From Candidatus Aenigmatarchaeota archaeon (lineage in GTDB: Archaea > Aenigmatarchaeota > Aenigmatarchaeia > JACPZZ01): DNA of 64,000 bases. The position numbers and the translations under genes are program-made. The notes under the pieces are model-generated. The model did no database searches, had not been told where the DNA came from, and saw nothing but the letters and a program-made list of their open reading frames with translations. This document shows, piece by piece, positions 1-64,000 of this stretch; position 1 is the stretch's first letter; every line of letters begins with the position of its first letter. Location: positions 121,522-185,521 of the forward strand of contig JACQNZ010000004.1 of the NCBI GenBank assembly GCA_016202815.1, in the 5' to 3' direction.

Positions 1-2
1 GG

Positions 3-830
3 ACGGAAACTGCAATAACGCTTGCGGATAAGAAAAACGGGATAAAATTCAGCCTTGGAGGCAAACCGGCCGAAGGAAAACGCAACGAAGATACCATAAA
101 TTCAGTAAAATCTTTTCTAAAGGATAAAAAATTGGACGTCGGCCTGGAGATAGATTCTGCAAACTACAACATCAAAGGCGGGAGCAGCGACTCCGGGCTT
201 GCCGCGCTTTTTTCCGGGCTTAACGAGCTGCTGGGAACGAAAATGAAAACCGCGGAGATAGCCGGTTATGCCATGCGCGGTTCCGAGTCGGCGATACGGT
301 CTGTTTACGGCGGACTGAGCAAGATCGTTGTTGACGAACCGGAGATGCACGGCGTCGCGATTGCGTCGTCGAAGGACCTGGACGCGATAAGAATATTCAC
401 AGTTTATTTCGATTATCCGGGCAGGATAACAGCGGATGAAATACACGCCGCGATAGTTACGCATCCATGGTACAAGCATCGGGTTGACCGCATACCGTTC
501 TGGATAAAAGGCATAGAAGATGCGATAAAGAAGAAAGATTTTGTGACTGTGCTGAAAAACGCCGAAGAAAACATACGCAATGCGCATTACCTGCTTGAAG
601 ACGTCGGGTTGCGCGTGCGGCGGAAAAAAATCATGGATTGCTGGATCGATGTGGAGGAGATGCGCGCTGCCGGACTTCATGCTTATTGCCTGCAGGGCGG
701 GGGCAATCTCGTTTCGATTGCCTGTTTGAAAGAGCAGGCCGATAAGGTTTATTCGGAACTTGTTGGAAGGGGCTGGTCGCCATTGAAATACAAGGTCGCC
801 GGCGGGCCGAAAGTAATCAGGAGCGATTAA
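3..830 (+). CDS. GHMP-kinase superfamily protein, diphosphomevalonate decarboxylase-like / mevalonate-3-kinase-like (5' end outside window)
   Basis: Frame open from the window start; GGSSDSGLAAL and GSESAIRSVYGG match the decarboxylase family, but the usual DAGxN region reads LQGGGN. Confidence 0.7.
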   Translation, partial: TETAITLADKKNGIKFSLGGKPAEGKRNEDTINSVKSFLKDKKLDVGLEIDSANYNIKGGSSDSGLAALFSGLNELLGTKMKTAEIAGYAMRGSESAIRSVYGGLSKIVVDEPEMHGVAIASSKDLDAIRIFTVYFDYPGRITADEIHAAIVTHPWYKHRVDRIPFWIKGIEDAIKKKDFVTVLKNAEENIRNAHYLLEDVGLRVRRKKIMDCWIDVEEMRAAGLHAYCLQGGGNLVSIACLKEQADKVYSELVGRGWSPLKYKVAGGPKVIRSD

Positions 831-1700
831 ATGATCTACGATAATGATACTTCTATCCTTCTGTGCACAGGGTTGGGGCTGGATAAAATTTCCGGCCTGG
901 TAAGCAAAAAAGAAGATCAGATAGAAGCGGGCCTCGGGAAATTCGGCAAGAAATACCTTGAGAGGTATATGGTATTCAAGGAGTATAGAAAACTGGTAGC
1001 GCAGGGAAAGTTAAAAGAGCCCATCGTACCGATAATAGCCGCAATGCCTTGCGTAGGCAAGACAACGATGGCGCGTGAAATTGCGACGGCTTTCGGCATC
1101 GGCAACGTGGTCGGCGGTGATGCCTTCCGCTCCGCGCTGCGCGGTTTCTTTTCCAAGGAAAAAAACCCGGAATTTTTCACTTCAGTTTATGAAGCATGGA
1201 AATTTTTTGGAGAAAAAAACAAAGGAAACATAATCAAGGGCTTTGAAGCGCAGGCCAGGATAATGAACAAAGCGGTTGAGAGAATGGTGGCGGACCGCGG
1301 CATCCGCGACGGCGAGTCGATGGTTTTCGAGTATCTGCATTTCCTGCCGTCGCAATACGACAAGGAAGTGCTGAATTATCCAAGCGTTATCCCGATAGTC
1401 CTGAAGCTGGAGTCGCTTGCGGTTCACAAGGAAAGGGTAAAGATGCGCGACCGGAAAACCCACTTGAAAGGGGATTCTGCAAGGCTGTTGAATGCGTTAG
1501 ACGCTTACAGGGTAATGCAGGAACACCAGTGTGATGATGCAAAGAAACAGGGCATACCGGTTGTCGCAACGGACGACTGGGAAAGTGCGGTGGACAAGGT
1601 GTTTGACATCGTAATAAAAAGGATCAAAAAACTTACAGACGCGGAAGAGATCAGGGAGCCGGAAAAAATATCCAGATTAAGGACGGAGCGCAAAACATGA
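831..1700 (+). CDS. P-loop kinase, 2-phosphoglycerate kinase-like
   Basis: Walker A-like AMPCVGKTTMA near the N-terminus; starts directly after the preceding stop and overlaps the next gene. Confidence 0.65.
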   Translation: MIYDNDTSILLCTGLGLDKISGLVSKKEDQIEAGLGKFGKKYLERYMVFKEYRKLVAQGKLKEPIVPIIAAMPCVGKTTMAREIATAFGIGNVVGGDAFRSALRGFFSKEKNPEFFTSVYEAWKFFGEKNKGNIIKGFEAQARIMNKAVERMVADRGIRDGESMVFEYLHFLPSQYDKEVLNYPSVIPIVLKLESLAVHKERVKMRDRKTHLKGDSARLLNALDAYRVMQEHQCDDAKKQGIPVVATDDWESAVDKVFDIVIKRIKKLTDAEEIREPEKISRLRTERKT

Positions 1701-2680
1701 AAGCGACTGCGACAGCCAACTCAAATACGGCCTTGGTGAAATATTGGGGAAAGTATGATGAGAAGCTAATACTGCCAATGAACGGCAGCATTTCTTTGAC
1801 TGTTGATAAACTGAGCACGGCAACGACTGTGGAATTTTCCAAGGATTACAGGCAGGATGCTATCGAATTAAACGGCAAAACAGCCGAAGGCAGGGAAAAA
1901 GAGAGAATCGCCGGACACCTGGACCTGATAAGGAAAATCTCAAAATCAAGGGAGAAAGCAAGGGTTGTTTCAAAGAATAATTTCCTGACAGCAGCGGGCC
2001 TGGCGTCGTCAGCGTCCGGGTTTGCGGCATTGACCGTTGCTGCCTGCGACGCGGCTGGATTGGATTTGGATAAAAAAAACCTGTCGATCATAGCGCGGCA
2101 GGGTTCAGGTTCATCGTGCCGTTCCATATTCGGCGGTTATGTTGAATGGGTTGCGGCGAAAACCTCGGAAAAATCTTACGCGAAACAGATAGCGGATGAA
2201 AATCACTTCGACGTAAGGGACATAGCTGTTGTGGTCGAGGCTGCGAAGCGCAGATATACGACAAGGGAAAGCATGCAGGCGAGCGTGAAAACGTCCCCGT
2301 ATTACGGGGCGTGGCTGAAAGCCGCGGGAAGCGATTTGGAATCAATGAGAAAGGCTGTTATCGGAAAAGACTTCACCCTGGCTGGAAGGACGGCCGAACT
2401 AAATTCCCTGATGATGCATGCTACGGCATTGACGACCACACCAACGATACTCAACTGGTCGGCGGCGACGATATCAATAATGCACGCTGTGCAAGATTGG
2501 CGGGCGGAAGGATTGGAATGTTATTACACCATCGATACGGGCGCCCATGTGCACATACTTTCTTTGCCGGGCAATTCCAAAGAGATAGTCAAGCGCGTCA
2601 AGCTTATTGAAGGCGTTACCGATGTCATCGAAAACAGGCCGGGAAAGGGGGCTGAAATTGTAAATGAACATCTATTTTGA
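1697..2680 (+). CDS. mvaD: Diphosphomevalonate (or bisphosphomevalonate) decarboxylase
   Basis: NTALVKYWGK, AAGLASSASGFAAL, GSGSSCRSIFGGYVEW, TIDTGAHVHIL. Confidence 0.85.
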   Translation: MKATATANSNTALVKYWGKYDEKLILPMNGSISLTVDKLSTATTVEFSKDYRQDAIELNGKTAEGREKERIAGHLDLIRKISKSREKARVVSKNNFLTAAGLASSASGFAALTVAACDAAGLDLDKKNLSIIARQGSGSSCRSIFGGYVEWVAAKTSEKSYAKQIADENHFDVRDIAVVVEAAKRRYTTRESMQASVKTSPYYGAWLKAAGSDLESMRKAVIGKDFTLAGRTAELNSLMMHATALTTTPTILNWSAATISIMHAVQDWRAEGLECYYTIDTGAHVHILSLPGNSKEIVKRVKLIEGVTDVIENRPGKGAEIVNEHLF

Positions 2681-2689
2681 GCTGGTGTT

Positions 2690-3619
2690 ATGATCATAAC
2701 TTCAGCGCCTGGAAAACTTGTGTTGTTCGGAGAGCACGCTTCGCGCCACGGGAAGCCAATTTTGGTGCAGGCCGTCGACAGCAGGGTTTATGTTATTATG
2801 AAGCCGCGCAGGGACGATAAGATTTTTTTGACATCCAGGAATTATGGCGTCGTTAAAGAGGGATGGCCCAGCAATAAGCTGGACATCCTGTCCGCGTCAA
2901 TACAGAAATTTTTTGAAAAGACCGGCAATAGAGCAGGTTTCGACCTTGAGGTAAGATCGGACGTGAAGGCAGGCACGGGTTCTTCCAACGCCGTCACTGT
3001 TGCGTCGTTGGGTGCTTTGGACGAATTTTTCGGTACAGGCATGAAAAAGAAGCAGATAGCGGACCTGGCTTTTGAAGCCAGTTCGGGCGTCACAGGTTAC
3101 GGAAGCGGCATGGACGTAGCCGCGTCGACATACGGCGGCATAATATATTATATCAAAGGAAAGGTTGCGCGGGTTGTGACTAATGAAGACTTGCCCCTGG
3201 TAGTGGGCAACACGGGCATAAAAGCAAAGAGCGGTCCCATCATCAAAAATGTGCAGTACCTGGAAAAAAAATACCCTTCCATTTTGCCCGTTTTTATTGA
3301 CAAGATTGGCGGGATAGTGGACGAAGCTGAAAAGGCGGTAAGAAAGAAAGACTTCTGGACACTCGGGGAGTTGATGAACATCAACCACGGGATCTTATCG
3401 GCAATGGGCGTAAGCTCAATTGAACTTGAAAAGCTCGTTTTCGCAGCCCGCAAAGCCGGTGCGTTTGGCGCGAAGCTGTCCGGCGCGGGAATAGGGGACA
3501 ACATGATCGCGATTGCGCCAGAAAACGGCAAGCGCGTCGCAAGCTCGATCAGAAAAGCCGGCGGCAGAATACTGTCCGTCAAAGTGGGCGAAGGACTCAG
3601 GGTTGAGAGAAGCGATTAA
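2690..3619 (+). CDS. mvk: Mevalonate kinase (GHMP family)
   Basis: APGKLVLFGEHA; GTGSSNAVTVASLGAL; KLSGAGIGDNMIA. Confidence 0.8.
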   Translation: MIITSAPGKLVLFGEHASRHGKPILVQAVDSRVYVIMKPRRDDKIFLTSRNYGVVKEGWPSNKLDILSASIQKFFEKTGNRAGFDLEVRSDVKAGTGSSNAVTVASLGALDEFFGTGMKKKQIADLAFEASSGVTGYGSGMDVAASTYGGIIYYIKGKVARVVTNEDLPLVVGNTGIKAKSGPIIKNVQYLEKKYPSILPVFIDKIGGIVDEAEKAVRKKDFWTLGELMNINHGILSAMGVSSIELEKLVFAARKAGAFGAKLSGAGIGDNMIAIAPENGKRVASSIRKAGGRILSVKVGEGLRVERSD

Positions 3620-3651
3620 ATATTATCTACCCCGCGGCCAATAGATTAAGT

Positions 3652-4974
3652 ATGGATATGCGGAAAACGGCGTTTTTGTCATCTTTTTCACTTATCCTGA
3701 TTTTTAATTCATTTTATGCGTTTGCCCGGCTGGACTTGATGACGGACAAGGACGAGTACCAGACAGGCGAGACAATAAAAATCGGCGGATTTTCCGATTC
3801 CGATAATGTGACAATATCGATAGTAAGCCTGTTCCAGCTGGATGCCGTAAGGCTCGTGAATGCGGAAAAGGGCTCGTTCGCTTATGATTATCAGACATTG
3901 CCGGGGGATTATGGCAAGGCATTGATAAGGGCGGAGTCAGGCGGCGTTGAAAGGGAAAAGCAGGTTTTCATATCCAAAGGCGGGACCGAATCCCTGACAA
4001 CAGAGTTTATAACGCCGGCGAACAACGAACGTTTTTACAGAGGAGGCAACCTTACCCTGAAGGTCAGGGTTTCCAAGGACGGCGCACCGATAAACGATGC
4101 GAATGTGTCGTGCAACCTGATGTTTCCCGGCCCGTTCCGGCCTGTCACACCGATAAATCTTATCCGGGTCGGCGATTTTTTCACTGATACGTACCAGATT
4201 ACCGAAAGCGATGTAAGAAGCGGGGGAATCTATTATCAGGATTACCAGATTGGCCGCGGCGACCCGACGCAGACGTGGGTCATCAAATGCGTTGCCAAAA
4301 CCTCGGGCTGGCAGGGGGGCGCATCACGGTCGGTGCGTGTCGTGAACAGCCAGATACTAATGGATTTTCTTTCGCCGTCGGAAATTGTAGTGGAGAACGG
4401 TGCGCACCTTGATGTAATGTTAAGGGTGTATTACCAGGACGGAAGCCCTGCCGTGAACGCGCTTGTTGTCCTTGAAGATTCGGATGGAAGGCTGGCGAAG
4501 CTGGACAAGCTTTCGGACTCCGGCATTTACGGCTTTAAAAACTATGATACCACATCGGACAATGATTATCTCGCCGTGACAGCGATAGCCAGCGACGATA
4601 TGGGCAACGCGGGCAAAAAATCCATTGTTCTGCGGATTGTGAGAAATAACATCGGCCAGATGATGTATAAGCTATGGTGGACAGTGCCGATGGTGATGAC
4701 GATAATACTGCTAACGCTATACCTTGAAAAGCAGGTCGAGCTTTCCTACGCGGACAGCGTTTCGAGGCCGAAGAAGCTGAAAAACTCAATAGCAGAGTTG
4801 GAGCAGGAGAGAGGCTTGATAAGCGCGTCCAAAGCTTCTGTTGAGGAAAACTATTACAAAAGAAAAGTGGACGAGAAGGCGTTCCGCCACATGATGGAAG
4901 ACTATGAGCGGAAATTCATCGAGTTGGGCATAAAAATAAAGCAGCTTAAGCGGGAACTAAGGGATCTGGAGTAA
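3652..4974 (+). CDS. Secreted/membrane-anchored protein with Ig-like repeats, C-terminal TM and coiled coil
   Basis: Signal-like N-terminus, beta-rich body, TM (VPMVMTIILLTLYL) then charged coiled coil. Confidence 0.55.
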   Translation: MDMRKTAFLSSFSLILIFNSFYAFARLDLMTDKDEYQTGETIKIGGFSDSDNVTISIVSLFQLDAVRLVNAEKGSFAYDYQTLPGDYGKALIRAESGGVEREKQVFISKGGTESLTTEFITPANNERFYRGGNLTLKVRVSKDGAPINDANVSCNLMFPGPFRPVTPINLIRVGDFFTDTYQITESDVRSGGIYYQDYQIGRGDPTQTWVIKCVAKTSGWQGGASRSVRVVNSQILMDFLSPSEIVVENGAHLDVMLRVYYQDGSPAVNALVVLEDSDGRLAKLDKLSDSGIYGFKNYDTTSDNDYLAVTAIASDDMGNAGKKSIVLRIVRNNIGQMMYKLWWTVPMVMTIILLTLYLEKQVELSYADSVSRPKKLKNSIAELEQERGLISASKASVEENYYKRKVDEKAFRHMMEDYERKFIELGIKIKQLKRELRDLE

Positions 4975-5037
4975 CCTTCCGGTTAAAACAATATATACAG
5001 GCCGAGATGAATCATTGATTATACCAGAGGTTTTGTC

Positions 5038-5709
5038 ATGGCCATAGAAAGGGTTCCTACAGGGATAAACGGGCTAGACGAACTGATGGAAGGCGGTTTC
5101 GTCAAGAATTCTTCGGTACTGGTTACGGGCAAAACAGGCGCAGGCAAGACGACGTTCATCAGCCAGTACTTGTACGGCGGGGCCAAGCTTTACAGGGAGC
5201 CGGGCATACTCGTAACAACAGAGGAAACGTCGCGCAGCATCCGCAACCACGGCTCAAGGTTCGGCTGGAACATGGAAGAACTGGAAAACAAGGGACTTCT
5301 GAAAATCATTGAAGTCGAACCGTTTTCCATAGACACGCTGGTTACGATGCTGGAAAAGGAGATACAGGGGATGCACGCGAGGCGCATTGTGATAGACTCT
5401 GTGAGCATGTTTGAAATGTACATAGACAAGCAGCTGGAAATGAGAAAAATGCTGTTTAAGACTTTGCGCAGGCTGAAAGACCTGGGCACGACGGTCATGA
5501 TAACGGCTGAGATACCCGAAGATTCGCAATCGCTGAGCCGTTACGGCGTCATAGAATTCGCCGCAGACGCTGTTATTGTCCTCCAGTACATGACGCTTAC
5601 CAAATACAAAAGAAGCCTTCTGATACGAAAGATGCGCGACACCAACCATTCCACGGACATACACCCGTTCGAAATAATGGAGAGCGGAATAAGCATACTG
5701 TCTATCTAA
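5038..5709 (+). CDS. Single-domain KaiC-like RecA-fold ATPase
   Basis: GINGLDELMEGGF; VTGKTGAGKTTF; Walker B-like RRIVIDSVS. Confidence 0.85.
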   Translation: MAIERVPTGINGLDELMEGGFVKNSSVLVTGKTGAGKTTFISQYLYGGAKLYREPGILVTTEETSRSIRNHGSRFGWNMEELENKGLLKIIEVEPFSIDTLVTMLEKEIQGMHARRIVIDSVSMFEMYIDKQLEMRKMLFKTLRRLKDLGTTVMITAEIPEDSQSLSRYGVIEFAADAVIVLQYMTLTKYKRSLLIRKMRDTNHSTDIHPFEIMESGISILSI

Positions 5710-6635
5710 TTGTTGCCTTCGATTTTCTTATGCGACATGTAGAAGGCGTAGCCTACCGTTGAGAGAGTTGTTATGGTCGGCAGTGAGACGGGCAGATGGA
5801 AACTAAAACTTTCGAGCAGCATGAAAACGCCCAGCAGGGCTATTGATGTCATCGCGCCGTTTTTCAGCCAGATGTATCTGGAGATCTTTCCTATTCCCAT
5901 GATGGTAAGCTCACGCAATGCGAGCGAGCCTATGCCAAGGCCCAGGAATATGTAGAGGAGGTTGGTCGTGAATGCGAACGCGCCTATCACGCTGTCAAAG
6001 CTGAACACCATGTCCAAAACTTCCAGGTACATGAACTTGGAAACATCGGGAGCTTCGCTCTTTATCATCTTCGCCTCCTTTTTTTCCGCGCTCTCCTTGA
6101 AGCCGTAGAGTATGAAAAAAGCTGCGCTGCCCATTGCAATCATTATCATCATCGGCGGGCTGGCGCGGGCAAGGTACATCAGCGCCACAAGAAGTGTGGC
6201 AGCAAACGCGAAAAACCACACGTCGTGGTCTTCGTCCAGCAGTTTTTCGTGCGGGAACAATGGTTTTTTCTTTTCCATGAAAAGCCAGTGGAAATAGACC
6301 AGCAGAAGGAACATGCCACCGAACGACAGTATCAGGTATTTTTGCTGTTCTATTGCGTCGTGGGCCAGCGAACTGTCTGAGGTGAATAAATTAACAATGC
6401 CGTCAACGGATATGTTTGGAACCAGCAACCAGACCATTGCCAGAGGCAGGACCAGGCGCATCAAAAGGACAGCGGTAAGGATGCCGATGAATAAAAATAT
6501 TTTGCGCCACTTGCGGCCCATGGTTTTCAGCACGTGGGCGTTTACTATGGCGTTGTCGATGCTCACGATTATCTCGAATACGACGAGCCCAACGACAATG
6601 AAGAGCGCATCAAGTGCAGCCATGTGAACCGGCAA
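5706..6635 (-). CDS. DUF475/TerC-like integral membrane protein
   Basis: Polytopic; FEIIVSIDNAIVNA and DMVFSFDSVIGAFA motifs of TerC-like proteins. Confidence 0.75.
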   Translation of the reverse strand: MPVHMAALDALFIVVGLVVFEIIVSIDNAIVNAHVLKTMGRKWRKIFLFIGILTAVLLMRLVLPLAMVWLLVPNISVDGIVNLFTSDSSLAHDAIEQQKYLILSFGGMFLLLVYFHWLFMEKKKPLFPHEKLLDEDHDVWFFAFAATLLVALMYLARASPPMMIMIAMGSAAFFILYGFKESAEKKEAKMIKSEAPDVSKFMYLEVLDMVFSFDSVIGAFAFTTNLLYIFLGLGIGSLALRELTIMGIGKISRYIWLKNGAMTSIALLGVFMLLESFSFHLPVSLPTITTLSTVGYAFYMSHKKIEGNN

Positions 6636-6697
6636 TAGTGTTTAGGCGGAACTTCTTTAAAAAAGAAGTTCACATTAATCTAGATAAGGAAATTGTG

Positions 6698-9313
6698 ATG
6701 AAGTACGATAAAAGCTACCGCGGACTCTCTTCTTCAGACGCGGCTGGAGCGTTAAGCACGTTCGGCAAAAACAAACTCACGGAAAGAAAGGGCGAAAGCC
6801 CTGTCAAACTGTTTATGGGCCAGTTTTCAAGCGTTCTGGTAATAATATTGGTACTGGCTGCCCTGGTTTCGTTTATTTTGGGCGAGACGATTGATGCGGT
6901 CGCCATAATCTCAATAGTGATCCTTAACGCGGTTTTGGGATTTGTCCAGGAATACCGGGCCGAGAAGGCTTTGGGCGCGCTGAAAAAAATCATGAGCCCC
7001 GCAGCAAGAGTAGTGCGCGACGGCGAAGAGATTGTCGTTCAGGCTTCGGACATAGTGCCGGGTGATCTGGTCCTTCTGGAGGCCGGCGACAAAGTTCCTG
7101 CTGACGGCATACTGACAGAGTCTTTCAGCCTGCGGGCGGATGAGTCGGCACTGACAGGCGAATCGTTCCCTTCTGAAAAAGGCGTAGATGCGGACAAAGG
7201 CGAGGATGTGACAATCGCGGACAGAACGAACAGGGTTTTCATGGGCACCTCCATAACCTACGGCCGTGCAAAGTTCGTGGTTGAAAAGACCGGCATGGAC
7301 ACAGAGATAGGCAAGATCGCGGGCCTGATCCAGGAACCGAAAATAATGAAAACGCCCCTGCAAGAGAAGTTGGACGCTTTCGGCAAGGATATGTCAAAGG
7401 TCATCCTTTTGGTCATAGCTTCGATATTCCTTCTGGGCGTTTACGAGGGCGTTAACGCGTTCAGGATGTTTTTGGCGTCGGTTTCGTTAGCTGTCGCAGC
7501 GATACCGGAAGGGCTGCCTGCAGTTGTTACGACGTCGCTGGCGTTGGGCGTTTACAGAATGTCCAAGCAAGGCGCAATTGTGAGAAAACTTCCCGCGGTT
7601 GAAACCCTGGGCGCGACAACGGTCATAGTAAGCGACAAGACCGGAACGCTGACGGAAAATGAGATGACTGTGAGAAAAATCTATACACCATCCAAGGCCT
7701 ATGAGGTGAGCGGCATTGGATATAAGACCGAAGGCGGGTTCACGCCTGCCGCGGGCGACGACCTGGATTTATTGCTGACCGCGGGCGTGTTGTGCAACGA
7801 TTCGTCCGTATTTGCGCAAAACGGAGAAGTCCGTGTCGTAGGGGATCCTACGGATATATCGATTCTTGTCGCGGCAGCGAAGGCGGGCCTGCGCAAAGAA
7901 GCGTTGAGCAGAGAGTATGAAAGAAAGCATGAGATAGTCTTCGATTCCGAAAGAAAACGGATGAGCGTTGTGGTGTCAACCCCGTCCGGCGAAACGGTTT
8001 ACGTGAAAGGTGCCATTGATATTTTGCTCGATCTTTGCTCGAAGGAGCGGAAAGGCGGCAAAGAAACAAAGTTAACAGAAGAAAGAAAGTCGGAGATAAC
8101 CAAAACAAGCGAATCGATGGCGTCCGAAGCGTTGCGCATCATAGCAATAGCGTACAAGAATTATGCGGGAAATGATTACGATGAAGGCAAGGTGGAATCC
8201 GATCTCGTATTCCTTGGTTTTGTGGGGATGATTGACCCGCCGAGACCCGAAGCGAAGGAATCGATAAAAACGTGCAAGGCCGCGGGCATAAAACCCGTGA
8301 TGATTACAGGCGACCACAAAATAACAGCGGTGGCTATTGCGGATGAGCTTGGTTTTCCCGAAGGGCGCGTGATCACAGGCAACGAGCTGGACGAACTGAG
8401 CGACGAGGAATTTGGAAAAATAGCCGGCGAAATTTACGTTTATGCGAGAATGTCGCCGCAACACAAGAGCAGGATAGTGAAGGCGCTGCAGAAAATGGGT
8501 GAAGTCGTTGCGATGACAGGCGACGGAGTGAATGACGCGCCGGCTTTGCGGATGGCTGACATAGGGGTTGCAATGGGCGTAACAGGAACGGATGTGGCCA
8601 AGGAAGCGTCGACGATGGTCCTGACCAATGATAACTTTGCGACAATAGTAAGCGCAGTGCGCGAGGGCCGCGGAATATACGACAACATAAGGAAATTCAT
8701 CTTTTACCTTTTGTCCTGCAATACGGGCGAGGTTTTCACAGTGTTCTTTGCTATACTGCTGGGCTCGACGGTGATGAAGGATTTGGCCTTGCCGCTGACC
8801 GCCATCCAAATATTGTGGATGAACCTGCTGACGGACGGGTTGCCCGCTTTAGCGTTGGGCGTGCAACCCCCGGAGAAGGACATAATGAGCAGGAAGCCCC
8901 GCGACAAAAAAGAAGAGATGGTGAACAGAAGAACGCTGTTTGACATTGTTTTTGTGGGCATTTCGATAGCGTTGATCACGCTGGCCGTGTTCCTGGGCAA
9001 TATCGGAGATGTGAGAAAAGCCCAGACCGCCGCATTTACTACGATAGTGTTCTTGCAGCTGTTCCATTCGATTAATTCCCAGTCCGACAAATCTATCATG
9101 AAGGCTGGTTTGTCAAACAGGTACCTGGCGTTTGCAATACTCACGTCGTTCGTCTTGCAGCTTGCTGTCGTATATGTTCCTGCGTTGGATATTGTTTTTG
9201 ATACGGTCCCGCTGCCGGCCGGGGACATGGCAGGGATAATTTTAATCTCTTCGCTGATAATACCGATTGTTGAAATGAAGAAATTCGCCCTTAGAAAGGC
9301 AGACGTTGGCTGA
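6698..9313 (+). CDS. P-type cation (Ca2+-type) ATPase
   Basis: DKTGTLTENEM, TGES, GDGVNDAPALRMADIGVAMG; ATG at 6698 preferred over the longer ORF start. Confidence 0.9.
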   Translation: MKYDKSYRGLSSSDAAGALSTFGKNKLTERKGESPVKLFMGQFSSVLVIILVLAALVSFILGETIDAVAIISIVILNAVLGFVQEYRAEKALGALKKIMSPAARVVRDGEEIVVQASDIVPGDLVLLEAGDKVPADGILTESFSLRADESALTGESFPSEKGVDADKGEDVTIADRTNRVFMGTSITYGRAKFVVEKTGMDTEIGKIAGLIQEPKIMKTPLQEKLDAFGKDMSKVILLVIASIFLLGVYEGVNAFRMFLASVSLAVAAIPEGLPAVVTTSLALGVYRMSKQGAIVRKLPAVETLGATTVIVSDKTGTLTENEMTVRKIYTPSKAYEVSGIGYKTEGGFTPAAGDDLDLLLTAGVLCNDSSVFAQNGEVRVVGDPTDISILVAAAKAGLRKEALSREYERKHEIVFDSERKRMSVVVSTPSGETVYVKGAIDILLDLCSKERKGGKETKLTEERKSEITKTSESMASEALRIIAIAYKNYAGNDYDEGKVESDLVFLGFVGMIDPPRPEAKESIKTCKAAGIKPVMITGDHKITAVAIADELGFPEGRVITGNELDELSDEEFGKIAGEIYVYARMSPQHKSRIVKALQKMGEVVAMTGDGVNDAPALRMADIGVAMGVTGTDVAKEASTMVLTNDNFATIVSAVREGRGIYDNIRKFIFYLLSCNTGEVFTVFFAILLGSTVMKDLALPLTAIQILWMNLLTDGLPALALGVQPPEKDIMSRKPRDKKEEMVNRRTLFDIVFVGISIALITLAVFLGNIGDVRKAQTAAFTTIVFLQLFHSINSQSDKSIMKAGLSNRYLAFAILTSFVLQLAVVYVPALDIVFDTVPLPAGDMAGIILISSLIIPIVEMKKFALRKADVG

Positions 9314-9315
9314 CC

Positions 9316-9705
9316 ATGGAGATAAAAAGAATAATACTGGACGCGAATGTTTTAATAGAAGCAGCAAAAAACAAAATCGACATTTTCGGCCAGATAAAAA
9401 ACACTTTTCCGCGTGTTGAGATAACCACGTCCAGGTCCGTGATGGCGGAAGTAAAAAAAATTTCCGCCGGAAGGGGCAAAGCCGCGCTAGCCGCGCGCGT
9501 GGCTTTGGAACTTGCGAAAAAAAATTCCATCAAGGCAGCGAAAACAAAAACAACCGGTGACAGTTCGTTGCTGGAATTGTGCGGCGAAAACTCTGCGCTG
9601 ATAACGCAGGACAAGGAATTGCGGCACAAATGCGCTGAAAAGGGTTTTCAGGCGGGATATTTAAGAGGAAAAAGATATTTAACTTTCGAAGGGGAGATAA
9701 GATAA
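9316..9705 (+). CDS. PIN-domain (Fcf1/VapC-like) protein
   Basis: ILDANVLIEA plus C-terminal ALITQDKELRHKC. Confidence 0.75.
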   Translation: MEIKRIILDANVLIEAAKNKIDIFGQIKNTFPRVEITTSRSVMAEVKKISAGRGKAALAARVALELAKKNSIKAAKTKTTGDSSLLELCGENSALITQDKELRHKCAEKGFQAGYLRGKRYLTFEGEIR

Positions 9706-9706
9706 A

Positions 9707-10225
9707 ATGAACCTATTGAGAGACCTGGGCGCGGGCAAGAATGCGCCTGACGAGATAAACGTGGTTGTTGAAGTCCCGAAGGGATCCAGGAACAAATACG
9801 AGTATGACAAGGAAAACGGAGTTTTCATACTTGACCGCGTGTTGCGTTCGCCGTTCCATTACGCCGGCGATTACGGCTTTGTGCCGCAGACACTATGCGG
9901 CGACGGCGACCCGTTGGATGTTGTGATCCTGGTAGACCAACCAAGCTTTCCCGGTTGCGTGATCAATGCCCGGCCTGTTGCAATGTTGTTGATGAAGGAC
10001 GAGAAAGGCACGGACGAAAAAATCTTAGCGGTCCCGGCTGACGATTCGCGCTACGATGAGATGAAAAACATGGAAACAGTCCCGGCGCATATACTCAAAG
10101 AAATCGCTCATTTTTTCGAACAGTATAAGGTTCTGGAAAAAGGCAAATGGGCAAAAGTGGAAGGCTGGAAAAACGCCGATGAAGCGAAAAGGCTGATAAA
10201 GGCGTCGATGAAAGCTTTCAAATAA
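9707..10225 (+). CDS. ppa: Inorganic pyrophosphatase
   Basis: EVPKGSRNKYEYDKENG, DYGFVPQTLCGDGDPLDVVIL. Confidence 0.95.
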   Translation: MNLLRDLGAGKNAPDEINVVVEVPKGSRNKYEYDKENGVFILDRVLRSPFHYAGDYGFVPQTLCGDGDPLDVVILVDQPSFPGCVINARPVAMLLMKDEKGTDEKILAVPADDSRYDEMKNMETVPAHILKEIAHFFEQYKVLEKGKWAKVEGWKNADEAKRLIKASMKAFK

Positions 10226-10332
10226 AGTTTAAATTGTGCAGGCTGCCTTTATAAAGTTAAATTACCAATTTCAGTTGCGACACACAGGTCAAAATCTTCT
10301 GTTTTGGCTACAAATTACGCTTAGGTGAGGCT

Positions 10333-10911
10333 ATGTACAAATTGATTACAATTGAGGATGTTGTCCGCGTGCTGCCTTCGAAATTAGGCATGCCTATAAA
10401 AAGTTCTGTCAAGCAAAGCCTTCAGGAACAACTGGAGGGCGTCATGGACAAGGAGATAGGCGTCATAGTCGCGGTTACAAACGTCAGAAGCGTGGGCGAG
10501 GGCAAGCTGCTTCCCGGGGACGGTTCCATACATTACGTGGCAACGTTTGACGTGTTGGCCTATTATCCAATGATGTACGAGATAGTGAGCGGTGAAGTCA
10601 TAGACATAACGGAATTCGGCGCTTTTGTACGCATGGGACCGTTGGACGGCTTGGTCCACATTTCGCAGGTGATGGACGATTTCGTTTCTTACGACGGCAA
10701 GAATTCGATGTTTCTGGGAAAGGACTCTAAAAGGACCATAAAGGAGGGCGACAGCGTGAAAGCGCGCGTGATAACCGTGTCGTTGGGAAAAAACGATTAC
10801 AAGATCGGGCTTACGATGCGCCAGAGCGGGCTCGGCGTCCTGGAGTGGGTCCCTATAAAAAAGGCTGATGCCAAAGAGACTAAAGAACAGGAGATGAAAA
10901 ACAGTGGCTGA
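10333..10911 (+). CDS. rpoE1: RNA polymerase subunit E' (Rpo7)
   Basis: N-terminal Rpo7 domain plus S1 domain (GEVIDITEFGAFVRMGPLDGLVHISQ); next to Spt4. Confidence 0.93.
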   Translation: MYKLITIEDVVRVLPSKLGMPIKSSVKQSLQEQLEGVMDKEIGVIVAVTNVRSVGEGKLLPGDGSIHYVATFDVLAYYPMMYEIVSGEVIDITEFGAFVRMGPLDGLVHISQVMDDFVSYDGKNSMFLGKDSKRTIKEGDSVKARVITVSLGKNDYKIGLTMRQSGLGVLEWVPIKKADAKETKEQEMKNSG

Positions 10912-11089
10912 TAAGGTCTGTAGAACGTGTCGAAGGTTTGTAAAAGAAAGCGTTTGCCCGGTGTGCAAAGGCACAAGCTTTTCTTGGTCATGGAAAGGGA
11001 TCGTAGTTGTCAATGACCCGAATGATTCCAGCATCGCGAAGCATATGGGAATAACGGTTCCGGGTAAATACTGCATATTGATGAAGTGA
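10904..11089 (+). CDS. spt4: Transcription elongation factor Spt4 (RpoE'')
   Basis: Zn ribbon CRTCRRFVKESVCPVC; WKGIVVVNDPNDSSIAKHMGI. Confidence 0.92.
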   Translation: MADKVCRTCRRFVKESVCPVCKGTSFSWSWKGIVVVNDPNDSSIAKHMGITVPGKYCILMK

Positions 11090-11093
11090 TAAC

Positions 11094-11396
11094 ATGGAGA
11101 TGGAAATAGTCTCTGAGAAGGTTAACCCTGTGTTGAAGAGAAGGGAAATAGTTGTAAAGATCAAGGCGAGCGGCGCAACACCGTCGAGGAAGGACGTGGT
11201 TGCCGGGGTCGCGTCGCATTTCGGCGTTGACGACAAGCTTATTCTTGTGGACCAGATACTCACTGAATTCGGGACATCAGGTTCGCGTGCAAGGGTCAAG
11301 ATCTATGACGACCCGAAATTCATACCGAAACAAAGGCTGGAAATAGTGAAGGCCCGTTCAAAATCCGCAGCGGAGGACCAAAATGCCAAAGCATAA
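11094..11396 (+). CDS. rps24e: Ribosomal protein S24e
   Basis: [13 protein letters not shown]...GATPSRKDV; gene order. Confidence 0.92.
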
Positions 11397-11544
11397 GCCT
11401 ATGCAGCACTGGAAAATGTACAAGGATGGAAAGCATAAGAGCAGGGCGTGTGCGCGATGCGGCGCCGGCACGTGGATGGCCGAGCATAAGGACAGGTTTA
11501 CCTGCGGAAAATGCAAATACAGCGAAAGCAAGAAAACATCCTAA
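11383..11544 (+). CDS. rps27ae: Ribosomal protein S27ae (absent from the ORF track)
   Basis: My translation [53 protein letters not shown]; four Cys; overlaps the S24e end. Confidence 0.9.
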
Positions 11545-11639
11545 GCGCATGTAACAGAGGTTTCTGCAACCCCGGAAGATGTTCCTATTCTTATTAAAAG
11601 CATGGATAGGTTTTGTTTATACGGGCATTAAATCATTTT

Positions 11640-12278
11640 TCAGGCCTGGAGTCCTGCGCTGCTTATGATCGATTTTTTAACGTCTTCTATCTGGGGCAAA
11701 TGCCTGTTGTGGCTTGAAGACTCGGTTTTCCCATAGGCTATAAAATTCCTTCGGTCTGCTGGCGCGGGCTCGAATGAGCTGACCAACGCCAGCTTTGCGC
11801 CGGTCTTCGCAGCCCCGGCGAATATGCCATCAAAGGATTCGATGTCTTTTTTGCTTTTTGCCGGCAGCACGATTTTCATATATTTGGACAGTACAGCCAT
11901 GTCGTCCATAATCTTTTTCAGGTTTTTCTGCAAGGGGAAGGTTTCAGGACGGTAGGAAACTATGGTTTTAATCCCGTTTGCCCGCGCATAGGCAAACGTG
12001 CTTTCGATGAAGTTTTTAGGAAACTCCAAATCAATGTCGACGAATTCTGTCCTGAATTTCAGCGCCTTTTTCAGGGCGTCGGCTGTTTTCCGGTTTTTCG
12101 TGTATTCAACCGACAGGATTACGGGGAGGGGAAAACTTTCTATGAGCTCGAAGTTGCTATAATCTTCGATGCCGTTTAGCAGTATTTCGACGAAATCTGC
12201 GCCGCGCTGCCTGGCATCCGAGGCCTTTTGAAGAAGCTCTTGCATGCTTTTGCCCGCAAGGACTGCGCACGCTCTCAT
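11640..12278 (-). CDS. Type I 3-dehydroquinase-fold protein (divergent AroD)
   Basis: ADFVEILLNGIEDYSN, EFVDIDLEF, KTIVSYR, MKIVLPAKS align by eye to AroD. Confidence 0.6.
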   Translation of the reverse strand: MRACAVLAGKSMQELLQKASDARQRGADFVEILLNGIEDYSNFELIESFPLPVILSVEYTKNRKTADALKKALKFRTEFVDIDLEFPKNFIESTFAYARANGIKTIVSYRPETFPLQKNLKKIMDDMAVLSKYMKIVLPAKSKKDIESFDGIFAGAAKTGAKLALVSSFEPAPADRRNFIAYGKTESSSHNRHLPQIEDVKKSIISSAGLQA

Positions 12279-12348
12279 GATGTTAGATAAAAGGCCAAGG
12301 ATTAAAAGATTTATTCAGGCTTTGCCACAATAGTGTTAGAGTGATAAA

Positions 12349-13110
12349 ATGAGCAGGATTATCGGCGTGTTCTCGGGGAAGGGCGGCGTAGGAAAAACGA
12401 CGACAGCGGTCAATCTGGGCATTGCGCTAACCAAACTGGGCAAGTCCGTCATACTCGTGGATTCAAACGTGAACACGCCTAACGTCAGCCTCCACCTTGG
12501 TATGAATTTCACGCCTTTCACAATACAGGACATCATCGAAAACCAGACGTACATCCCGCAGGCGTTATACATACATGAAAGCGGGTTGCGGGTGATACCT
12601 GCGGATTTCTCATTAAAGGACAGGCATGTCGACATATCCGAATTAAAAAACCACATGCACAAGCTTGCAGGAGAATCTGATTACGTCATTATGGACTGTG
12701 CGCCCGGCCTCGGGCCTGACGCACGCGCTGCAATAGAGGCGTGCAGCGAGTTTTTGATAGTCACAAACCCGGAAACGCCTGCCGTTGCTGACGCTTACAA
12801 GACGTACAAGTCGATCAAAGGCATGAACGGAAAGGTTCTAGGCTTGGTCGTAAACAAAGTCAACAACGATGCGTATGAGCTGCAAAGCGGCGAGATAGAG
12901 GACTTTTTTAACGAAAACATCATCGGCATAGTGCCGGAGGACAGGAATGTGCGGGCTTCAATACAGGACAGGAAACCTATAACAATATACAGGCCGAACT
13001 CAAAGGCTGCGCGGGCGTACCGCAAGCTTGCCATGCAAATAGAAGGGGTCAGGGAGCCGACTTTGGGAGACATCCTATTCTCGTTGCTGAACATGGACAG
13101 GAAAAAATGA
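12349..13110 (+). CDS. MinD/ParA-family ATPase
   Basis: FSGKGGVGKTTTAVNLG deviant Walker A; DYVIMDCAPGLGPDA. Confidence 0.92.
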   Translation: MSRIIGVFSGKGGVGKTTTAVNLGIALTKLGKSVILVDSNVNTPNVSLHLGMNFTPFTIQDIIENQTYIPQALYIHESGLRVIPADFSLKDRHVDISELKNHMHKLAGESDYVIMDCAPGLGPDARAAIEACSEFLIVTNPETPAVADAYKTYKSIKGMNGKVLGLVVNKVNNDAYELQSGEIEDFFNENIIGIVPEDRNVRASIQDRKPITIYRPNSKAARAYRKLAMQIEGVREPTLGDILFSLLNMDRKK

Positions 13111-13173
13111 TTTTATCGGAACCCTGATAAGGCAATACTTTTAAGCGGAGCAGGCGAATCATCAAGGAACAAG

Positions 13174-13851
13174 ATGATTTCCGTTTCCGATCTTTCTTAC
13201 CTCGGCTTGTGCCAGATCGCCTTCCTTTTCAACAAAAAAGCCAAGATCGTAACGCGGGCAATGATGCAGGGCGCCAAGAGGCACAACGAACTGCAGCAGA
13301 TGGTTACAGCTTACACTGATGAGGAGATTGTGGAGAAAACCGCAAAGGGTGAAAAATTTGTTGCGAGGGAAATATCCGTAACAGACTACGAGAACGGCCT
13401 GCGCGGCAGGATTGACGAGCTTCATTTCCTCGGACACAACGAGGACAGGCGAAACGCTGTGGTGATAAAAGACGACAAATTTTCATACGCCAATTTCCTG
13501 GGAATGAATGACTCGCACAGGATACAGCTGTCGTCATACGCCTTCATGATGCCCAACGACCCAAAATTTAAGGACCTGGTAAGGGTCGTGGGTGCGTCGA
13601 TAAACTTCAGGAAATTCGATTCACCGTCAGCGGTTGAGTTCAAAATTTCCGGCAGCCAGTTGTCTTCGTGGACGGAACAGATACCCGGGCTTGCCCGGCT
13701 GGCGAACGATATCCTATCCAACGGAGCTGCGCCGCAAGCCCAAGGCTTTGCACTGATAGATTCTGAGTGGCTGCCCGTTTCAAAGAGAACGTGCACTTCG
13801 TGCAAATATAACAAGGTCTGCAGCGTGGGAAGAAAGATGCTGTCGGGATAA
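13174..13851 (+). CDS. Cas4/RecB-like PD-(D/E)XK nuclease (standalone)
   Basis: GRIDELHF, AVVIKDDK, C-terminal CTSCKYNKVC; no CRISPR in window. Confidence 0.6.
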   Translation: MISVSDLSYLGLCQIAFLFNKKAKIVTRAMMQGAKRHNELQQMVTAYTDEEIVEKTAKGEKFVAREISVTDYENGLRGRIDELHFLGHNEDRRNAVVIKDDKFSYANFLGMNDSHRIQLSSYAFMMPNDPKFKDLVRVVGASINFRKFDSPSAVEFKISGSQLSSWTEQIPGLARLANDILSNGAAPQAQGFALIDSEWLPVSKRTCTSCKYNKVCSVGRKMLSG

Positions 13852-13984
13852 ATTTTCCAGCACGTCCTCCGGTTATTGTTGGCTGGCAGTTAGAAACAGC
13901 CCGGAGGACAATGCTGCGAACAGGATCGTAAAGTTCTGGTCATTCTTTGGAGAAATCATCCCAGATCAAGCAAGCTTGAAATTA

Positions 13985-14097
13985 AAAACAGGCGCATCGG
14001 AAACTGAAGCATACCGAAAAGCTTGAAGCATATCGTATACTGTATCGATATGCTTCGGTCTATGGCGGTATGCTTCTAGCTGCAAAGCGCCTGTTTT
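13985..14097. repeat. Nested inverted-repeat element, copy 1 (three perfect 11-bp stems)
   Basis: 13985-13995/14087-14097, 14006-14016/14066-14076, 14025-14035/14046-14056, loop TATACTGTAT. Confidence 0.85.
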
Positions 14098-14252
14098 AGC
14101 CGATTCGGAGGATACGCAAAACTTGCCGCTCAATGCCCAATTGGTTATTTGCGTTTGCATAGCCTTTCAATGTATTCTTCGGCCCGATGCCAGATAAATA
14201 AGCCGGGCAAGTTTTTTCAACTATTTCTGCTTTGCGTGACATAAAACTAAGC

Positions 14253-15323
14253 ATGGATTTGTCCGGTGCGAAGAGCCGTAAGCCATTTTTCTATTTAATC
14301 GTGCTGCTGGGCATGCTGCTTGTGTACGCTGCTTATTTCCAGTTAAACCCGCCTGCCAGGACCGTAGGCTCTGTGAAGAGCCTGGTTAACATGAGCGAAA
14401 TAAGCACACCGCTGCCTGAAGGCGCGATACCGGAGATAAACAATCCCAAGTTCGTTGCTGCGCAGGGCGTTACATACCCGGAGGATAAGGACCTTGTTGT
14501 GGGCGTTGTTTACAATGGCGTGGTCAAGGCGTACCCTGTCAAGATACTCAATTATCACGAAGTTATCAACGACAATTTTTCCGGAAAACCTGTCACGGTC
14601 ACGTATTGCGCGCTTTGCAGGATACCGGCAGTTTATGAAGGCAAGCTGTCAGGCAAGACGGCCGCGTTCAGGGTGACGGGCTTGCTTTACAATTCAAACG
14701 ATATTTTAGTGGATGTTGAAACACGCTCCTACTGGCAGCAAATTACAGGGCAGGCTATTATCGGAAACGCCATTGGGAAAAACCTAACAAGGATACCAAG
14801 CGAAATGACAATGTGGGCGTTTTGGAAGGTCAAATATCCTGACACGCTGGTCATGTCTTCGGACACAGGATTCGACCGTGACTATGGGACAGACCCGTAC
14901 GGCGGCTACGAGGAAAGCGATGACACCTGGTACTCATTGAAAAAAGCTGACAAACGGCTGTGGACGAAGGACATAGTCTATGGCGTCTCGTTCAACGACG
15001 GATCGAAGGCCTACCCGAAAAGCAACGTGACCCATGCAGGCGTAATCAATGACATGATAGGAAAAAACAAAATCGCCATTGTATACGACAAAGACCTGGA
15101 CAGTGTCAAAGTTTTTAGCAGGGTTTTGCGCGGGACCGAATTGAATTTCGAGACAATCGACAACAGGGTTGTTGATACGAACACCAGAAGCGTTTGGAAT
15201 TATGACGGCGTTGCGACCGAAGGCCCGATGAAATCGGAAAAGTTAAGACGCATAGACGCAACGTACGGCTTCTGGTATGTGTGGTCTGCTTTCTATCCGC
15301 GCACAGCGGTTTACGCGGTTTAA
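14253..15323 (+). CDS. DUF3179-type protein, membrane-anchored
   Basis: YHEVINDNFSGKPVTVTYCALCRIPAVYEG; N-terminal TM. Confidence 0.75.
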   Translation: MDLSGAKSRKPFFYLIVLLGMLLVYAAYFQLNPPARTVGSVKSLVNMSEISTPLPEGAIPEINNPKFVAAQGVTYPEDKDLVVGVVYNGVVKAYPVKILNYHEVINDNFSGKPVTVTYCALCRIPAVYEGKLSGKTAAFRVTGLLYNSNDILVDVETRSYWQQITGQAIIGNAIGKNLTRIPSEMTMWAFWKVKYPDTLVMSSDTGFDRDYGTDPYGGYEESDDTWYSLKKADKRLWTKDIVYGVSFNDGSKAYPKSNVTHAGVINDMIGKNKIAIVYDKDLDSVKVFSRVLRGTELNFETIDNRVVDTNTRSVWNYDGVATEGPMKSEKLRRIDATYGFWYVWSAFYPRTAVYAV

Positions 15324-15348
15324 ATAGTTTTTCCGGGATTATTATTTT

Positions 15349-15729
15349 ATGAAATTATTCGTGGCTTATGCTAACGTGGAAAGCGTTGGGCGCGCTGATT
15401 ATTTTGACAAAGGAGTTCCGGTGTTATTGGGCAAGAGGAGGAATTATGCGGACATCATCGCAAGGCAGCCAAGGTCGTCAGTTGTAGCCGTTGTCGCGGA
15501 AAGCAGGCCTGAGACAGGCCTGATGCTGGCAAGTGTATCCAGGCTCGGTTTTCGCAGGACTGTTGAAATTTACGGTGCGGATCCCGTAGAGCTTGCGGGT
15601 GCTATAAGGGCAAAACACCCGGACATAGTAATGGTTTCCATTTCAAGGACAAATCCGGTTATTGAACATGCTTACGAACTGACGCGGGATCTGTTCGAAC
15701 CGCATTCTATTGGCAGGATGCCGGCATAG
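15349..15729 (+). CDS. Hypothetical protein
   Basis: Intact ORF in the same orientation 25 nt downstream of the DUF3179 gene. Confidence 0.5.
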   Translation: MKLFVAYANVESVGRADYFDKGVPVLLGKRRNYADIIARQPRSSVVAVVAESRPETGLMLASVSRLGFRRTVEIYGADPVELAGAIRAKHPDIVMVSISRTNPVIEHAYELTRDLFEPHSIGRMPA

Positions 15730-15982
15730 ATTGTTTTTGTACTGCAAAAAACTTGCCAGCTCCCATCATTCTGAAACACGTCCGGGCGGCAATGAGCTTG
15801 ATGGCAGGCCAGATAAGAGGTGATATACTTCTCACCCGGCCTGCCGTGGGAGGCGGAAACGCGAATGGAGGGCGAAGCCTTGTTTCCGTGCTCGTTAACT
15901 AGTTATTTCTTCGGACTGCATCATTACACTTTCGGTTAAATGAAGTTCCGATATGAGAAAAGCAGTTCCGATAGTTCCAAAA

Positions 15983-16756
15983 TTAATTCTTGTCCCGGTT
16001 TCTTAATCTGATTCTGCCAGTCTCGTACAACCCCATCATGTCGGCATATGCCAATTTCCCTGTGTACGACATGCTGACCCTGTGGGAAGGGTGTATGGGT
16101 TCCTTTTCTCCCAGATCGACCGGGGCGGAGACGGGCGTTATTTCCGGCCTTCCCACCCTTTTCAAAATGAAGTTTCCGTACACCGGTACTTCCCTGACGG
16201 ATTGCATTGCTGTCGCGGCGCGTTTTGCCGTGTCCATGCCGCCCGGTATCGTCACTGGCGCTGGCGTGTATTTTACCTTTCCTACGTAGACATCCACTTT
16301 CGCATCCACATTCAAACCGGTTTCCAGTTGTGTGATTGCTGTGGATATTTCACCGCGTCCGTTCACTCTGTTGACCCTGGATTCCTGCATGGCGCGCTTA
16401 ACAGCTTCCCTGACAACGTAGTTTGCGTTGTTAGTGATTTGCGCGTAAAACGGATTTTGTCTTACGGCGTTTGCAAGCTCTTTTTCCAGTTCGGCCTGGA
16501 AAATTTCCGCCAACGATTGCCTTGTAATCTGACTCAGGTGCTTCCTAACAAGTGCGATGTGCTCAAGTATTGGCAAATCGGAAAGCGAGCCTGTTAAATC
16601 GTAATTTAAGACTGCGGCCACTTCCGTTTCCAGCGGACGGCTCCTTTCGGACCGGTTCGCAAACAATTCGTCATAGAGCGAACCAGCTATTACGTACGGA
16701 TAGCCGTGCCCGGTTATTTCTGCCCTGATTTCCTCCTCTCTTTCAGCCTGGCTCAT
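15983..16756 (-). CDS. Hypothetical protein
   Basis: Long ORF, soluble composition, no recognised motif. Confidence 0.6.
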   Translation of the reverse strand: MSQAEREEEIRAEITGHGYPYVIAGSLYDELFANRSERSRPLETEVAAVLNYDLTGSLSDLPILEHIALVRKHLSQITRQSLAEIFQAELEKELANAVRQNPFYAQITNNANYVVREAVKRAMQESRVNRVNGRGEISTAITQLETGLNVDAKVDVYVGKVKYTPAPVTIPGGMDTAKRAATAMQSVREVPVYGNFILKRVGRPEITPVSAPVDLGEKEPIHPSHRVSMSYTGKLAYADMMGLYETGRIRLRNRDKN

Positions 16757-16837
16757 GATAAACCGAAAACATAGAGAATTGCGGAGTATTTAAAGGTGTA
16801 TTTTTCCCTGGACTTTTTGGAATGATATTAAAACCTG

Positions 16838-17974
16838 TTGGACTCTTGTATGTTCATGGCTGCTCTTAGAGCGCCTAACAAACGCGGACAAGCTGTATCC
16901 CGAAGAACTTTTTTGGAGATTGGGTTAGCTGCGGCTGGCGGTTTAATCGCAGCTGGCATAGTGTCCCGCCTTTTTTTGAAGGAATTGTTTGATACGGACG
17001 GAAATCCGTATGAGCGGGGTTACGAAGTTGACGAATCGTTATTGAGGCGGGTTGATTTGGATCCAACGTACACAGTACCATCGCCGAAAGAGGCGGAGCC
17101 TGCGATCAAAGCGGGAATAACTTATATTTCGGGACAAGGCCTGCCGGACCCGGATGCAAAAGGAAAAAGATTCATCCCCGAGAAAATCCTTTCCGTAAGA
17201 AAATATGTGCAGCAATCGTTTGTTGTGGAGCCTGACCATGATTACGCGGAACGCGTCATAGGCCTTTCTAAAACCGCGTTAAGCCATGCGCTGTCTTTTT
17301 GGCCAAGCCCGTATCTGGTCAATCCAAAAGTAAATTTTGTAATACCCCGTTCGGCGGCGGATGCAATTCAAACGCCCCCCGCAAACATCGTTAACATAAA
17401 CATGGTCTATTCGATTTTGGGGCGGGACGGGATTTTGGTTGATTTTGATTACGGCGGAAAAATTGCGACATCTGATTATTGGACCGAGGAAAAAGTGGCC
17501 GGCGAACAGCTTATAAGTCCGACGTTCCGTGTTTTGGAGAATGACGTGGTATACGAAGGCGAGGAGCAATTGCCGTTATTTGTTTCGCTTTCGTCCCAGC
17601 CGATTTACATTGCAGAGACCGTTCCTGCGGAAGTCCTTCATTATCAGATGAGGCCGCACACTTTGAGAAATATGCTTGCGGAATTCAACAAAATACCCAG
17701 AGACCCGTACGGAGGAGTGGATGCGAACGCGATCAGCGACACAACGAACAGATGGATGATGCGCGAAGAGGTTTTAACCCACGCCATTATAAAATTATGG
17801 CTGCGTGATTACAACATACATGCGACACTGGGATTCTCAACGAGCGAGCTGGAAGGCAAGGTTTATGGGCCGCGCACCCCCGATTCCGCCGAGATGGGCG
17901 ACAGAATATCCGGACGGATAAAAGAGGCTGTGGAAGCTTACGCGCGAAGTCCGGAGGATTTGTTTGGAGTTTGA
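16838..17974 (+). CDS. Hypothetical protein with Tat-like signal
   Basis: SRRTFLEIGLAAAGGLIAAGIV twin-Arg motif plus hydrophobic stretch. Confidence 0.6.
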   Translation: MDSCMFMAALRAPNKRGQAVSRRTFLEIGLAAAGGLIAAGIVSRLFLKELFDTDGNPYERGYEVDESLLRRVDLDPTYTVPSPKEAEPAIKAGITYISGQGLPDPDAKGKRFIPEKILSVRKYVQQSFVVEPDHDYAERVIGLSKTALSHALSFWPSPYLVNPKVNFVIPRSAADAIQTPPANIVNINMVYSILGRDGILVDFDYGGKIATSDYWTEEKVAGEQLISPTFRVLENDVVYEGEEQLPLFVSLSSQPIYIAETVPAEVLHYQMRPHTLRNMLAEFNKIPRDPYGGVDANAISDTTNRWMMREEVLTHAIIKLWLRDYNIHATLGFSTSELEGKVYGPRTPDSAEMGDRISGRIKEAVEAYARSPEDLFGV

Positions 17975-18011
17975 ATGCTTGTTTTTCTCTTTCACACCGC
18001 AAAATTTTCAT

Positions 18012-19046
18012 TTACGTCACCGTCCAAGAGACTAATTCGTTGATGAAATCATACCCTTTCGAGCTGTTTGTCAGGATGACTATGCCATTCCCTTTTAAAT
18101 CTGCTACAAATTTTGACCTGTATCCGACATTGCTTCCGGAATGATAGAAAAACTTTCTGTTCTTCGAAATGAAAATTCCAAGCCCCATTAAATTTCTTTC
18201 CGCTTTTGTTACTGGTTTCAAAACCATTTTTATTGTTTCCATATCCAATATTTTTTCAGATTTTCCTTTGTAACAAAGCAAGATCTCTATCAACAACTTG
18301 GCTATATCTTCCGCAGTAGTCCATAATCCTGCGGCCGATTTTTCTGGGTATTTAAAAAAATCATTTTTCACCGTGTTTTTTCCTTCATGTCCGGATGCAA
18401 AATCGGCATACGGTTTATTTCCAACCTGATTGAAAAAACTGCGGTTCATATTTAAGGGTTTAAAAATAAATCTTTTTGCGACGTTTTCGAACGCATCTTC
18501 TGTAACATTTTCAATTATTTTTTGCAAGACCACGTATCCGCCTCCTGAATAATGGTATGTGTTTTGGTTGTATCTAACGAGAATTCTTTCGTTGTTTGAA
18601 GGGAATTCGGAGTTTAGTATTTCATTTATTTTAGGAACTTTTTCCTTGTAGCTATAACCTTTAAAACCAGAGCAAGAAATCCCGCCCGTGTGGCTCATTA
18701 ATTGTTTAATTGTAACTTTTTTTATTTCGCCTTCCGCGGTTTTAATTTTGAAACCATGCAAATATTTATTTGCATCGTCGTTTAGCCTAAGTTTTTTTGA
18801 TACTACCAATTTCATAATTATCAATGCTGTGAAGAATTTGCTGATAGATGCCACCTGAAATATGGTATTTTTATCTATTTTAACTTTTTCTCCTATTTTC
18901 TTTATTCCCAAATACATCAAATTTTTTATTCTAAAATCTTGGATTGCCGCGATGCTAAGTCCGGGAATGTCATATTTTTCCATAAGTTTACATACCCTGT
19001 TTTCAACATCTTTCGAATCTATCGTAAGTAAATCGTATACACTCAT
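18012..19046 (-). CDS. Serine beta-lactamase/PBP-like hydrolase (class C fold)
   Basis: VASISKFF (SxxK), YHYSGGGYVVL, FYHSGSNVGYRS; locally AT-rich. Confidence 0.8.
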   Translation of the reverse strand: MSVYDLLTIDSKDVENRVCKLMEKYDIPGLSIAAIQDFRIKNLMYLGIKKIGEKVKIDKNTIFQVASISKFFTALIIMKLVVSKKLRLNDDANKYLHGFKIKTAEGEIKKVTIKQLMSHTGGISCSGFKGYSYKEKVPKINEILNSEFPSNNERILVRYNQNTYHYSGGGYVVLQKIIENVTEDAFENVAKRFIFKPLNMNRSFFNQVGNKPYADFASGHEGKNTVKNDFFKYPEKSAAGLWTTAEDIAKLLIEILLCYKGKSEKILDMETIKMVLKPVTKAERNLMGLGIFISKNRKFFYHSGSNVGYRSKFVADLKGNGIVILTNSSKGYDFINELVSWTVT

Positions 19047-19074
19047 GATATCAAATCCAACAGCTTACTGGTTA

Positions 19075-20085
19075 TTAAACCGCGAAATATTCCCGCCAGC
19101 GCACGTCGCCTTCGTGTTTTATGAGGCCCAGTTTCGCGAATTTTTGGAGGTATTTCCTTACAGCGCGCCCTGTCACGGGGGACGCGACTTTTTTGGCGTA
19201 TTGCTCGTATATGCCGTTCGCGTTTATCCGGTCCGCGGAGCGGATGATTTTCAATATCTCAGTTTCGTCGTCGTTTAACCTGGATTCGATTTTCGTTTTC
19301 CTCATGAACTTCGCCTCGTTAAAGGCTTTCCTTATGTGGTCGGTGGAGACTTTTCTCTTGTTTTCGGCTTCTGCGATAAGCGCGGCTTTGCGCAGCATTT
19401 CTATCCCTACGCGGGCATCCCCGTTGCACATGCGGGCGACCATCTTAATTTCGTCCCGCGCTATTGCGTTGGGCGCAAGCCCATATTTCGCGCGCTGGCC
19501 TATTATGTCCGCCATCTGGTCTGCGGTGTAAGCCGCGAACTCGATGCCTTCGACCTGCAGGGAACTTTTTATGCGGTCGTCAACGCCTGACAGCGCGTAA
19601 GGGTTGTTTGAGATGCATATCAGGCCGGCGCCGCTGCGCGAGACGTCGTAGAGGATTTCCGGGGATTCCAGGTGATCCACTTCGTCAAGCGCGATTATGA
19701 ATTTTTTCTCAGGGTGCCTTGTAGCGTTCTCGAATTTCCGTGTCATGGAAAGCATGGATTCGCGCGGGCTGACAAATGTCTCGGCTTGGTGCAGTATTTC
19801 GCCCAGCACGGCGTAGGCTGTAGAACGGCTCCAGCAGTTCACGTAAACCGTTTTTACGCGGCTGGCGCCTTTTTCCAGCTCCGACATTATCCATTTTGTG
19901 AGCATGGTCTTTCCGGTTCCGGGCGGGCCGTAGAGAAATACGTTGCGGATGCGTTTTCCTGTTGAAGCCGGCTTAATGCATTCTGCCAAAACCCGCCTCT
20001 GCCCTTCCCTGTGCAGCGCGTCCTCGGGCGCATAACCCTCAAGAAGCACGGATTCGTTTGCGACGACAGCGTTTTCCTCGAGCAC
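19075..20085 (-). CDS. cdc6: Orc1/Cdc6 replication initiator
   Basis: LYGPPGTGKTMLTKW, IALDEVDHL, C-terminal winged helix. Confidence 0.93.
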   Translation of the reverse strand: MLEENAVVANESVLLEGYAPEDALHREGQRRVLAECIKPASTGKRIRNVFLYGPPGTGKTMLTKWIMSELEKGASRVKTVYVNCWSRSTAYAVLGEILHQAETFVSPRESMLSMTRKFENATRHPEKKFIIALDEVDHLESPEILYDVSRSGAGLICISNNPYALSGVDDRIKSSLQVEGIEFAAYTADQMADIIGQRAKYGLAPNAIARDEIKMVARMCNGDARVGIEMLRKAALIAEAENKRKVSTDHIRKAFNEAKFMRKTKIESRLNDDETEILKIIRSADRINANGIYEQYAKKVASPVTGRAVRKYLQKFAKLGLIKHEGDVRWREYFAV

Positions 20086-20177
20086 AGAAACACCCTATAG
20101 GAATAGTCGTTGTTCCGATATAAACTTTTCCGATATATTCCATCTAAAATATCGCCTTATCCAAAGGTATGATCATG

Positions 20178-20546
20178 AAGCTTAAGTTGCTCAAGGGCAT
20201 TGTGTACAATGCCTGCGACAGGGTTAGATGCGTGCCTTTTATTACGACGTACCTGAATAAGGTTCAACTCCCTTCGGATGGAAGATGGTCAATAGATTTG
20301 AAAAACGGCGGCGCGAGCGATGGAACTCTGTTAAGCCTGCCTTTTACGGAAATGCTTCATAAATGGTTTCTGGGGGAAATAAAGAAGGCTAATATTGGGT
20401 CGAATGACATAAGCAAAGCCGAGCTTGTAATGGAATTTAACTTTTTCAACAGCGTATATGACCGCACGCCGATAAAATGCTCCTGCGAAATAATCTGCGG
20501 AGGGAAGAAGTTTTATTACAGCGTAAAATTCGGGTTATTCTCGTAA
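20178..20546 (+). CDS. Hypothetical protein
   Basis: Intact ORF divergent from cdc6. Confidence 0.45.
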   Translation, partial: KLKLLKGIVYNACDRVRCVPFITTYLNKVQLPSDGRWSIDLKNGGASDGTLLSLPFTEMLHKWFLGEIKKANIGSNDISKAELVMEFNFFNSVYDRTPIKCSCEIICGGKKFYYSVKFGLFS

Positions 20547-20548
20547 TT

Positions 20549-21196
20549 TCATTTTTTCTTATGATCCTCTTCGGCTTCGCGGACTTTTTTAGCGAATTTT
20601 TGCGCCTCTTCTATGCCGCTTTTTGCTGAAAGGTCCAAAATGTTCGTGAAAACCATGTTTTTGGCCGAGTGTATTTCCAGCCGTATTGTCTTGAAAACCA
20701 TGTAAGCCACGAAAAGCACGGCAGAGGCGGCGAACGTCATTACGGGTATGTCGTAAGAGCCTGAGATAATGGATAACAGTGATTCGAGCAACGGTTCGAT
20801 GACGTCTTTCAAAAAACCGAGCGTGACCAGGTTGAGGATAAAACCAGCTACGCCGACGAATGCTGTTGAAACTGACCTGTAAGGTGCGACTGCCCATATC
20901 ATAAGCAGCAGTAGCAGCGTGACGACCCAAAGTAAATTGCTGAGCTTAAGCAGCGCGCCTTCCCGGATTAAAGTAAGCCTTATAGAATCAATTTTGTCCA
21001 GGCTGATCTCAGTCACGGTCCCGCTGACATTTTTATTGGAGAAACCCAGGAATTTTGAAATTAATTTTCCCATCCCGCCAAGGGCCAAATCGATTACGTT
21101 CTCATCGCCCACGACCCTTTTGTTCGTGAGCGTCAGCGCGCCGTACCTATGCAGAACTTTCTCGCCGTGGGCGGAGGTTTTATCTGCGTATGTCAA
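20549..21196 (-). CDS. PH-like-domain membrane protein
   Basis: LTNKRVVGDENVIDLA...VTEISLDKIDSIRL followed by TM helices. Confidence 0.5.
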   Translation of the reverse strand: MTYADKTSAHGEKVLHRYGALTLTNKRVVGDENVIDLALGGMGKLISKFLGFSNKNVSGTVTEISLDKIDSIRLTLIREGALLKLSNLLWVVTLLLLLMIWAVAPYRSVSTAFVGVAGFILNLVTLGFLKDVIEPLLESLLSIISGSYDIPVMTFAASAVLFVAYMVFKTIRLEIHSAKNMVFTNILDLSAKSGIEEAQKFAKKVREAEEDHKKK

Positions 21197-21199
21197 TTT

Positions 21200-22807
21200 T
21201 CAGTCCATCCTGGCAATAACATACATGGCGTTCGGCCAGAGCGAGACATCATTTTTCGCGCCAAATGACGGAACCCCCAGCGGAGTGAATTTTTCGTTTA
21301 TCGAATCCATTATTATCCTGTATTTTTTTATGTTGCCCGACCTTTTATGCGTCCATGCGAGCCATGCGGTGCTGACAAAGCACGTTTCGCCGGATTGCGC
21401 GTTCCTTTTCAGCCCGTTGTCCCACAATTCCTTTTCTATTTTTTCAACCGTTTTTTCAGATTTTTCGCTCCACATATCCACCATGCCGAAGGGGACCATG
21501 ACGGAAAGCGTGCAGGCGTCCACACCTTTCTCATTGTACGCTTTGTGGTAAGTCTCGTCGGAGCACATGAACAGGTATGATTCCTTCAGCTTCTCCGATA
21601 TGTCCGTCCACTCGTGGGACAGGCTTTCGTGGCCCAGTTTTTTGGCCATTGCCGACGCCGCGTTGAATGCGGAATAAGAGCTTGATGCCGTATATGCGTT
21701 GACGTTGAAGGCGTCTTCCCATGGAGTCAGCGACGGCGACATCATGCCTGTCCTGGGGTTGAAATTTTTTTCCAGTTCTTCAGCCGCATAGCGCACGGTG
21801 CTCCACATGTTTTCCAGGAATTTCCTGTCCCTTGTTTTCATGTAATGAGAGTATACCCCCCAGACTGCGGTGGAGAGCTGGTCTGTCCTCTTTTCGCTGT
21901 TGCTGGTGGCTGTGCCGTCAGCAAAAAGGAGATATTTGTGCTTTGTTATCGCGGTTTTCAGCCAGGAATAGAATTTTTCAGCTTCGGAATGATAGCCTGC
22001 GAGATCGAAAGCATAGGCTGCGTAAACGCCGTCCCTTATCCAGGAATACCTTGCCGCGGCTGAGGATACGAAGCTACCATGGTTTTGGTCCATGAGCATT
22101 TTCATGTTGAGAAGGGTCCTTTGGCCGTGCGAGTCCGGCAGTTTCGACTTTTCAAGCCATTTTTTCCAGTGGAACTGGGTCTTGTAGAGCCATTTATTCG
22201 CGTCCGTGTTAAGGGCGTTGGCCATTATCCTGTTAACATCTCTGATAGAATTGGATATCGCCATAAAAACATTGGCGGTGTTTGTGCCGTTTTCGGGGGT
22301 CGTGAAAAACGACATGACTGAAGCGGATTCGCCTGAGTTCCTTCCCTGGAGGTCGTCAAAGTTTATATCGCCGGTGTCGTGTTCCTTCACCTCGTGGGGA
22401 GAGAACACGCAAAGCGCTGCATCCTTGTTCTTGTGCAGCATGCCGGCTTCAAACGAAACGGCGTCCTTTTTTTGTCCCTCCCTGAGCTGGGTTTTTGTGT
22501 AACAATATACCATAGAAGGCTCGTTGGCCGACACCATGCGGACAAGGCAGTTTTCCACGGGAAGCACAAAATCTTTTACCGTAACGGTAAGGTGTCCTTT
22601 TTTTGCCGTTGTTTCAAGTACGTTTGTTTCGTCGTATCTCTGCGTTGTTTTCCATCCGTCCAGCCACGATACCGCGTTGTCGTCGAAAGAAAACACACCG
22701 ATCCTGGATTCGGCCATGTTCTGGAAATTATTCAGCGTCGGCCAGAAAAGCTTTGTTATGCTGGAGTTTTCGACAGCGACCAGCATTTTACCGTTGCCGA
22801 CGATCAT
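21200..22807 (-). CDS. GH15-type glucoamylase/trehalase-like glycoside hydrolase
   Basis: SWIRDGVYAAYAFDLAGYHSEAEKFYSWL; LTPWEDAFNVNAYTASS. Confidence 0.75.
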   Translation of the reverse strand: MIVGNGKMLVAVENSSITKLFWPTLNNFQNMAESRIGVFSFDDNAVSWLDGWKTTQRYDETNVLETTAKKGHLTVTVKDFVLPVENCLVRMVSANEPSMVYCYTKTQLREGQKKDAVSFEAGMLHKNKDAALCVFSPHEVKEHDTGDINFDDLQGRNSGESASVMSFFTTPENGTNTANVFMAISNSIRDVNRIMANALNTDANKWLYKTQFHWKKWLEKSKLPDSHGQRTLLNMKMLMDQNHGSFVSSAAARYSWIRDGVYAAYAFDLAGYHSEAEKFYSWLKTAITKHKYLLFADGTATSNSEKRTDQLSTAVWGVYSHYMKTRDRKFLENMWSTVRYAAEELEKNFNPRTGMMSPSLTPWEDAFNVNAYTASSSYSAFNAASAMAKKLGHESLSHEWTDISEKLKESYLFMCSDETYHKAYNEKGVDACTLSVMVPFGMVDMWSEKSEKTVEKIEKELWDNGLKRNAQSGETCFVSTAWLAWTHKRSGNIKKYRIIMDSINEKFTPLGVPSFGAKNDVSLWPNAMYVIARMD

Positions 22808-22851
22808 GAATAATATCTGTGGAACGGTTAATATAACCCTTTGTCAAATTA

Positions 22852-24585
22852 TCAGGCGTAATTGGAGAGCAGTATTTTTTCATCATCGCGCAAGTGCGCG
22901 TACAGGTCGCGAAGCGTTTTTAGATCGTTTTCATTAAGAACCGTAACCAGCACATCGCCTTCATTTACCTGCCGGCCCACGGTGGGTTCGTCCATGGATA
23001 CGGCAACGCGCCTGCCCTTTTCTGCTGATTGCATGTTTTGCCCCTGGTCCTGGAGCTCTTTCACAACACCGGCGATTTTACCGTCTTTCTTTTGTTTCAT
23101 TGAGTAACCTGTTTTCAATACGCCTGACAGGATTTCCACGCCGAACACGGCAGGCTTGGAGTCGCGAAAAATAAATCCCGGAAGTACGCGCATTTCACAG
23201 GGCCTCGACACTTTTGACAGCCTGTCCTCCGCGGATTTTTTCCTGACGTCTTCGGACCATTTCTGGTACTCTTCTATCAGCCTGTAGATTATGTTCGAAG
23301 AGATTATTTTCACGTTCTGCGTCCTTGCGTATTCTTCCGCGTCAGGGAGGATTTCGTTGTTGAATACCATTATGGCGCGGTGTTCCGGGATCGATTGTTC
23401 TATCTCCATCACGTCCTGTTTTGCTACAGGCCCGACTTCGGCCTTCCTTATGGGTATGCCGGCGCCTTTCAGAATTTTTATCAGGGCTTCCAGAGAGCCT
23501 AGCGTATCCGCTTTCACTATCAGGCCCTCTTCTTCGGTGAAGATTTCAACCGATTGCACGTCTTTTTGGACAACGGCTTTCAACGATTCAATCTCATCCT
23601 TATTTTGCGTGGCAAGCAGCGGATTGCCGGCAACGACTTTTTCCAGGCCGGGCGCGGCTATTTTTATTCCGGCTGCCGCATTCACTGAATCCACCTGCAG
23701 GAAATTTTTTTCAAGGCCCATCTGTTTCAGCGCCGGGGGCTTCAACAGGGCTTTTATTTTTGTTTCCACCGGCTCTTTCCCGCCTATCACTATGAAATCG
23801 TTCTTGCTTATCGTGCCGTTGTAAAGTATCACATCGATGGTCGTCCCAAGGCCGCGGATCTCCTTAACCTCAAGGATTGTGCCCTCGCCATTTTTTTCCG
23901 ACACCTCGAGCCGCTCCTTCAGAAAATGTTGTGCGAGCCCGGCTACTGTCATCAGCAGGTCTGCGACGCCTTCTCCTGTTATGCTTGAAACCGGCACAAT
24001 CGCTACCTGCTTGCTGAAGTCTGTGATGCGGTCGAACCTTTCTGACTGGAACCCGTGTTCTGACAGTTTTCCCACAATCTTGTATATTTTTTCTTCCAAC
24101 TCCTCGATGGCCATTGAAGGCTGGTTCTCAACGTTTTCCACAAACGGCCTGTTTTCGCTTCTTTTCCAGCCTGTTATCCTGTCCAATTTGGTGGCAGCCA
24201 CGATGAACGGCGTCTTGTAATGCTTCAGAATTTCGATCGATTCGAAGCTCTGCTGCTGCAGGCTCTCGTGCATGTCCACGACCAATATCGCGATATCTGC
24301 GATCGAACCGCCGCGTTTCCTTATCGTTGTGAAGGCTTCGTGGCCCGGCGTGTCTAGCAACAGCAAGCCCGGTATTTCCAGCCCTACACCCATGCGTTCG
24401 AGCAGCGGACCGCATATGTTTTTTATCACAGCCGCCGGAATTTCAGACGCTCCGACATGCTGGGTTATGCCTCCGGCTTCAGTCTTTGCAACAGCGGTCC
24501 CCCTGATGCGGTCCAGCAGCGATGTTTTTCCGTGGTCGACGTGGCCCAGCACGGCCACAATGGGCTGGCGTATCATACCAATCAC
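22852..24585 (-). CDS. infB: Translation initiation factor IF-2/aIF5B
   Basis: LGHVDHGKTSLLDRIRGT, DTPGHEAFT; no intein-sized insertion. Confidence 0.95.
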   Translation of the reverse strand: MIGMIRQPIVAVLGHVDHGKTSLLDRIRGTAVAKTEAGGITQHVGASEIPAAVIKNICGPLLERMGVGLEIPGLLLLDTPGHEAFTTIRKRGGSIADIAILVVDMHESLQQQSFESIEILKHYKTPFIVAATKLDRITGWKRSENRPFVENVENQPSMAIEELEEKIYKIVGKLSEHGFQSERFDRITDFSKQVAIVPVSSITGEGVADLLMTVAGLAQHFLKERLEVSEKNGEGTILEVKEIRGLGTTIDVILYNGTISKNDFIVIGGKEPVETKIKALLKPPALKQMGLEKNFLQVDSVNAAAGIKIAAPGLEKVVAGNPLLATQNKDEIESLKAVVQKDVQSVEIFTEEEGLIVKADTLGSLEALIKILKGAGIPIRKAEVGPVAKQDVMEIEQSIPEHRAIMVFNNEILPDAEEYARTQNVKIISSNIIYRLIEEYQKWSEDVRKKSAEDRLSKVSRPCEMRVLPGFIFRDSKPAVFGVEILSGVLKTGYSMKQKKDGKIAGVVKELQDQGQNMQSAEKGRRVAVSMDEPTVGRQVNEGDVLVTVLNENDLKTLRDLYAHLRDDEKILLSNYA

Positions 24586-24615
24586 TTAGAAGTAGTTATG
24601 GGATCGGCTATAAAT

Positions 24616-25209
24616 CTAAGTTAGAAGTTCTTTCACAGAGGCTTTTACGGTTTCGAAAACTTTTTCAACGCTTTGGGTGCCGTCTACCGTTATTGTGTTG
24701 GGAAAAACCTTCGCCAGTTTTTTGTAGTTTTCCCTTATTTTTTTAAGCTTCCCGGTTTTTTCGAACAGCTCTGTGCCCGGGCGGGACGATTTGATCCGGT
24801 TAATGGAAACGGTTTCTGGCACGTCTATGAAAATCGTAAGGTCGGGCCTGGGAAATTTTTCGTTCAGGTTCTTTAGCCATCCCACATCCTCGTCAAGCGA
24901 GCCGAACGCCAGGGTCGACATGATGTAGCGGTCCGTGACAACCACCTTGCCCTGTTTTAACGCCGGAATTATTTCAGATTCAATGTGATGTGCGCGGTCT
25001 GCGCAGAACAGCAGTTGCAGGGTTTTCTGGCCTGACACAATCTCTCCGCGCAGGATTGACCTTATCGTTTTGCCGATAAAATTTTCGGTAGGCTCCTTGG
25101 TCTGATGGACGCCATAACCCGCGTTGCGCAGCCATTCGCACAAGAGGCTTGTTTGCGTCGATAAACCGGACCCGTCGCAGCCTTCGATGGCGATTAATTT
25201 GCCTTGCAT
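24616..25209 (-). CDS. tmk: Thymidylate kinase-like protein
   Basis: IAIEGCDGSGLSTQTSLLCEWL, VTDRYIMSTLAFGS; ATG at 25209 preferred. Confidence 0.82.
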   Translation of the reverse strand: MQGKLIAIEGCDGSGLSTQTSLLCEWLRNAGYGVHQTKEPTENFIGKTIRSILRGEIVSGQKTLQLLFCADRAHHIESEIIPALKQGKVVVTDRYIMSTLAFGSLDEDVGWLKNLNEKFPRPDLTIFIDVPETVSINRIKSSRPGTELFEKTGKLKKIRENYKKLAKVFPNTITVDGTQSVEKVFETVKASVKELLT

Positions 25210-25249
25210 GAAACCCCTTGGCAGTCCAAAAATAAAAAGGCCGGTGAAA

Positions 25250-25336
25250 CTGAAGCATGGGAAACTAGAAACATACCGTATACTGTATCGGTATGTTTCA
25301 GTTCCTCGACTGCTTCTGTTTACCTCATGCTTCCAG
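25250..25336. repeat. Nested inverted-repeat element, copy 2
   Basis: 25268-25278/25289-25299 perfect 11-bp stem, loop TATACTGTAT identical to copy 1; outer 25252-25259/25326-25333. Confidence 0.8.
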
Positions 25337-25339
25337 CTA

Positions 25340-25903
25340 TTATCCGCCCGTGGTGTGGAACTCGTCCGCGCGCTTGTATTCGTGAAGCTCTTCAGGCTTA
25401 AACCACAGGGCAATTTCGCGTTTTGCGTCCTCCGCCGAGGCGGAAGCGTGGACCACATTGCGGCCGCCGGTGCCCGTGATAGAAGAATATGTCATACTTG
25501 CGTGCGCGTAATCGCCCCGTATAGTTCCTGGCAATGCCTCGTGCGGCGATGTTGAGCCGACCATTGCGCGGACGTTTTTAATTGCGTGTACGCCTTCCAG
25601 TACCATGGCGACAACAGGGCTTTCGGTTATGAAATTTATCAGGTCTTCCCACGTTTTTTCGCCCAATTCCCTTTCGCTTTTGTTCGTGTTCAAGCCAAAC
25701 TCCTTAATACCCTCAAGCGTTTTCTTGCCGAACATCTTGGCCATGTCCTTCGGGTAATGCTTTTCAGCGAAGTCCCTGTTTATGTGGACCATTTTCATGC
25801 CTATGATTTTTATTCCCCTTTTTTCAAAGCGTCCCAATATTTCACCGGCCAGGCCGCGCTGCACGCCGTCGGGTTTTATCAGAACCAATGTCCTTTCTAT
25901 CAT
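25340..25903 (-). CDS. ndk: Nucleoside diphosphate kinase
   Basis: MIERTLVLIKPDGVQRGL; catalytic-His loop region retained as TSPHEALPGTIRGDYA; ATG at 25903. Confidence 0.93.
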   Translation of the reverse strand: MIERTLVLIKPDGVQRGLAGEILGRFEKRGIKIIGMKMVHINRDFAEKHYPKDMAKMFGKKTLEGIKEFGLNTNKSERELGEKTWEDLINFITESPVVAMVLEGVHAIKNVRAMVGSTSPHEALPGTIRGDYAHASMTYSSITGTGGRNVVHASASAEDAKREIALWFKPEELHEYKRADEFHTTGG

Positions 25904-25974
25904 TCCAATACCTTTGTGACAATTTTGTATAAACGGCTTATTAAGCTTATTTTTTATAAGAGACAAGTGGATTC

Positions 25975-26469
25975 ATGTACAGGCTTCCGCGTGGCATGCG
26001 CAGCGAACTGAGAAAACCTTTGGGCAGGGTTTTCCGCAACACACGGCAGCTTGTTAAACACCTTTACAGCGTGAAAGCGGCAAAGCTCATTGCGGTCGGC
26101 GATGTCTGCTCCAGGGAATTGATAACCAGCGGCGTCCTGCCTGACGTCGTTGTCATAGACAACAAAACAAAAAGGCGAAAAACACCCTGGAATTTGAAGT
26201 TTCCGGGGAAAAAGACCAAGGTCAGGAACGAACCGGCCACCATTTCCGGCGACCTGGTTAACGCTGTCAAGAAATCGTTCCGAAGAAGGACGCTTATCGA
26301 CGTGAAAGGCGAGGAAGACCTCGCGGTTTTGCCTGCGATAAAACATTGCCCGCTTAATTCCATTGTGGTTTACGGGCTTTGGTTCAGGGGCGTTGTGGCC
26401 GTTAATGCGGATAAAAGAATGAAAAATAAAGCCAACAGGCTGCTGGAAAGGATGCGCCATGAATATTGA
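25975..26469 (+). CDS. GTP-dependent dephospho-CoA kinase (DUF359)
   Basis: LIAVGDVCSRELITSGVLPDVVVIDNKTKR; GEEDLAVLPAI. Confidence 0.85.
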   Translation: MYRLPRGMRSELRKPLGRVFRNTRQLVKHLYSVKAAKLIAVGDVCSRELITSGVLPDVVVIDNKTKRRKTPWNLKFPGKKTKVRNEPATISGDLVNAVKKSFRRRTLIDVKGEEDLAVLPAIKHCPLNSIVVYGLWFRGVVAVNADKRMKNKANRLLERMRHEY

Positions 26470-27307
26470 CAAAGACCATATTGCAGTGCTTCGCGCAATT
26501 GAAGGGCTCCACAGAAGATACGAATACGTGCCGCTGGACGAGGCTGTTACGAAGCTGCCATTTTCCGCCAAGACGACGAGGTTCCTGATATCCGAACTGA
26601 ACAAGATGGAATATGTGTCCTTTTTTACGCACCGTGACACCGGTGTTGCGGTCAAGGTGACGGAAACGGGCTTTGACGTGCTTTCCTTGTGGGACTTCAA
26701 AAAACACGGCGTAATAACTAACATCGGTTCGCCGGTAGGGACGGGCAAGGAATCTGTGATAATTTCCGCAGAAACTAAAAACGGGTTTGCGGCCGTGAAA
26801 ATGCACCGTTACAACCAAAAAGAATTCGTAAAGATCAAAAGGTCGTTTTCGTGGACGGCCATTAAAAAAATCATAGACGATTTGGGCATCCGGGAGCATG
26901 AGATAAACGTGCCAAGAGCGAAAGCGCAGACAGAATTCAGGGCGCTTTCCGGCCTGTCAGGTACGATACCTGTGCCTGAGCCGTACGGTATTAACAGGCA
27001 CGCCGTTTGCATGCAGTTCATAGGGAAAAAATCTTTGCCGGCAAAAATACTGGTGAAAGTTGTTTTGAAAGAGCCTAAAGACGTTCTCGACCTGATAATC
27101 GAAGACTACGAGAAGGCTGCGGAAAAATGGGTGCACGGGGATTTTTCCGAGTTCAACATAATGGTCACGGATGAAGGCGAGCTGTATTACATCGACTGGT
27201 CGCAAGCGATTCCGTCGAACTATGAAAACGCCGACAGGATGAAGGAGAGGGATTTGCAGAACATACGGAATTATTTTTTGAAAAAATATAAATTGAAAGA
27301 TCAGTAG
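26459..27307 (+). CDS. rio2: RIO2-type serine kinase
   Basis: N-terminal wHTH; SPVGTGKESVI; VHGDFSEFNIMVTDEGELYYIDWSQA. Confidence 0.92.
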   Translation: MNIDKDHIAVLRAIEGLHRRYEYVPLDEAVTKLPFSAKTTRFLISELNKMEYVSFFTHRDTGVAVKVTETGFDVLSLWDFKKHGVITNIGSPVGTGKESVIISAETKNGFAAVKMHRYNQKEFVKIKRSFSWTAIKKIIDDLGIREHEINVPRAKAQTEFRALSGLSGTIPVPEPYGINRHAVCMQFIGKKSLPAKILVKVVLKEPKDVLDLIIEDYEKAAEKWVHGDFSEFNIMVTDEGELYYIDWSQAIPSNYENADRMKERDLQNIRNYFLKKYKLKDQ

Positions 27308-28476
27308 GTTGGCAGCCTTTTAACGTGATACCTTTCCCTCGCTTGTTGGAATTGTTGGTGAACGGCCTGTGATACGAGTCCTCTCCTGAACGCGTGCTCC
27401 ATTATATCCTCAGAGTTTACTACTGCATAAAGCGGCAGCGTCGATTTGTCTATGAATTGGGTGGAGCTTATGTTTGGGTCGCCCCTTTGGTTCCTGATGC
27501 TGGGTCCAAGCTCTTGTATGTGGACCGCGACAAACCCGCCCAAAATTTTCGAGTTTGGATATTTTATGCGGAGTTCGTTCGCGTCGTCATTCATCGTTTT
27601 GCCCGTCAGTATCGAGTCGTCCGTTATTATCATTCTTGCGTCTTCTCTTCCCGGGCTTCCAAATGAGTATGGCAGTTTAGGATCAACCCTTGTGTCACCT
27701 TTCCTTGGCGACACCAAAACGTATTTGGCGCTGTCCCTGATCGTTCCCATGTAAAGCCTTTCAGAAGCTTCCGTTATCGCAAGTTTCTCGTTCCTGTGCG
27801 CCTGGCGCCTTTCCCTGTATGTCTGCTCAGCCCTTTGCACTGCGGCTCTCGACCTTCTGGGTATCACGAAAAAAGGGTCTATATCAGGGTTTGAATCTGC
27901 CAGTTCCATTGCCAGTGCCGCAGCTGCTGGTATCGCAGAACCATCGCCGACCACGGTATCAAAGCCGTATTTGCTCTTGCCGGTTGGGTCGAAAAAGCGT
28001 TTATAGTGGGCGGCCCAATCCTTTGCCCAGCTCCTTAGGTCGTCGGAGTTTTCTATGAAGGGCACGGTTATCCTGTAAACTTCCGAGATTCCGTCTCCCC
28101 AGTGCTTCCATCTGAAGACGTCCTGCACGCCCACGCTGTTGTCTTCGGGCAGGTCGAACCCAAGTCGCACCTGCCTTGTTCTTCCCATGTGGAATGCTGT
28201 GGCCGCGGCTATGGCTATGCCCTTGTAGGCCGGGCCATAAACGTATTCGGGATTTTCCTTGACACGCTGCCTGATTTCCGTCTCGAAAAGGTTGCCAAGC
28301 CTCAGCAGCCTTTTTCCGGTTCCGAGCGTGCGCCCCATCCTTAGAAAGAAGCCTTGTGTGACCCAATCGGGAAATTTCGCAGGGTCTAATTCAACTGCGT
28401 CCCAGTCGAACAGTGCTTCTATAAGCTCCTGTTTTGGCAATATCAGCTTGCTTTCGGGCATGGGTTGTCCAGTCAT
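27301..28476 (-). CDS. Phosphoribosyltransferase-like protein
   Basis: PRPP-loop-like MIITDDSILTGKTMNDDANELR. Confidence 0.5.
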   Translation of the reverse strand: MTGQPMPESKLILPKQELIEALFDWDAVELDPAKFPDWVTQGFFLRMGRTLGTGKRLLRLGNLFETEIRQRVKENPEYVYGPAYKGIAIAAATAFHMGRTRQVRLGFDLPEDNSVGVQDVFRWKHWGDGISEVYRITVPFIENSDDLRSWAKDWAAHYKRFFDPTGKSKYGFDTVVGDGSAIPAAAALAMELADSNPDIDPFFVIPRRSRAAVQRAEQTYRERRQAHRNEKLAITEASERLYMGTIRDSAKYVLVSPRKGDTRVDPKLPYSFGSPGREDARMIITDDSILTGKTMNDDANELRIKYPNSKILGGFVAVHIQELGPSIRNQRGDPNISSTQFIDKSTLPLYAVVNSEDIMEHAFRRGLVSQAVHQQFQQARERYHVKRLPTY

Positions 28477-28536
28477 AGGTACGCTCGAATATTACAACAA
28501 CGGTTAAGCTTAAAAACTAACAAACTGGCGCGTCTT

Positions 28537-28887
28537 TTAAACTGGCAGCTCTTGGACAGGCTTTCCGGATTTTCTTGTTTCCGGGGACATTTCCGGGGAT
28601 ACATACCATGTTCCCATCGCGTTGCGTATTGGGCGAGAATAGTCGACGAACACGGTTTCAGGCCCTGTAGCATAAATGATCCTCGGCGCGTACCCGTGCT
28701 TTGTCAAGCCGTTTGCGTTGACCTTTTCGTCGGATTCGACCACACGGACAGAATATGAACGGAGCACAGTTTTCAACCTGCCAGCGTCCGCAGCAGCGGC
28801 CCGCCTGACTTCAAGGGCGGAACTTGCAGTAACATCATCACGAAGTTTGAACAGCCTTTCAACATCACTCGCCGCCATTTTTATCAT
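28537..28887 (-). CDS. Hypothetical protein
   Basis: Intact ORF upstream of the PRTase-like gene on the same strand. Confidence 0.45.
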   Translation of the reverse strand: MIKMAASDVERLFKLRDDVTASSALEVRRAAAADAGRLKTVLRSYSVRVVESDEKVNANGLTKHGYAPRIIYATGPETVFVDYSRPIRNAMGTWYVSPEMSPETRKSGKPVQELPV

Positions 28888-29009
28888 CTCATAATTATAC
28901 TTTGTATACTATCATCTACGACCTGAATCTTGGATATTATCTACCTTTTTTGAGATTTATATCCTTTTCCCTATTCGTTAAAAGACGTGCACGGATTTAT
29001 CTTAGCTGG

Positions 29010-29987
29010 TTAAACCCGCTTCGCGTAAAGCGCAAACTGCGCCAGCAGCGATTCAAGCTGGATAATCTCGTCGCAGCCCTCTGACAAGCGGAACTCGCAT
29101 TCGCCGATTTTTTCAAGCATGGCGACCTTGTTTTTTTCGGGTATTTCCAAATCAAAAACCTGCTTGTGCATTTCCGTTATGATGTCCTTGCCGGAAAGTC
29201 CCTGGTCTATTGCCAGCTTCTTAAGGCTTTCGCGGGCGGATTTGAAATCGCCGTTAACGGCTTTCGCCAGCATCTCCCCGATTTCTTTCGGCTTTGCGCG
29301 CGATGCGATTTCGAAAATATCGTCCTCGGATATTTCATCCTTTGTCGTTGCAGCGGCCTGTAAAATGTTGACGGCCTTTCTCATGTCGCCTTCCGAAATT
29401 TCTGCTGCGGATTTCAGCGCACCTTTGCTTATTTTTATTTTTTCGGCTTCGGCTATCCTGGATAACCGTTTTTCCACGTGCTCCGGGCCAAGGGGCTTGA
29501 ACCGGAAAACCGCGCACCTTGATTGTATGGGCTCTATGATCTTTGACGAATAATTGCAGCTTATGATAAACCGCGCAGTGTTTGTGTAATTTTCCATCGT
29601 CCTTCGCAGCGCGTTCTGCGCCTCGTTTGTCAGCGCGTCAGCTTCGTCCAAGAATATCAATTTAAACGGCACATTACTCAGCGATTTTGTGCGCGCGAAT
29701 TCCTTGACCTTGCTGCGTATCACATCTATGCCCCTTTCGTCAGATGCGTTCAAATCGAGAAAGTTATGCTTCCATGCCTCGCCGAACAGGGAACGGGCCA
29801 TTATCAGGGCGGTTGTCGTCTTACCGCAGCCGGCCGGGCCTGCAAACATCATGTGCGGCAAGCTCTTGCTGCGGGCAAATTCGGCCAGCCTTTTCGTTAT
29901 TTGTTCCTGGCCCGCCACTTCGGAAAATTCCACCGGCCGGTGCTTTTCCGTCCACATTTCAAACTGGTTTTCGTGCATGGTAACCAA
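29010..29987 (-). CDS. rfcS: Replication factor C small subunit
   Basis: WTEKHRPVEFSEVAGQEQ; FAGPAGCGKTTTA; LDEADALTNEAQNALRRTME. Confidence 0.95.
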   Translation of the reverse strand: MVTMHENQFEMWTEKHRPVEFSEVAGQEQITKRLAEFARSKSLPHMMFAGPAGCGKTTTALIMARSLFGEAWKHNFLDLNASDERGIDVIRSKVKEFARTKSLSNVPFKLIFLDEADALTNEAQNALRRTMENYTNTARFIISCNYSSKIIEPIQSRCAVFRFKPLGPEHVEKRLSRIAEAEKIKISKGALKSAAEISEGDMRKAVNILQAAATTKDEISEDDIFEIASRAKPKEIGEMLAKAVNGDFKSARESLKKLAIDQGLSGKDIITEMHKQVFDLEIPEKNKVAMLEKIGECEFRLSEGCDEIIQLESLLAQFALYAKRV

Positions 29988-30033
29988 TTAAACGGGGGGA
30001 AGTATAAAATATAAAGGATTCATTTATATCATA

Positions 30034-30732
30034 ATGGCCATGAAACCGGAAAGCGCGATAAAAACTGAGAACCTTCACAAAACGTTCCGTCTTGGAAATA
30101 TGCTGTTGCGCATACTGCGCGGCATCAGCCTTGAAATAAAACATGGCGAATTCGTCTCTATAATGGGGCCGTCGGGTTCGGGCAAATCTACTTTAATGCA
30201 CATACTGGGTTGCCTGGACCGCCCTTCGATAGGCCATGTTTACATAGGCGGCGAAAAGGTTTCCTTAATGGAGGACGACGAGCTTGCTTTTGTAAGGGGA
30301 AGAAAAATCGGTTTTGTTTTTCAATTTTATCACCTGATCCCGTCACTTTCTGTTTTGAGAAACGTGATGCTGCCTACGATACTCAACGGTTTGCAGGCAA
30401 GCGGCAGGGAAAAAAAGGCGCTAGAGGCTTTGCAAATGGTTGGGTTGGAGAAAAGAAAGGATTTCATGCCAAACCAGTTATCCGGCGGTGAAAGGCAGCG
30501 AGTTGCAATTGCACGGGCCCTGGTGAACGAACCGGAAATAATCTTGGCCGACGAGCCTACGGGAAACCTGGATTCGAAAAACGGCAAGGAAATCATAAAG
30601 CTTCTGAAAGATTTGAATGAAAAAAAGAAAATAACCATAGTTTTAATAACGCATGACAGCAACATTGCGGCATTGGCAAGGCGGCATATTTATATCAAGG
30701 ACGGAAAAATAGAACGGGATACGGGGAGATGA
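30034..30732 (+). CDS. ABC transporter ATPase (LolD/MacB type)
   Basis: [35 protein letters not shown]. Confidence 0.95.
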
Positions 30733-30736
30733 CGGC

Positions 30737-31918
30737 GTGAAAAACATTTTACTCGCGCAAATTATGGCCGTAGTTTCATTGCTCAGCGTCACAGTCGCAG
30801 CGTTGCCGGGCGCGATTTCGTTGGATTATCAACTTCTTAACGATGAATTGATACCAGGGCAAGAGACCACGATATTCCTGACTTTTAGAACCACAACCGC
30901 AAGTCCTGTGCATGATATAACTTATTTCGTGTCCCCAGGACCTTACCTGAGTTCGGACACAAAACTCGTGAACCTTGGGTCGCTCGGCGGCTCCTCGTCT
31001 CAGCAGACAAGCTTCAAAATAAAAGTCGCGGACAGCGCGATGACAACAATATCGTACATGAATGTTAGGGTTACGTATAAAGACGACCAGGGCGACAAAG
31101 AAACGAACCTGAACATACCAGTAAGCATAAGGCGCGCGCCGCTTTTGCAAATTGGATCGGTTTCATACAGCATTGACAGTGTCGAACCCGGCTCAATTGT
31201 AAATCTCGCTATCACGTTGAACAATAACGGAGACGGCCTTTCAAGGGAGGCGCAGATAATACTCAACCAAAGCTCTCAGGTATTCTCCATTGTCGGCGCA
31301 TCAGGACAGATCTTCATAGGAGACCTGGGCTCAGGTTCGAAAAAGTCTGTAAATTATACCATTGCGATAAATCCAAACGCGGGGATAGGAGTCTATTCGA
31401 TTCCGATACTGGTGTCTTACAAAGACGAAACGAAAACAAAGACCTATACTTCCAGCGAAACAATAGGAATGATAATTTCCGGCAAGAACAAGATGATGTT
31501 AATCAAAAATTCCCAGGACGTCATAAACCCGGGAAGTTCCGGTGATTTGAACCTTGAAATTGTGAATCTGGGAAACCAGGGAATACGTTTTCTTACATTG
31601 AAATTTTCTTCACAGGACAGCATATTGGTAGAGCCGTCCCAGGTATATGTTGGCAAATTAGACTCCGACGACTCAGATACCACCAGGATTAAAGTGGGCG
31701 TGTCCAAAACGATAGAGCCGGGTGATTATCAGATAAACGCGGAAATTTATTACAGCGACATGTTTTCAAATTATTATCCAGAGCAAAAAAATTTCACGTT
31801 ATCAGTCAGCGAAAAAGATAACGGCCTAAAAATAGGGACAACACAAATAATTTTATTTGTTGCGGTTGTTGCTGCGGTTTACACTTTCTCAAAGAGGCTC
31901 AGAAAGGGCAGAAAATGA
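30737..31918 (+). CDS. Secreted Ig-like (CARDB/NEW3-like) protein of the ABC operon
   Basis: Signal peptide, repeated beta modules, C-terminal TM. Confidence 0.65.
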   Translation: MKNILLAQIMAVVSLLSVTVAALPGAISLDYQLLNDELIPGQETTIFLTFRTTTASPVHDITYFVSPGPYLSSDTKLVNLGSLGGSSSQQTSFKIKVADSAMTTISYMNVRVTYKDDQGDKETNLNIPVSIRRAPLLQIGSVSYSIDSVEPGSIVNLAITLNNNGDGLSREAQIILNQSSQVFSIVGASGQIFIGDLGSGSKKSVNYTIAINPNAGIGVYSIPILVSYKDETKTKTYTSSETIGMIISGKNKMMLIKNSQDVINPGSSGDLNLEIVNLGNQGIRFLTLKFSSQDSILVEPSQVYVGKLDSDDSDTTRIKVGVSKTIEPGDYQINAEIYYSDMFSNYYPEQKNFTLSVSEKDNGLKIGTTQIILFVAVVAAVYTFSKRLRKGRK

Positions 31919-33114
31919 TCTACGATATTTTCCTGATGGCCGCATACAATTTTTCCCACAGGAAGACCAGGACTTTATTGACAATCATAGGAATAGTAAT
32001 CGGCGTTACGGCCATAGTCGCGTTAACCTCTGTTGCCAGCGGGCTGAAAATCTATATCAAAGACCAGTTGAACAGCCTGGGAGCAGACACATTGATAATA
32101 GCCCCAGGTTCGGTCGTTGGCGGGGGCTTCGGCCCGCCGAGACTATTCAAGGAACTTACCAAGAAGGACGTTGACGCCGTGTCAAGCGTAAATGGCGTTA
32201 AGCTTGCCAGCGGTTTCCTTGTGCTTAACACCAAAAGCGGGTTCAGGAAAGAAACACAATCCGCAAATGTTTTCGGCGTTGAAGGCAGCGAAACAGAGCA
32301 GGTTTTTAGCGATCTTCCCCCATTCCAAATACAAAACGGAAGAGAAATAAGCAAAAACGACAGGTCAGAAGCAGTAATAGGGTATGGCACGGCAAATGAC
32401 ATGTTTTCCGACAAAATAAAAATTGGCGATAAAATTAAAATTTCCGGGCGCGATTTCAAGGTTGTCGGCATGCTGAAGAGGATAGGCAACCAGAATAATG
32501 ACAATTCAGTCGTAATCAACATGGACGCGGTTCGCGAACTTTTTAACGAGCCTGAAAAGATAAGCAGCATGTTTGTCAAAGTGGAAGAGGGACGGGATCC
32601 TAAACTGGTGGCTGAGGAAATTTCGAAAAGGCTTGAAAAGAAGCGGGGGCAGAAGGATTTCCAGGTATTAACATCTGCATCCCTTGCCGACACGATAAAC
32701 AGCGTGCTAAGCTCTATAGAGGTGGTTATTGTAGGAATAGCGCTGATATCCGTGGCAGTCGGCGGCGTGGGGATAATGAACACCATGTTCATGTCCACGT
32801 TTGAGAGAACACGGGAAATCGGGATAATGAAAGCCCTCGGCGCAACGGACAATGTTGTCCTGTCAATTTTCCTGTCCGAAGCCGCGTTAGTCGGTTTTTC
32901 GGGGGGCCTTATAGGGCTGTTTTTCGGCTCTATATTTGCGACAATATTTTCTTACGCATCGCAAAGCCTTTCATTCACAATAAAGGCGGTCGTAACACCG
33001 GAGATCATAACCGGTTCGCTTCTTTTTTCAACGGTTATCGGCGTTGTAGCTGGTTTTATTCCGGCCAGAATGGCATCAAAAATGCAGCCCGTCGATGCGT
33101 TGCGCTACGAGTAG
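31915..33114 (+). CDS. MacB/FtsX-type ABC permease
   Basis: RKTRTLLTIIGIVIGVTAIVAL; GGVGIMNTMFMSTFERTREIGIMKALGA. Confidence 0.92.
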   Translation: MIYDIFLMAAYNFSHRKTRTLLTIIGIVIGVTAIVALTSVASGLKIYIKDQLNSLGADTLIIAPGSVVGGGFGPPRLFKELTKKDVDAVSSVNGVKLASGFLVLNTKSGFRKETQSANVFGVEGSETEQVFSDLPPFQIQNGREISKNDRSEAVIGYGTANDMFSDKIKIGDKIKISGRDFKVVGMLKRIGNQNNDNSVVINMDAVRELFNEPEKISSMFVKVEEGRDPKLVAEEISKRLEKKRGQKDFQVLTSASLADTINSVLSSIEVVIVGIALISVAVGGVGIMNTMFMSTFERTREIGIMKALGATDNVVLSIFLSEAALVGFSGGLIGLFFGSIFATIFSYASQSLSFTIKAVVTPEIITGSLLFSTVIGVVAGFIPARMASKMQPVDALRYE

Positions 33115-33120
33115 GTCAAA

Positions 33121-33621
33121 ATGATCATATCTATTACAGGCACGCCCGGGACGGGAAAAACAGCGGTTTCCAAAGAGCTTGCCAGGCTGCTTAAAAAGAA
33201 AACGGGCAGGGCGTTCGGCATTCTCCATTTAAACAGGGAGATATTGCGGCGCAGGCTGTGGTCTTCCGTTGACGAGAAAAGAAAATCCAAAAATGTTGAT
33301 ATGCGCAAGCTGGAACGATTTGTTTCCGGCGAGGCGGAAAAAAACGAAAACCTGATAATCGAAAGCCATCTTGCACATTACTTCAAGGCTGACATTGTTT
33401 TCGTATTGCGTACCGGGATAAAGGAGTTGAGAAGACGGATGGAAAAGCGCGGGTGGGAAAAAGCAAAAATAGAGGAAAACCTGGAGGCTGAAAGATTAAA
33501 CCAGGTCCTGGGCGAGGCGTGGGACATCCACGGAAGGAAAAAATGCATAGAAATTGACACGACCGGGAAAACGGCGTTCAAAGCGGCCAAGAGGATCGCT
33601 AATCTGGCCGGTTTTGTGTAA
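33121..33621 (+). CDS. Fap7/AK6-type adenylate kinase
   Basis: ISITGTPGTGKTAVSKELA; LIIESHLAHYF. Confidence 0.85.
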   Translation: MIISITGTPGTGKTAVSKELARLLKKKTGRAFGILHLNREILRRRLWSSVDEKRKSKNVDMRKLERFVSGEAEKNENLIIESHLAHYFKADIVFVLRTGIKELRRRMEKRGWEKAKIEENLEAERLNQVLGEAWDIHGRKKCIEIDTTGKTAFKAAKRIANLAGFV

Positions 33622-33654
33622 CATTTATATTATAGCTTTCATCATCATTCCTGT

Positions 33655-34488
33655 ATGTTTGAAACAATCAAGACTGTCGCGCTTCTCGGTTTGTTGACAG
33701 GCCTGTTTTTAGGCGTTGGATATTATCTGGGAGGCAGCGGAGGAGCGTCAATGGCGCTGATATTTTCGCTGGCTATGAATTTTTTTGCCTACTGGTATTC
33801 CGACAAGATCGTGCTGAAGATGTACAACGCCAAAGAGATAAGCAAATCGCAGAATCCGAAAATACACGAAATGGTCGAAGAGATATCCGAAGACGTTGGC
33901 ATACCGAAACCGAAGATATACCTGGTTGACCAGAAAGCTCCGAACGCGTTTGCCACAGGCCGCAACCCGAAGAGCGGGGCTTTGGCCGTAACATCAGGTT
34001 TGATGGATATTCTGGACGAGGGCGAACTCAAAGGCGTGTTGGCCCATGAGATCGCGCACATCAGAAACCGTGACACCCTGATATCTACACTGGCCGCCAC
34101 GTTTGCCGGTGCGTTAGCGTTCATTGCGCAGACAGCTTATTACGGCGCGCTTTTCGGCGGACGTGACCGTGGGCGGAATCCTGCTGGTTTAATGTTAATG
34201 GTGATTTTTGTGCCTTTAGCAGCTACAATAGTGCGCCTGGCAATATCGCGCAGCAGGGAATTCGCGGCCGACCGAACCGGGGCTCTGGCTATAGGAGATA
34301 TTGACGGCCTTGCCAGCGCGTTAACGAAGATTTCCAGCGCGTCCAAACAAATACACCTGAAAGGAAACGCCGCCACATCGCATATGTTCATCATAAACCC
34401 GTTCAGCGGAGATTTTTTTGTTAATCTCTTGTCAACGCATCCCAGCACAGAGGCGAGGGTAAAGAATTTGAGATCGCTTAAAATCTGA
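33655..34488 (+). CDS. htpX: HtpX-like M48 metalloprotease
   Basis: VLAHEIAHIRNRD; SREFAADRTGA. Confidence 0.93.
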   Translation: MFETIKTVALLGLLTGLFLGVGYYLGGSGGASMALIFSLAMNFFAYWYSDKIVLKMYNAKEISKSQNPKIHEMVEEISEDVGIPKPKIYLVDQKAPNAFATGRNPKSGALAVTSGLMDILDEGELKGVLAHEIAHIRNRDTLISTLAATFAGALAFIAQTAYYGALFGGRDRGRNPAGLMLMVIFVPLAATIVRLAISRSREFAADRTGALAIGDIDGLASALTKISSASKQIHLKGNAATSHMFIINPFSGDFFVNLLSTHPSTEARVKNLRSLKI

Positions 34489-34496
34489 AAGCATGG

Positions 34497-34504
34497 TTTA
34501 TATA
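34497..34504 (+). promoter_or_regulatory. TATA-box candidate for L40e
   Basis: TTTATATA about 36-43 nt upstream of the ATG at 34540. Confidence 0.45.
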
Positions 34505-34539
34505 CTTGATCCTAAATAAGCTCATAGGAAGAAAATTTC

Positions 34540-34716
34540 ATGGCAAAGAAAAAATTTCCCGAACTTGAACAGCGGCTTTTCAAGAACGTTTACATTTGCA
34601 TGCGCTGCAACGCCAAAATGAAAACCGACCTGAAAAAGATATCTACGGGCAAAGTGAAATGCAGGCGATGCGGCTACAAGTTTTTGCGGCTCAAGAACAA
34701 GGATATAAAGGTGTAG
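34540..34716 (+). CDS. rpl40e: Ribosomal protein L40e (absent from the ORF track)
   Basis: My translation MAKKKFPELEQRLFKNVYICMRCNAKMKTDLKKISTGKVKCRRCGYKFLRLKNKDIKV. Confidence 0.9.
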   Translation: MAKKKFPELEQRLFKNVYICMRCNAKMKTDLKKISTGKVKCRRCGYKFLRLKNKDIKV

Positions 34717-34719
34717 TCT

Positions 34720-35565
34720 TTGCCGCGCCCCGATTTTTTGAGACCACTTAATTTCTTTTTTTTTGCGATACTCGCTGTGAGCGGTTACCTGGTTTCCGTT
34801 GAGTCATTCGAATTTACAAGCGCGCTGGTGAAGATAGCATTTTCCATGCTGTTTTTGACGATTTCGGCCAACGTTTTCAGCGAGTTTTCCAGCGTTAAAA
34901 TTTACAGCCTGATAAAACATTTTTATCCCAGGTCATGGAGAAAAAATGCGAACCATTCAGTGATAGCATCGGCGATCCTGTTCGGCGCGGGTTTTGCCGT
35001 CGCCCGCGGCATAAGCTTTTACGTGTCAGAGCTGTACTCCTTGATCGCGGTCCTTTTATGGGCTTACCTGCACAAGTTAAAAAACGTGCGTTTTATCAGA
35101 AGCGTTTTCATAAGCTCCGCGGCGTCTGTCGCTGTTTTGTTAGGTTCAAGCGCCGGCGGTTCGTCAGACGCCGCGAATATGATGGCTTTGCTCCTGTTCT
35201 TTTCCAACATGGCGGGTGACATGGTGAAAAGCGTTACAGAAGGCATGAAAGACAGGACCACGTTTTTGGTTAACCTGATAAAGCGCTTTTCATCCTACAT
35301 GAAATTCGACGAAGGCAGGACAATAAAATCGGCCGCGTTCATGCTGGCGGTTTTCATAATATTGAGCCCGTTGCCTTATGTTTCCGGCGTGATGCCTTTG
35401 GCCTATCTTGCGGTTGTGACAATAAGTTCACTTATTGCGTTTTCCGCTCTTTTCAGCCTGGTAAAGGACGGCAAGAACATGGCGTCGCTGGCCAAGGCCG
35501 ACGAACTGATAAAAATAAATATGCTGGTAGCGATTATAGCATTTTTGGCGGGTGTATTGATGTGA
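34720..35565 (+). CDS. Polytopic membrane protein, possible divergent UbiA-family member
   Basis: About 8-9 TM segments; NMAGDMVKSVTEGMKD resembles UbiA motif II; TTG start. Confidence 0.4.
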   Translation: MPRPDFLRPLNFFFFAILAVSGYLVSVESFEFTSALVKIAFSMLFLTISANVFSEFSSVKIYSLIKHFYPRSWRKNANHSVIASAILFGAGFAVARGISFYVSELYSLIAVLLWAYLHKLKNVRFIRSVFISSAASVAVLLGSSAGGSSDAANMMALLLFFSNMAGDMVKSVTEGMKDRTTFLVNLIKRFSSYMKFDEGRTIKSAAFMLAVFIILSPLPYVSGVMPLAYLAVVTISSLIAFSALFSLVKDGKNMASLAKADELIKINMLVAIIAFLAGVLM

Positions 35566-35837
35566 GTAATGTACGTTACCTTACGACACGGGAACTGCGG
35601 AACGATCAGGGCAAAATAACAGGCATGATAAAAGTATTGGTTCCGAAGGACAGTAACAACGCAAAGGTGAAGTATGTCTGTCCCATGTGCCTCAAGGAGG
35701 CGGAAACCGCAGAGGAGTGGAAAAAACCCTTCGCAGTCAACTGTAAATTCTGCGGCTACAAAATAAAACTGCCAAAGCTGATGGCGCAATTCAAAAAAGA
35801 AAAGAAAACGGAGCTGGCGGGTTCGACGAAGGAGTAA
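35562..35837 (+). CDS. Zinc-ribbon protein
   Basis: CPMCLKEAETAEEWKKPFAVNCKFCG. Confidence 0.55.
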   Translation: MSNVRYLTTRELRNDQGKITGMIKVLVPKDSNNAKVKYVCPMCLKEAETAEEWKKPFAVNCKFCGYKIKLPKLMAQFKKEKKTELAGSTKE

Positions 35838-35901
35838 GAGAACGAGGTTTTTTTCTTTATCGAGGCCGTTTTTATCCTGCGTTTACTATAATTTAATTCG
35901 C

Positions 35902-37269
35902 ATGGACGAAGATGCAGGTGTAACGGAGCAATTCGCGAAATTTATTGTAAATACGAAGTCTTCAAAAATACCGGATGCCGCCACAGATGCAGCCGCCACC
36001 GGCATTTTGGATTGCGTGGGAACTGCGCTGGCTGCAAGCACACGCAGGATAGGCAAAATAATTATCCGGCATATTGACCAAAACGGCGGCGAGCCCGTTG
36101 CCCGCGTTATTGGAACCGGAATCAGAACATCGGCTCCCAACGCTGCGCTGGCAAACGGAACATTGGGACACGCCGACGACTACGATGATGTTTGCGATTT
36201 TGGGCATTCTTCCGCCGTACTTATGCCTACTCTATTGGCCTTGGGTGAACAATTACACAAGTCCGGTAAAAATATACTGGACGCGTACGTGTTGGGTTTT
36301 GAAATCGGGGCGCGGATAAATACGGGCATAGGAACTAACCACTACTTTCGCGGTTGGCATAGCACGTCCACGATAGGGACTATAGCAGCGGCTGCGGCAG
36401 CATCGCGTTTGCTAGGCTTGAACGTCGCGCAGACCAGAATGGCCCTTGGCATCGCAGCTTCGCACGCCGGTGGGGTGCAGGCTAATTTTGGCACCATGGC
36501 AAAACCCTTGCATCCAGGCAATGCGGCCCGCAGCGGCATTGTTGCCGCCCAGCTTGCCGGGCTAGGCTATACGGCCAGTCCCGACGCCATCGAAGCGCCT
36601 CTTGGCTACGCGGCCGTTTTCGGAAACAGAAAAACCAACGTAAGGGGGATGGTGGAGAAACTCGGCGAAGCTCCGTATCGTATACTAGTTACGGGAATCA
36701 GGATCAAGCAATGGCCATGTTGTTACGGCAACCACGCCGCCATTTTTTTAGCTATCGAGCTGGCATCCAAATTTGGAATCAGGCCTGAACAGGTGAAGGG
36801 CATGGAGTTTTTCGGAGCCGAAGCCACGAATTACCTGAACCGTCCGGATGTGCATACGGATTTCGACAGCAAGTTCAGCCTCCAGTTCAATATAGCCGCG
36901 GCGATCGTGGACGACAGGATAACGCACGGGACATTCAGCGGGAAAAAAATTACTGACCCAAAAATCCGTTCCATGATGGGTAAAATTATTCTACGGAAAA
37001 GCTCATGGAAAAATAAAATCCTTTTCCGCGGTAACCCGTCTGATCCCGCACAAACCCTGGTCGTGCACCTGAAAGACGGCCGTTCTGTGAGCGGCACGGC
37101 GAAGGCCGGGGCCGGTGCGCTTTTGGGGCGCCGAGTATATGAGAAATTTATATCAAACGCCCGGTTGGCTATACCAGTTAATAGGGCCAAAAACGCGCTC
37201 GAAATCCTGCGCGACCTGAAAAATTTGCGCGGCGTCACAGAATTAATGGACGCGGTTACAGCAAATTAA
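35902..37269 (+). CDS. MmgE/PrpD family protein
   Basis: LANGTLGHADDYDDV; LGFEIGARIN; YRGWHSTSTIGTIAAAAAASRLLGL-like stretch. Confidence 0.87.
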   Translation: MDEDAGVTEQFAKFIVNTKSSKIPDAATDAAATGILDCVGTALAASTRRIGKIIIRHIDQNGGEPVARVIGTGIRTSAPNAALANGTLGHADDYDDVCDFGHSSAVLMPTLLALGEQLHKSGKNILDAYVLGFEIGARINTGIGTNHYFRGWHSTSTIGTIAAAAAASRLLGLNVAQTRMALGIAASHAGGVQANFGTMAKPLHPGNAARSGIVAAQLAGLGYTASPDAIEAPLGYAAVFGNRKTNVRGMVEKLGEAPYRILVTGIRIKQWPCCYGNHAAIFLAIELASKFGIRPEQVKGMEFFGAEATNYLNRPDVHTDFDSKFSLQFNIAAAIVDDRITHGTFSGKKITDPKIRSMMGKIILRKSSWKNKILFRGNPSDPAQTLVVHLKDGRSVSGTAKAGAGALLGRRVYEKFISNARLAIPVNRAKNALEILRDLKNLRGVTELMDAVTAN

Positions 37270-38564
37270 ACACGGCCAATCAATGATAACCCCTTCTTTC
37301 CCACGTCTGTCCTGTACAGCATGCCGTCGAAATAAACCCCTTTATTTTCTTTTCCTATCGCCGCATATGCCCTGCTTATCGCTTCTTGCAGGCTGTTTCC
37401 AAGCGCGGTCACGCCAACGACACGCCCGCCCGACGTAATTATTTTCCCGTCCGGCCTTCTAGACGTTCCTGCATGGAATGGTATTACATCGTCCCTTTGC
37501 AGGTTGAATATCTCCCTGCCCAGATGGTTTTTGTAATCGTCTGACGGATAGCCTTGCGATGCCAATACGACCGTAACTGCGGATTGCGGAGACCATTTTG
37601 GTTTAATACGATTCAGATTGCCTTCGTTTACGGCGTAACCTATGTCCAACAAACTTGATTGCAAAAGAGCCATCGCAGGCTGCGTTTCCGGATCTCCGCC
37701 GCGGCAGTTGTATTCCAAAAGGTATGGCTGCCCGTTTTTTATCATTATTCCAAAATACAAAATCCCTTTGTATTGTATGCCGTCCTGTTCCAACCCGTTC
37801 AGCGTGGGCATGACGATGTCGCGCATTATTTTGTCTTCCATTTCATCCGTGATTATCGGCGCGCGCGCATAGGCGCCCATGCCGCCGGTGTTGGGGCCCA
37901 AGTCGTTGTCGAAAATTTGTTTGTGGTCCTGCGTGTAGGGCAAAGGCAAAAACGCCGTGCCGTCAGTAAAGCCTATAAAAGACGCTTCCTGGCCTTCCAT
38001 AAACTCTTGCATCAGCAGCCTGCCTCCCCAGCGGTTTTTGACCACTATTTCATCGACTGCGTTTTCCAGTTCTTTGCGGTTTCGGTAAACTATGACACCC
38101 TTGCCGGCGGCCAGGCCGTCGGCCTTGGCTACACCAACCCCATACGTGTGAAGCATGTAATCGCCAACGCTTAGCGCCTGTCCAATTGTGTATGCGGCGA
38201 CCGACCTCGGATGCGGTATTCCTTGGCGTTCCGCAAATTCGTTTGCAAAAATTTTGCTTCCTTCGAGCTGTGCAGCGGTTTGGTTCGGCCCGACTATTGG
38301 CAGTCCGTATTCCTGGAACGAGTCCGCTATACCTAAAACCACCGGTAGATCAGGCCCGACGAACGTCATGCCTATTTTGTTGCTTCTTGCGAATTCTGTC
38401 AACCCTAAAATGTCATCGGGTTGTATCGCAATATTTTGAGCTATTTCCGCGGTTCCGGCATTACCTGATGCGACGAAAAGCTGGTCGTTGCCGTATAACT
38501 CCCGCCTTAATTTCCAGGCAATTGCATGCTCTCGCCCGCCGCTGCCGACGACCAGGACTTTCAT
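37266..38564 (-). CDS. purD: Phosphoribosylamine-glycine ligase
   Basis: MKVLVVGSGGREHAIAWKL; YNCRGGDPETQ. Confidence 0.95.
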   Translation of the reverse strand: MKVLVVGSGGREHAIAWKLRRELYGNDQLFVASGNAGTAEIAQNIAIQPDDILGLTEFARSNKIGMTFVGPDLPVVLGIADSFQEYGLPIVGPNQTAAQLEGSKIFANEFAERQGIPHPRSVAAYTIGQALSVGDYMLHTYGVGVAKADGLAAGKGVIVYRNRKELENAVDEIVVKNRWGGRLLMQEFMEGQEASFIGFTDGTAFLPLPYTQDHKQIFDNDLGPNTGGMGAYARAPIITDEMEDKIMRDIVMPTLNGLEQDGIQYKGILYFGIMIKNGQPYLLEYNCRGGDPETQPAMALLQSSLLDIGYAVNEGNLNRIKPKWSPQSAVTVVLASQGYPSDDYKNHLGREIFNLQRDDVIPFHAGTSRRPDGKIITSGGRVVGVTALGNSLQEAISRAYAAIGKENKGVYFDGMLYRTDVGKKGLSLIGRV

Positions 38565-38653
38565 ACGGTTTTATCTGATGTCATAGGATTTAAGAGTTGT
38601 TTATCGGAACTTTGCAATGGTACTGCTTAAAGAGTTTTATTTTCCTACGATAA

Positions 38654-39502
38654 TTGGTGTACAAAAAATTAGACACTTCGAAGGTGGAATTCAGCAAACG
38701 CGATAAATTTTTCGGAATTAAAATTCCTAGATATTTGACACCGGAACTGGCTTATGAGACGGGTGTTCATATCGGAGACGGACATATGGGCATAAATATC
38801 AGACCGGACGGTTCTCATTTATTTGCGATAATTTTTTCCGGTGATTGGACAGAAGAAAGATTATTTCATTACGAAGTAATTGCACCTTTAATTCACAGGC
38901 TCTATAATAAGCGATGTCACATAACTGAAAGTACAAAGAACACAGTAAGGCTTAGCTATAAAAGTCAGGCCATTGCCACATTCAAAAATAGAGTTCTGGG
39001 ACTTCCAGCCGGAAACAAAAAAGGCAGAATTAGGATACCCAATGTTATTATGAAATCATCTTTGAATGTCAAAATAGCTTGCCTAGCCGGTGTCGTCGAT
39101 ACCGATTTTTCGTTAACTTTCAAGAGGAATGGGACTTATCCCAGGTTATCCGCGTCTTTTCCGATAGAGTGTAAAGGGTTCGTTGATGACATAGAATCTA
39201 TTTTACAAGAAGCTGGAATAACAGTCACTATTTGTCTGTCCAATAGAATTGAAAAAAGACATGCCCCGCCAACATATTACAAAGAATATTCCATCAATAT
39301 TAACGGAATCGGCAATTTGATCAAATGGGTCAATTTGGCCGGCTTTAAAAATCCTAAGCATTATAGTAAACTTTTAGTGTGGCGTAAATTCGGCAAGTGT
39401 TTAGGCCATACTACAACCGAAGAAAGGTTGGAATGCCTCAGTAGCTCAATGGCAGAGCGTTACACTGTTCCGGTTAAAATCCGTGCAGGACGAACTTGGT
39501 AA
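38654..39502 (+). CDS. LAGLIDADG homing endonuclease, 3' end overlapping tRNA-Thr
   Basis: Two motifs: LAYETGVHIGDGHMG and IACLAGVVDTDFSLTF; stop TAA at 39500-39502. Confidence 0.85.
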   Translation: MVYKKLDTSKVEFSKRDKFFGIKIPRYLTPELAYETGVHIGDGHMGINIRPDGSHLFAIIFSGDWTEERLFHYEVIAPLIHRLYNKRCHITESTKNTVRLSYKSQAIATFKNRVLGLPAGNKKGRIRIPNVIMKSSLNVKIACLAGVVDTDFSLTFKRNGTYPRLSASFPIECKGFVDDIESILQEAGITVTICLSNRIEKRHAPPTYYKEYSININGIGNLIKWVNLAGFKNPKHYSKLLVWRKFGKCLGHTTTEERLECLSSSMAERYTVPVKIRAGRTW

Positions 39503-39537
39503 GGTAAAGGTTGTGAGTTCAATTCTCGCCTGAGGCT
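39435..39537 (+). tRNA. tRNA-Thr(GGT) interrupted by ~31 nt (39464-39494) at position 30/31
   Basis: Acceptor GCCTCAG/CTGAGGC, D GCTC/GAGC, spliced anticodon stem TTAC+C/GGTAA, T-arm GTGAG-TTCAATT-CTCGC, U73. Alternative reading Asn(GTT) fits worse. Confidence 0.7.
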
Positions 39538-39615
39538 TGTTTAAGATATAAGCCGTTTGTTACAATGAGGCATAAACGATAACTTTAAGTATCAATTGAT
39601 AACATAAATTATCAT

Positions 39616-40149
39616 ATGATAAGAAAAGATATCAAGGAAACAATCAGGGATTACTTTTTCGTAAATCCGAATGCAAAACTGAGGGTCAGGCGGATAGAGA
39701 GGACGTTGGAATTGCCGCTGCCTTCTGTGATCAAATATTGCAAGGAGTTGAAGGAAGAGGGTATACTAACGACAACAAAAACAGGCGACGTCGTCTTTTA
39801 CACGTCTAACAGGGCGAACGAGGGCTTCCTGATGGAGAAAAAACTTTTTAACCTGAAACAGATCCACGCATCTGGAATTGTCGGCTGTCTGAGGGACGAA
39901 TTAAGCAACCCGGTTATAATTTTGTTCGGCTCCTACTCGAAAGGGGAGGATACGGAAAACAGCGACATAGATTTATACCTGGAGACGCCTTCCAAAAAAG
40001 CCATCAGCTTCGAGAAATTCGAAAAGGTTCTGCAAAGAAAGATACAGGTTTTCCGGCATAAAAACATCAGGGAGATAGGGAACATCGGTTTGGCAAACAA
40101 CATAGTAAACGGCATTGTGCTTAACGGATTTATCGAGGTGTTCAAATGA
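39616..40149 (+). CDS. MNT nucleotidyltransferase with N-terminal HTH (putative antitoxin)
   Basis: ILFGSYSKGEDTENSDIDLYLE. Confidence 0.85.
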   Translation: MIRKDIKETIRDYFFVNPNAKLRVRRIERTLELPLPSVIKYCKELKEEGILTTTKTGDVVFYTSNRANEGFLMEKKLFNLKQIHASGIVGCLRDELSNPVIILFGSYSKGEDTENSDIDLYLETPSKKAISFEKFEKVLQRKIQVFRHKNIREIGNIGLANNIVNGIVLNGFIEVFK

Positions 40150-40562
40150 AAGAAAGCTCGTGGAACGATTGCATCGAAGAGAATACAGCGGTAAAAATTT
40201 CCCCGGATAAGGCAAGGGCAAAATCATTGGTTGAAACCGCCGGTGAAAGGATAAAACTAATAAGCGAAGTAAACGATAAAAACTGCAATTTCGTTTTCGA
40301 GGATTATTATACTTCAATTATGGAAATGTTGCAGGCGATTGTTTTATCAAAGGGTTACAAGATAAGCAATCACGTTTGCCTTGGATATTATGTCAGGGAT
40401 GTCCTTAAAAGAACTGATTTGTACGCCTTTTTCGACGATGTAAGGTACAAACGAAATTCCCTGACCTATTATGGCAAAAGGATGGATTTTGAAACTGCCG
40501 TGCAGGCCATAGAAAAGTGCAAAAGAATAATCAAAGAAACTGAAAAAATATTCAAAGCGTAA
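40146..40562 (+). CDS. HEPN-domain protein (putative HepT-like toxin)
   Basis: ATGA overlap with the MNT gene; all-helical; RYKRNSLTYYGK near the C-terminus. Confidence 0.75.
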   Translation: MKESSWNDCIEENTAVKISPDKARAKSLVETAGERIKLISEVNDKNCNFVFEDYYTSIMEMLQAIVLSKGYKISNHVCLGYYVRDVLKRTDLYAFFDDVRYKRNSLTYYGKRMDFETAVQAIEKCKRIIKETEKIFKA

Positions 40563-40580
40563 AAAACTAATATACAACGC

Positions 40581-40611
40581 CGGTCAATACACTTCTTTGG
40601 GTTATTGACCG
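40581..40611. terminator. Hairpin, 9-bp perfect stem
   Basis: CGGTCAATA (40581-40589) / TATTGACCG (40603-40611), just downstream of the HEPN gene. Confidence 0.5.
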
Positions 40612-40690
40612 CTTTCTCCAGCCCGCCTGAGGTTATAAAAGTAGGGTGGGAGGCTCGCAGAATGCGTGAATTAATTAGTATCTTATCATT

Positions 40691-41299
40691 TTATGGGACT
40701 CGTAAAATGTGAAAAGTAATGTTGTTACACCTATCGATACCTTTCCAATTTCTATTTCCCATATTTTTCCAATCTTCCAAACAATCCTGATAAAGCTGGG
40801 TGGCAGCTAGGGTACCGTTGAAACTTGTCTGATACTTGAATTCGGTGTTGTTGATAATTGTGGCTTGTAAGTTCATTCTTTGGTTGGTTCCTGCAAGCTC
40901 TGGTAGACTGGCAGTTTCTGTTGCTTTGTTGAGTTCTATCGCGTAGAACAATGAAGTGAAAAGGAAATCTTTCAGCTCCTTATTTGCTATTTTGCCATCC
41001 ATCACACTTTTTTCCAAATTAACTGTAATTAATTTACCGTACGTCGGTTTTCCTTTGCCTGTGGAATTCAGGTATTCAACAATGTTCTGAGTTAGTTTAA
41101 GATTCTTACGTAATTCTATTATTAGACTATTCACATTCGATAGATGTTCATCAAAGTCTCTCTGTTCTTGTACTTGAATCTGGGCCGAGTATATCCACAG
41201 CGCAAACAGTATGCTTGAGATTGATAATAGTGCTGCCCAGTGTTTGTGAAACGTTCTTTTTAGATTTTCAATAAAAGAGTGATCTAAGGTGATACACAT
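40691..41299 (-). CDS. Hypothetical single-TM protein
   Basis: One N-terminal TM followed by a soluble helical domain. Confidence 0.5.
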   Translation of the reverse strand: MCITLDHSFIENLKRTFHKHWAALLSISSILFALWIYSAQIQVQEQRDFDEHLSNVNSLIIELRKNLKLTQNIVEYLNSTGKGKPTYGKLITVNLEKSVMDGKIANKELKDFLFTSLFYAIELNKATETASLPELAGTNQRMNLQATIINNTEFKYQTSFNGTLAATQLYQDCLEDWKNMGNRNWKGIDRCNNITFHILRVP

Positions 41300-41383
41300 G
41301 CCTAAGAATTACTCTGCTGGGATAAAAAGTTATCTACAGCGAAGATATTTACAAATAGTGTGGTCTGAGGAAACGGAACCAGT

Positions 41384-41476
41384 TTAATGTTTCGCCAGTT
41401 CCTTAAGTAGCTCAATGTCTTTCTTGATGACCTTCTGGGCGTTGGTTCTTAATTTCTTGATCTGTTCTTTTGTCAT
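41384..41476 (-). CDS. 30-aa small ORF overlapping the Fic stop codon
   Basis: My translation MTKEQIKKLRTNAQKVIKKDIELLKELAKH; ATG overlaps the Fic TGA (ATGA). Confidence 0.55.
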   Translation of the reverse strand: MTKEQIKKLRTNAQKVIKKDIELLKELAKH

Positions 41477-41886
41477 TTGAAATTCTCCTGAATCCATTTT
41501 CTGATCTCTGCTTTATTAGCCTTCTTGTCAGCCACTTTGACTACAAAATCAACAGCCTTTTCGTAGTCCGGTTTCAACTCCAACCCATTCTGGAGCATCA
41601 AAGTTTTGGCCAGAACGTAGGCTGTGCGTTTGTTGCCGTCCCAAAAGTAGTGTCTGATGGCTATGTCTTCGAGAATGGTCGCACCCAAAGAAATCGGGTC
41701 AGCTTTCCTTTCTATCATAGATAAGATTCTGTAAGCCAATGAATGCAGACCACCCTCATCGCGGACTCCGGGTTCGCCCCCTGACGGCAGATCTTTCTGG
41801 GTCGCGAAAATTATGTCGTTATGAATCTTTGTGATCTCTTGCACAAGAAGTTCTGTTTCCTCTTTTGTTACAACCATATTGATCAC
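41473..41886 (-). CDS. Fic/Doc family protein
   Basis: Fic motif HYFWDGNKRTAYVLAKTLMLQNG. Confidence 0.88.
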   Translation of the reverse strand: MINMVVTKEETELLVQEITKIHNDIIFATQKDLPSGGEPGVRDEGGLHSLAYRILSMIERKADPISLGATILEDIAIRHYFWDGNKRTAYVLAKTLMLQNGLELKPDYEKAVDFVVKVADKKANKAEIRKWIQENFK

Positions 41887-41968
41887 TAAATGTTAATTGG
41901 ATCATACGTCAAATAAAATCGCAATTGGGCCGCACCACCCGAACCAGTTGTCCATAGCGCGCCTGGGG

Positions 41969-42448
41969 TTAATTCATCAGAACTATCGAAAGATTCAATG
42001 TCGTCGCAAACGTTACCCATATCAGGTACGGAACCATAAGCTTCCCAGCGGTTTTGGAAATTCCGTTGAATTTTTGGATGGTTACAAATATGGCAGCCCA
42101 TAAAATTGTTATCTCCAGCAAGGCCAGAAAAGGGTTCTTTCCGCCGAAAAATATGATCGACCACAAAACATTCAATGTCAATTGAATGCCGAAGGTGTTG
42201 ATGGCGTTTCTTACTTTTTTGTTTTTCCAGCCACGCGAAAACACCAAATACGCGGATATTCCCATTAAAGCGTAGAGTATCGTCCAGACCGGACCGAAAA
42301 TCCAGTCGGGAGGGCTGAAATCCGGTTTATTTAAATCTTTGTACCAGGTGCCGATGGCCGATATTGTAAATATCGAACCTATCAGGCCTGCCACCTCGCA
42401 CACTAAAACGAAAATTGCCAAGTTGAACGGGTTGAATTTTTCTTTCAT
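41969..42448 (-). CDS. tspO: TspO/MBR family protein
   Basis: WYKDLNKPDFSPPDWIFGPVWTILYALMGISAYLV. Confidence 0.93.
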   Translation of the reverse strand: MKEKFNPFNLAIFVLVCEVAGLIGSIFTISAIGTWYKDLNKPDFSPPDWIFGPVWTILYALMGISAYLVFSRGWKNKKVRNAINTFGIQLTLNVLWSIIFFGGKNPFLALLEITILWAAIFVTIQKFNGISKTAGKLMVPYLIWVTFATTLNLSIVLMN

Positions 42449-42525
42449 CTTGATGTTTTGGAGCTTTGGGTTGATAACTTTTAATCTATCAAATTAATAA
42501 GTGTTGAAAGTATAGTATTCCATGT

Positions 42526-43092
42526 ATGCTTGGGATCGAACAAGGGGTTTTGTTATTGGATAAAGAAGAAAAACTTCCTTTTGTCAGTGTAATTGATCTT
42601 GACGGCGAGGATGCAGACCTTTCTACAAATTTCAGGAACATTTACGATGCGGAAGTCCCGATTGGCGGAACTGGAAAGGTTGACGACACGGAGCAGGTAA
42701 AGAAAATCAGGAAAATTTACAGAATGGACGGCACGCTGATCGAAGAGGCCGCCGATTTAGAGGACGACGATGAAAAGGATCGCAGGAAAAAGGCGATCTC
42801 CAAACCTGCGTATTCGAGGCCAGATGATCCTTCGCAAACGATGCGGCAAGCCGAGAAACAAGGCCGCGCCGATTATCAGCCCAGAGCCGCGGAGACTATG
42901 GCCGCGCCAGCATCAGCGTTAAACCGCCAGGCCTATGTCTGCCTTCCGGGCAGCAAGAGCGCATGTGGGACGTGCCCTGTTTACAGCCTCATGTCAAGGC
43001 CGGGTGTGGCTGATCGGTTCAATGAGCTGAGGGCTGGACGACAGTTAAGCAAAGCGTCTTATCTTAGCCAGAGATCCGGCCTGCTGCGGTAA
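42526..43092 (+). CDS. Hypothetical protein
   Basis: Charged and partly low-complexity; three Cys near the C-terminus (CLPGSKSACGTC). Confidence 0.5.
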   Translation: MLGIEQGVLLLDKEEKLPFVSVIDLDGEDADLSTNFRNIYDAEVPIGGTGKVDDTEQVKKIRKIYRMDGTLIEEAADLEDDDEKDRRKKAISKPAYSRPDDPSQTMRQAEKQGRADYQPRAAETMAAPASALNRQAYVCLPGSKSACGTCPVYSLMSRPGVADRFNELRAGRQLSKASYLSQRSGLLR

Positions 43093-43129
43093 TGCGATCA
43101 ATTTTTATTATCGAGAACAATAATATATT

Positions 43130-43288
43130 ATGGCTAATTTTAGAGACGCCGCGAGGCTCATAAGGGCAATACGCCTGCGTTCCCAGATCAGGCACTCCCA
43201 CGAAAGCGCGAGATATCGTTTACATTTAGCAAAGCAAAGCCAGCCAGCGCCCATTTCATTACCAAAATGGCTGTTTATTGAAGAATGA
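43130..43288 (+). CDS. Small Arg-rich hypothetical protein (52 aa)
   Basis: My translation MANFRDAARLIRAIRLRSQIRHSHESARYRLHLAKQSQPAPISLPKWLFIEE. Confidence 0.3.
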   Translation: MANFRDAARLIRAIRLRSQIRHSHESARYRLHLAKQSQPAPISLPKWLFIEE

Positions 43289-43378
43289 CTTCTTTTTAAG
43301 GTATAGCGACGATTTAGGTTTTATCTGTGGCTGGAATGTATTTTAATTAAAATATTATTGGCACGTTTCCAGTTCTGC

Positions 43379-43517
43379 GGGGTCGTGATGTAACCTGGTT
43401 TAGCATAGGAGCTTTGGGTGGCCCTTTCTTTCAGAAGAAAGCGCCAGCGGAAAGAAATTAAGTTGGCGGAAAGGCCAGAAAGAGCTTCATATGGGTGTTC
43501 AAATCACCCCGACCCCA
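43379..43517 (+). tRNA. tRNA-Pro(TGG) with ~64-nt intron (43419-43482)
   Basis: Acceptor GGGGTCG/CGACCCC, D ATGT/GCAT, anticodon stem GGAGC/GCTTC, TGG at 43415-43417, T-arm GGGTG-TTCAAAT-CACCC, A73. Confidence 0.88.
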
Positions 43518-43599
43518 TTGAAATGGAGTTCAAAGGGGCAATTGTAACCGATTCCATACCCGCGAAGTTCTTTTTACTAACAGAATCTAACAATATCAT

Positions 43600-44595
43600 A
43601 TGCAGCCTTTATTCGGCGTTGAAAAATACCCGCATAATTCGGCAGGGAGGAGGATGGTGACCAATGTTCCCATCGCACGTGTCGGCGAGACTGTGGGAAG
43701 CGTTGCCCGAAGGCTTTCCGTTGAAAGCAAAAATCTGGAAACAGTGGATTACATTTACGTGGTCGACAAACGCGGCCGGCTTGCCGGCGTGTTTTCGGTA
43801 AAATACCTTTTTTCAAATTCCAGGAAAACCAGGGTGGACAGCCTGATGAAAACCAAGCTGATAACTGTTTCCCCGGAGACCAACCAGGAAAAGGTTTCCG
43901 ACCTTGCCCTGATACATAAGATAAAGGACGTGCCCGTGACAAGCAGGGGAAAATTCCTGGGCGTTGTGCCGAACCACAAGATCATGGCCATACTCAACCG
44001 GTCTTTGCAGGAGGACATATTCCGCTTTGCCGGCATCCACAAATCGCATCTTGAATTCGAAAATACGCTCGAAGTCCCGTATTATAAAAGTATCGAGAGC
44101 CGTTTGCCGTGGCTGCTGGTGGGGCTTTTCGCGATAATGGCCACGGCCGTTTTCATCAATACGCTCGAAAAGACGCTGGAAAAGCACCTGATACTGGCGT
44201 TTTTCCTGCCTACGATAGTTTTTATGAGCGATGCGATAGGAACGCAGCTACAAACGCTCCTTGTCCGCGACATCGCGATACTCGGAAAAAATATACGGGT
44301 GTTCGATTATTTCACAAAACAGATGCTTATATCAGCGGTGATAAGCGTTATCTCAGGGGCTGTCGTTTTCTCTGTTGTCGCGGTTTTCTGGAAGCAGGCT
44401 TTCATAGGTTCCGTGATCGCGGCGTCGATGATGATCTCTTTCATGTTTTCCGCATTTACAGCGATGTCCATAGTATACGGATTATACAGGATGGGATCGG
44501 ATCCGGCTGTCGGCAGCGGGCCGATAGCTACTGTAGTTTCGGATGTCCTGACGATCGTTGTTTATTTCGCCGCAGCCACTGTGATGCTCGGATAA
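43600..44595 (+). CDS. MgtE-family transporter with CBS domains
   Basis: Tandem CBS then MgtE TM region (LPTIVFMSDAIGTQLQTLLVRDIAI). Confidence 0.85.
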   Translation: MQPLFGVEKYPHNSAGRRMVTNVPIARVGETVGSVARRLSVESKNLETVDYIYVVDKRGRLAGVFSVKYLFSNSRKTRVDSLMKTKLITVSPETNQEKVSDLALIHKIKDVPVTSRGKFLGVVPNHKIMAILNRSLQEDIFRFAGIHKSHLEFENTLEVPYYKSIESRLPWLLVGLFAIMATAVFINTLEKTLEKHLILAFFLPTIVFMSDAIGTQLQTLLVRDIAILGKNIRVFDYFTKQMLISAVISVISGAVVFSVVAVFWKQAFIGSVIAASMMISFMFSAFTAMSIVYGLYRMGSDPAVGSGPIATVVSDVLTIVVYFAAATVMLG

Positions 44596-44645
44596 GGGAA
44601 TAAAAACTTATATGGCCAAAAAGCCAAGAAAATATAGGTGTTTTA

Positions 44646-46094
44646 GTGGTTGTAAATAAGAGCCTGCTTCTGTCTTTTTTCGTTTGTATGGCTTTTGTGT
44701 CGTCTTTCGCAGCTGCGGCGGGCGTGGAAGTCAGCGTTACGCCTTCACAGGCCGAAGGATACAGCGGATCGGTGACAAAGTACGCGGTTACGATCAAAAA
44801 CCTCGAAAGCAAGGCTGATAGCTTCTTACTATCCTATTCAGGGACGTTTTCGTCCTGGATAACGCTTGACAAAAACCTTGTTGTGATACCGGCAGGCGGC
44901 GAGGAGACAATTTACCTTTCCGTTAACCCGCCCGTGGGCATCAACCCTTCCGTTTATCGTTACGTTGTGCGGGCGGATTCAGCAAACGACCCCACCATTT
45001 TCGGCAGCTCCGAGTTTTTCTTCACTGTTTATTTCAAATACCCAATCGTCATCAAGGACTTTAGGCTGAATGCAGCCGATTACAACCCGGGTTCTGGCAT
45101 TAATGCGATGATCAAGGTCGCTAACCTGGCTGTCACGGATTTGGAAGGGTTTTCACTGGATATAACGATAACAGACCCGTTGAACAGGCAGAGCGGATTG
45201 ACGATACCGGTGGGGGTCGGCGGATTGGAAGAAAAGACTATACAAAAAGTGATCACCCTTGAAAAACATGCTGTTGCAGGCGGTTACAAAGCTTCCGCCC
45301 AGTTGAGGGCGCAAAACGGCGAACAGGTGTCGCAGAATAAGACGTCTTTTGCTGTGAACAGCCTGTACAATGTGCTGCAGACAAAGGAGGAGCAGAAGAT
45401 TTCGTCGGGAAAGGTTGTTACGATAAAGCTTTCGAACGAGGGCAACCTGGCAGGAAGAAATATCACTGTGCGTGAGGATTTATCGAGCGTTGTTTCGTGG
45501 TTAGCCACGGCTGACACGAAACCGACGCGCACAACATCTTCGGCAGGCGATGTTACGTATTACTGGGTCGTCGATGAGCTTGCGCCCGGACAAACGGCCA
45601 GTTTTGTTTACAGGATTTCATATACGCCGGCTTATGTGATACTCGCGTTCCTGGTTGTGGGCGGTGCCGTGCTTTTTGTGCAGATGCAAAGGCCGAGGAT
45701 TTCCAAGCGCGTACTGCATGCCGGGCCCGTGCACATAGGCAAGGAGTTCACGATGACCATTGCTGTTAAAAACTCTTCGAGGCACACATTGAAATCGGCC
45801 ATTGTCCGCGACCTGATACCGTCTGTTATGAGGCTCGTGCCGCAACATGAGACATTAAAACCGCTGGTCAAGAAAACCGCTATCGGCACAGAAATGATCT
45901 GGAAGATTGGCGATGTTCAGCCGCAGGAAGAGAGGATCATAACGTACAAGCTTTCGCCGGTTATGGGTATTTTGGGAACGGTCTCCCTGCCTCGTGCATA
46001 TCTGAGGTACAGGGACGCTGATGAAAATTCCATCAAAATCGACTCAAACTATGCCGAATTGGGCGAGGTCGTGCGCGAAAGGCGAAGTGAATAG
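44646..46094 (+). CDS. Secreted/membrane NEW3-like Ig-domain protein
   Basis: Signal peptide, repeated beta modules, TM YVILAFLVVGGAVLFV, DUF11-like C-terminal module. Confidence 0.65.
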   Translation: MVVNKSLLLSFFVCMAFVSSFAAAAGVEVSVTPSQAEGYSGSVTKYAVTIKNLESKADSFLLSYSGTFSSWITLDKNLVVIPAGGEETIYLSVNPPVGINPSVYRYVVRADSANDPTIFGSSEFFFTVYFKYPIVIKDFRLNAADYNPGSGINAMIKVANLAVTDLEGFSLDITITDPLNRQSGLTIPVGVGGLEEKTIQKVITLEKHAVAGGYKASAQLRAQNGEQVSQNKTSFAVNSLYNVLQTKEEQKISSGKVVTIKLSNEGNLAGRNITVREDLSSVVSWLATADTKPTRTTSSAGDVTYYWVVDELAPGQTASFVYRISYTPAYVILAFLVVGGAVLFVQMQRPRISKRVLHAGPVHIGKEFTMTIAVKNSSRHTLKSAIVRDLIPSVMRLVPQHETLKPLVKKTAIGTEMIWKIGDVQPQEERIITYKLSPVMGILGTVSLPRAYLRYRDADENSIKIDSNYAELGEVVRERRSE

Positions 46095-46145
46095 CCGTTC
46101 GTTTGGACAAACAAGATTTTTATATTTATCCCACAATGAGATAGC

Positions 46146-46637
46146 ATGCTGGCTTACATTCTGAATGTGGAGGGGTCTGGTTACAGGCAGTCCAACGTTT
46201 TCCACCTTGATCCTGACACCAAGCTGCTAGTCCCTGTAGAACTGGACAGGATCGAAATGGTTGGATTCCCGCCTTACCCGTTCCGGTCGCACGGCGACCT
46301 GGCGCAGGTATGGCCGTATGATAGGATGCCCACCCGCGTTATTGTCGATGGCCAGCCTGCTGACAATCTAACAACAAAGCTGAAGTCCATGCCGGATGGC
46401 GCCAGCGGAATGGTGATCGGCCGGTACGACCCTCAAAAAGATTCTGCAATTTCCCGCTCGCGGGAAAGCGTTATGGATGCTGTCCGGAAAGGACGGTTGA
46501 TGGAAAAAATACGGGGGCTGGAAGGCGGGCAAACTGTCATGGCAGCTTATTTCAGGTTTTCTCCCCGGATGCTGGCAGAATCCGCGCAGTTGGAAATGGC
46601 GCTACTTGAACAGGAACCCGGTCTCCTTCGACCATAG
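46146..46637 (+). CDS. Hypothetical protein
   Basis: Intact ORF with a short-leader promoter-like AT tract. Confidence 0.5.
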   Translation: MLAYILNVEGSGYRQSNVFHLDPDTKLLVPVELDRIEMVGFPPYPFRSHGDLAQVWPYDRMPTRVIVDGQPADNLTTKLKSMPDGASGMVIGRYDPQKDSAISRSRESVMDAVRKGRLMEKIRGLEGGQTVMAAYFRFSPRMLAESAQLEMALLEQEPGLLRP

Positions 46638-47234
46638 AAGAAGGTCGAGCGCATTTAACGGGATCCCGGCATCTTTCGAGAATTTTTTCATTTTGGCCTC
46701 TATTTCCAGATATTTTTTGTCTGTCAATTGCTCGGGTATCTCGTCGATGACGTTGAACCATTTCAAATTTCGCATTATGTGCACGTCCAGTATCGCGAAT
46801 TCTTTACCCAAACCTATGTTTCTTAGAAAATGAGAAGCTTCTTTTCGCCCGAGACCGTTGACGTTCTTGATAAGCCACTCCCTTGCGCCCGCCGGCGACA
46901 GGAATTTCTTTAAGAAATCGTTAAAATTTACCTTAGTATCCATGAATCGCCCCCTCGCCTGTACTACGTATTTTGCCTTTTCATCCGGAAAGCTTATGTC
47001 GTCCATGTACTTCCTGATTTCTTCGGCGGTCCCTTTAAACAACAAACCGTTGCTTGCGAGCTGTTTTACGATGCGGTCGCACTTGACAGCCGACGAGCGG
47101 GGCGTACAGAGGCAAAAGCAAAGCTCGAGGAAGATTTTTTTATTGTCCTTTCCGTTTTGTTCAAAGTCTTCCAGGCGCGCCTGTATATCGGCTTTTTTGG
47201 ATCCGTAAAAATTTTTAAGCTCCTCTAGATCCAT
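46602..47234 (-). CDS. ogg: 8-oxoguanine DNA glycosylase/AP lyase (archaeal Ogg type)
   Basis: HhH NGLGRKEASHFLRNIG; FAILDVHIMRNL; start at 47234 avoids the tRNA overlap. Confidence 0.88.
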   Translation of the reverse strand: MDLEELKNFYGSKKADIQARLEDFEQNGKDNKKIFLELCFCLCTPRSSAVKCDRIVKQLASNGLLFKGTAEEIRKYMDDISFPDEKAKYVVQARGRFMDTKVNFNDFLKKFLSPAGAREWLIKNVNGLGRKEASHFLRNIGLGKEFAILDVHIMRNLKWFNVIDEIPEQLTDKKYLEIEAKMKKFSKDAGIPLNALDLLLWSKETGFLFK

Positions 47235-47294
47235 GATATAATCAGGTAAAAAACAAGTTATATAAGCTGATCTGGTAAATAGATTTTTAGTCAT

Positions 47295-47572
47295 CCCCCG
47301 GTAGCTCAATCTGGTAGAGTACTCGGCTGTAGTTTGGTACCGCGCAAGTTGTGCCAAGATCTGGCCGTATTCGGAAACCGAGTTGTTGGGCGTTCAAATA
47401 AGCCTTTTCTTTTGACAAAGGCTTGTGGTACAAGCCATGCATGGAAAACAGAAGTTTTCCATGAAAAGAAAAGCCTTAAGGTAAAAGAAAACCTAATGGA
47501 AGAAAAATAAATGGCCTTAAGGCAAAGGAAAACTTAGGATGGGAGAAGGCTTGGAAACTCGCCCCCGGGGGA
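47295..47572 (+). tRNA. tRNA-Tyr(GTA) with a 44-nt canonical intron (47333-47376) and ~160-nt T-loop insertion (47400-47559)
   Basis: Acceptor CCCCCGG/CCGGGGG, D GCTC/GAGT, anticodon stem CTCGG/CCGAG, T stem GGGCG/CGCCC split by the insertion, A73; BHB helix TTGG/CCGA at intron 1. Confidence 0.87.
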
Positions 47573-47628
47573 TTATTGTTTTTCCTATCCTGACATATTG
47601 TCGTCAGCTTGGTTCGGCGTAAAAATTT

Positions 47629-47799
47629 TTATAACTTGACTATCCCCAGAGTGTAAAGAACGAATAGTATCAACGCGACTACGATGACAACGGCTGGAAA
47701 TGACGATTTCCCCCGCGCTTTCCCGAAAGGGGTGCCGCAGTTCGGGCAGAAATTGGCCTTTGCTTGGCCGGTTTCGTGGCCGCATTTTGCGCATTTCAT
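47629..47799 (-). CDS. Zinc-ribbon plus single TM small protein
   Basis: My translation MKCAKCGHETGQAKANFCPNCGTPFGKARGKSSFPAVVIVVALILFVLYTLGIVKL; a different frame from the ORF-track entry. Confidence 0.75.
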   Translation of the reverse strand: MKCAKCGHETGQAKANFCPNCGTPFGKARGKSSFPAVVIVVALILFVLYTLGIVKL

Positions 47800-47823
47800 G
47801 ATTTATTTTGATTTTTTAGACTA

Positions 47824-47976
47824 TTAAACCTCTTTCATTATATGCCCGCATTGCGCGCACATGGCCCGCCCATGGGCCGGGTCTTCCATGAGCTTGTTGG
47901 AACCGCACTCCGGGCACACGCGCCTGCGAAAATCCCTTGTCACGTCAATGCGGTCGCTTTGTTTTAATGACCTCAT
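47824..47976 (-). CDS. TFIIB-type zinc-ribbon small protein
   Basis: My translation MRSLKQSDRIDVTRDFRRRVCPECGSNKLMEDPAHGRAMCAQCGHIMKEV; ATGA overlap with the upstream gene. Confidence 0.7.
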   Translation of the reverse strand: MRSLKQSDRIDVTRDFRRRVCPECGSNKLMEDPAHGRAMCAQCGHIMKEV

Positions 47977-48626
47977 CAAACTTCCTTCTGCACAAAAAGT
48001 ATAAGCGCGCGCAATTTTTCCTTGTCCGTGGTTTCATCGTCGTTGGCAATGACCATCGTCTTCCCGCCGAGCTTCTTCGCCCATTGCATGACTATTACGG
48101 ATTTTGCCGCGTCGCTTAGCATCGGCCATTGCGCAACGCCCAATATCTCGTTTTTGACAGCTTTCGGTATTTCCGGAAGCTTTTCCGTCATTACCACGCG
48201 TTTTGCGTTTTCCATGGCCTTTTGCCTGTCCGCGCCAGACAGGCGGATTATTTTCCCGTGCCTGGTTATTTGTTGCGCTATCCTGAACGCGTCGTTTGTC
48301 GGGATCTGGCCGGGATATTTGGCGATCTCTATTTCGGACAGGGTTATATTGTGTGCGGCCTTTTCCGAAAACACCGTGCCGTTGCTTATGTTCTTGATTT
48401 CCAGGAACGAGTAATTGTTGCCCTGTTTCTGGACAGTAACGCTGAAATGCGGCGGATATTTTTCGCCTAATTCGTCCGAGTAGACTTTGAAATTCCCGTT
48501 TTTGTCTGCTGTTTTCGCCCGTTCGTACGCCGCTTTCATCACTTTAAGCATAGGATGTTCGGGCTTTTCGATAGAATCCAACAGTTTAACAATTTCGTTT
48601 CCCATGAGGTCACAGCTCGTTCTCAT
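47976..48626 (-). CDS. Hypothetical protein
   Basis: Intact ORF between trxB and the zinc-ribbon gene, overlapping ends. Confidence 0.6.
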   Translation of the reverse strand: MRTSCDLMGNEIVKLLDSIEKPEHPMLKVMKAAYERAKTADKNGNFKVYSDELGEKYPPHFSVTVQKQGNNYSFLEIKNISNGTVFSEKAAHNITLSEIEIAKYPGQIPTNDAFRIAQQITRHGKIIRLSGADRQKAMENAKRVVMTEKLPEIPKAVKNEILGVAQWPMLSDAAKSVIVMQWAKKLGGKTMVIANDDETTDKEKLRALILFVQKEV

Positions 48627-49521
48627 TCACGTATTTGTAGGCGGAATACACAGCGGACACGGCCTCGCCGACGCCGGTTATCGCCTGCTTGAATTTGGTA
48701 TCAACGACATCGCCGGCCGCGAATACGCCCGGCACGTTAGTTTTTGATTCACGGTCTATAATTATTTCTTTCTTGTCGTTCAGTTTCACGCCCAGTTTTT
48801 CCGCAAGCTGTGACATGGGCGTAGCGCCTATTTCGACAAAGACGGCGTCCAGAGGCAGTTCATTTGATCCGTTGTAGGGCCTGTCCAAAACTACGCCCTT
48901 TATGACTTTGTTGCCTCTTATTTCCTTTACGTTCGCCTTGTTTATTATTTCTATTTTTTTGTTCGTTTCTATCCGTTTCATGTTCACAGGTTCCGGGTGT
49001 ATCTGGTCGCCGCGGTAAATTATGTAGACTTTCCTGCCCCACTGGGTTAATAACAAGGCCTCTTTGCCGGCGCTGTCCGAGCCGCCGACAACAGCGATCG
49101 TTTTTTCCTTGTACGCGTACCCGTCGCATAACGCGCAGCTATGGACACCTTTGCCTTCGAATTCCTTTTCGCCCGGCACGCCAAGTTCGCGGTGCCTGGA
49201 GCCCGTTGCGACCAAAACAGACTTCGCTTCGTAGATTTTTTCTTCGGTGTCAACAACAAAAAAATTATCCTTTTTTTCTATTTTTGTAACCTTGTCTTCC
49301 ACAAGTTCCACATCGTAATTTTTCGCGTGCTTGCGCAGCTTTTCCGCGAGTTCCAATCCTGTTAGACGTTCAAAACCGGGATAGTTTTCGACTACGTCTG
49401 TCAACGCTATCGTGCCGCCTATGTTGTCGCCTATCATAGCAGTCTTCAGGTTCAGCCGGCCCGCATACATTGCTGCGCCCAGGCCGACGACGCCGCCGCC
49501 TACGATAATCAAGTCGTACAT
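48610..49521 (-). CDS. trxB: Thioredoxin reductase
   Basis: IIVGGGVVGLGAAMYAGR; CALCDGY redox motif; GVFAAGDVVD. Confidence 0.95.
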   Translation of the reverse strand: MYDLIIVGGGVVGLGAAMYAGRLNLKTAMIGDNIGGTIALTDVVENYPGFERLTGLELAEKLRKHAKNYDVELVEDKVTKIEKKDNFFVVDTEEKIYEAKSVLVATGSRHRELGVPGEKEFEGKGVHSCALCDGYAYKEKTIAVVGGSDSAGKEALLLTQWGRKVYIIYRGDQIHPEPVNMKRIETNKKIEIINKANVKEIRGNKVIKGVVLDRPYNGSNELPLDAVFVEIGATPMSQLAEKLGVKLNDKKEIIIDRESKTNVPGVFAAGDVVDTKFKQAITGVGEAVSAVYSAYKYVNENEL

Positions 49522-49563
49522 ATGTCAAACCCTATTTTGTCCGTTTCTGTATTAATATTAGGT

Positions 49564-49980
49564 TCATTTGATGAAGTTTTTCAGCTTTTTCGCCCATTTT
49601 GGATTGTTTTCAGCGAACAGAACCAGCCTGTTAATCCTTTTGATGGTGGAAGGGTGGATGTGATGCTCTGCGCCCTCCGTATCTGCGTAGGCAGTTTTTT
49701 CATCAACGCCTATCAGCGTGAGGAATTCCATCATCTTGGAATGCGTGTCGGAAACGTTTTTCGCGATCCGTTCGCCGGCCGGCGTCAGCGATATTTCCCT
49801 GTATTTTTCGTATTTAACCAGGCCCCGCTTGTCCAATTTTTGCAGCATGCTCGTCACGGTGGGCGGGCGCACCCTGAGACGCTGGGAAATGTCCACGACC
49901 TTTGCGTAACCCTTGGATTTGGAGAGCTTGTATATGGTTTCCAGGTAATCTTCGACGGCGGGGGTGTTGGTTTTTTCCAT
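49564..49980 (-). CDS. DtxR/MntR-family metal-dependent repressor
   Basis: VEDYLETIYKLSKSKGYAKVVDISQRLRVRPPTVTSMLQKLDKRGLVKYEKYREISLTPAGERIA. Confidence 0.93.
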   Translation of the reverse strand: MEKTNTPAVEDYLETIYKLSKSKGYAKVVDISQRLRVRPPTVTSMLQKLDKRGLVKYEKYREISLTPAGERIAKNVSDTHSKMMEFLTLIGVDEKTAYADTEGAEHHIHPSTIKRINRLVLFAENNPKWAKKLKNFIK

Positions 49981-50020
49981 ACTACGGATTAGTTACGCTT
50001 AAATATAAGCGTTTTAAATG

Positions 50021-50053
50021 TTAGATAGGTCTAAATTTGTTAAATTAGTCTAA
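50021..50053. promoter_or_regulatory. Two palindromic operator candidates for the DtxR/MntR repressor
   Basis: TTAGA-tagg-TCTAA (50021-50034) and TTAG-t-CTAA (50045-50053) between the divergent repressor and oxidase genes. Confidence 0.6.
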
Positions 50054-50068
50054 CTTTGGTGCGTTTGG

Positions 50069-51091
50069 ATGAAACCTGGAAAATCCGTGAAAAATCCTGC
50101 CTTGTTGCTTGCGGCGCTAATAACGCTAAGCTTGTACGCGTTTTTTTCCGCCTTGACAGAAGCCCATTCCGGGGACCATTCCATGAAACAGGACCATGCC
50201 GGCGTTGTGGGCGAATACACATTTGACGATTTCGACCCGGTTTCATATTTAAAAAACTGGAATTTCAACGACCTGCCGGAAGAAAAAAGAAAGAAATTCT
50301 ATAAAGAAGAGATTTTAGCCGACGGCACAACGCTGCGGGAATACTGGATATATGCTGTTGACAAAAAAATCGAAGTTGCCCCGGGCGTTTTCTTTGATGC
50401 GTGGACGTATAACGGCAGAGTGCCCGGTCCCACAATACGGGTCACGGAAAACGACACGGTGCGTGTCCATTTCATTAACCATGGCTCCCAAGCGCATACG
50501 ATGCATTTCCACGGTTATCATGAAGCGTCGATGGACGGTTCCATGCCTGAGCAATTCGTAGAGCCTGGCGAAAGTTTCATTTACGAGTTCAGGGCAGAGC
50601 CTGCGGGCTTGCACCTGTATCATTGCCATTCGACACCTTTGAAAGACCACATTTCCAGAGGGCTTTACGGCATGTTCATCATAGATCCCAAAGAAGGACG
50701 CCAGCAAGCCAGCGAATTAATCATGATGATGAACGCGTTCGACACAAACTTTGACGGTGACAATGAAGTCTACGCCGCAAACACAAAGGCTTTCTATTAC
50801 ATGGATAACCCGGTAAAAGTGAAAGCCGGAGAGCTTGTCCGGATATACACCGGGAACATGGTTGAATCCGATCCTGTCAATTCCATACACATACACGGAA
50901 ATTTCTTCAACGAATACCGTACAGGGACGTTGAACACGCCAAACGCTTTTACAGATATTATCGAACTCGGCCAGGGAGAACGCTCTATCCTTGAGCTGAA
51001 GTTCAGGTATCCTGGTAAATATATGTTTCACGCCCACCAGACAGAGTTTTCCGAATTGGGCTGGGCTGGCCTTTTCGAGGTCGAACAATGA
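50069..51091 (+). CDS. Two-domain multicopper oxidase
   Basis: HTMHFHGYHE, LYHCHSTPLKDHISRGLYGMF, SIHIHGNFF, FHAHQTEF. Confidence 0.9.
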   Translation: MKPGKSVKNPALLLAALITLSLYAFFSALTEAHSGDHSMKQDHAGVVGEYTFDDFDPVSYLKNWNFNDLPEEKRKKFYKEEILADGTTLREYWIYAVDKKIEVAPGVFFDAWTYNGRVPGPTIRVTENDTVRVHFINHGSQAHTMHFHGYHEASMDGSMPEQFVEPGESFIYEFRAEPAGLHLYHCHSTPLKDHISRGLYGMFIIDPKEGRQQASELIMMMNAFDTNFDGDNEVYAANTKAFYYMDNPVKVKAGELVRIYTGNMVESDPVNSIHIHGNFFNEYRTGTLNTPNAFTDIIELGQGERSILELKFRYPGKYMFHAHQTEFSELGWAGLFEVEQ

Positions 51092-52251
51092 ATAAACTGG
51101 TTGCAGGCGCGCTTCCGGTCGTTTTGTTGGCGGTTTTGATAGCGTCGTTCCTGCAATTCGGCCCACTTGGGCTTTTGAAAACGGCTTTTCCGCCTGTTGA
51201 GGCGGTCGCGTTTGAAAAAGTAGTGCTGGAAGACGGAAGAATAATTGCTTATGTAATGAACGACGGGCCAGACGAAGTGACGATATCACAGGTGATGGTC
51301 AACGACGCTTACAACAAGTTCCAGGCCACAAAAAGCACGCTGAAGCGTCTGGAAAAAACGATAGTTTACATAGATTATCCCTGGGCGGAGACGCTGCCGC
51401 TAAGCATCAAGCTTGTTTCGTCAAGCGGTTTGACGTTTGAAAAAGAGATTGCCGTAGCAACGCCAACGCCTGTGCCAGATTTTCGCTACATCACGAGCTT
51501 TGCGATGATAGGACTGTATGTAGGCGTGATACCTGTTTTTCTTGGCCTGTTGTGGCTGCCGTTTTTGCGAAACTTAAGCAGGAAATGGTATGATTTTTTC
51601 CTGTCGCTGACCGTGGGACTTCTTGTTTTCCTGTTAATCGACGCTTTTGAGGGTTCGCTGGAATTGTCGTCGGAAATGCCTCAGGCGCTGCAAGGGGTCG
51701 GCATCATAACGATAGGATTCTTTTTGCCTTATCTGGCTTTGTTGGCGATAAGCAGGCGGGATTCCGCAAGCGCGGTAAAAAAAACCGTCGCAGGGCATAC
51801 GCTTAAACTTTCCTATATGATAGCGCTCGGAATAGGATTACATAACATGGGTGAAGGCCTGGCAATAGGCAGCGCGTTTTCTATCGGCGAGATAACCCTG
51901 GGATCTTTGTTAATAGCCGGTTTCATGCTGCACAACCTGACAGAGGGCATTGCAATAGTTGCGCCGATAACGAAGCATAAAAGCGAAAACGTTTTGCGCC
52001 ACCTGCTGGTGCTGGGGCTGATAGCAGGCGGCCCTACTATAATCGGGGCGTGGATAGGCGGGTTCGCCTTTTCCCAGTTCTGGTCGCTGTTGTTCCTTTC
52101 CATAGGCGTCGGCGCGATTTTCTACGTGATCGTAGAAGTGTTGAAATATATGGGAAATGGTCCGCAAACAACTTTGTTTACGCCTACCAACGTAGCAGGG
52201 TTCTTGGCGGGTTTGTTGATAATGTACGCGACAGGGTTGCTGGTGTCCTAG
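51088..52251 (+). CDS. ZIP-family metal transporter with extracytoplasmic N-terminal domain
   Basis: HNMGEGLAIG and HNLTEGIAI; N-terminal TM plus beta-type domain. Confidence 0.87.
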   Translation: MNKLVAGALPVVLLAVLIASFLQFGPLGLLKTAFPPVEAVAFEKVVLEDGRIIAYVMNDGPDEVTISQVMVNDAYNKFQATKSTLKRLEKTIVYIDYPWAETLPLSIKLVSSSGLTFEKEIAVATPTPVPDFRYITSFAMIGLYVGVIPVFLGLLWLPFLRNLSRKWYDFFLSLTVGLLVFLLIDAFEGSLELSSEMPQALQGVGIITIGFFLPYLALLAISRRDSASAVKKTVAGHTLKLSYMIALGIGLHNMGEGLAIGSAFSIGEITLGSLLIAGFMLHNLTEGIAIVAPITKHKSENVLRHLLVLGLIAGGPTIIGAWIGGFAFSQFWSLLFLSIGVGAIFYVIVEVLKYMGNGPQTTLFTPTNVAGFLAGLLIMYATGLLVS

Positions 52252-52263
52252 GTTAAGATTAAG

Positions 52264-53544
52264 GTGCGGATATCTATGGCAAACAACTTGACCGGAAAGC
52301 TGCGTTTTTTTATCTCAATTTTGGCTGACAGGAAATTCTGGGTTTTTTTCGGATCCGGCTTTATAGTCAGCGTCGCTTACATGGACCCCGGCAACTGGGG
52401 CACGTCGATAAGCAGCGGGGCCGCTTTCAAATACGACTTGTTGTGGGTTGTATGGCTGTCAAGCGGGATGGCGATGCTTTTCCAGTATTTGTCAGGGAAA
52501 ATGGGGATAGCCGGGTATTCGCTGGCCGAGGTTGTAAAGATCAGATGGAAAAGCAAACGGCTGGTGTTTTTTTACTGGATCCTCGCGGAGATTGCGGTCC
52601 TTGCCACGGATCTTGCTGAATTTTTGGGCATTGTGGTTGCGCTGAACCTGTTATTCGGCATACCCATGCTTTTGGGTTCCGTAATAGCGATGCTGGATGT
52701 GCTTTTGCTGCTGTTTCTTACGCGAAAATCGTTCAAGACGCTTGAATACGGCTTTATAATTTTCGTGTTCGTCATAGGAATTTCGTATGTTTACGAATTA
52801 TTTGTTACGCACCCTGAACTTTCCGAAGTCTTGTCATATTCTGCCAAGTTTACACTGACGCCAGAGACGGCGCTGTTTGCTGTGGGCATTATCGGGGCTA
52901 CAGTAATGCCGCACGCGCTTTTCATCCATTCATGGCTTATCAAGAACAAGCTTAAAGAAAGCCGCCTGTTCAGGGACAAGAAACAGGTTTTGATGTACCA
53001 TAAAATCGACAATATCGCGTCGCTGTTTGTTGCGGGCCTGATAAACGCTGCCATTATGGTCATGGCGGCTGCGGCATTCTACGGTTCGGGGTACGAGGTC
53101 GCAACCATAGAGCAGGCCTATCTCACTTTGACGCCGCTTTTCGGCGGCCTTGCGTCAACTGTTTTCGCTGTCGCTTTGCTGTCTGCCGGGATTTCATCCT
53201 CAATAACCGGGACTTTGTCAGGGCAGGCGATCATGGAAAGCCTTACGGATTTTAAATTAAGTATCTGGATGAGAAGGCTGATCACAAGATTTATCAACCT
53301 GGTGCCTTTGGTGATTGCGATACTCCTTAAGATCGAGCCTTTGCAAATTCTGGTTTACAGCCAAGTCGTACTTAGCCTAATGATACCGCTGCCTTTGATA
53401 CCTTTGATTTATTACAGTTCGGACAAGAGGCTGATGGGCAGGTTTGTCAACCAGAAAAAGACCACGATACTGGCATCGGTGTTTGCGCTGATCATACTCG
53501 TATTTAACGGCTATCTTATTTACCAGACGTTTTTCGGCGGCTGA
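52264..53544 (+). CDS. mntH: NRAMP-family Mn/Fe transporter
   Basis: YMDPGNWGTSISSGAAF; polytopic. Confidence 0.92.
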   Translation: MRISMANNLTGKLRFFISILADRKFWVFFGSGFIVSVAYMDPGNWGTSISSGAAFKYDLLWVVWLSSGMAMLFQYLSGKMGIAGYSLAEVVKIRWKSKRLVFFYWILAEIAVLATDLAEFLGIVVALNLLFGIPMLLGSVIAMLDVLLLLFLTRKSFKTLEYGFIIFVFVIGISYVYELFVTHPELSEVLSYSAKFTLTPETALFAVGIIGATVMPHALFIHSWLIKNKLKESRLFRDKKQVLMYHKIDNIASLFVAGLINAAIMVMAAAAFYGSGYEVATIEQAYLTLTPLFGGLASTVFAVALLSAGISSSITGTLSGQAIMESLTDFKLSIWMRRLITRFINLVPLVIAILLKIEPLQILVYSQVVLSLMIPLPLIPLIYYSSDKRLMGRFVNQKKTTILASVFALIILVFNGYLIYQTFFGG

Positions 53545-53547
53545 AAA

Positions 53548-54201
53548 TTAGTCCTTGTGGTCTGAAGGCAGCTCTTTATTGGATTCGATCCTTGCCAGGT
53601 CTGTTATTGTGCTTAATTGCCCTTCGACCTGTTCGGCTGTTTCATTTCCGTAGCTTACCAGGGCCTTGTCTAGATCGTGCAGTTCGTACGTTTCTATTTT
53701 GTCGCTTAACTTTCCGTTAAGATAGAATTTCAGCGTCTTGCCGCCTTCATTACAATAATTATTACCGTCATCCATCCTGACGCATTGTTTGCCTATGTCA
53801 ATGTTAACTGTCTTCAGGAAGTCGCGGAACGTAACGCCTGTGGCATGCTTGTGGATAACGCCGCCGACGCCGCCTTCGACGTGCGCGTATTGCGCTTTTA
53901 ACTGGTATTTTGGCATGGCAAAGTCTACCGGCACACCTTCGATATACACTTTGAAATCCACATGTTCGTGCGTCGAACCTACGGAACCGATCCGCGGGCC
54001 TGACGAAACCGACGACGTTAACACATAAACCGCGGCCGCGCCCACAGCTAAAATAAGCGCATAGATAAGCAGCTTCGTTTTGTCTGTGGCGGGTTTTGCT
54101 TTTTCGACAACCCCGGTTTTATGTTTGGCCTCTTTGTGCTGGTTTAAAGCGTCCGAAGAATCAAACGTTTTTTCGCATTTGTCGCATTTGTGTTCTTCCA
54201 T
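53548..54201 (-). CDS. C2H2 zinc finger-TM-extracytoplasmic domain protein
   Basis: CDKCEKTFDSSDALNQHKEAKH; TM KLLIYALILAVGAAAVYVL. Confidence 0.7.
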   Translation of the reverse strand: MEEHKCDKCEKTFDSSDALNQHKEAKHKTGVVEKAKPATDKTKLLIYALILAVGAAAVYVLTSSVSSGPRIGSVGSTHEHVDFKVYIEGVPVDFAMPKYQLKAQYAHVEGGVGGVIHKHATGVTFRDFLKTVNIDIGKQCVRMDDGNNYCNEGGKTLKFYLNGKLSDKIETYELHDLDKALVSYGNETAEQVEGQLSTITDLARIESNKELPSDHKD

Positions 54202-54265
54202 TTGATCACGTTAAATTTGTCTGCGTAATTTATATACCAATCCGTAGAATTAATTTTGACCCGTT

Positions 54266-54568
54266 ATGGCCAGGATAAAAGCAGCTTCCGCAGGCGAACT
54301 GCGTGCGGGCGAATCGAAAGTCGTTGAGACCGAGGCAGGAAAAATCGCCCTGTTCAATGTGGGCGGCAAATTCTTCGCAACAGCGAACGCGTGTTTGCAC
54401 AAAGGCGGGCCGCTCAACGAAGGCGAGTTGAGCGAAAACATAGTCACATGCCCGTGGCACGGCTGGCAATACGACGTTTCAACAGGAGATAATTTAACAA
54501 ACCGGTCCAGACCATTGAAGACGCATAAAGTTGTCGTAGAGGACGGGGACGTTTTTTTGGAAATTTAA
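54266..54568 (+). CDS. Rieske [2Fe-2S] ferredoxin-like protein
   Basis: CLHKGG...CPWHGWQYDVSTG. Confidence 0.92.
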   Translation: MARIKAASAGELRAGESKVVETEAGKIALFNVGGKFFATANACLHKGGPLNEGELSENIVTCPWHGWQYDVSTGDNLTNRSRPLKTHKVVVEDGDVFLEI

Positions 54569-54609
54569 CCGCTAACAAGCTTTTCTACAGCTAAAATCCA
54601 ATTAAAATC

Positions 54610-55005
54610 ATGAAAGCCATCACGCCCGTGATAGCGCTAGTCATGCTGGTGATGATAACCGTGGGCATTGTCGGTGTGTCCGCGACATGGTTTTCAGGCG
54701 TCCTGTCCGGCTCTTCGGAAAAGGCAATATCGATACTTTCGGGAGGCGTTTATTGCAACGGGCCTGGCCTGGTTGTTACTGTGTTGAACCTTGGCGCGTC
54801 TTCTTCGATAACGGCTTCTGATATCAAAATATTCAAAGTTGACGGCAATGATGTTGCAGCATCTATTCCGACTCCGATAAAACCTGGAGAAGGTAAGACT
54901 GTAATAAATGGGTATTTGTGTGGCGGCACATGCGCCGGCGCGCCGCATGACATTATTGTAGGGACCAGCGCAAATGTTGTCCAGACGCGCGTTGCCTGCA
55001 GGTGA
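54610..55005 (+). CDS. Archaeal type IV pilin-like protein
   Basis: MKAITPVIALVMLVMITVGIVGV N-terminus. Confidence 0.65.
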   Translation: MKAITPVIALVMLVMITVGIVGVSATWFSGVLSGSSEKAISILSGGVYCNGPGLVVTVLNLGASSSITASDIKIFKVDGNDVAASIPTPIKPGEGKTVINGYLCGGTCAGAPHDIIVGTSANVVQTRVACR

Positions 55006-55036
55006 GGCTTATATCCCTTTTAACCGAATACGAAAT

Positions 55037-57226
55037 ATGCGCGCGTTTGCGGCTTCCTTTTTCTTTGTTGTACTGATATCGGCATTTGATGCAACAGCCT
55101 ATGAAACTACTAACACAGGCTATTATTGCAACTTGGACCCCATACAGGCAAACGGCCTGCGGAACCTGACGTGTGTTAATGAGACAGATATTTACATTTT
55201 CAGCAGCACAGAGCCGATATTCTGGACGCAGGCTTTTATGGACATACCCGGAAATTACAGCGGCACAATTGTCGATTTGTGGGTTTATGTTGGGATAAGG
55301 CACGGTTGCGCCGGGGAGGTTAATGTGGATTTGACGTCGCCAAATAATACCAGGGTAAGATTAAGCAAAAAGAATTTTACAGTACAAACTTTTTGCGCCA
55401 CAGAGCAATTTCCCGAGGACCCGTTGGTAGGATCTCCTTATACGCCTGTATGGATAGACAACGGAACCGCTATAGCCCCGGCCGGATCCAATAACGACTT
55501 CCCGGGCACATTGGACGCATTTATGGGTGACAAATCCAGTGGTGCGTGGCTTCTCAATATATCTGATCAGGTAGGTGCCGGTGTGGCAGGCACAGGCAAT
55601 GTCAGCTTTTGGGCGATAACGATGACCATAAACAGCTCTGCCGACCTGGTGCCGCCGCTTTATTTCGAGAATTCCAGCAGCGTTGCCAATGTTTACAACC
55701 CAAACGCGTTGAGCAATTTTTCCGTGAAATGGAACGACACGAACAACACGATAAGCATTGTGTACATGGAAAGCAATTTCACAGGCGCTTTGCGGAACGA
55801 TACGCTTGCCGGCCAACAATTAAGCCTGAATAATTTTATTTATTACAACAATCTCACGTTGCCGGCCGGAATTTTCCAGTATCGTTACTATGCGAAAGAC
55901 GCGGCCGAGAACTGGAACCTCACGGACGTGTATTATGCCAGCGTGAACAGGAGCAATAACACATATACGGTTAATTTCAATTCGACAACTCCGGGCAATC
56001 CTGTAAGCTATGCTTATGGATATTTGTCCAACTTTACGGTTTTCAAGAATATAGTTGAAGGCAACCTTTCCATATACCTCAACGAAGCGTTTATCGCGAC
56101 GAACGCGACGTCAACGGTTCATATAGCTGTTTTGGGCGCAGGAACAAATGTTTATCGCTTTGTCCATAACCAGACACAAAATTACACGCACAACGAGACG
56201 ACGCTGCAGGCTGGCGTAGCGAAAAGCGCACTAATACTGAATTTAACACTGGACATGGTTGAATCTAACAGGACGATAGCGAGATGCCATTCCCTGAATG
56301 TCACGGCGTGGACATCCACTTCGCAGGGGCAGATAAACCTGTACAAGCAGAACAGCACGCACATTGCCAATCCTGTTAACGGATCGGGCAATGCCACATA
56401 CCAAACGCTGCAATGCGAAGCTTCGGGCGCGGAATTAAATTTCACGGCATTCTATCCGGAGAGCCAGAACTATTCCACGGCCAACAAGACGTATTTTGCT
56501 TTTATCGATTCCGCGAATCCTACTTATTCGGACAACCGGAGCGACATACAGACGTCAGTTTCGCAGGACAATTTCAGCGTGAATTTCACAATAACATGGG
56601 TTGACGACGTCAACATCAGCGCGGCTTTACTGGAAAACAATTTTTCCGGGGCTTTTGTTAATTCAACCATGGACGGCTTCGGATTTTTCTATTATAACAC
56701 TTCCGTGGGTTCGGGATTGTACGCTTACAGGTTTTTGGCAAACGACACAACGGATTTTTGGAATGTTACCGGTTACCTGGCGTTTTCCGTGAGCTATAGC
56801 GCGCCACCGCCTTCAAGCCCGCCGCCAAGCGGCGGCGGAGGGGGCGGAGGTGGCGGCGGAACGACGACAACCACGACTACAACAACGACCACTACGATGA
56901 CCACTACGACTACGAGCCCGAACACGACCGTTACGACGACCACGGTGCCGGCCGTAAATTTAGACGATCAAAAAGGCGGCACCCAGGACACAACAGGCGA
57001 CAACGGAGGCAACCCACGAAACGACACGCAGCCAGCCGGAGGCAGCGATTTGATAACAGGCGCGGTTTTGGCTGCCAAAAATCCGCTGGCAATGGCAGCG
57101 TCTTTGGTCGTGCTTGTTGTTGTGGCTGCCAATTATTTGGTCGGTTACGAGCGCATTGCTAAAACGGTTTCCAGGCACGGAAAAAGGCTGCGCAAGTTCC
57201 GATTGAAATCGTTGCGCAAAAGCTGA
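55037..57226 (+). CDS. Secreted, probably glycosylated adhesin-like protein with proprotein-convertase P-like domain and poly-Gly/poly-Thr linker
   Basis: Signal peptide; LWVYVGIRHGCAGEVNVDLTSPNNTRV...GAWLLNISDQ; many NxS/T; C-terminal TM and basic tail. Confidence 0.75.
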   Translation: MRAFAASFFFVVLISAFDATAYETTNTGYYCNLDPIQANGLRNLTCVNETDIYIFSSTEPIFWTQAFMDIPGNYSGTIVDLWVYVGIRHGCAGEVNVDLTSPNNTRVRLSKKNFTVQTFCATEQFPEDPLVGSPYTPVWIDNGTAIAPAGSNNDFPGTLDAFMGDKSSGAWLLNISDQVGAGVAGTGNVSFWAITMTINSSADLVPPLYFENSSSVANVYNPNALSNFSVKWNDTNNTISIVYMESNFTGALRNDTLAGQQLSLNNFIYYNNLTLPAGIFQYRYYAKDAAENWNLTDVYYASVNRSNNTYTVNFNSTTPGNPVSYAYGYLSNFTVFKNIVEGNLSIYLNEAFIATNATSTVHIAVLGAGTNVYRFVHNQTQNYTHNETTLQAGVAKSALILNLTLDMVESNRTIARCHSLNVTAWTSTSQGQINLYKQNSTHIANPVNGSGNATYQTLQCEASGAELNFTAFYPESQNYSTANKTYFAFIDSANPTYSDNRSDIQTSVSQDNFSVNFTITWVDDVNISAALLENNFSGAFVNSTMDGFGFFYYNTSVGSGLYAYRFLANDTTDFWNVTGYLAFSVSYSAPPPSSPPPSGGGGGGGGGGTTTTTTTTTTTTMTTTTTSPNTTVTTTTVPAVNLDDQKGGTQDTTGDNGGNPRNDTQPAGGSDLITGAVLAAKNPLAMAASLVVLVVVAANYLVGYERIAKTVSRHGKRLRKFRLKSLRKS
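56813..56944 (+). repeat. Low-complexity coding tract: Gly-rich (GGC/GGA) then Thr-rich (ACN)
   Basis: Encodes GGGGGGGGG then TTTTTTTTTTTMTTTTT. Confidence 0.9.
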
Positions 57227-57262
57227 GTTTTCAATAAATATGCCACACAATAAATAGTATTT

Positions 57263-58081
57263 GTGCCTTTAGGCGAGTTAGTCAGCAAATCCGTCTGGAT
57301 AATCAGGGAAGCCAATGCCCAATTTAAGAACGTTGGCATCCTATGGTCGATGGGAAAAGATTCGACGTCGATGCTTTATCTGGCCAGGCAGGCGCTCGGG
57401 AATGTGAAATTTCCTGTGATACACATAGACAACGGGAACGAATTCCCGGAAAGCTACGAGTACAGGGACAAGGTGGCCGAAGCACTTGGCCTAAACCTGA
57501 TTGTGGAAAAAAGCCGGATAAAGCATGATGACATATCCGGCATAAGCTGCTGCGGAGCCAACAAGACGGACGCCCTGAAAAATGTCATAAAAAAAGAAGG
57601 CTTTGACGCGATTATAGTAAGCATAAGATGGGACGAGCATGGCATACGCGGGATGGAAAGGTATTTCTCTCCAAGAGACAGGGAATTCAAGTGGAATGTT
57701 TATAACCCGGACAAAGGAAGGTTCGGGGAAGCGCTCCAGGATTCAGAATTTGTCAACTGGGGCATAACGGTTTCTGATTTCGGGGAAAATGTGAACCATG
57801 TACGGATACACCCTATCCTGCATTGGCGTGAGGCAGACGTGTGGAATTTCATCAAAGAGCGCGACATACCGATAAACCCGCTTTATTTCTCTGTTAACGG
57901 AAAGAGGTTCAGGAGCCTTGGGTGCAAGAGCTGTACGGTTGCGATAGATTCAAGCGCAACGGACATAGACCAGATAATAGCGGAACTGGAATCAACGAAC
58001 AGGAAAGAAAGGGAAGGCCGTGCCCAGGACAAGGAAGAAACTTACGTAATGGAACGCCTTAGGGCGTTGGGTTATATGTAA
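57263..58081 (+). CDS. PAPS reductase / CysD-like sulfate adenylyltransferase family protein
   Basis: WSMGKDSTSMLYLAR (PP-loop), WREADVWNFI, GCKSCT. Confidence 0.85.
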   Translation: MPLGELVSKSVWIIREANAQFKNVGILWSMGKDSTSMLYLARQALGNVKFPVIHIDNGNEFPESYEYRDKVAEALGLNLIVEKSRIKHDDISGISCCGANKTDALKNVIKKEGFDAIIVSIRWDEHGIRGMERYFSPRDREFKWNVYNPDKGRFGEALQDSEFVNWGITVSDFGENVNHVRIHPILHWREADVWNFIKERDIPINPLYFSVNGKRFRSLGCKSCTVAIDSSATDIDQIIAELESTNRKEREGRAQDKEETYVMERLRALGYM

Positions 58082-58092
58082 CCAGTGGTTTT

Positions 58093-59619
58093 ATGGATCG
58101 TACCGGCCGCGTTTTTTTGTTTACGGCTTCTATAATTGTCTGCGTTTCCATATTTTCGATGATGGCAGAGTCCAAAGAGGTTGGCAAGCAACGCGTTTTG
58201 GTAATCGGCATAGACGCTGCGACGTGGGACTTGTTAAACCCTTGGATAGAAGACGGCCAGTTGCCCAACATCGCGCATCTCGCAGAAGAGGGCGCAATCG
58301 GAAACCTGACATCGGTGCTTCCTGTCATATCGCCTGCCGCATGGACGTCCTTTGCCACAGGAACGACGCCTGCCAAGCACGGCGTGTTCGGCTACCAGCA
58401 GAGGCGCGAAGGGAGTTATGAGAATTATGTACCGTTGTCGACAGATGCAAAAGCGAAATGGTTCTGGGAAATTTTGGGCGAGCATGGAAAAAGGTCGGTC
58501 ATAATAAACATGCCCGGCACGTATCCTCCGGGGGAATTAAACGGTATATTGATCTCGGGTGAGGTGGCTGTTGATATAGCGACATACCCACCCGAATTGG
58601 CGGAACAGCTGAAATCCAAAGGCTATTCAATAGAAAGCAAAGGTTATGTGAACACGCCAAAAGACGAATTTTTAGAAGACCTGAACAAAGTCACCGACAA
58701 AAGGGCCGAGATAGGGTTGGAAATGATGGAGTCCGAGGACTGGGATTTGTTTTTCATAGTTTTCACGGAAAGCGACAGGATACAGCATTATCTCTGGGAC
58801 GACATGGAAAACAAGGACAAAAAATACGGCGGTGAAATGCTGAAATATTTCCAGAGGATGGATTCGATAGTCGGCGAGTTCGTGGACAAGGCCGGCAATA
58901 ACACGACAACTTTCGTTGTTTCCGACCACGGGGCCGGCAGGCTAAAAAAACGGTTTTATCTGGACAAATGGCTGGAAGAGCAGGGATATTTGGTGGCAGA
59001 AAGCTCCGGGAATCCGCTGCTAAAGAAAGCTGAATTGGTCTTCGCGGCTCTGTTGCGCAGCACAGGAATTTCTGAAGTAGTGAGGAATTTCGTGATATTT
59101 TTTGGCGGCGAGCCGGAAAAAATAAAACCGCCTGAGATAGCGGTAGATTTGGCAAACAGCAAAGCGTTCTCCTCGGGTTATTATGAACCTGCCATTTACA
59201 TAAACCGGAACATTGTAAGCGAGAACGAGCGTGAAAAGCTGGCAGGAGAGATCGTTGAAAAACTGAGACGCCTGAAGGACGGGAAGACAGGCCAGAACGT
59301 TTTTATCCGCGCCTCAAGAGCTGATGAAATATACAACGCTTCGTCGCCGGACATGCCGGACATATTCCTGGAATCCAATTACAATTATTCCGTGGTCGGA
59401 GGGTTGCGATATCCCTGGCTTTTTGAATCCGGCTTGAGAGAGACCGGGACCCATCGCATTAAAGGCATTTTCATTGCGAGCGGGAAAGGCGTGAGAAAAG
59501 GCGTGGTTGTAGAAGACGCGTCCCTTATTGACGTGGCTCCGGCCATTCTGGGCGTGTTCGGGATAGCGGACGAAAATATGGAAGGAAAGGTGCCGGGCGG
59601 CATATTTGAAAAAAGTTAA
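58093..59619 (+). CDS. Alkaline phosphatase-superfamily phosphodiesterase/nucleotide pyrophosphatase-like protein
   Basis: VLVIGIDAATWDLL; FVVSDHGAG; AAWTSFATGTTPAKHG. Confidence 0.87.
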   Translation: MDRTGRVFLFTASIIVCVSIFSMMAESKEVGKQRVLVIGIDAATWDLLNPWIEDGQLPNIAHLAEEGAIGNLTSVLPVISPAAWTSFATGTTPAKHGVFGYQQRREGSYENYVPLSTDAKAKWFWEILGEHGKRSVIINMPGTYPPGELNGILISGEVAVDIATYPPELAEQLKSKGYSIESKGYVNTPKDEFLEDLNKVTDKRAEIGLEMMESEDWDLFFIVFTESDRIQHYLWDDMENKDKKYGGEMLKYFQRMDSIVGEFVDKAGNNTTTFVVSDHGAGRLKKRFYLDKWLEEQGYLVAESSGNPLLKKAELVFAALLRSTGISEVVRNFVIFFGGEPEKIKPPEIAVDLANSKAFSSGYYEPAIYINRNIVSENEREKLAGEIVEKLRRLKDGKTGQNVFIRASRADEIYNASSPDMPDIFLESNYNYSVVGGLRYPWLFESGLRETGTHRIKGIFIASGKGVRKGVVVEDASLIDVAPAILGVFGIADENMEGKVPGGIFEKS

Positions 59620-59903
59620 CGTCCCTGGCCCAGCCTTTCCAGCAGGAACGCAGCGGGAGCCACTACCGCCCTGAGAAAGAGCTTCCTGAATTTCATGTTA
59701 TTTTTCAGCGTTGGGCTGATTAGGCGGCTCGCCATTCCGTAAAGTTTTATCAGCGCTTTTCCCGTCAATCCCAGCCTTTTTAACAATAAGCCGTCCCTGA
59801 ATTTGCGAAACAGTTTTAGTTTGCCCCGATATTTTGTCCCGCTAACAGCGGTCGTAAGCATGCACGTTGGCGAGTATTGCAGTGCAGGTTTTCTTTTTGG
59901 CAT
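59616..59903 (-). CDS. CFI-box-like small protein
   Basis: CMLTTAVSGTKYRGKLKLFRKFRDGLLLKRLGLTGKALIKLYGMASRLISPTL resembles CFI-box-CTERM. Confidence 0.55.
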   Translation of the reverse strand: MPKRKPALQYSPTCMLTTAVSGTKYRGKLKLFRKFRDGLLLKRLGLTGKALIKLYGMASRLISPTLKNNMKFRKLFLRAVVAPAAFLLERLGQGR

Positions 59904-61402
59904 ATGAAATTTATGTACAATGTCATATTATAAGTTTATGCGGAGTTTTATCTATGATAAGAAAAAGGCATCGTAAACTTTCGTTGATGTATTTTTTAAC
60001 TATAGTTTTTATCTTGTTCGCAGGATATGGAACTTATAGTAACATCTCAGATAGTAACTATTCGTGCAGAGGTTGCAACGTTGTTTTGGTGTCAATAGAC
60101 ACGCTAAGAGCAGATCATATGGGTCTTTATGGTTACGCCAGAAACACCACGCCCAACATTGATAAACTTGCGACAAATTCCATTGTTTTTGAAAATATGA
60201 TAGCGCAGTCCGCGTGGACTTTGCCGTCGCATGCATCTATGCTAACCGGGTTTTACCCTTTCAGGTTGTTTGCTAATTTTGATTTGTTGGGCAGCAGTGA
60301 TTCAATTGATGGAAATTATTCCATGGTTTCAGAAACCTTATCGGAAAATGGTTATAAAACAGCGGCTTTCACAGCAGGCGGTTTTGTTGGTGAGAAATAT
60401 GGGTTTGGAAGGGGTTTTGACGAATATCATTCAACAACAAAAACCCGTCAGGTGCAGCCACAAAAGGTTTATCTTAACGAATCTAATCTGGTTTTTGACT
60501 GGTTGAACGATAACAAGAATTCAAAATTTTTCCTGTTTTTCCATACGTTTGCCCCCCATGACCCTTATTTGCCGCCTGAGCCGTATGACACTGTTTTCGA
60601 TCCTAATTACACCGGCAAAATTTTAGGTTCACGGAAAAATTGGGAACCCTTATTATCATCATATTACGGGAAGCTCGGTATTATTGGCAATGACACCCAA
60701 AGCGAAGATATATTCGTAAAATATGCAGTACCATATTATTGGAGCTTTGTCAATGAGTCTGACCCAGAAGATGTCGAACATATTAAAGCATTATACGACG
60801 GGGAAATACTTTATACAGATAATTTTATCGGTATGCTCATCGAAAAATTGAAGCAGGAAGGCGTGTACGGTAAGACTGTTGTCATAATAACTTCAGATCA
60901 CGGGGAAGAGTTTGGCGAACACGGCAATTTCCGGCATGCAAAAAACCTTTACGATACCACTATAAAAATTCCTTTGTTGATTCATATCCCCGGAAACGAA
61001 AATGACATGCGGGTCAAAACTGTTGCGCAACATGCAGATATCGTGCCTACTGTGTTGGATATTTTGAAAATAAAGGCGGCAACTAATTATGATGGTGCCA
61101 GTTTGATAAGTTTCGTTAAAAATTCAAAAAAACCTGTATATGCGTTCAGTTTCCACGGCGATTTAATGTCTATGCGGACAGATGAATGGAAGCTTATAGG
61201 GAAACACGGCGACGTTAATGAATTTTATAATATTACGTCCGATGGCGGGGAGACGCGCAATTTGATTGAAAATATCAAGCGTTTGGATTCGTTTTTAGCG
61301 TTATTGGACAGATGGAAACAAACAGCAGGTTACTGGTTTAATACAGCTTATGAAACCGTTGACATTATGGACAATCTTAGAAGGATAGGATACGTTGTTT
61401 GA
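59867..61402 (+). CDS. Sulfatase-family (AP superfamily) hydrolase
   Basis: VVLVSIDTLRADHMGLYGYARNTTPNIDKLA; WTLPSHASMLTG; ITSDHGEEFGEHG; start uncertain. Confidence 0.87.
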   Translation: MASIAVQVFFLAYEIYVQCHIISLCGVLSMIRKRHRKLSLMYFLTIVFILFAGYGTYSNISDSNYSCRGCNVVLVSIDTLRADHMGLYGYARNTTPNIDKLATNSIVFENMIAQSAWTLPSHASMLTGFYPFRLFANFDLLGSSDSIDGNYSMVSETLSENGYKTAAFTAGGFVGEKYGFGRGFDEYHSTTKTRQVQPQKVYLNESNLVFDWLNDNKNSKFFLFFHTFAPHDPYLPPEPYDTVFDPNYTGKILGSRKNWEPLLSSYYGKLGIIGNDTQSEDIFVKYAVPYYWSFVNESDPEDVEHIKALYDGEILYTDNFIGMLIEKLKQEGVYGKTVVIITSDHGEEFGEHGNFRHAKNLYDTTIKIPLLIHIPGNENDMRVKTVAQHADIVPTVLDILKIKAATNYDGASLISFVKNSKKPVYAFSFHGDLMSMRTDEWKLIGKHGDVNEFYNITSDGGETRNLIENIKRLDSFLALLDRWKQTAGYWFNTAYETVDIMDNLRRIGYVV

Positions 61403-61542
61403 ATAAATCGTCTAGCCGATTATTATCCCGTTGCTATAGCAAGATTTTTGGTTTTATCCCAAATTACAGGAAAGAGGCGGTGGATGAAAACCTGTTATAT
61501 TCGATATATGTTCTGGGCGTGGTCTGGAAATGCCTAAATTGA
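61399..61542 (+). CDS. Small coupled ORF (47 aa, TTG start)
   Basis: TTGA overlap with the sulfatase stop; ends SIYVLGVVWKCLN. Confidence 0.4.
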   Translation: MNKSSSRLLSRCYSKIFGFIPNYRKEAVDENLLYSIYVLGVVWKCLN

Positions 61543-61560
61543 ACCTTATTTATACAGGTT

Positions 61561-62157
61561 TTGCATTATCTTTTTATGCGCCTTGGAAGCGGCCAGCCGA
61601 TTAGCGCCTACTTATTGATACCGGTTTTTGTTGTGGCCGTGGCAGGCGCCATAGTTTTTCTTTTATCCGGTGTTAATGTTGCACAGCCTTTCACAGAAGA
61701 GCGATGCCTGAAAAAACTGCAGCTGCCCGATGAATTCTTTCAACGAGCTTCGTATGAGGAAAGGCATCTGGACTATAACATCGATAGGACGCCTGCCGAG
61801 GGCGTTTTGTGGAAGATATATTCTTCAGGAAAGCGCTTTAACAGAACTTTTGTCGGCGTAATCAAGACCAGTGAACAAATGGCCTATACGGTTTTTTCGG
61901 GCAACTTCCAGGGCTGCGGCAAGCTGATGCCGGCAGTTGAGTTGTCGGTTCCGCAGGGAGCGGCGTTCCTTGCATGCAGGGCAATAAATATCTATGTGAC
62001 TGGTGAAAAGACAGGCCAGTATTTCAGCGTAAGCAATTATCTTCAGGGCAGCAACACGAGTTTCGAAAGCTTGGACATCGTCGCGCTTGAGCGGCAGGAC
62101 GGGATGCTGGACTATTACAACTCCTTGTACGATTCTTTACGGTGCAAAAAAGCTTAG
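61561..62157 (+). CDS. Hypothetical single-TM protein
   Basis: N-terminal TM ISAYLLIPVFVVAVAGAIVFLL. Confidence 0.5.
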   Translation: MHYLFMRLGSGQPISAYLLIPVFVVAVAGAIVFLLSGVNVAQPFTEERCLKKLQLPDEFFQRASYEERHLDYNIDRTPAEGVLWKIYSSGKRFNRTFVGVIKTSEQMAYTVFSGNFQGCGKLMPAVELSVPQGAAFLACRAINIYVTGEKTGQYFSVSNYLQGSNTSFESLDIVALERQDGMLDYYNSLYDSLRCKKA

Positions 62158-63320
62158 ATTTTCCCGTCCTGCGTTTCGTATTTTGCCAGAGCTTCCAGGC
62201 TTACCGCTGTTGTTATTTCTCTGGAGCCGTCCGCTGGCGCGATTACATCCTTGTCCCAGCCGCCGTCGCCTCGTTGGCGGGCTAGTATGCACGAGACGGC
62301 CCTTTTTAGCGAAGGCCCCTCGTAACCTGCGTTTATCAACGAGACCGTTGCCATTGACGTGTCCAACGGGCTGCCCCAGCAGCCGTCCTTGCCCTGATTT
62401 TTAACGAGTTCTTCGGTTATGATATTGACACCTTCTTGCAGGCATGTAGCACGGGCGTCGCTGTAAGCCCTTGTGTATAAGTAAAAAAGCACATAGGGGG
62501 ACGCGCAGTACATGCAACATTGGTAATTCCTGGCGATCATGCTTTCTTTCAGGTAAGTGCAAACCGCGTCATGCGAGTCAAAGCTTTTGTTGGTGAACGA
62601 AAAATAGGAAAGCGCATTCAGGTTTTCTTCACACCCAACATATGAAAACGTTTGTTTGTGCAAGGTTTTATTTTTGCCAATCAGTTCCAAAATCCATGAG
62701 TAGTACAGATTATCCTCGCCCAAGTTGTCTTCGGCGAAGTTCTTGACTCTTTTCATGTCTTCGGTCGATATGTTCGTTTTGAGTGTGAACCCATTCAAAT
62801 GATCTATATTCGGAAATTGAAATCTCTTGTTTTCGGCCGTAGTGTTGGTGATCCATAAAAAGAACAACCCTTCACGGTTCCTATGGCGCAAAAGACTTTC
62901 AACTGATTTTTCATCCGTTTTTATGCCGTTTTCGGCCAATGCGTACATGCTCAAAAACGTGTCGTCCGTGTCCAACGGGAATGTTTTACTGAACCTCCAG
63001 AACGTACCGTTTTCCCTGGCACTCAGCAAAAATGCCACACCATTTCTTCTTATCTCTTCCGTGTCGGCGTTGTTTTTTACAGCCGCAATGGAATGCATAA
63101 TCAATGACGTTATGTAAGGAGAGCGTTTCAGTTCCTTTCCCAGCTTCAAATTATATGTTAAAAATTCCCCGTTTTCCAATTGCCCAGCGCGCAAAAACCG
63201 CACACCATTTTCAATAGAAGCTTCTATTTTTTCCTTTTCTGCGAGTTCGGTCGATGCGCCCGATAGAATGGTAAAAGCGAAAAACACAAGAAGGAAGCCA
63301 GCTTTGTTTTTCCTGCCCAT
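62154..63320 (-). CDS. Secreted alpha-toroid (prenyltransferase/squalene-cyclase repeat-like) protein
   Basis: Signal peptide; GCWGSPLDTSMATVSLINAG, ARQRGDGGWDKDV. Confidence 0.75.
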   Translation of the reverse strand: MGRKNKAGFLLVFFAFTILSGASTELAEKEKIEASIENGVRFLRAGQLENGEFLTYNLKLGKELKRSPYITSLIMHSIAAVKNNADTEEIRRNGVAFLLSARENGTFWRFSKTFPLDTDDTFLSMYALAENGIKTDEKSVESLLRHRNREGLFFLWITNTTAENKRFQFPNIDHLNGFTLKTNISTEDMKRVKNFAEDNLGEDNLYYSWILELIGKNKTLHKQTFSYVGCEENLNALSYFSFTNKSFDSHDAVCTYLKESMIARNYQCCMYCASPYVLFYLYTRAYSDARATCLQEGVNIITEELVKNQGKDGCWGSPLDTSMATVSLINAGYEGPSLKRAVSCILARQRGDGGWDKDVIAPADGSREITTAVSLEALAKYETQDGKI

Positions 63321-63365
63321 AAATTATATTTAACAGGCCGGTTTATGTATATTGAAGGCATCAGA

Positions 63366-64000
63366 ATGGAAAGCGTTGCGGGGTTCGTAAGGATCAAAGA
63401 ATGGGTTCACATACTGGGCCTGCCTGCTATGGGTTATTTATCATCTTCAAAATCCTTTATTCTGGGTTATAATTTTTATTTGCTGATCGTTTTGTCCTTT
63501 TTCGCCCTGGCTTTCGCTTATTCTTTCAATGAATATTTCGACAATAAAGGCAAATACCGGAGGAGTGCATGTTATTTGTCTGTTTCAATGTTAATCGCGT
63601 CCTTGTCGGCGGCAATTTTGATCTCTTTTGTGGCGTTTCTTCTTACTTTGCTTGGCGCCGCTTTGGCGATATCCTATTCCCATTCTAGGATATTCCTGAA
63701 GTCCAGGCCGTTGGTTGGAACTTTTGTCAATTCAATTTCCTTTGCGGATTTGTTCCTGATCGGGGCCGCAACCTATTCTGGAATTGCGCTGGAAAGCCTG
63801 CTTATGTCCGTATTAATTGCCTTCGTTTCTGTCCCCTTCCAAGTCATCCATGAGATAGGGCACGTGGCATCAGACAGAAGGAGGGGGTTGGCTACCACGG
63901 TGTCCAAGCTGGGAAATGAAAAGAGCGTTTTGATAGCGAATATTTCATTGGCGTTTTCGGTTGTCGCAGCATTTTTGGTTTATGTGTTTTTCAAGAATGT
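63366..64000 (+). CDS. UbiA-family prenyltransferase (3' end outside window)
   Basis: My translation MESVAGFVRIKEWVHILGLP...FNEYFDNKG...VIHEIGHVASDRRRGLATTVSKLG. Confidence 0.75.
   Translation, partial: MESVAGFVRIKEWVHILGLPAMGYLSSSKSFILGYNFYLLIVLSFFALAFAYSFNEYFDNKGKYRRSACYLSVSMLIASLSAAILISFVAFLLTLLGAALAISYSHSRIFLKSRPLVGTFVNSISFADLFLIGAATYSGIALESLLMSVLIAFVSVPFQVIHEIGHVASDRRRGLATTVSKLGNEKSVLIANISLAFSVVAAFLVYVFFKN

Follow-up and report, generated by a model that had tools for sequence, protein, structure and literature searches.

The window analysed here, a stretch of 64,000 nucleotides from the genome of a Candidatus Aenigmatarchaeota archaeon (946,720 bases, 91% complete), carries on its forward strand a tRNA-Tyr(GTA) gene (positions 47295-47571) that folds perfectly only without two inserts, one of 44 nt at position 37/38 and one of 160 nt in the T-loop. 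The 5' exon (47295-47332) holds the 5' strand of the acceptor, the D arm, the 5' strand of the anticodon stem, and positions 32-37 including the anticodon GTA. It is followed by intron 1 (47333-47376), a middle exon (47377-47398) with A38, the 3' strand of the anticodon stem, the variable loop, the T stem strand GGGCG, and T-loop TTCAAA (positions 54-59), then by intron 2 (47399-47558) and a 3' exon (47559-47571) with position 60, the T stem strand CGCCC, and the acceptor strand CCGGGGG; A47572 is the discriminator base. With both inserts excised, as expected of archaeal BHB introns, a complete tRNA is formed (acceptor 7/7, D 4/4, anticodon 5/5, T 5/5). ARAGORN, proposed as a check by the initial annotation, missed the intact locus and recognised the 73-nt spliced product with CCA added as tRNA-Tyr(gta); the unspliced locus did not match Rfam either, and similar genes in related genomes may be missed too. 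A TATA-like promoter element (ttatataagc, 47258-47267, + strand), whose promoter role is inferred from its sequence, lies about 30 nt upstream, and the same motif is found at the same distance in two relatives (G001 and G002). The divergent neighbour (46602-47234, - strand) is an 8-oxoguanine DNA glycosylase (PF22175), which adjoins tRNA-Tyr also in G001 and G003. Elsewhere in the window, a predicted multicopper-oxidase-like protein (50069-51091, + strand; His-rich motifs recognised by eye) is unexpected in a reduced genome.

The initial annotation had stated that the stems close only after the T-loop insert is removed, which is borne out, and had placed that insert at 47400-47559, which has to be moved one base in the 5' direction. 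T47399 and T47559 are interchangeable bases, and the BHB geometry sets intron 2 at 47399-47558, between tRNA positions 59 and 60. Its ends pair over 10 positions, as had been described, by AAGCCTTTTC (47400-47409) with GAGAAGGCTT (47543-47552), one pair being G-U. The predicted fold of the 160-nt insert has an energy of -52.8 kcal/mol against a shuffle mean of -30.6 (z -6.2), which none of 200 shuffles equalled. At the junction, the outer helix would be the T stem GGGCG/CGCCC, the central helix would join UUCA to GGAA near the 3' end of the intron by three pairs and an A.G mismatch, the bulges would be AA^U and AC^U, and the inner helix AAGCC/GGCUU; the 3' end of the intron (47543-47558) accordingly contains the inner-helix strand GAGAAGGCTT, the central-helix strand GGAA, and the bulge AC^T47559. 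Intron 1 lies at the expected canonical site (CTGTAG^...AA^A), with the limits first given for it. The TTGG/CCGA helix claimed there could not be recovered; with CUG(U)/(U)CGG as central helix and a discontinuous inner helix, the motif is a relaxed BHB. In the minimum free energy fold of the whole precursor, a competing structure is preferred in which the anticodon stem pairs with the intron.

Three genomes of the same genus (G001, G002, and G003) have a tRNA-Tyr with both introns at identical sites, the first of 45, 49, and 179 nt and the second of 109, 66, and 56 nt, respectively, and in a fourth genus genome (83% complete) no tRNA-Tyr was found. The anticodon stem shows compensatory changes between the window gene and the three relatives (CTCGG/CCGAG, TTCGG/CCGAA, CCCGG/CCGGG, and TCCGG/CCGGA). 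It could be supposed that the gene is a pseudogene, or that a defective tRNA keeps the insert, in view of an intron length outside the published range and the mismatch in the central helix. A second, intact tRNA-Tyr elsewhere had indeed been named as one result that would refute a functional gene here; however, neither a covariance model nor similarity searches revealed another tRNA-Tyr in this 91%-complete assembly. The exons are kept in the three relatives with compensatory changes in the anticodon stem, which argues against pseudogene status, and the identical intron site and the conserved promoter-like box speak against a defective tRNA as well, which leaves very little room for this explanation. 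As a separate observation, a string of four hairpins (GAAAATC..GATTTTC, CACAGAAAAC..GTTTTCTGTG, CGGAAAG..CTTTCCG, and CGAAACC..GGTTTTCG) is similar at two loci, being inside intron 1 of the G003 gene (L045, 179 nt) and intergenic just downstream of the G001 gene (L044).

Splicing of BHB introns in archaea requires EndA and a 3'-phosphate ligase (RtcB), and both are encoded in the genome. The one EndA gene codes for 215 amino acids with N- and C-terminal domains and matches M. jannaschii EndA (1a79) over its full length; its Y, H, and K residues are presumably the catalytic triad. The enzyme (L035, 1474-2121) is of the alpha type with a charged N-terminal extension of about 40 residues, and carries six residues more than its M. 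jannaschii counterpart in the stretch that separates the putative catalytic Tyr from His (KRGPKEAH region). The pre-tRNA would thus be cut by EndA and joined by RtcB at two sites, 37/38 and 59/60. What counts against splicing is that the BHB motif of tRNA-Tyr is relaxed and that no EndA other than an alpha-type one was found; the enzymes for which cleavage of relaxed motifs is known have an extra loop, CSL or ASL (PMC12397907), and no such loop could be assigned in the EndA of this genome. Nevertheless, the intron of tRNA-Tyr is real and very probably spliced, its excision being inferred in the absence of RNA data.

When the insert was compared with its own genome by BLAST, short matching stretches were found elsewhere, and these are copies of one element, a relationship that lay beyond the view of the initial annotation and is the larger finding. 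A covariance model built from 12 copies gave 6-31 matches per genome (E<=1) in the genus, and in the class Aenigmatarchaeia matches were found in 63 of 156 genomes at E<=0.01 and in 39 of 156 at 1e-5; weaker matches in the genus and the class include chance ones, and the phylum-level search covered the same 156 genomes. Copies are present as tRNA introns at 37/38 (iMet, Pro, Ala, and others), at 59/60, and in D arms, so that similar introns stand in different tRNA species (iMet, Pro, Ala, and Tyr) and positions, as is expected of transposed introns. Further copies lie directly downstream of a tRNA-Ala (L105), in the 23S rRNA of one genome (G119, L108; LSU rRNA is recognised by Rfam upstream in the same orientation, and the two element sites were assigned to LSU by eye only), and inside protein operons. 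Two scans of viral contigs gave no match to the element, and no published description matching it was found in the literature searched on DPANN/Aenigmarchaeota tRNA introns or in Rfam. Dispersal of the element is an observation, and its spread by copying an inference.

Several side observations concern other tRNAs and the surroundings of the element. Many other tRNAs of the source genome (G000; L018, L020-L026, L029, and L031) apparently have introns, several at non-canonical positions, and some of the automatically assigned names (Pyl, Cys aca) are probably mistaken. A tRNA-Asn(GTT) gene, 103 nt long and interrupted by an intron close to its anticodon, lies at 39435-39537 (+ strand) of the window and was missed by the default ARAGORN scan. 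The D-arm insert of tRNA-iMet (TAATTTGAAATGCGATTTCAAGTTCC..) is present in G000, G003, and G004 (L079, L085, and L100) and absent from G001 (L094), which is, as far as sequences can tell, intron gain or loss inside a genus. In one family (G060-G063 and G119; L109, L156, L157, L158, and L108), a further motif, approximately GTGGCTCACTGRCGTTCGC, recurs downstream of the element.

The core of the element consists of three strands. S1 opens with YRR-N-CC and continues as a pyrimidine tract. The corresponding purine tract forms S2, which finishes with the complement of S1's four initial bases. S3, likewise a purine tract, shows parallel complementarity to S1 and mirrors the tract of S2. In intron 2 of the window gene, S1 (TAAG-CC-TTTTCTTTT-G) occupies 47399-47414, S2 (GAAAAGAAAAG-C-CTTA), its antiparallel complement, 47463-47478, and S3 (AGG-T-AAAAGAAAA), its parallel complement, 47479-47491. 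Between S1 and S2, additional hairpins are predicted (47415-47462; AGGCTTGTGGTACAAGCC and CATGGAAAACAGAAGTTTTCCATG) that are missing from the shorter relatives, and a second, degenerate S2/S3-like unit (GGCCTTAAGGCAAAGGAAAAC) follows at 47513-47533, where CCTTAAGGCAAAGGAAA is an exact match to the unit pattern. In the copies inspected, such extra hairpins are located at the S1/S2 loop or at the S2/S3 turn.

The ends of S1 and S2 change together (TAAG/CTTA, TGAG/CTCA, CAAG/CTTG, TAGC/GCTA, TGAC/GTCA, and TAAC/GTTA), and S2 contains the sequence complementary to the initial tetramer of S1 in 48 of 70 distinct copies, as against a mean of 15.7 and a maximum of 27 after permutation. S3 matches S1 in parallel at 8.13 of 9 positions (permuted mean 6.62, maximum 7.14), a value reached in none of 10,000 permutations. 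Since the copies share descent, such permutation counts overstate their independence. Ordinary antiparallel pairing of S1 with S3 was considered and would suit the mirror-symmetric tracts; it fails for the asymmetric ones, in which the parallel arrangement is the better in 43 of 52 copies and the worse in one, as illustrated by CTTTTCTTTCTTT with GAAAAGAAAGAA (L118) and TCTTCTTTT with AGAAGAAAA (L094). In the orthologous tRNA-Tyr introns, all three strands change together (TTTCTTTTT/AAAGAAAAA in G001 and TTTTCTTTT/AAAAGAAAA in G003). A Y-R-R triple helix demands that a third strand, also of purines, run antiparallel to the purine strand and match each of its bases; this is fulfilled at the level of sequence only, and the strand order is that expected of such a helix, the structure being inferred. 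To our knowledge, purine-motif triplexes of pure RNA are not well established, and a search of the literature on purine-motif RNA triplexes returned nothing relevant. The core most likely works as a folded RNA in which S1 would pair with S2 and S3 would turn back to run beside S2, as a possible third strand. The covariation of the three strands is directly observed and the geometry of the third strand inferred; covariation between parallel strands points to a structure outside ordinary covariation models.

Where the element interrupts a tRNA, its ends may form a substrate of EndA. The BHB motif (an outer helix, a central helix of about 4 bp, and two 3-nt bulges) is relaxed at tRNA-Tyr (3 bp and A.G) and perfect at several related T-loop introns. 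In 31 of 36 loci where a T-loop runs into an element-like start, a T stem could be closed, a few of these automatic closures probably being wrong. Among the class tRNAs with a 59/60 intron and a plausible closure, most central helices are perfect, and they covary, exon UUCA being mostly partnered by UGAA, UGAG, or UGGA and exon UUCG by CGAA, CGGA, or CGGG. For the 47 copies in tRNA, rRNA, or other places that entered the permutation test, the splice-motif score of the tRNA and rRNA copies was 10.57, compared with 9.73 with exons permuted (9.89 in the largest of 60 permutations). The T-loop/element junction pattern had 54 matches in 31 of 156 genomes and the reversed pattern 11, therefore T-loop introns at 59/60 are common in the class. 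EndA/RtcB splicing explains the tRNA copies well, splicing itself being inferred without RNA data, and the ability of the ends to form an EndA substrate would be the reason for which the element is tolerated in tRNA and rRNA genes. In the splice motif, the opening bases of S1 have a second partner, the 3' end of the intron, which gives two mutually exclusive states; a folding switch is a possible inference.

The copies in protein operons present a different picture. Within the genus they are in sense orientation, and in about 20 of 28 of them, a count for which some element starts were adjusted by eye, the first three bases of the element are the stop codon of the upstream gene (TAA, TGA, or TAG); in most of the remaining copies the stop lies 3-7 nt upstream of the element. 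Out-of-frame reading into the element was never seen among well-defined genes. The same gene/element junctions recur across species, and the element follows an L44e-like gene in two families (L133 and L156; gene names assigned by eye). No splice motif above chance was detected at the stop-codon copies (9.43 versus 9.53 permuted), therefore splicing fails to cover the whole family. Outside tRNA and rRNA genes, stop codons between operon genes are the main place where the element is kept, in sense orientation. A message-processing or stability element and a preferred landing site were both considered, and neither could be demonstrated.

Since the stop-codon copies have the same core and the same 5' boundary as the tRNA introns, they might be introns of mRNA whose splicing fuses or extends adjacent proteins; this is improbable, because their splice-motif score does not exceed that obtained after permuting the exons. 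Self-removal without EndA, by a catalytic intron of group I or another type, is slightly harder still to accept. The core is compact and conserved, copies occur in 23S rRNA as well, and group I introns are present in archaeal rRNA, one of them in an Aenigmarchaeota genome (PMC6125680). However, the tRNA-Tyr region has no Rfam match at E<=1, group I covariance models do not match it and the 23S locus (L108) yields LSU rRNA only, the shortest copy is 56 nt, the tRNA copies carry a covarying splice motif of EndA type, and the stop-codon copies seem to lie away from exon junctions. A box C/D RNA nested in the intron was also sought; neither TGATGA nor CTGA was read in 47399-47558, and the box C (RUGAUGA) and box D (CUGA) motifs are thus lacking.

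The most substantial competitor, unlikely as we consider it, is a small MITE-like DNA transposon for which tRNAs and stop codons are merely places where insertions survive. The many dispersed copies, the palindrome CCTTAAGG, and the resemblance of S1 and S2 to terminal inverted repeats agree with it, and a few copies are antisense or between genes (L113 and L122), therefore mobility is not excluded. On the other hand, the inverted parts covary between copies, which transposon ends do not need, the stop-codon copies are sense and in frame with the stop at the first base or 3-7 nt before the element, identical junctions are kept in different species, and viral contigs are without a match. That the family is no more than chance, AT-rich hairpins or terminator-like tracts caught by a low-complexity model, is hardly credible: A and T tracts are present and some weak covariance-model matches are surely accidental, but the reversed-pattern controls gave 5-fold fewer matches, 93 of 156 class genomes have no match at E<=0.01, and three strands change in a coordinated manner.

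Taken together, it is highly likely that the tRNA-Tyr gene in the window is functional, that EndA and RtcB splice its precursor twice, and that its T-loop intron is a copy of a dispersed structured element kept elsewhere mainly at stop codons. A broader scheme, in which an RNA element of some 50 nt, whether mobile or domesticated, has a triple helix of three strands as its core and a dual use throughout the class, as an EndA-excised intron of tRNA and rRNA and as an unspliced stop-codon structure in operons, is tentative and at present rather less probable than its negation. If it is true, the stop-codon structure could control termination, processing, or stability of messages.

With respect to known systems, position 59/60 is, according to PMC4090602, an established ectopic site of archaeal tRNA introns cut by EndA, and the tRNA-Tyr intron resembles these in position, in BHB geometry, and in co-occurring with a 37/38 intron. 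It differs from them in its length (160 nt, published archaeal tRNA introns being 11-129 nt), in a relaxed BHB in a genome for which only an alpha-type EndA was found, and in an interior that belongs to a dispersed structured family. By itself, it adds a long new example to a known class, as the initial annotation had held, and that interpretation of the locus is supported; the element family matters more. Transposed introns of the Thermoproteales type (2010 work cited in PMC4090602 and PMC4033280) are likewise similar across tRNAs and positions, whereas the present element is in another lineage (class Aenigmatarchaeia), extends to stop codons and 23S rRNA, and has a conserved three-strand core not mentioned for those introns in the portions of the two sources at hand. 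The group I introns of archaeal rRNA (PMC6125680) are structured rRNA introns too, reported in an Aenigmarchaeota genome; unlike them, the element lacks an Rfam match, is far smaller, and has EndA-type junctions. The BHB intron of the CBF5 mRNA (PMC2738675) shares with it an intron type common to tRNA and mRNA, yet the mRNA copies of the element have no BHB and stand at stop codons, outside the gene interior. PMC4090602 counts the way in which archaeal tRNA introns spread among the unknowns; here, the same core is found in tRNA introns, 23S rRNA, and stop codons, and close genomes differ in their copies, which makes intron gain directly testable.
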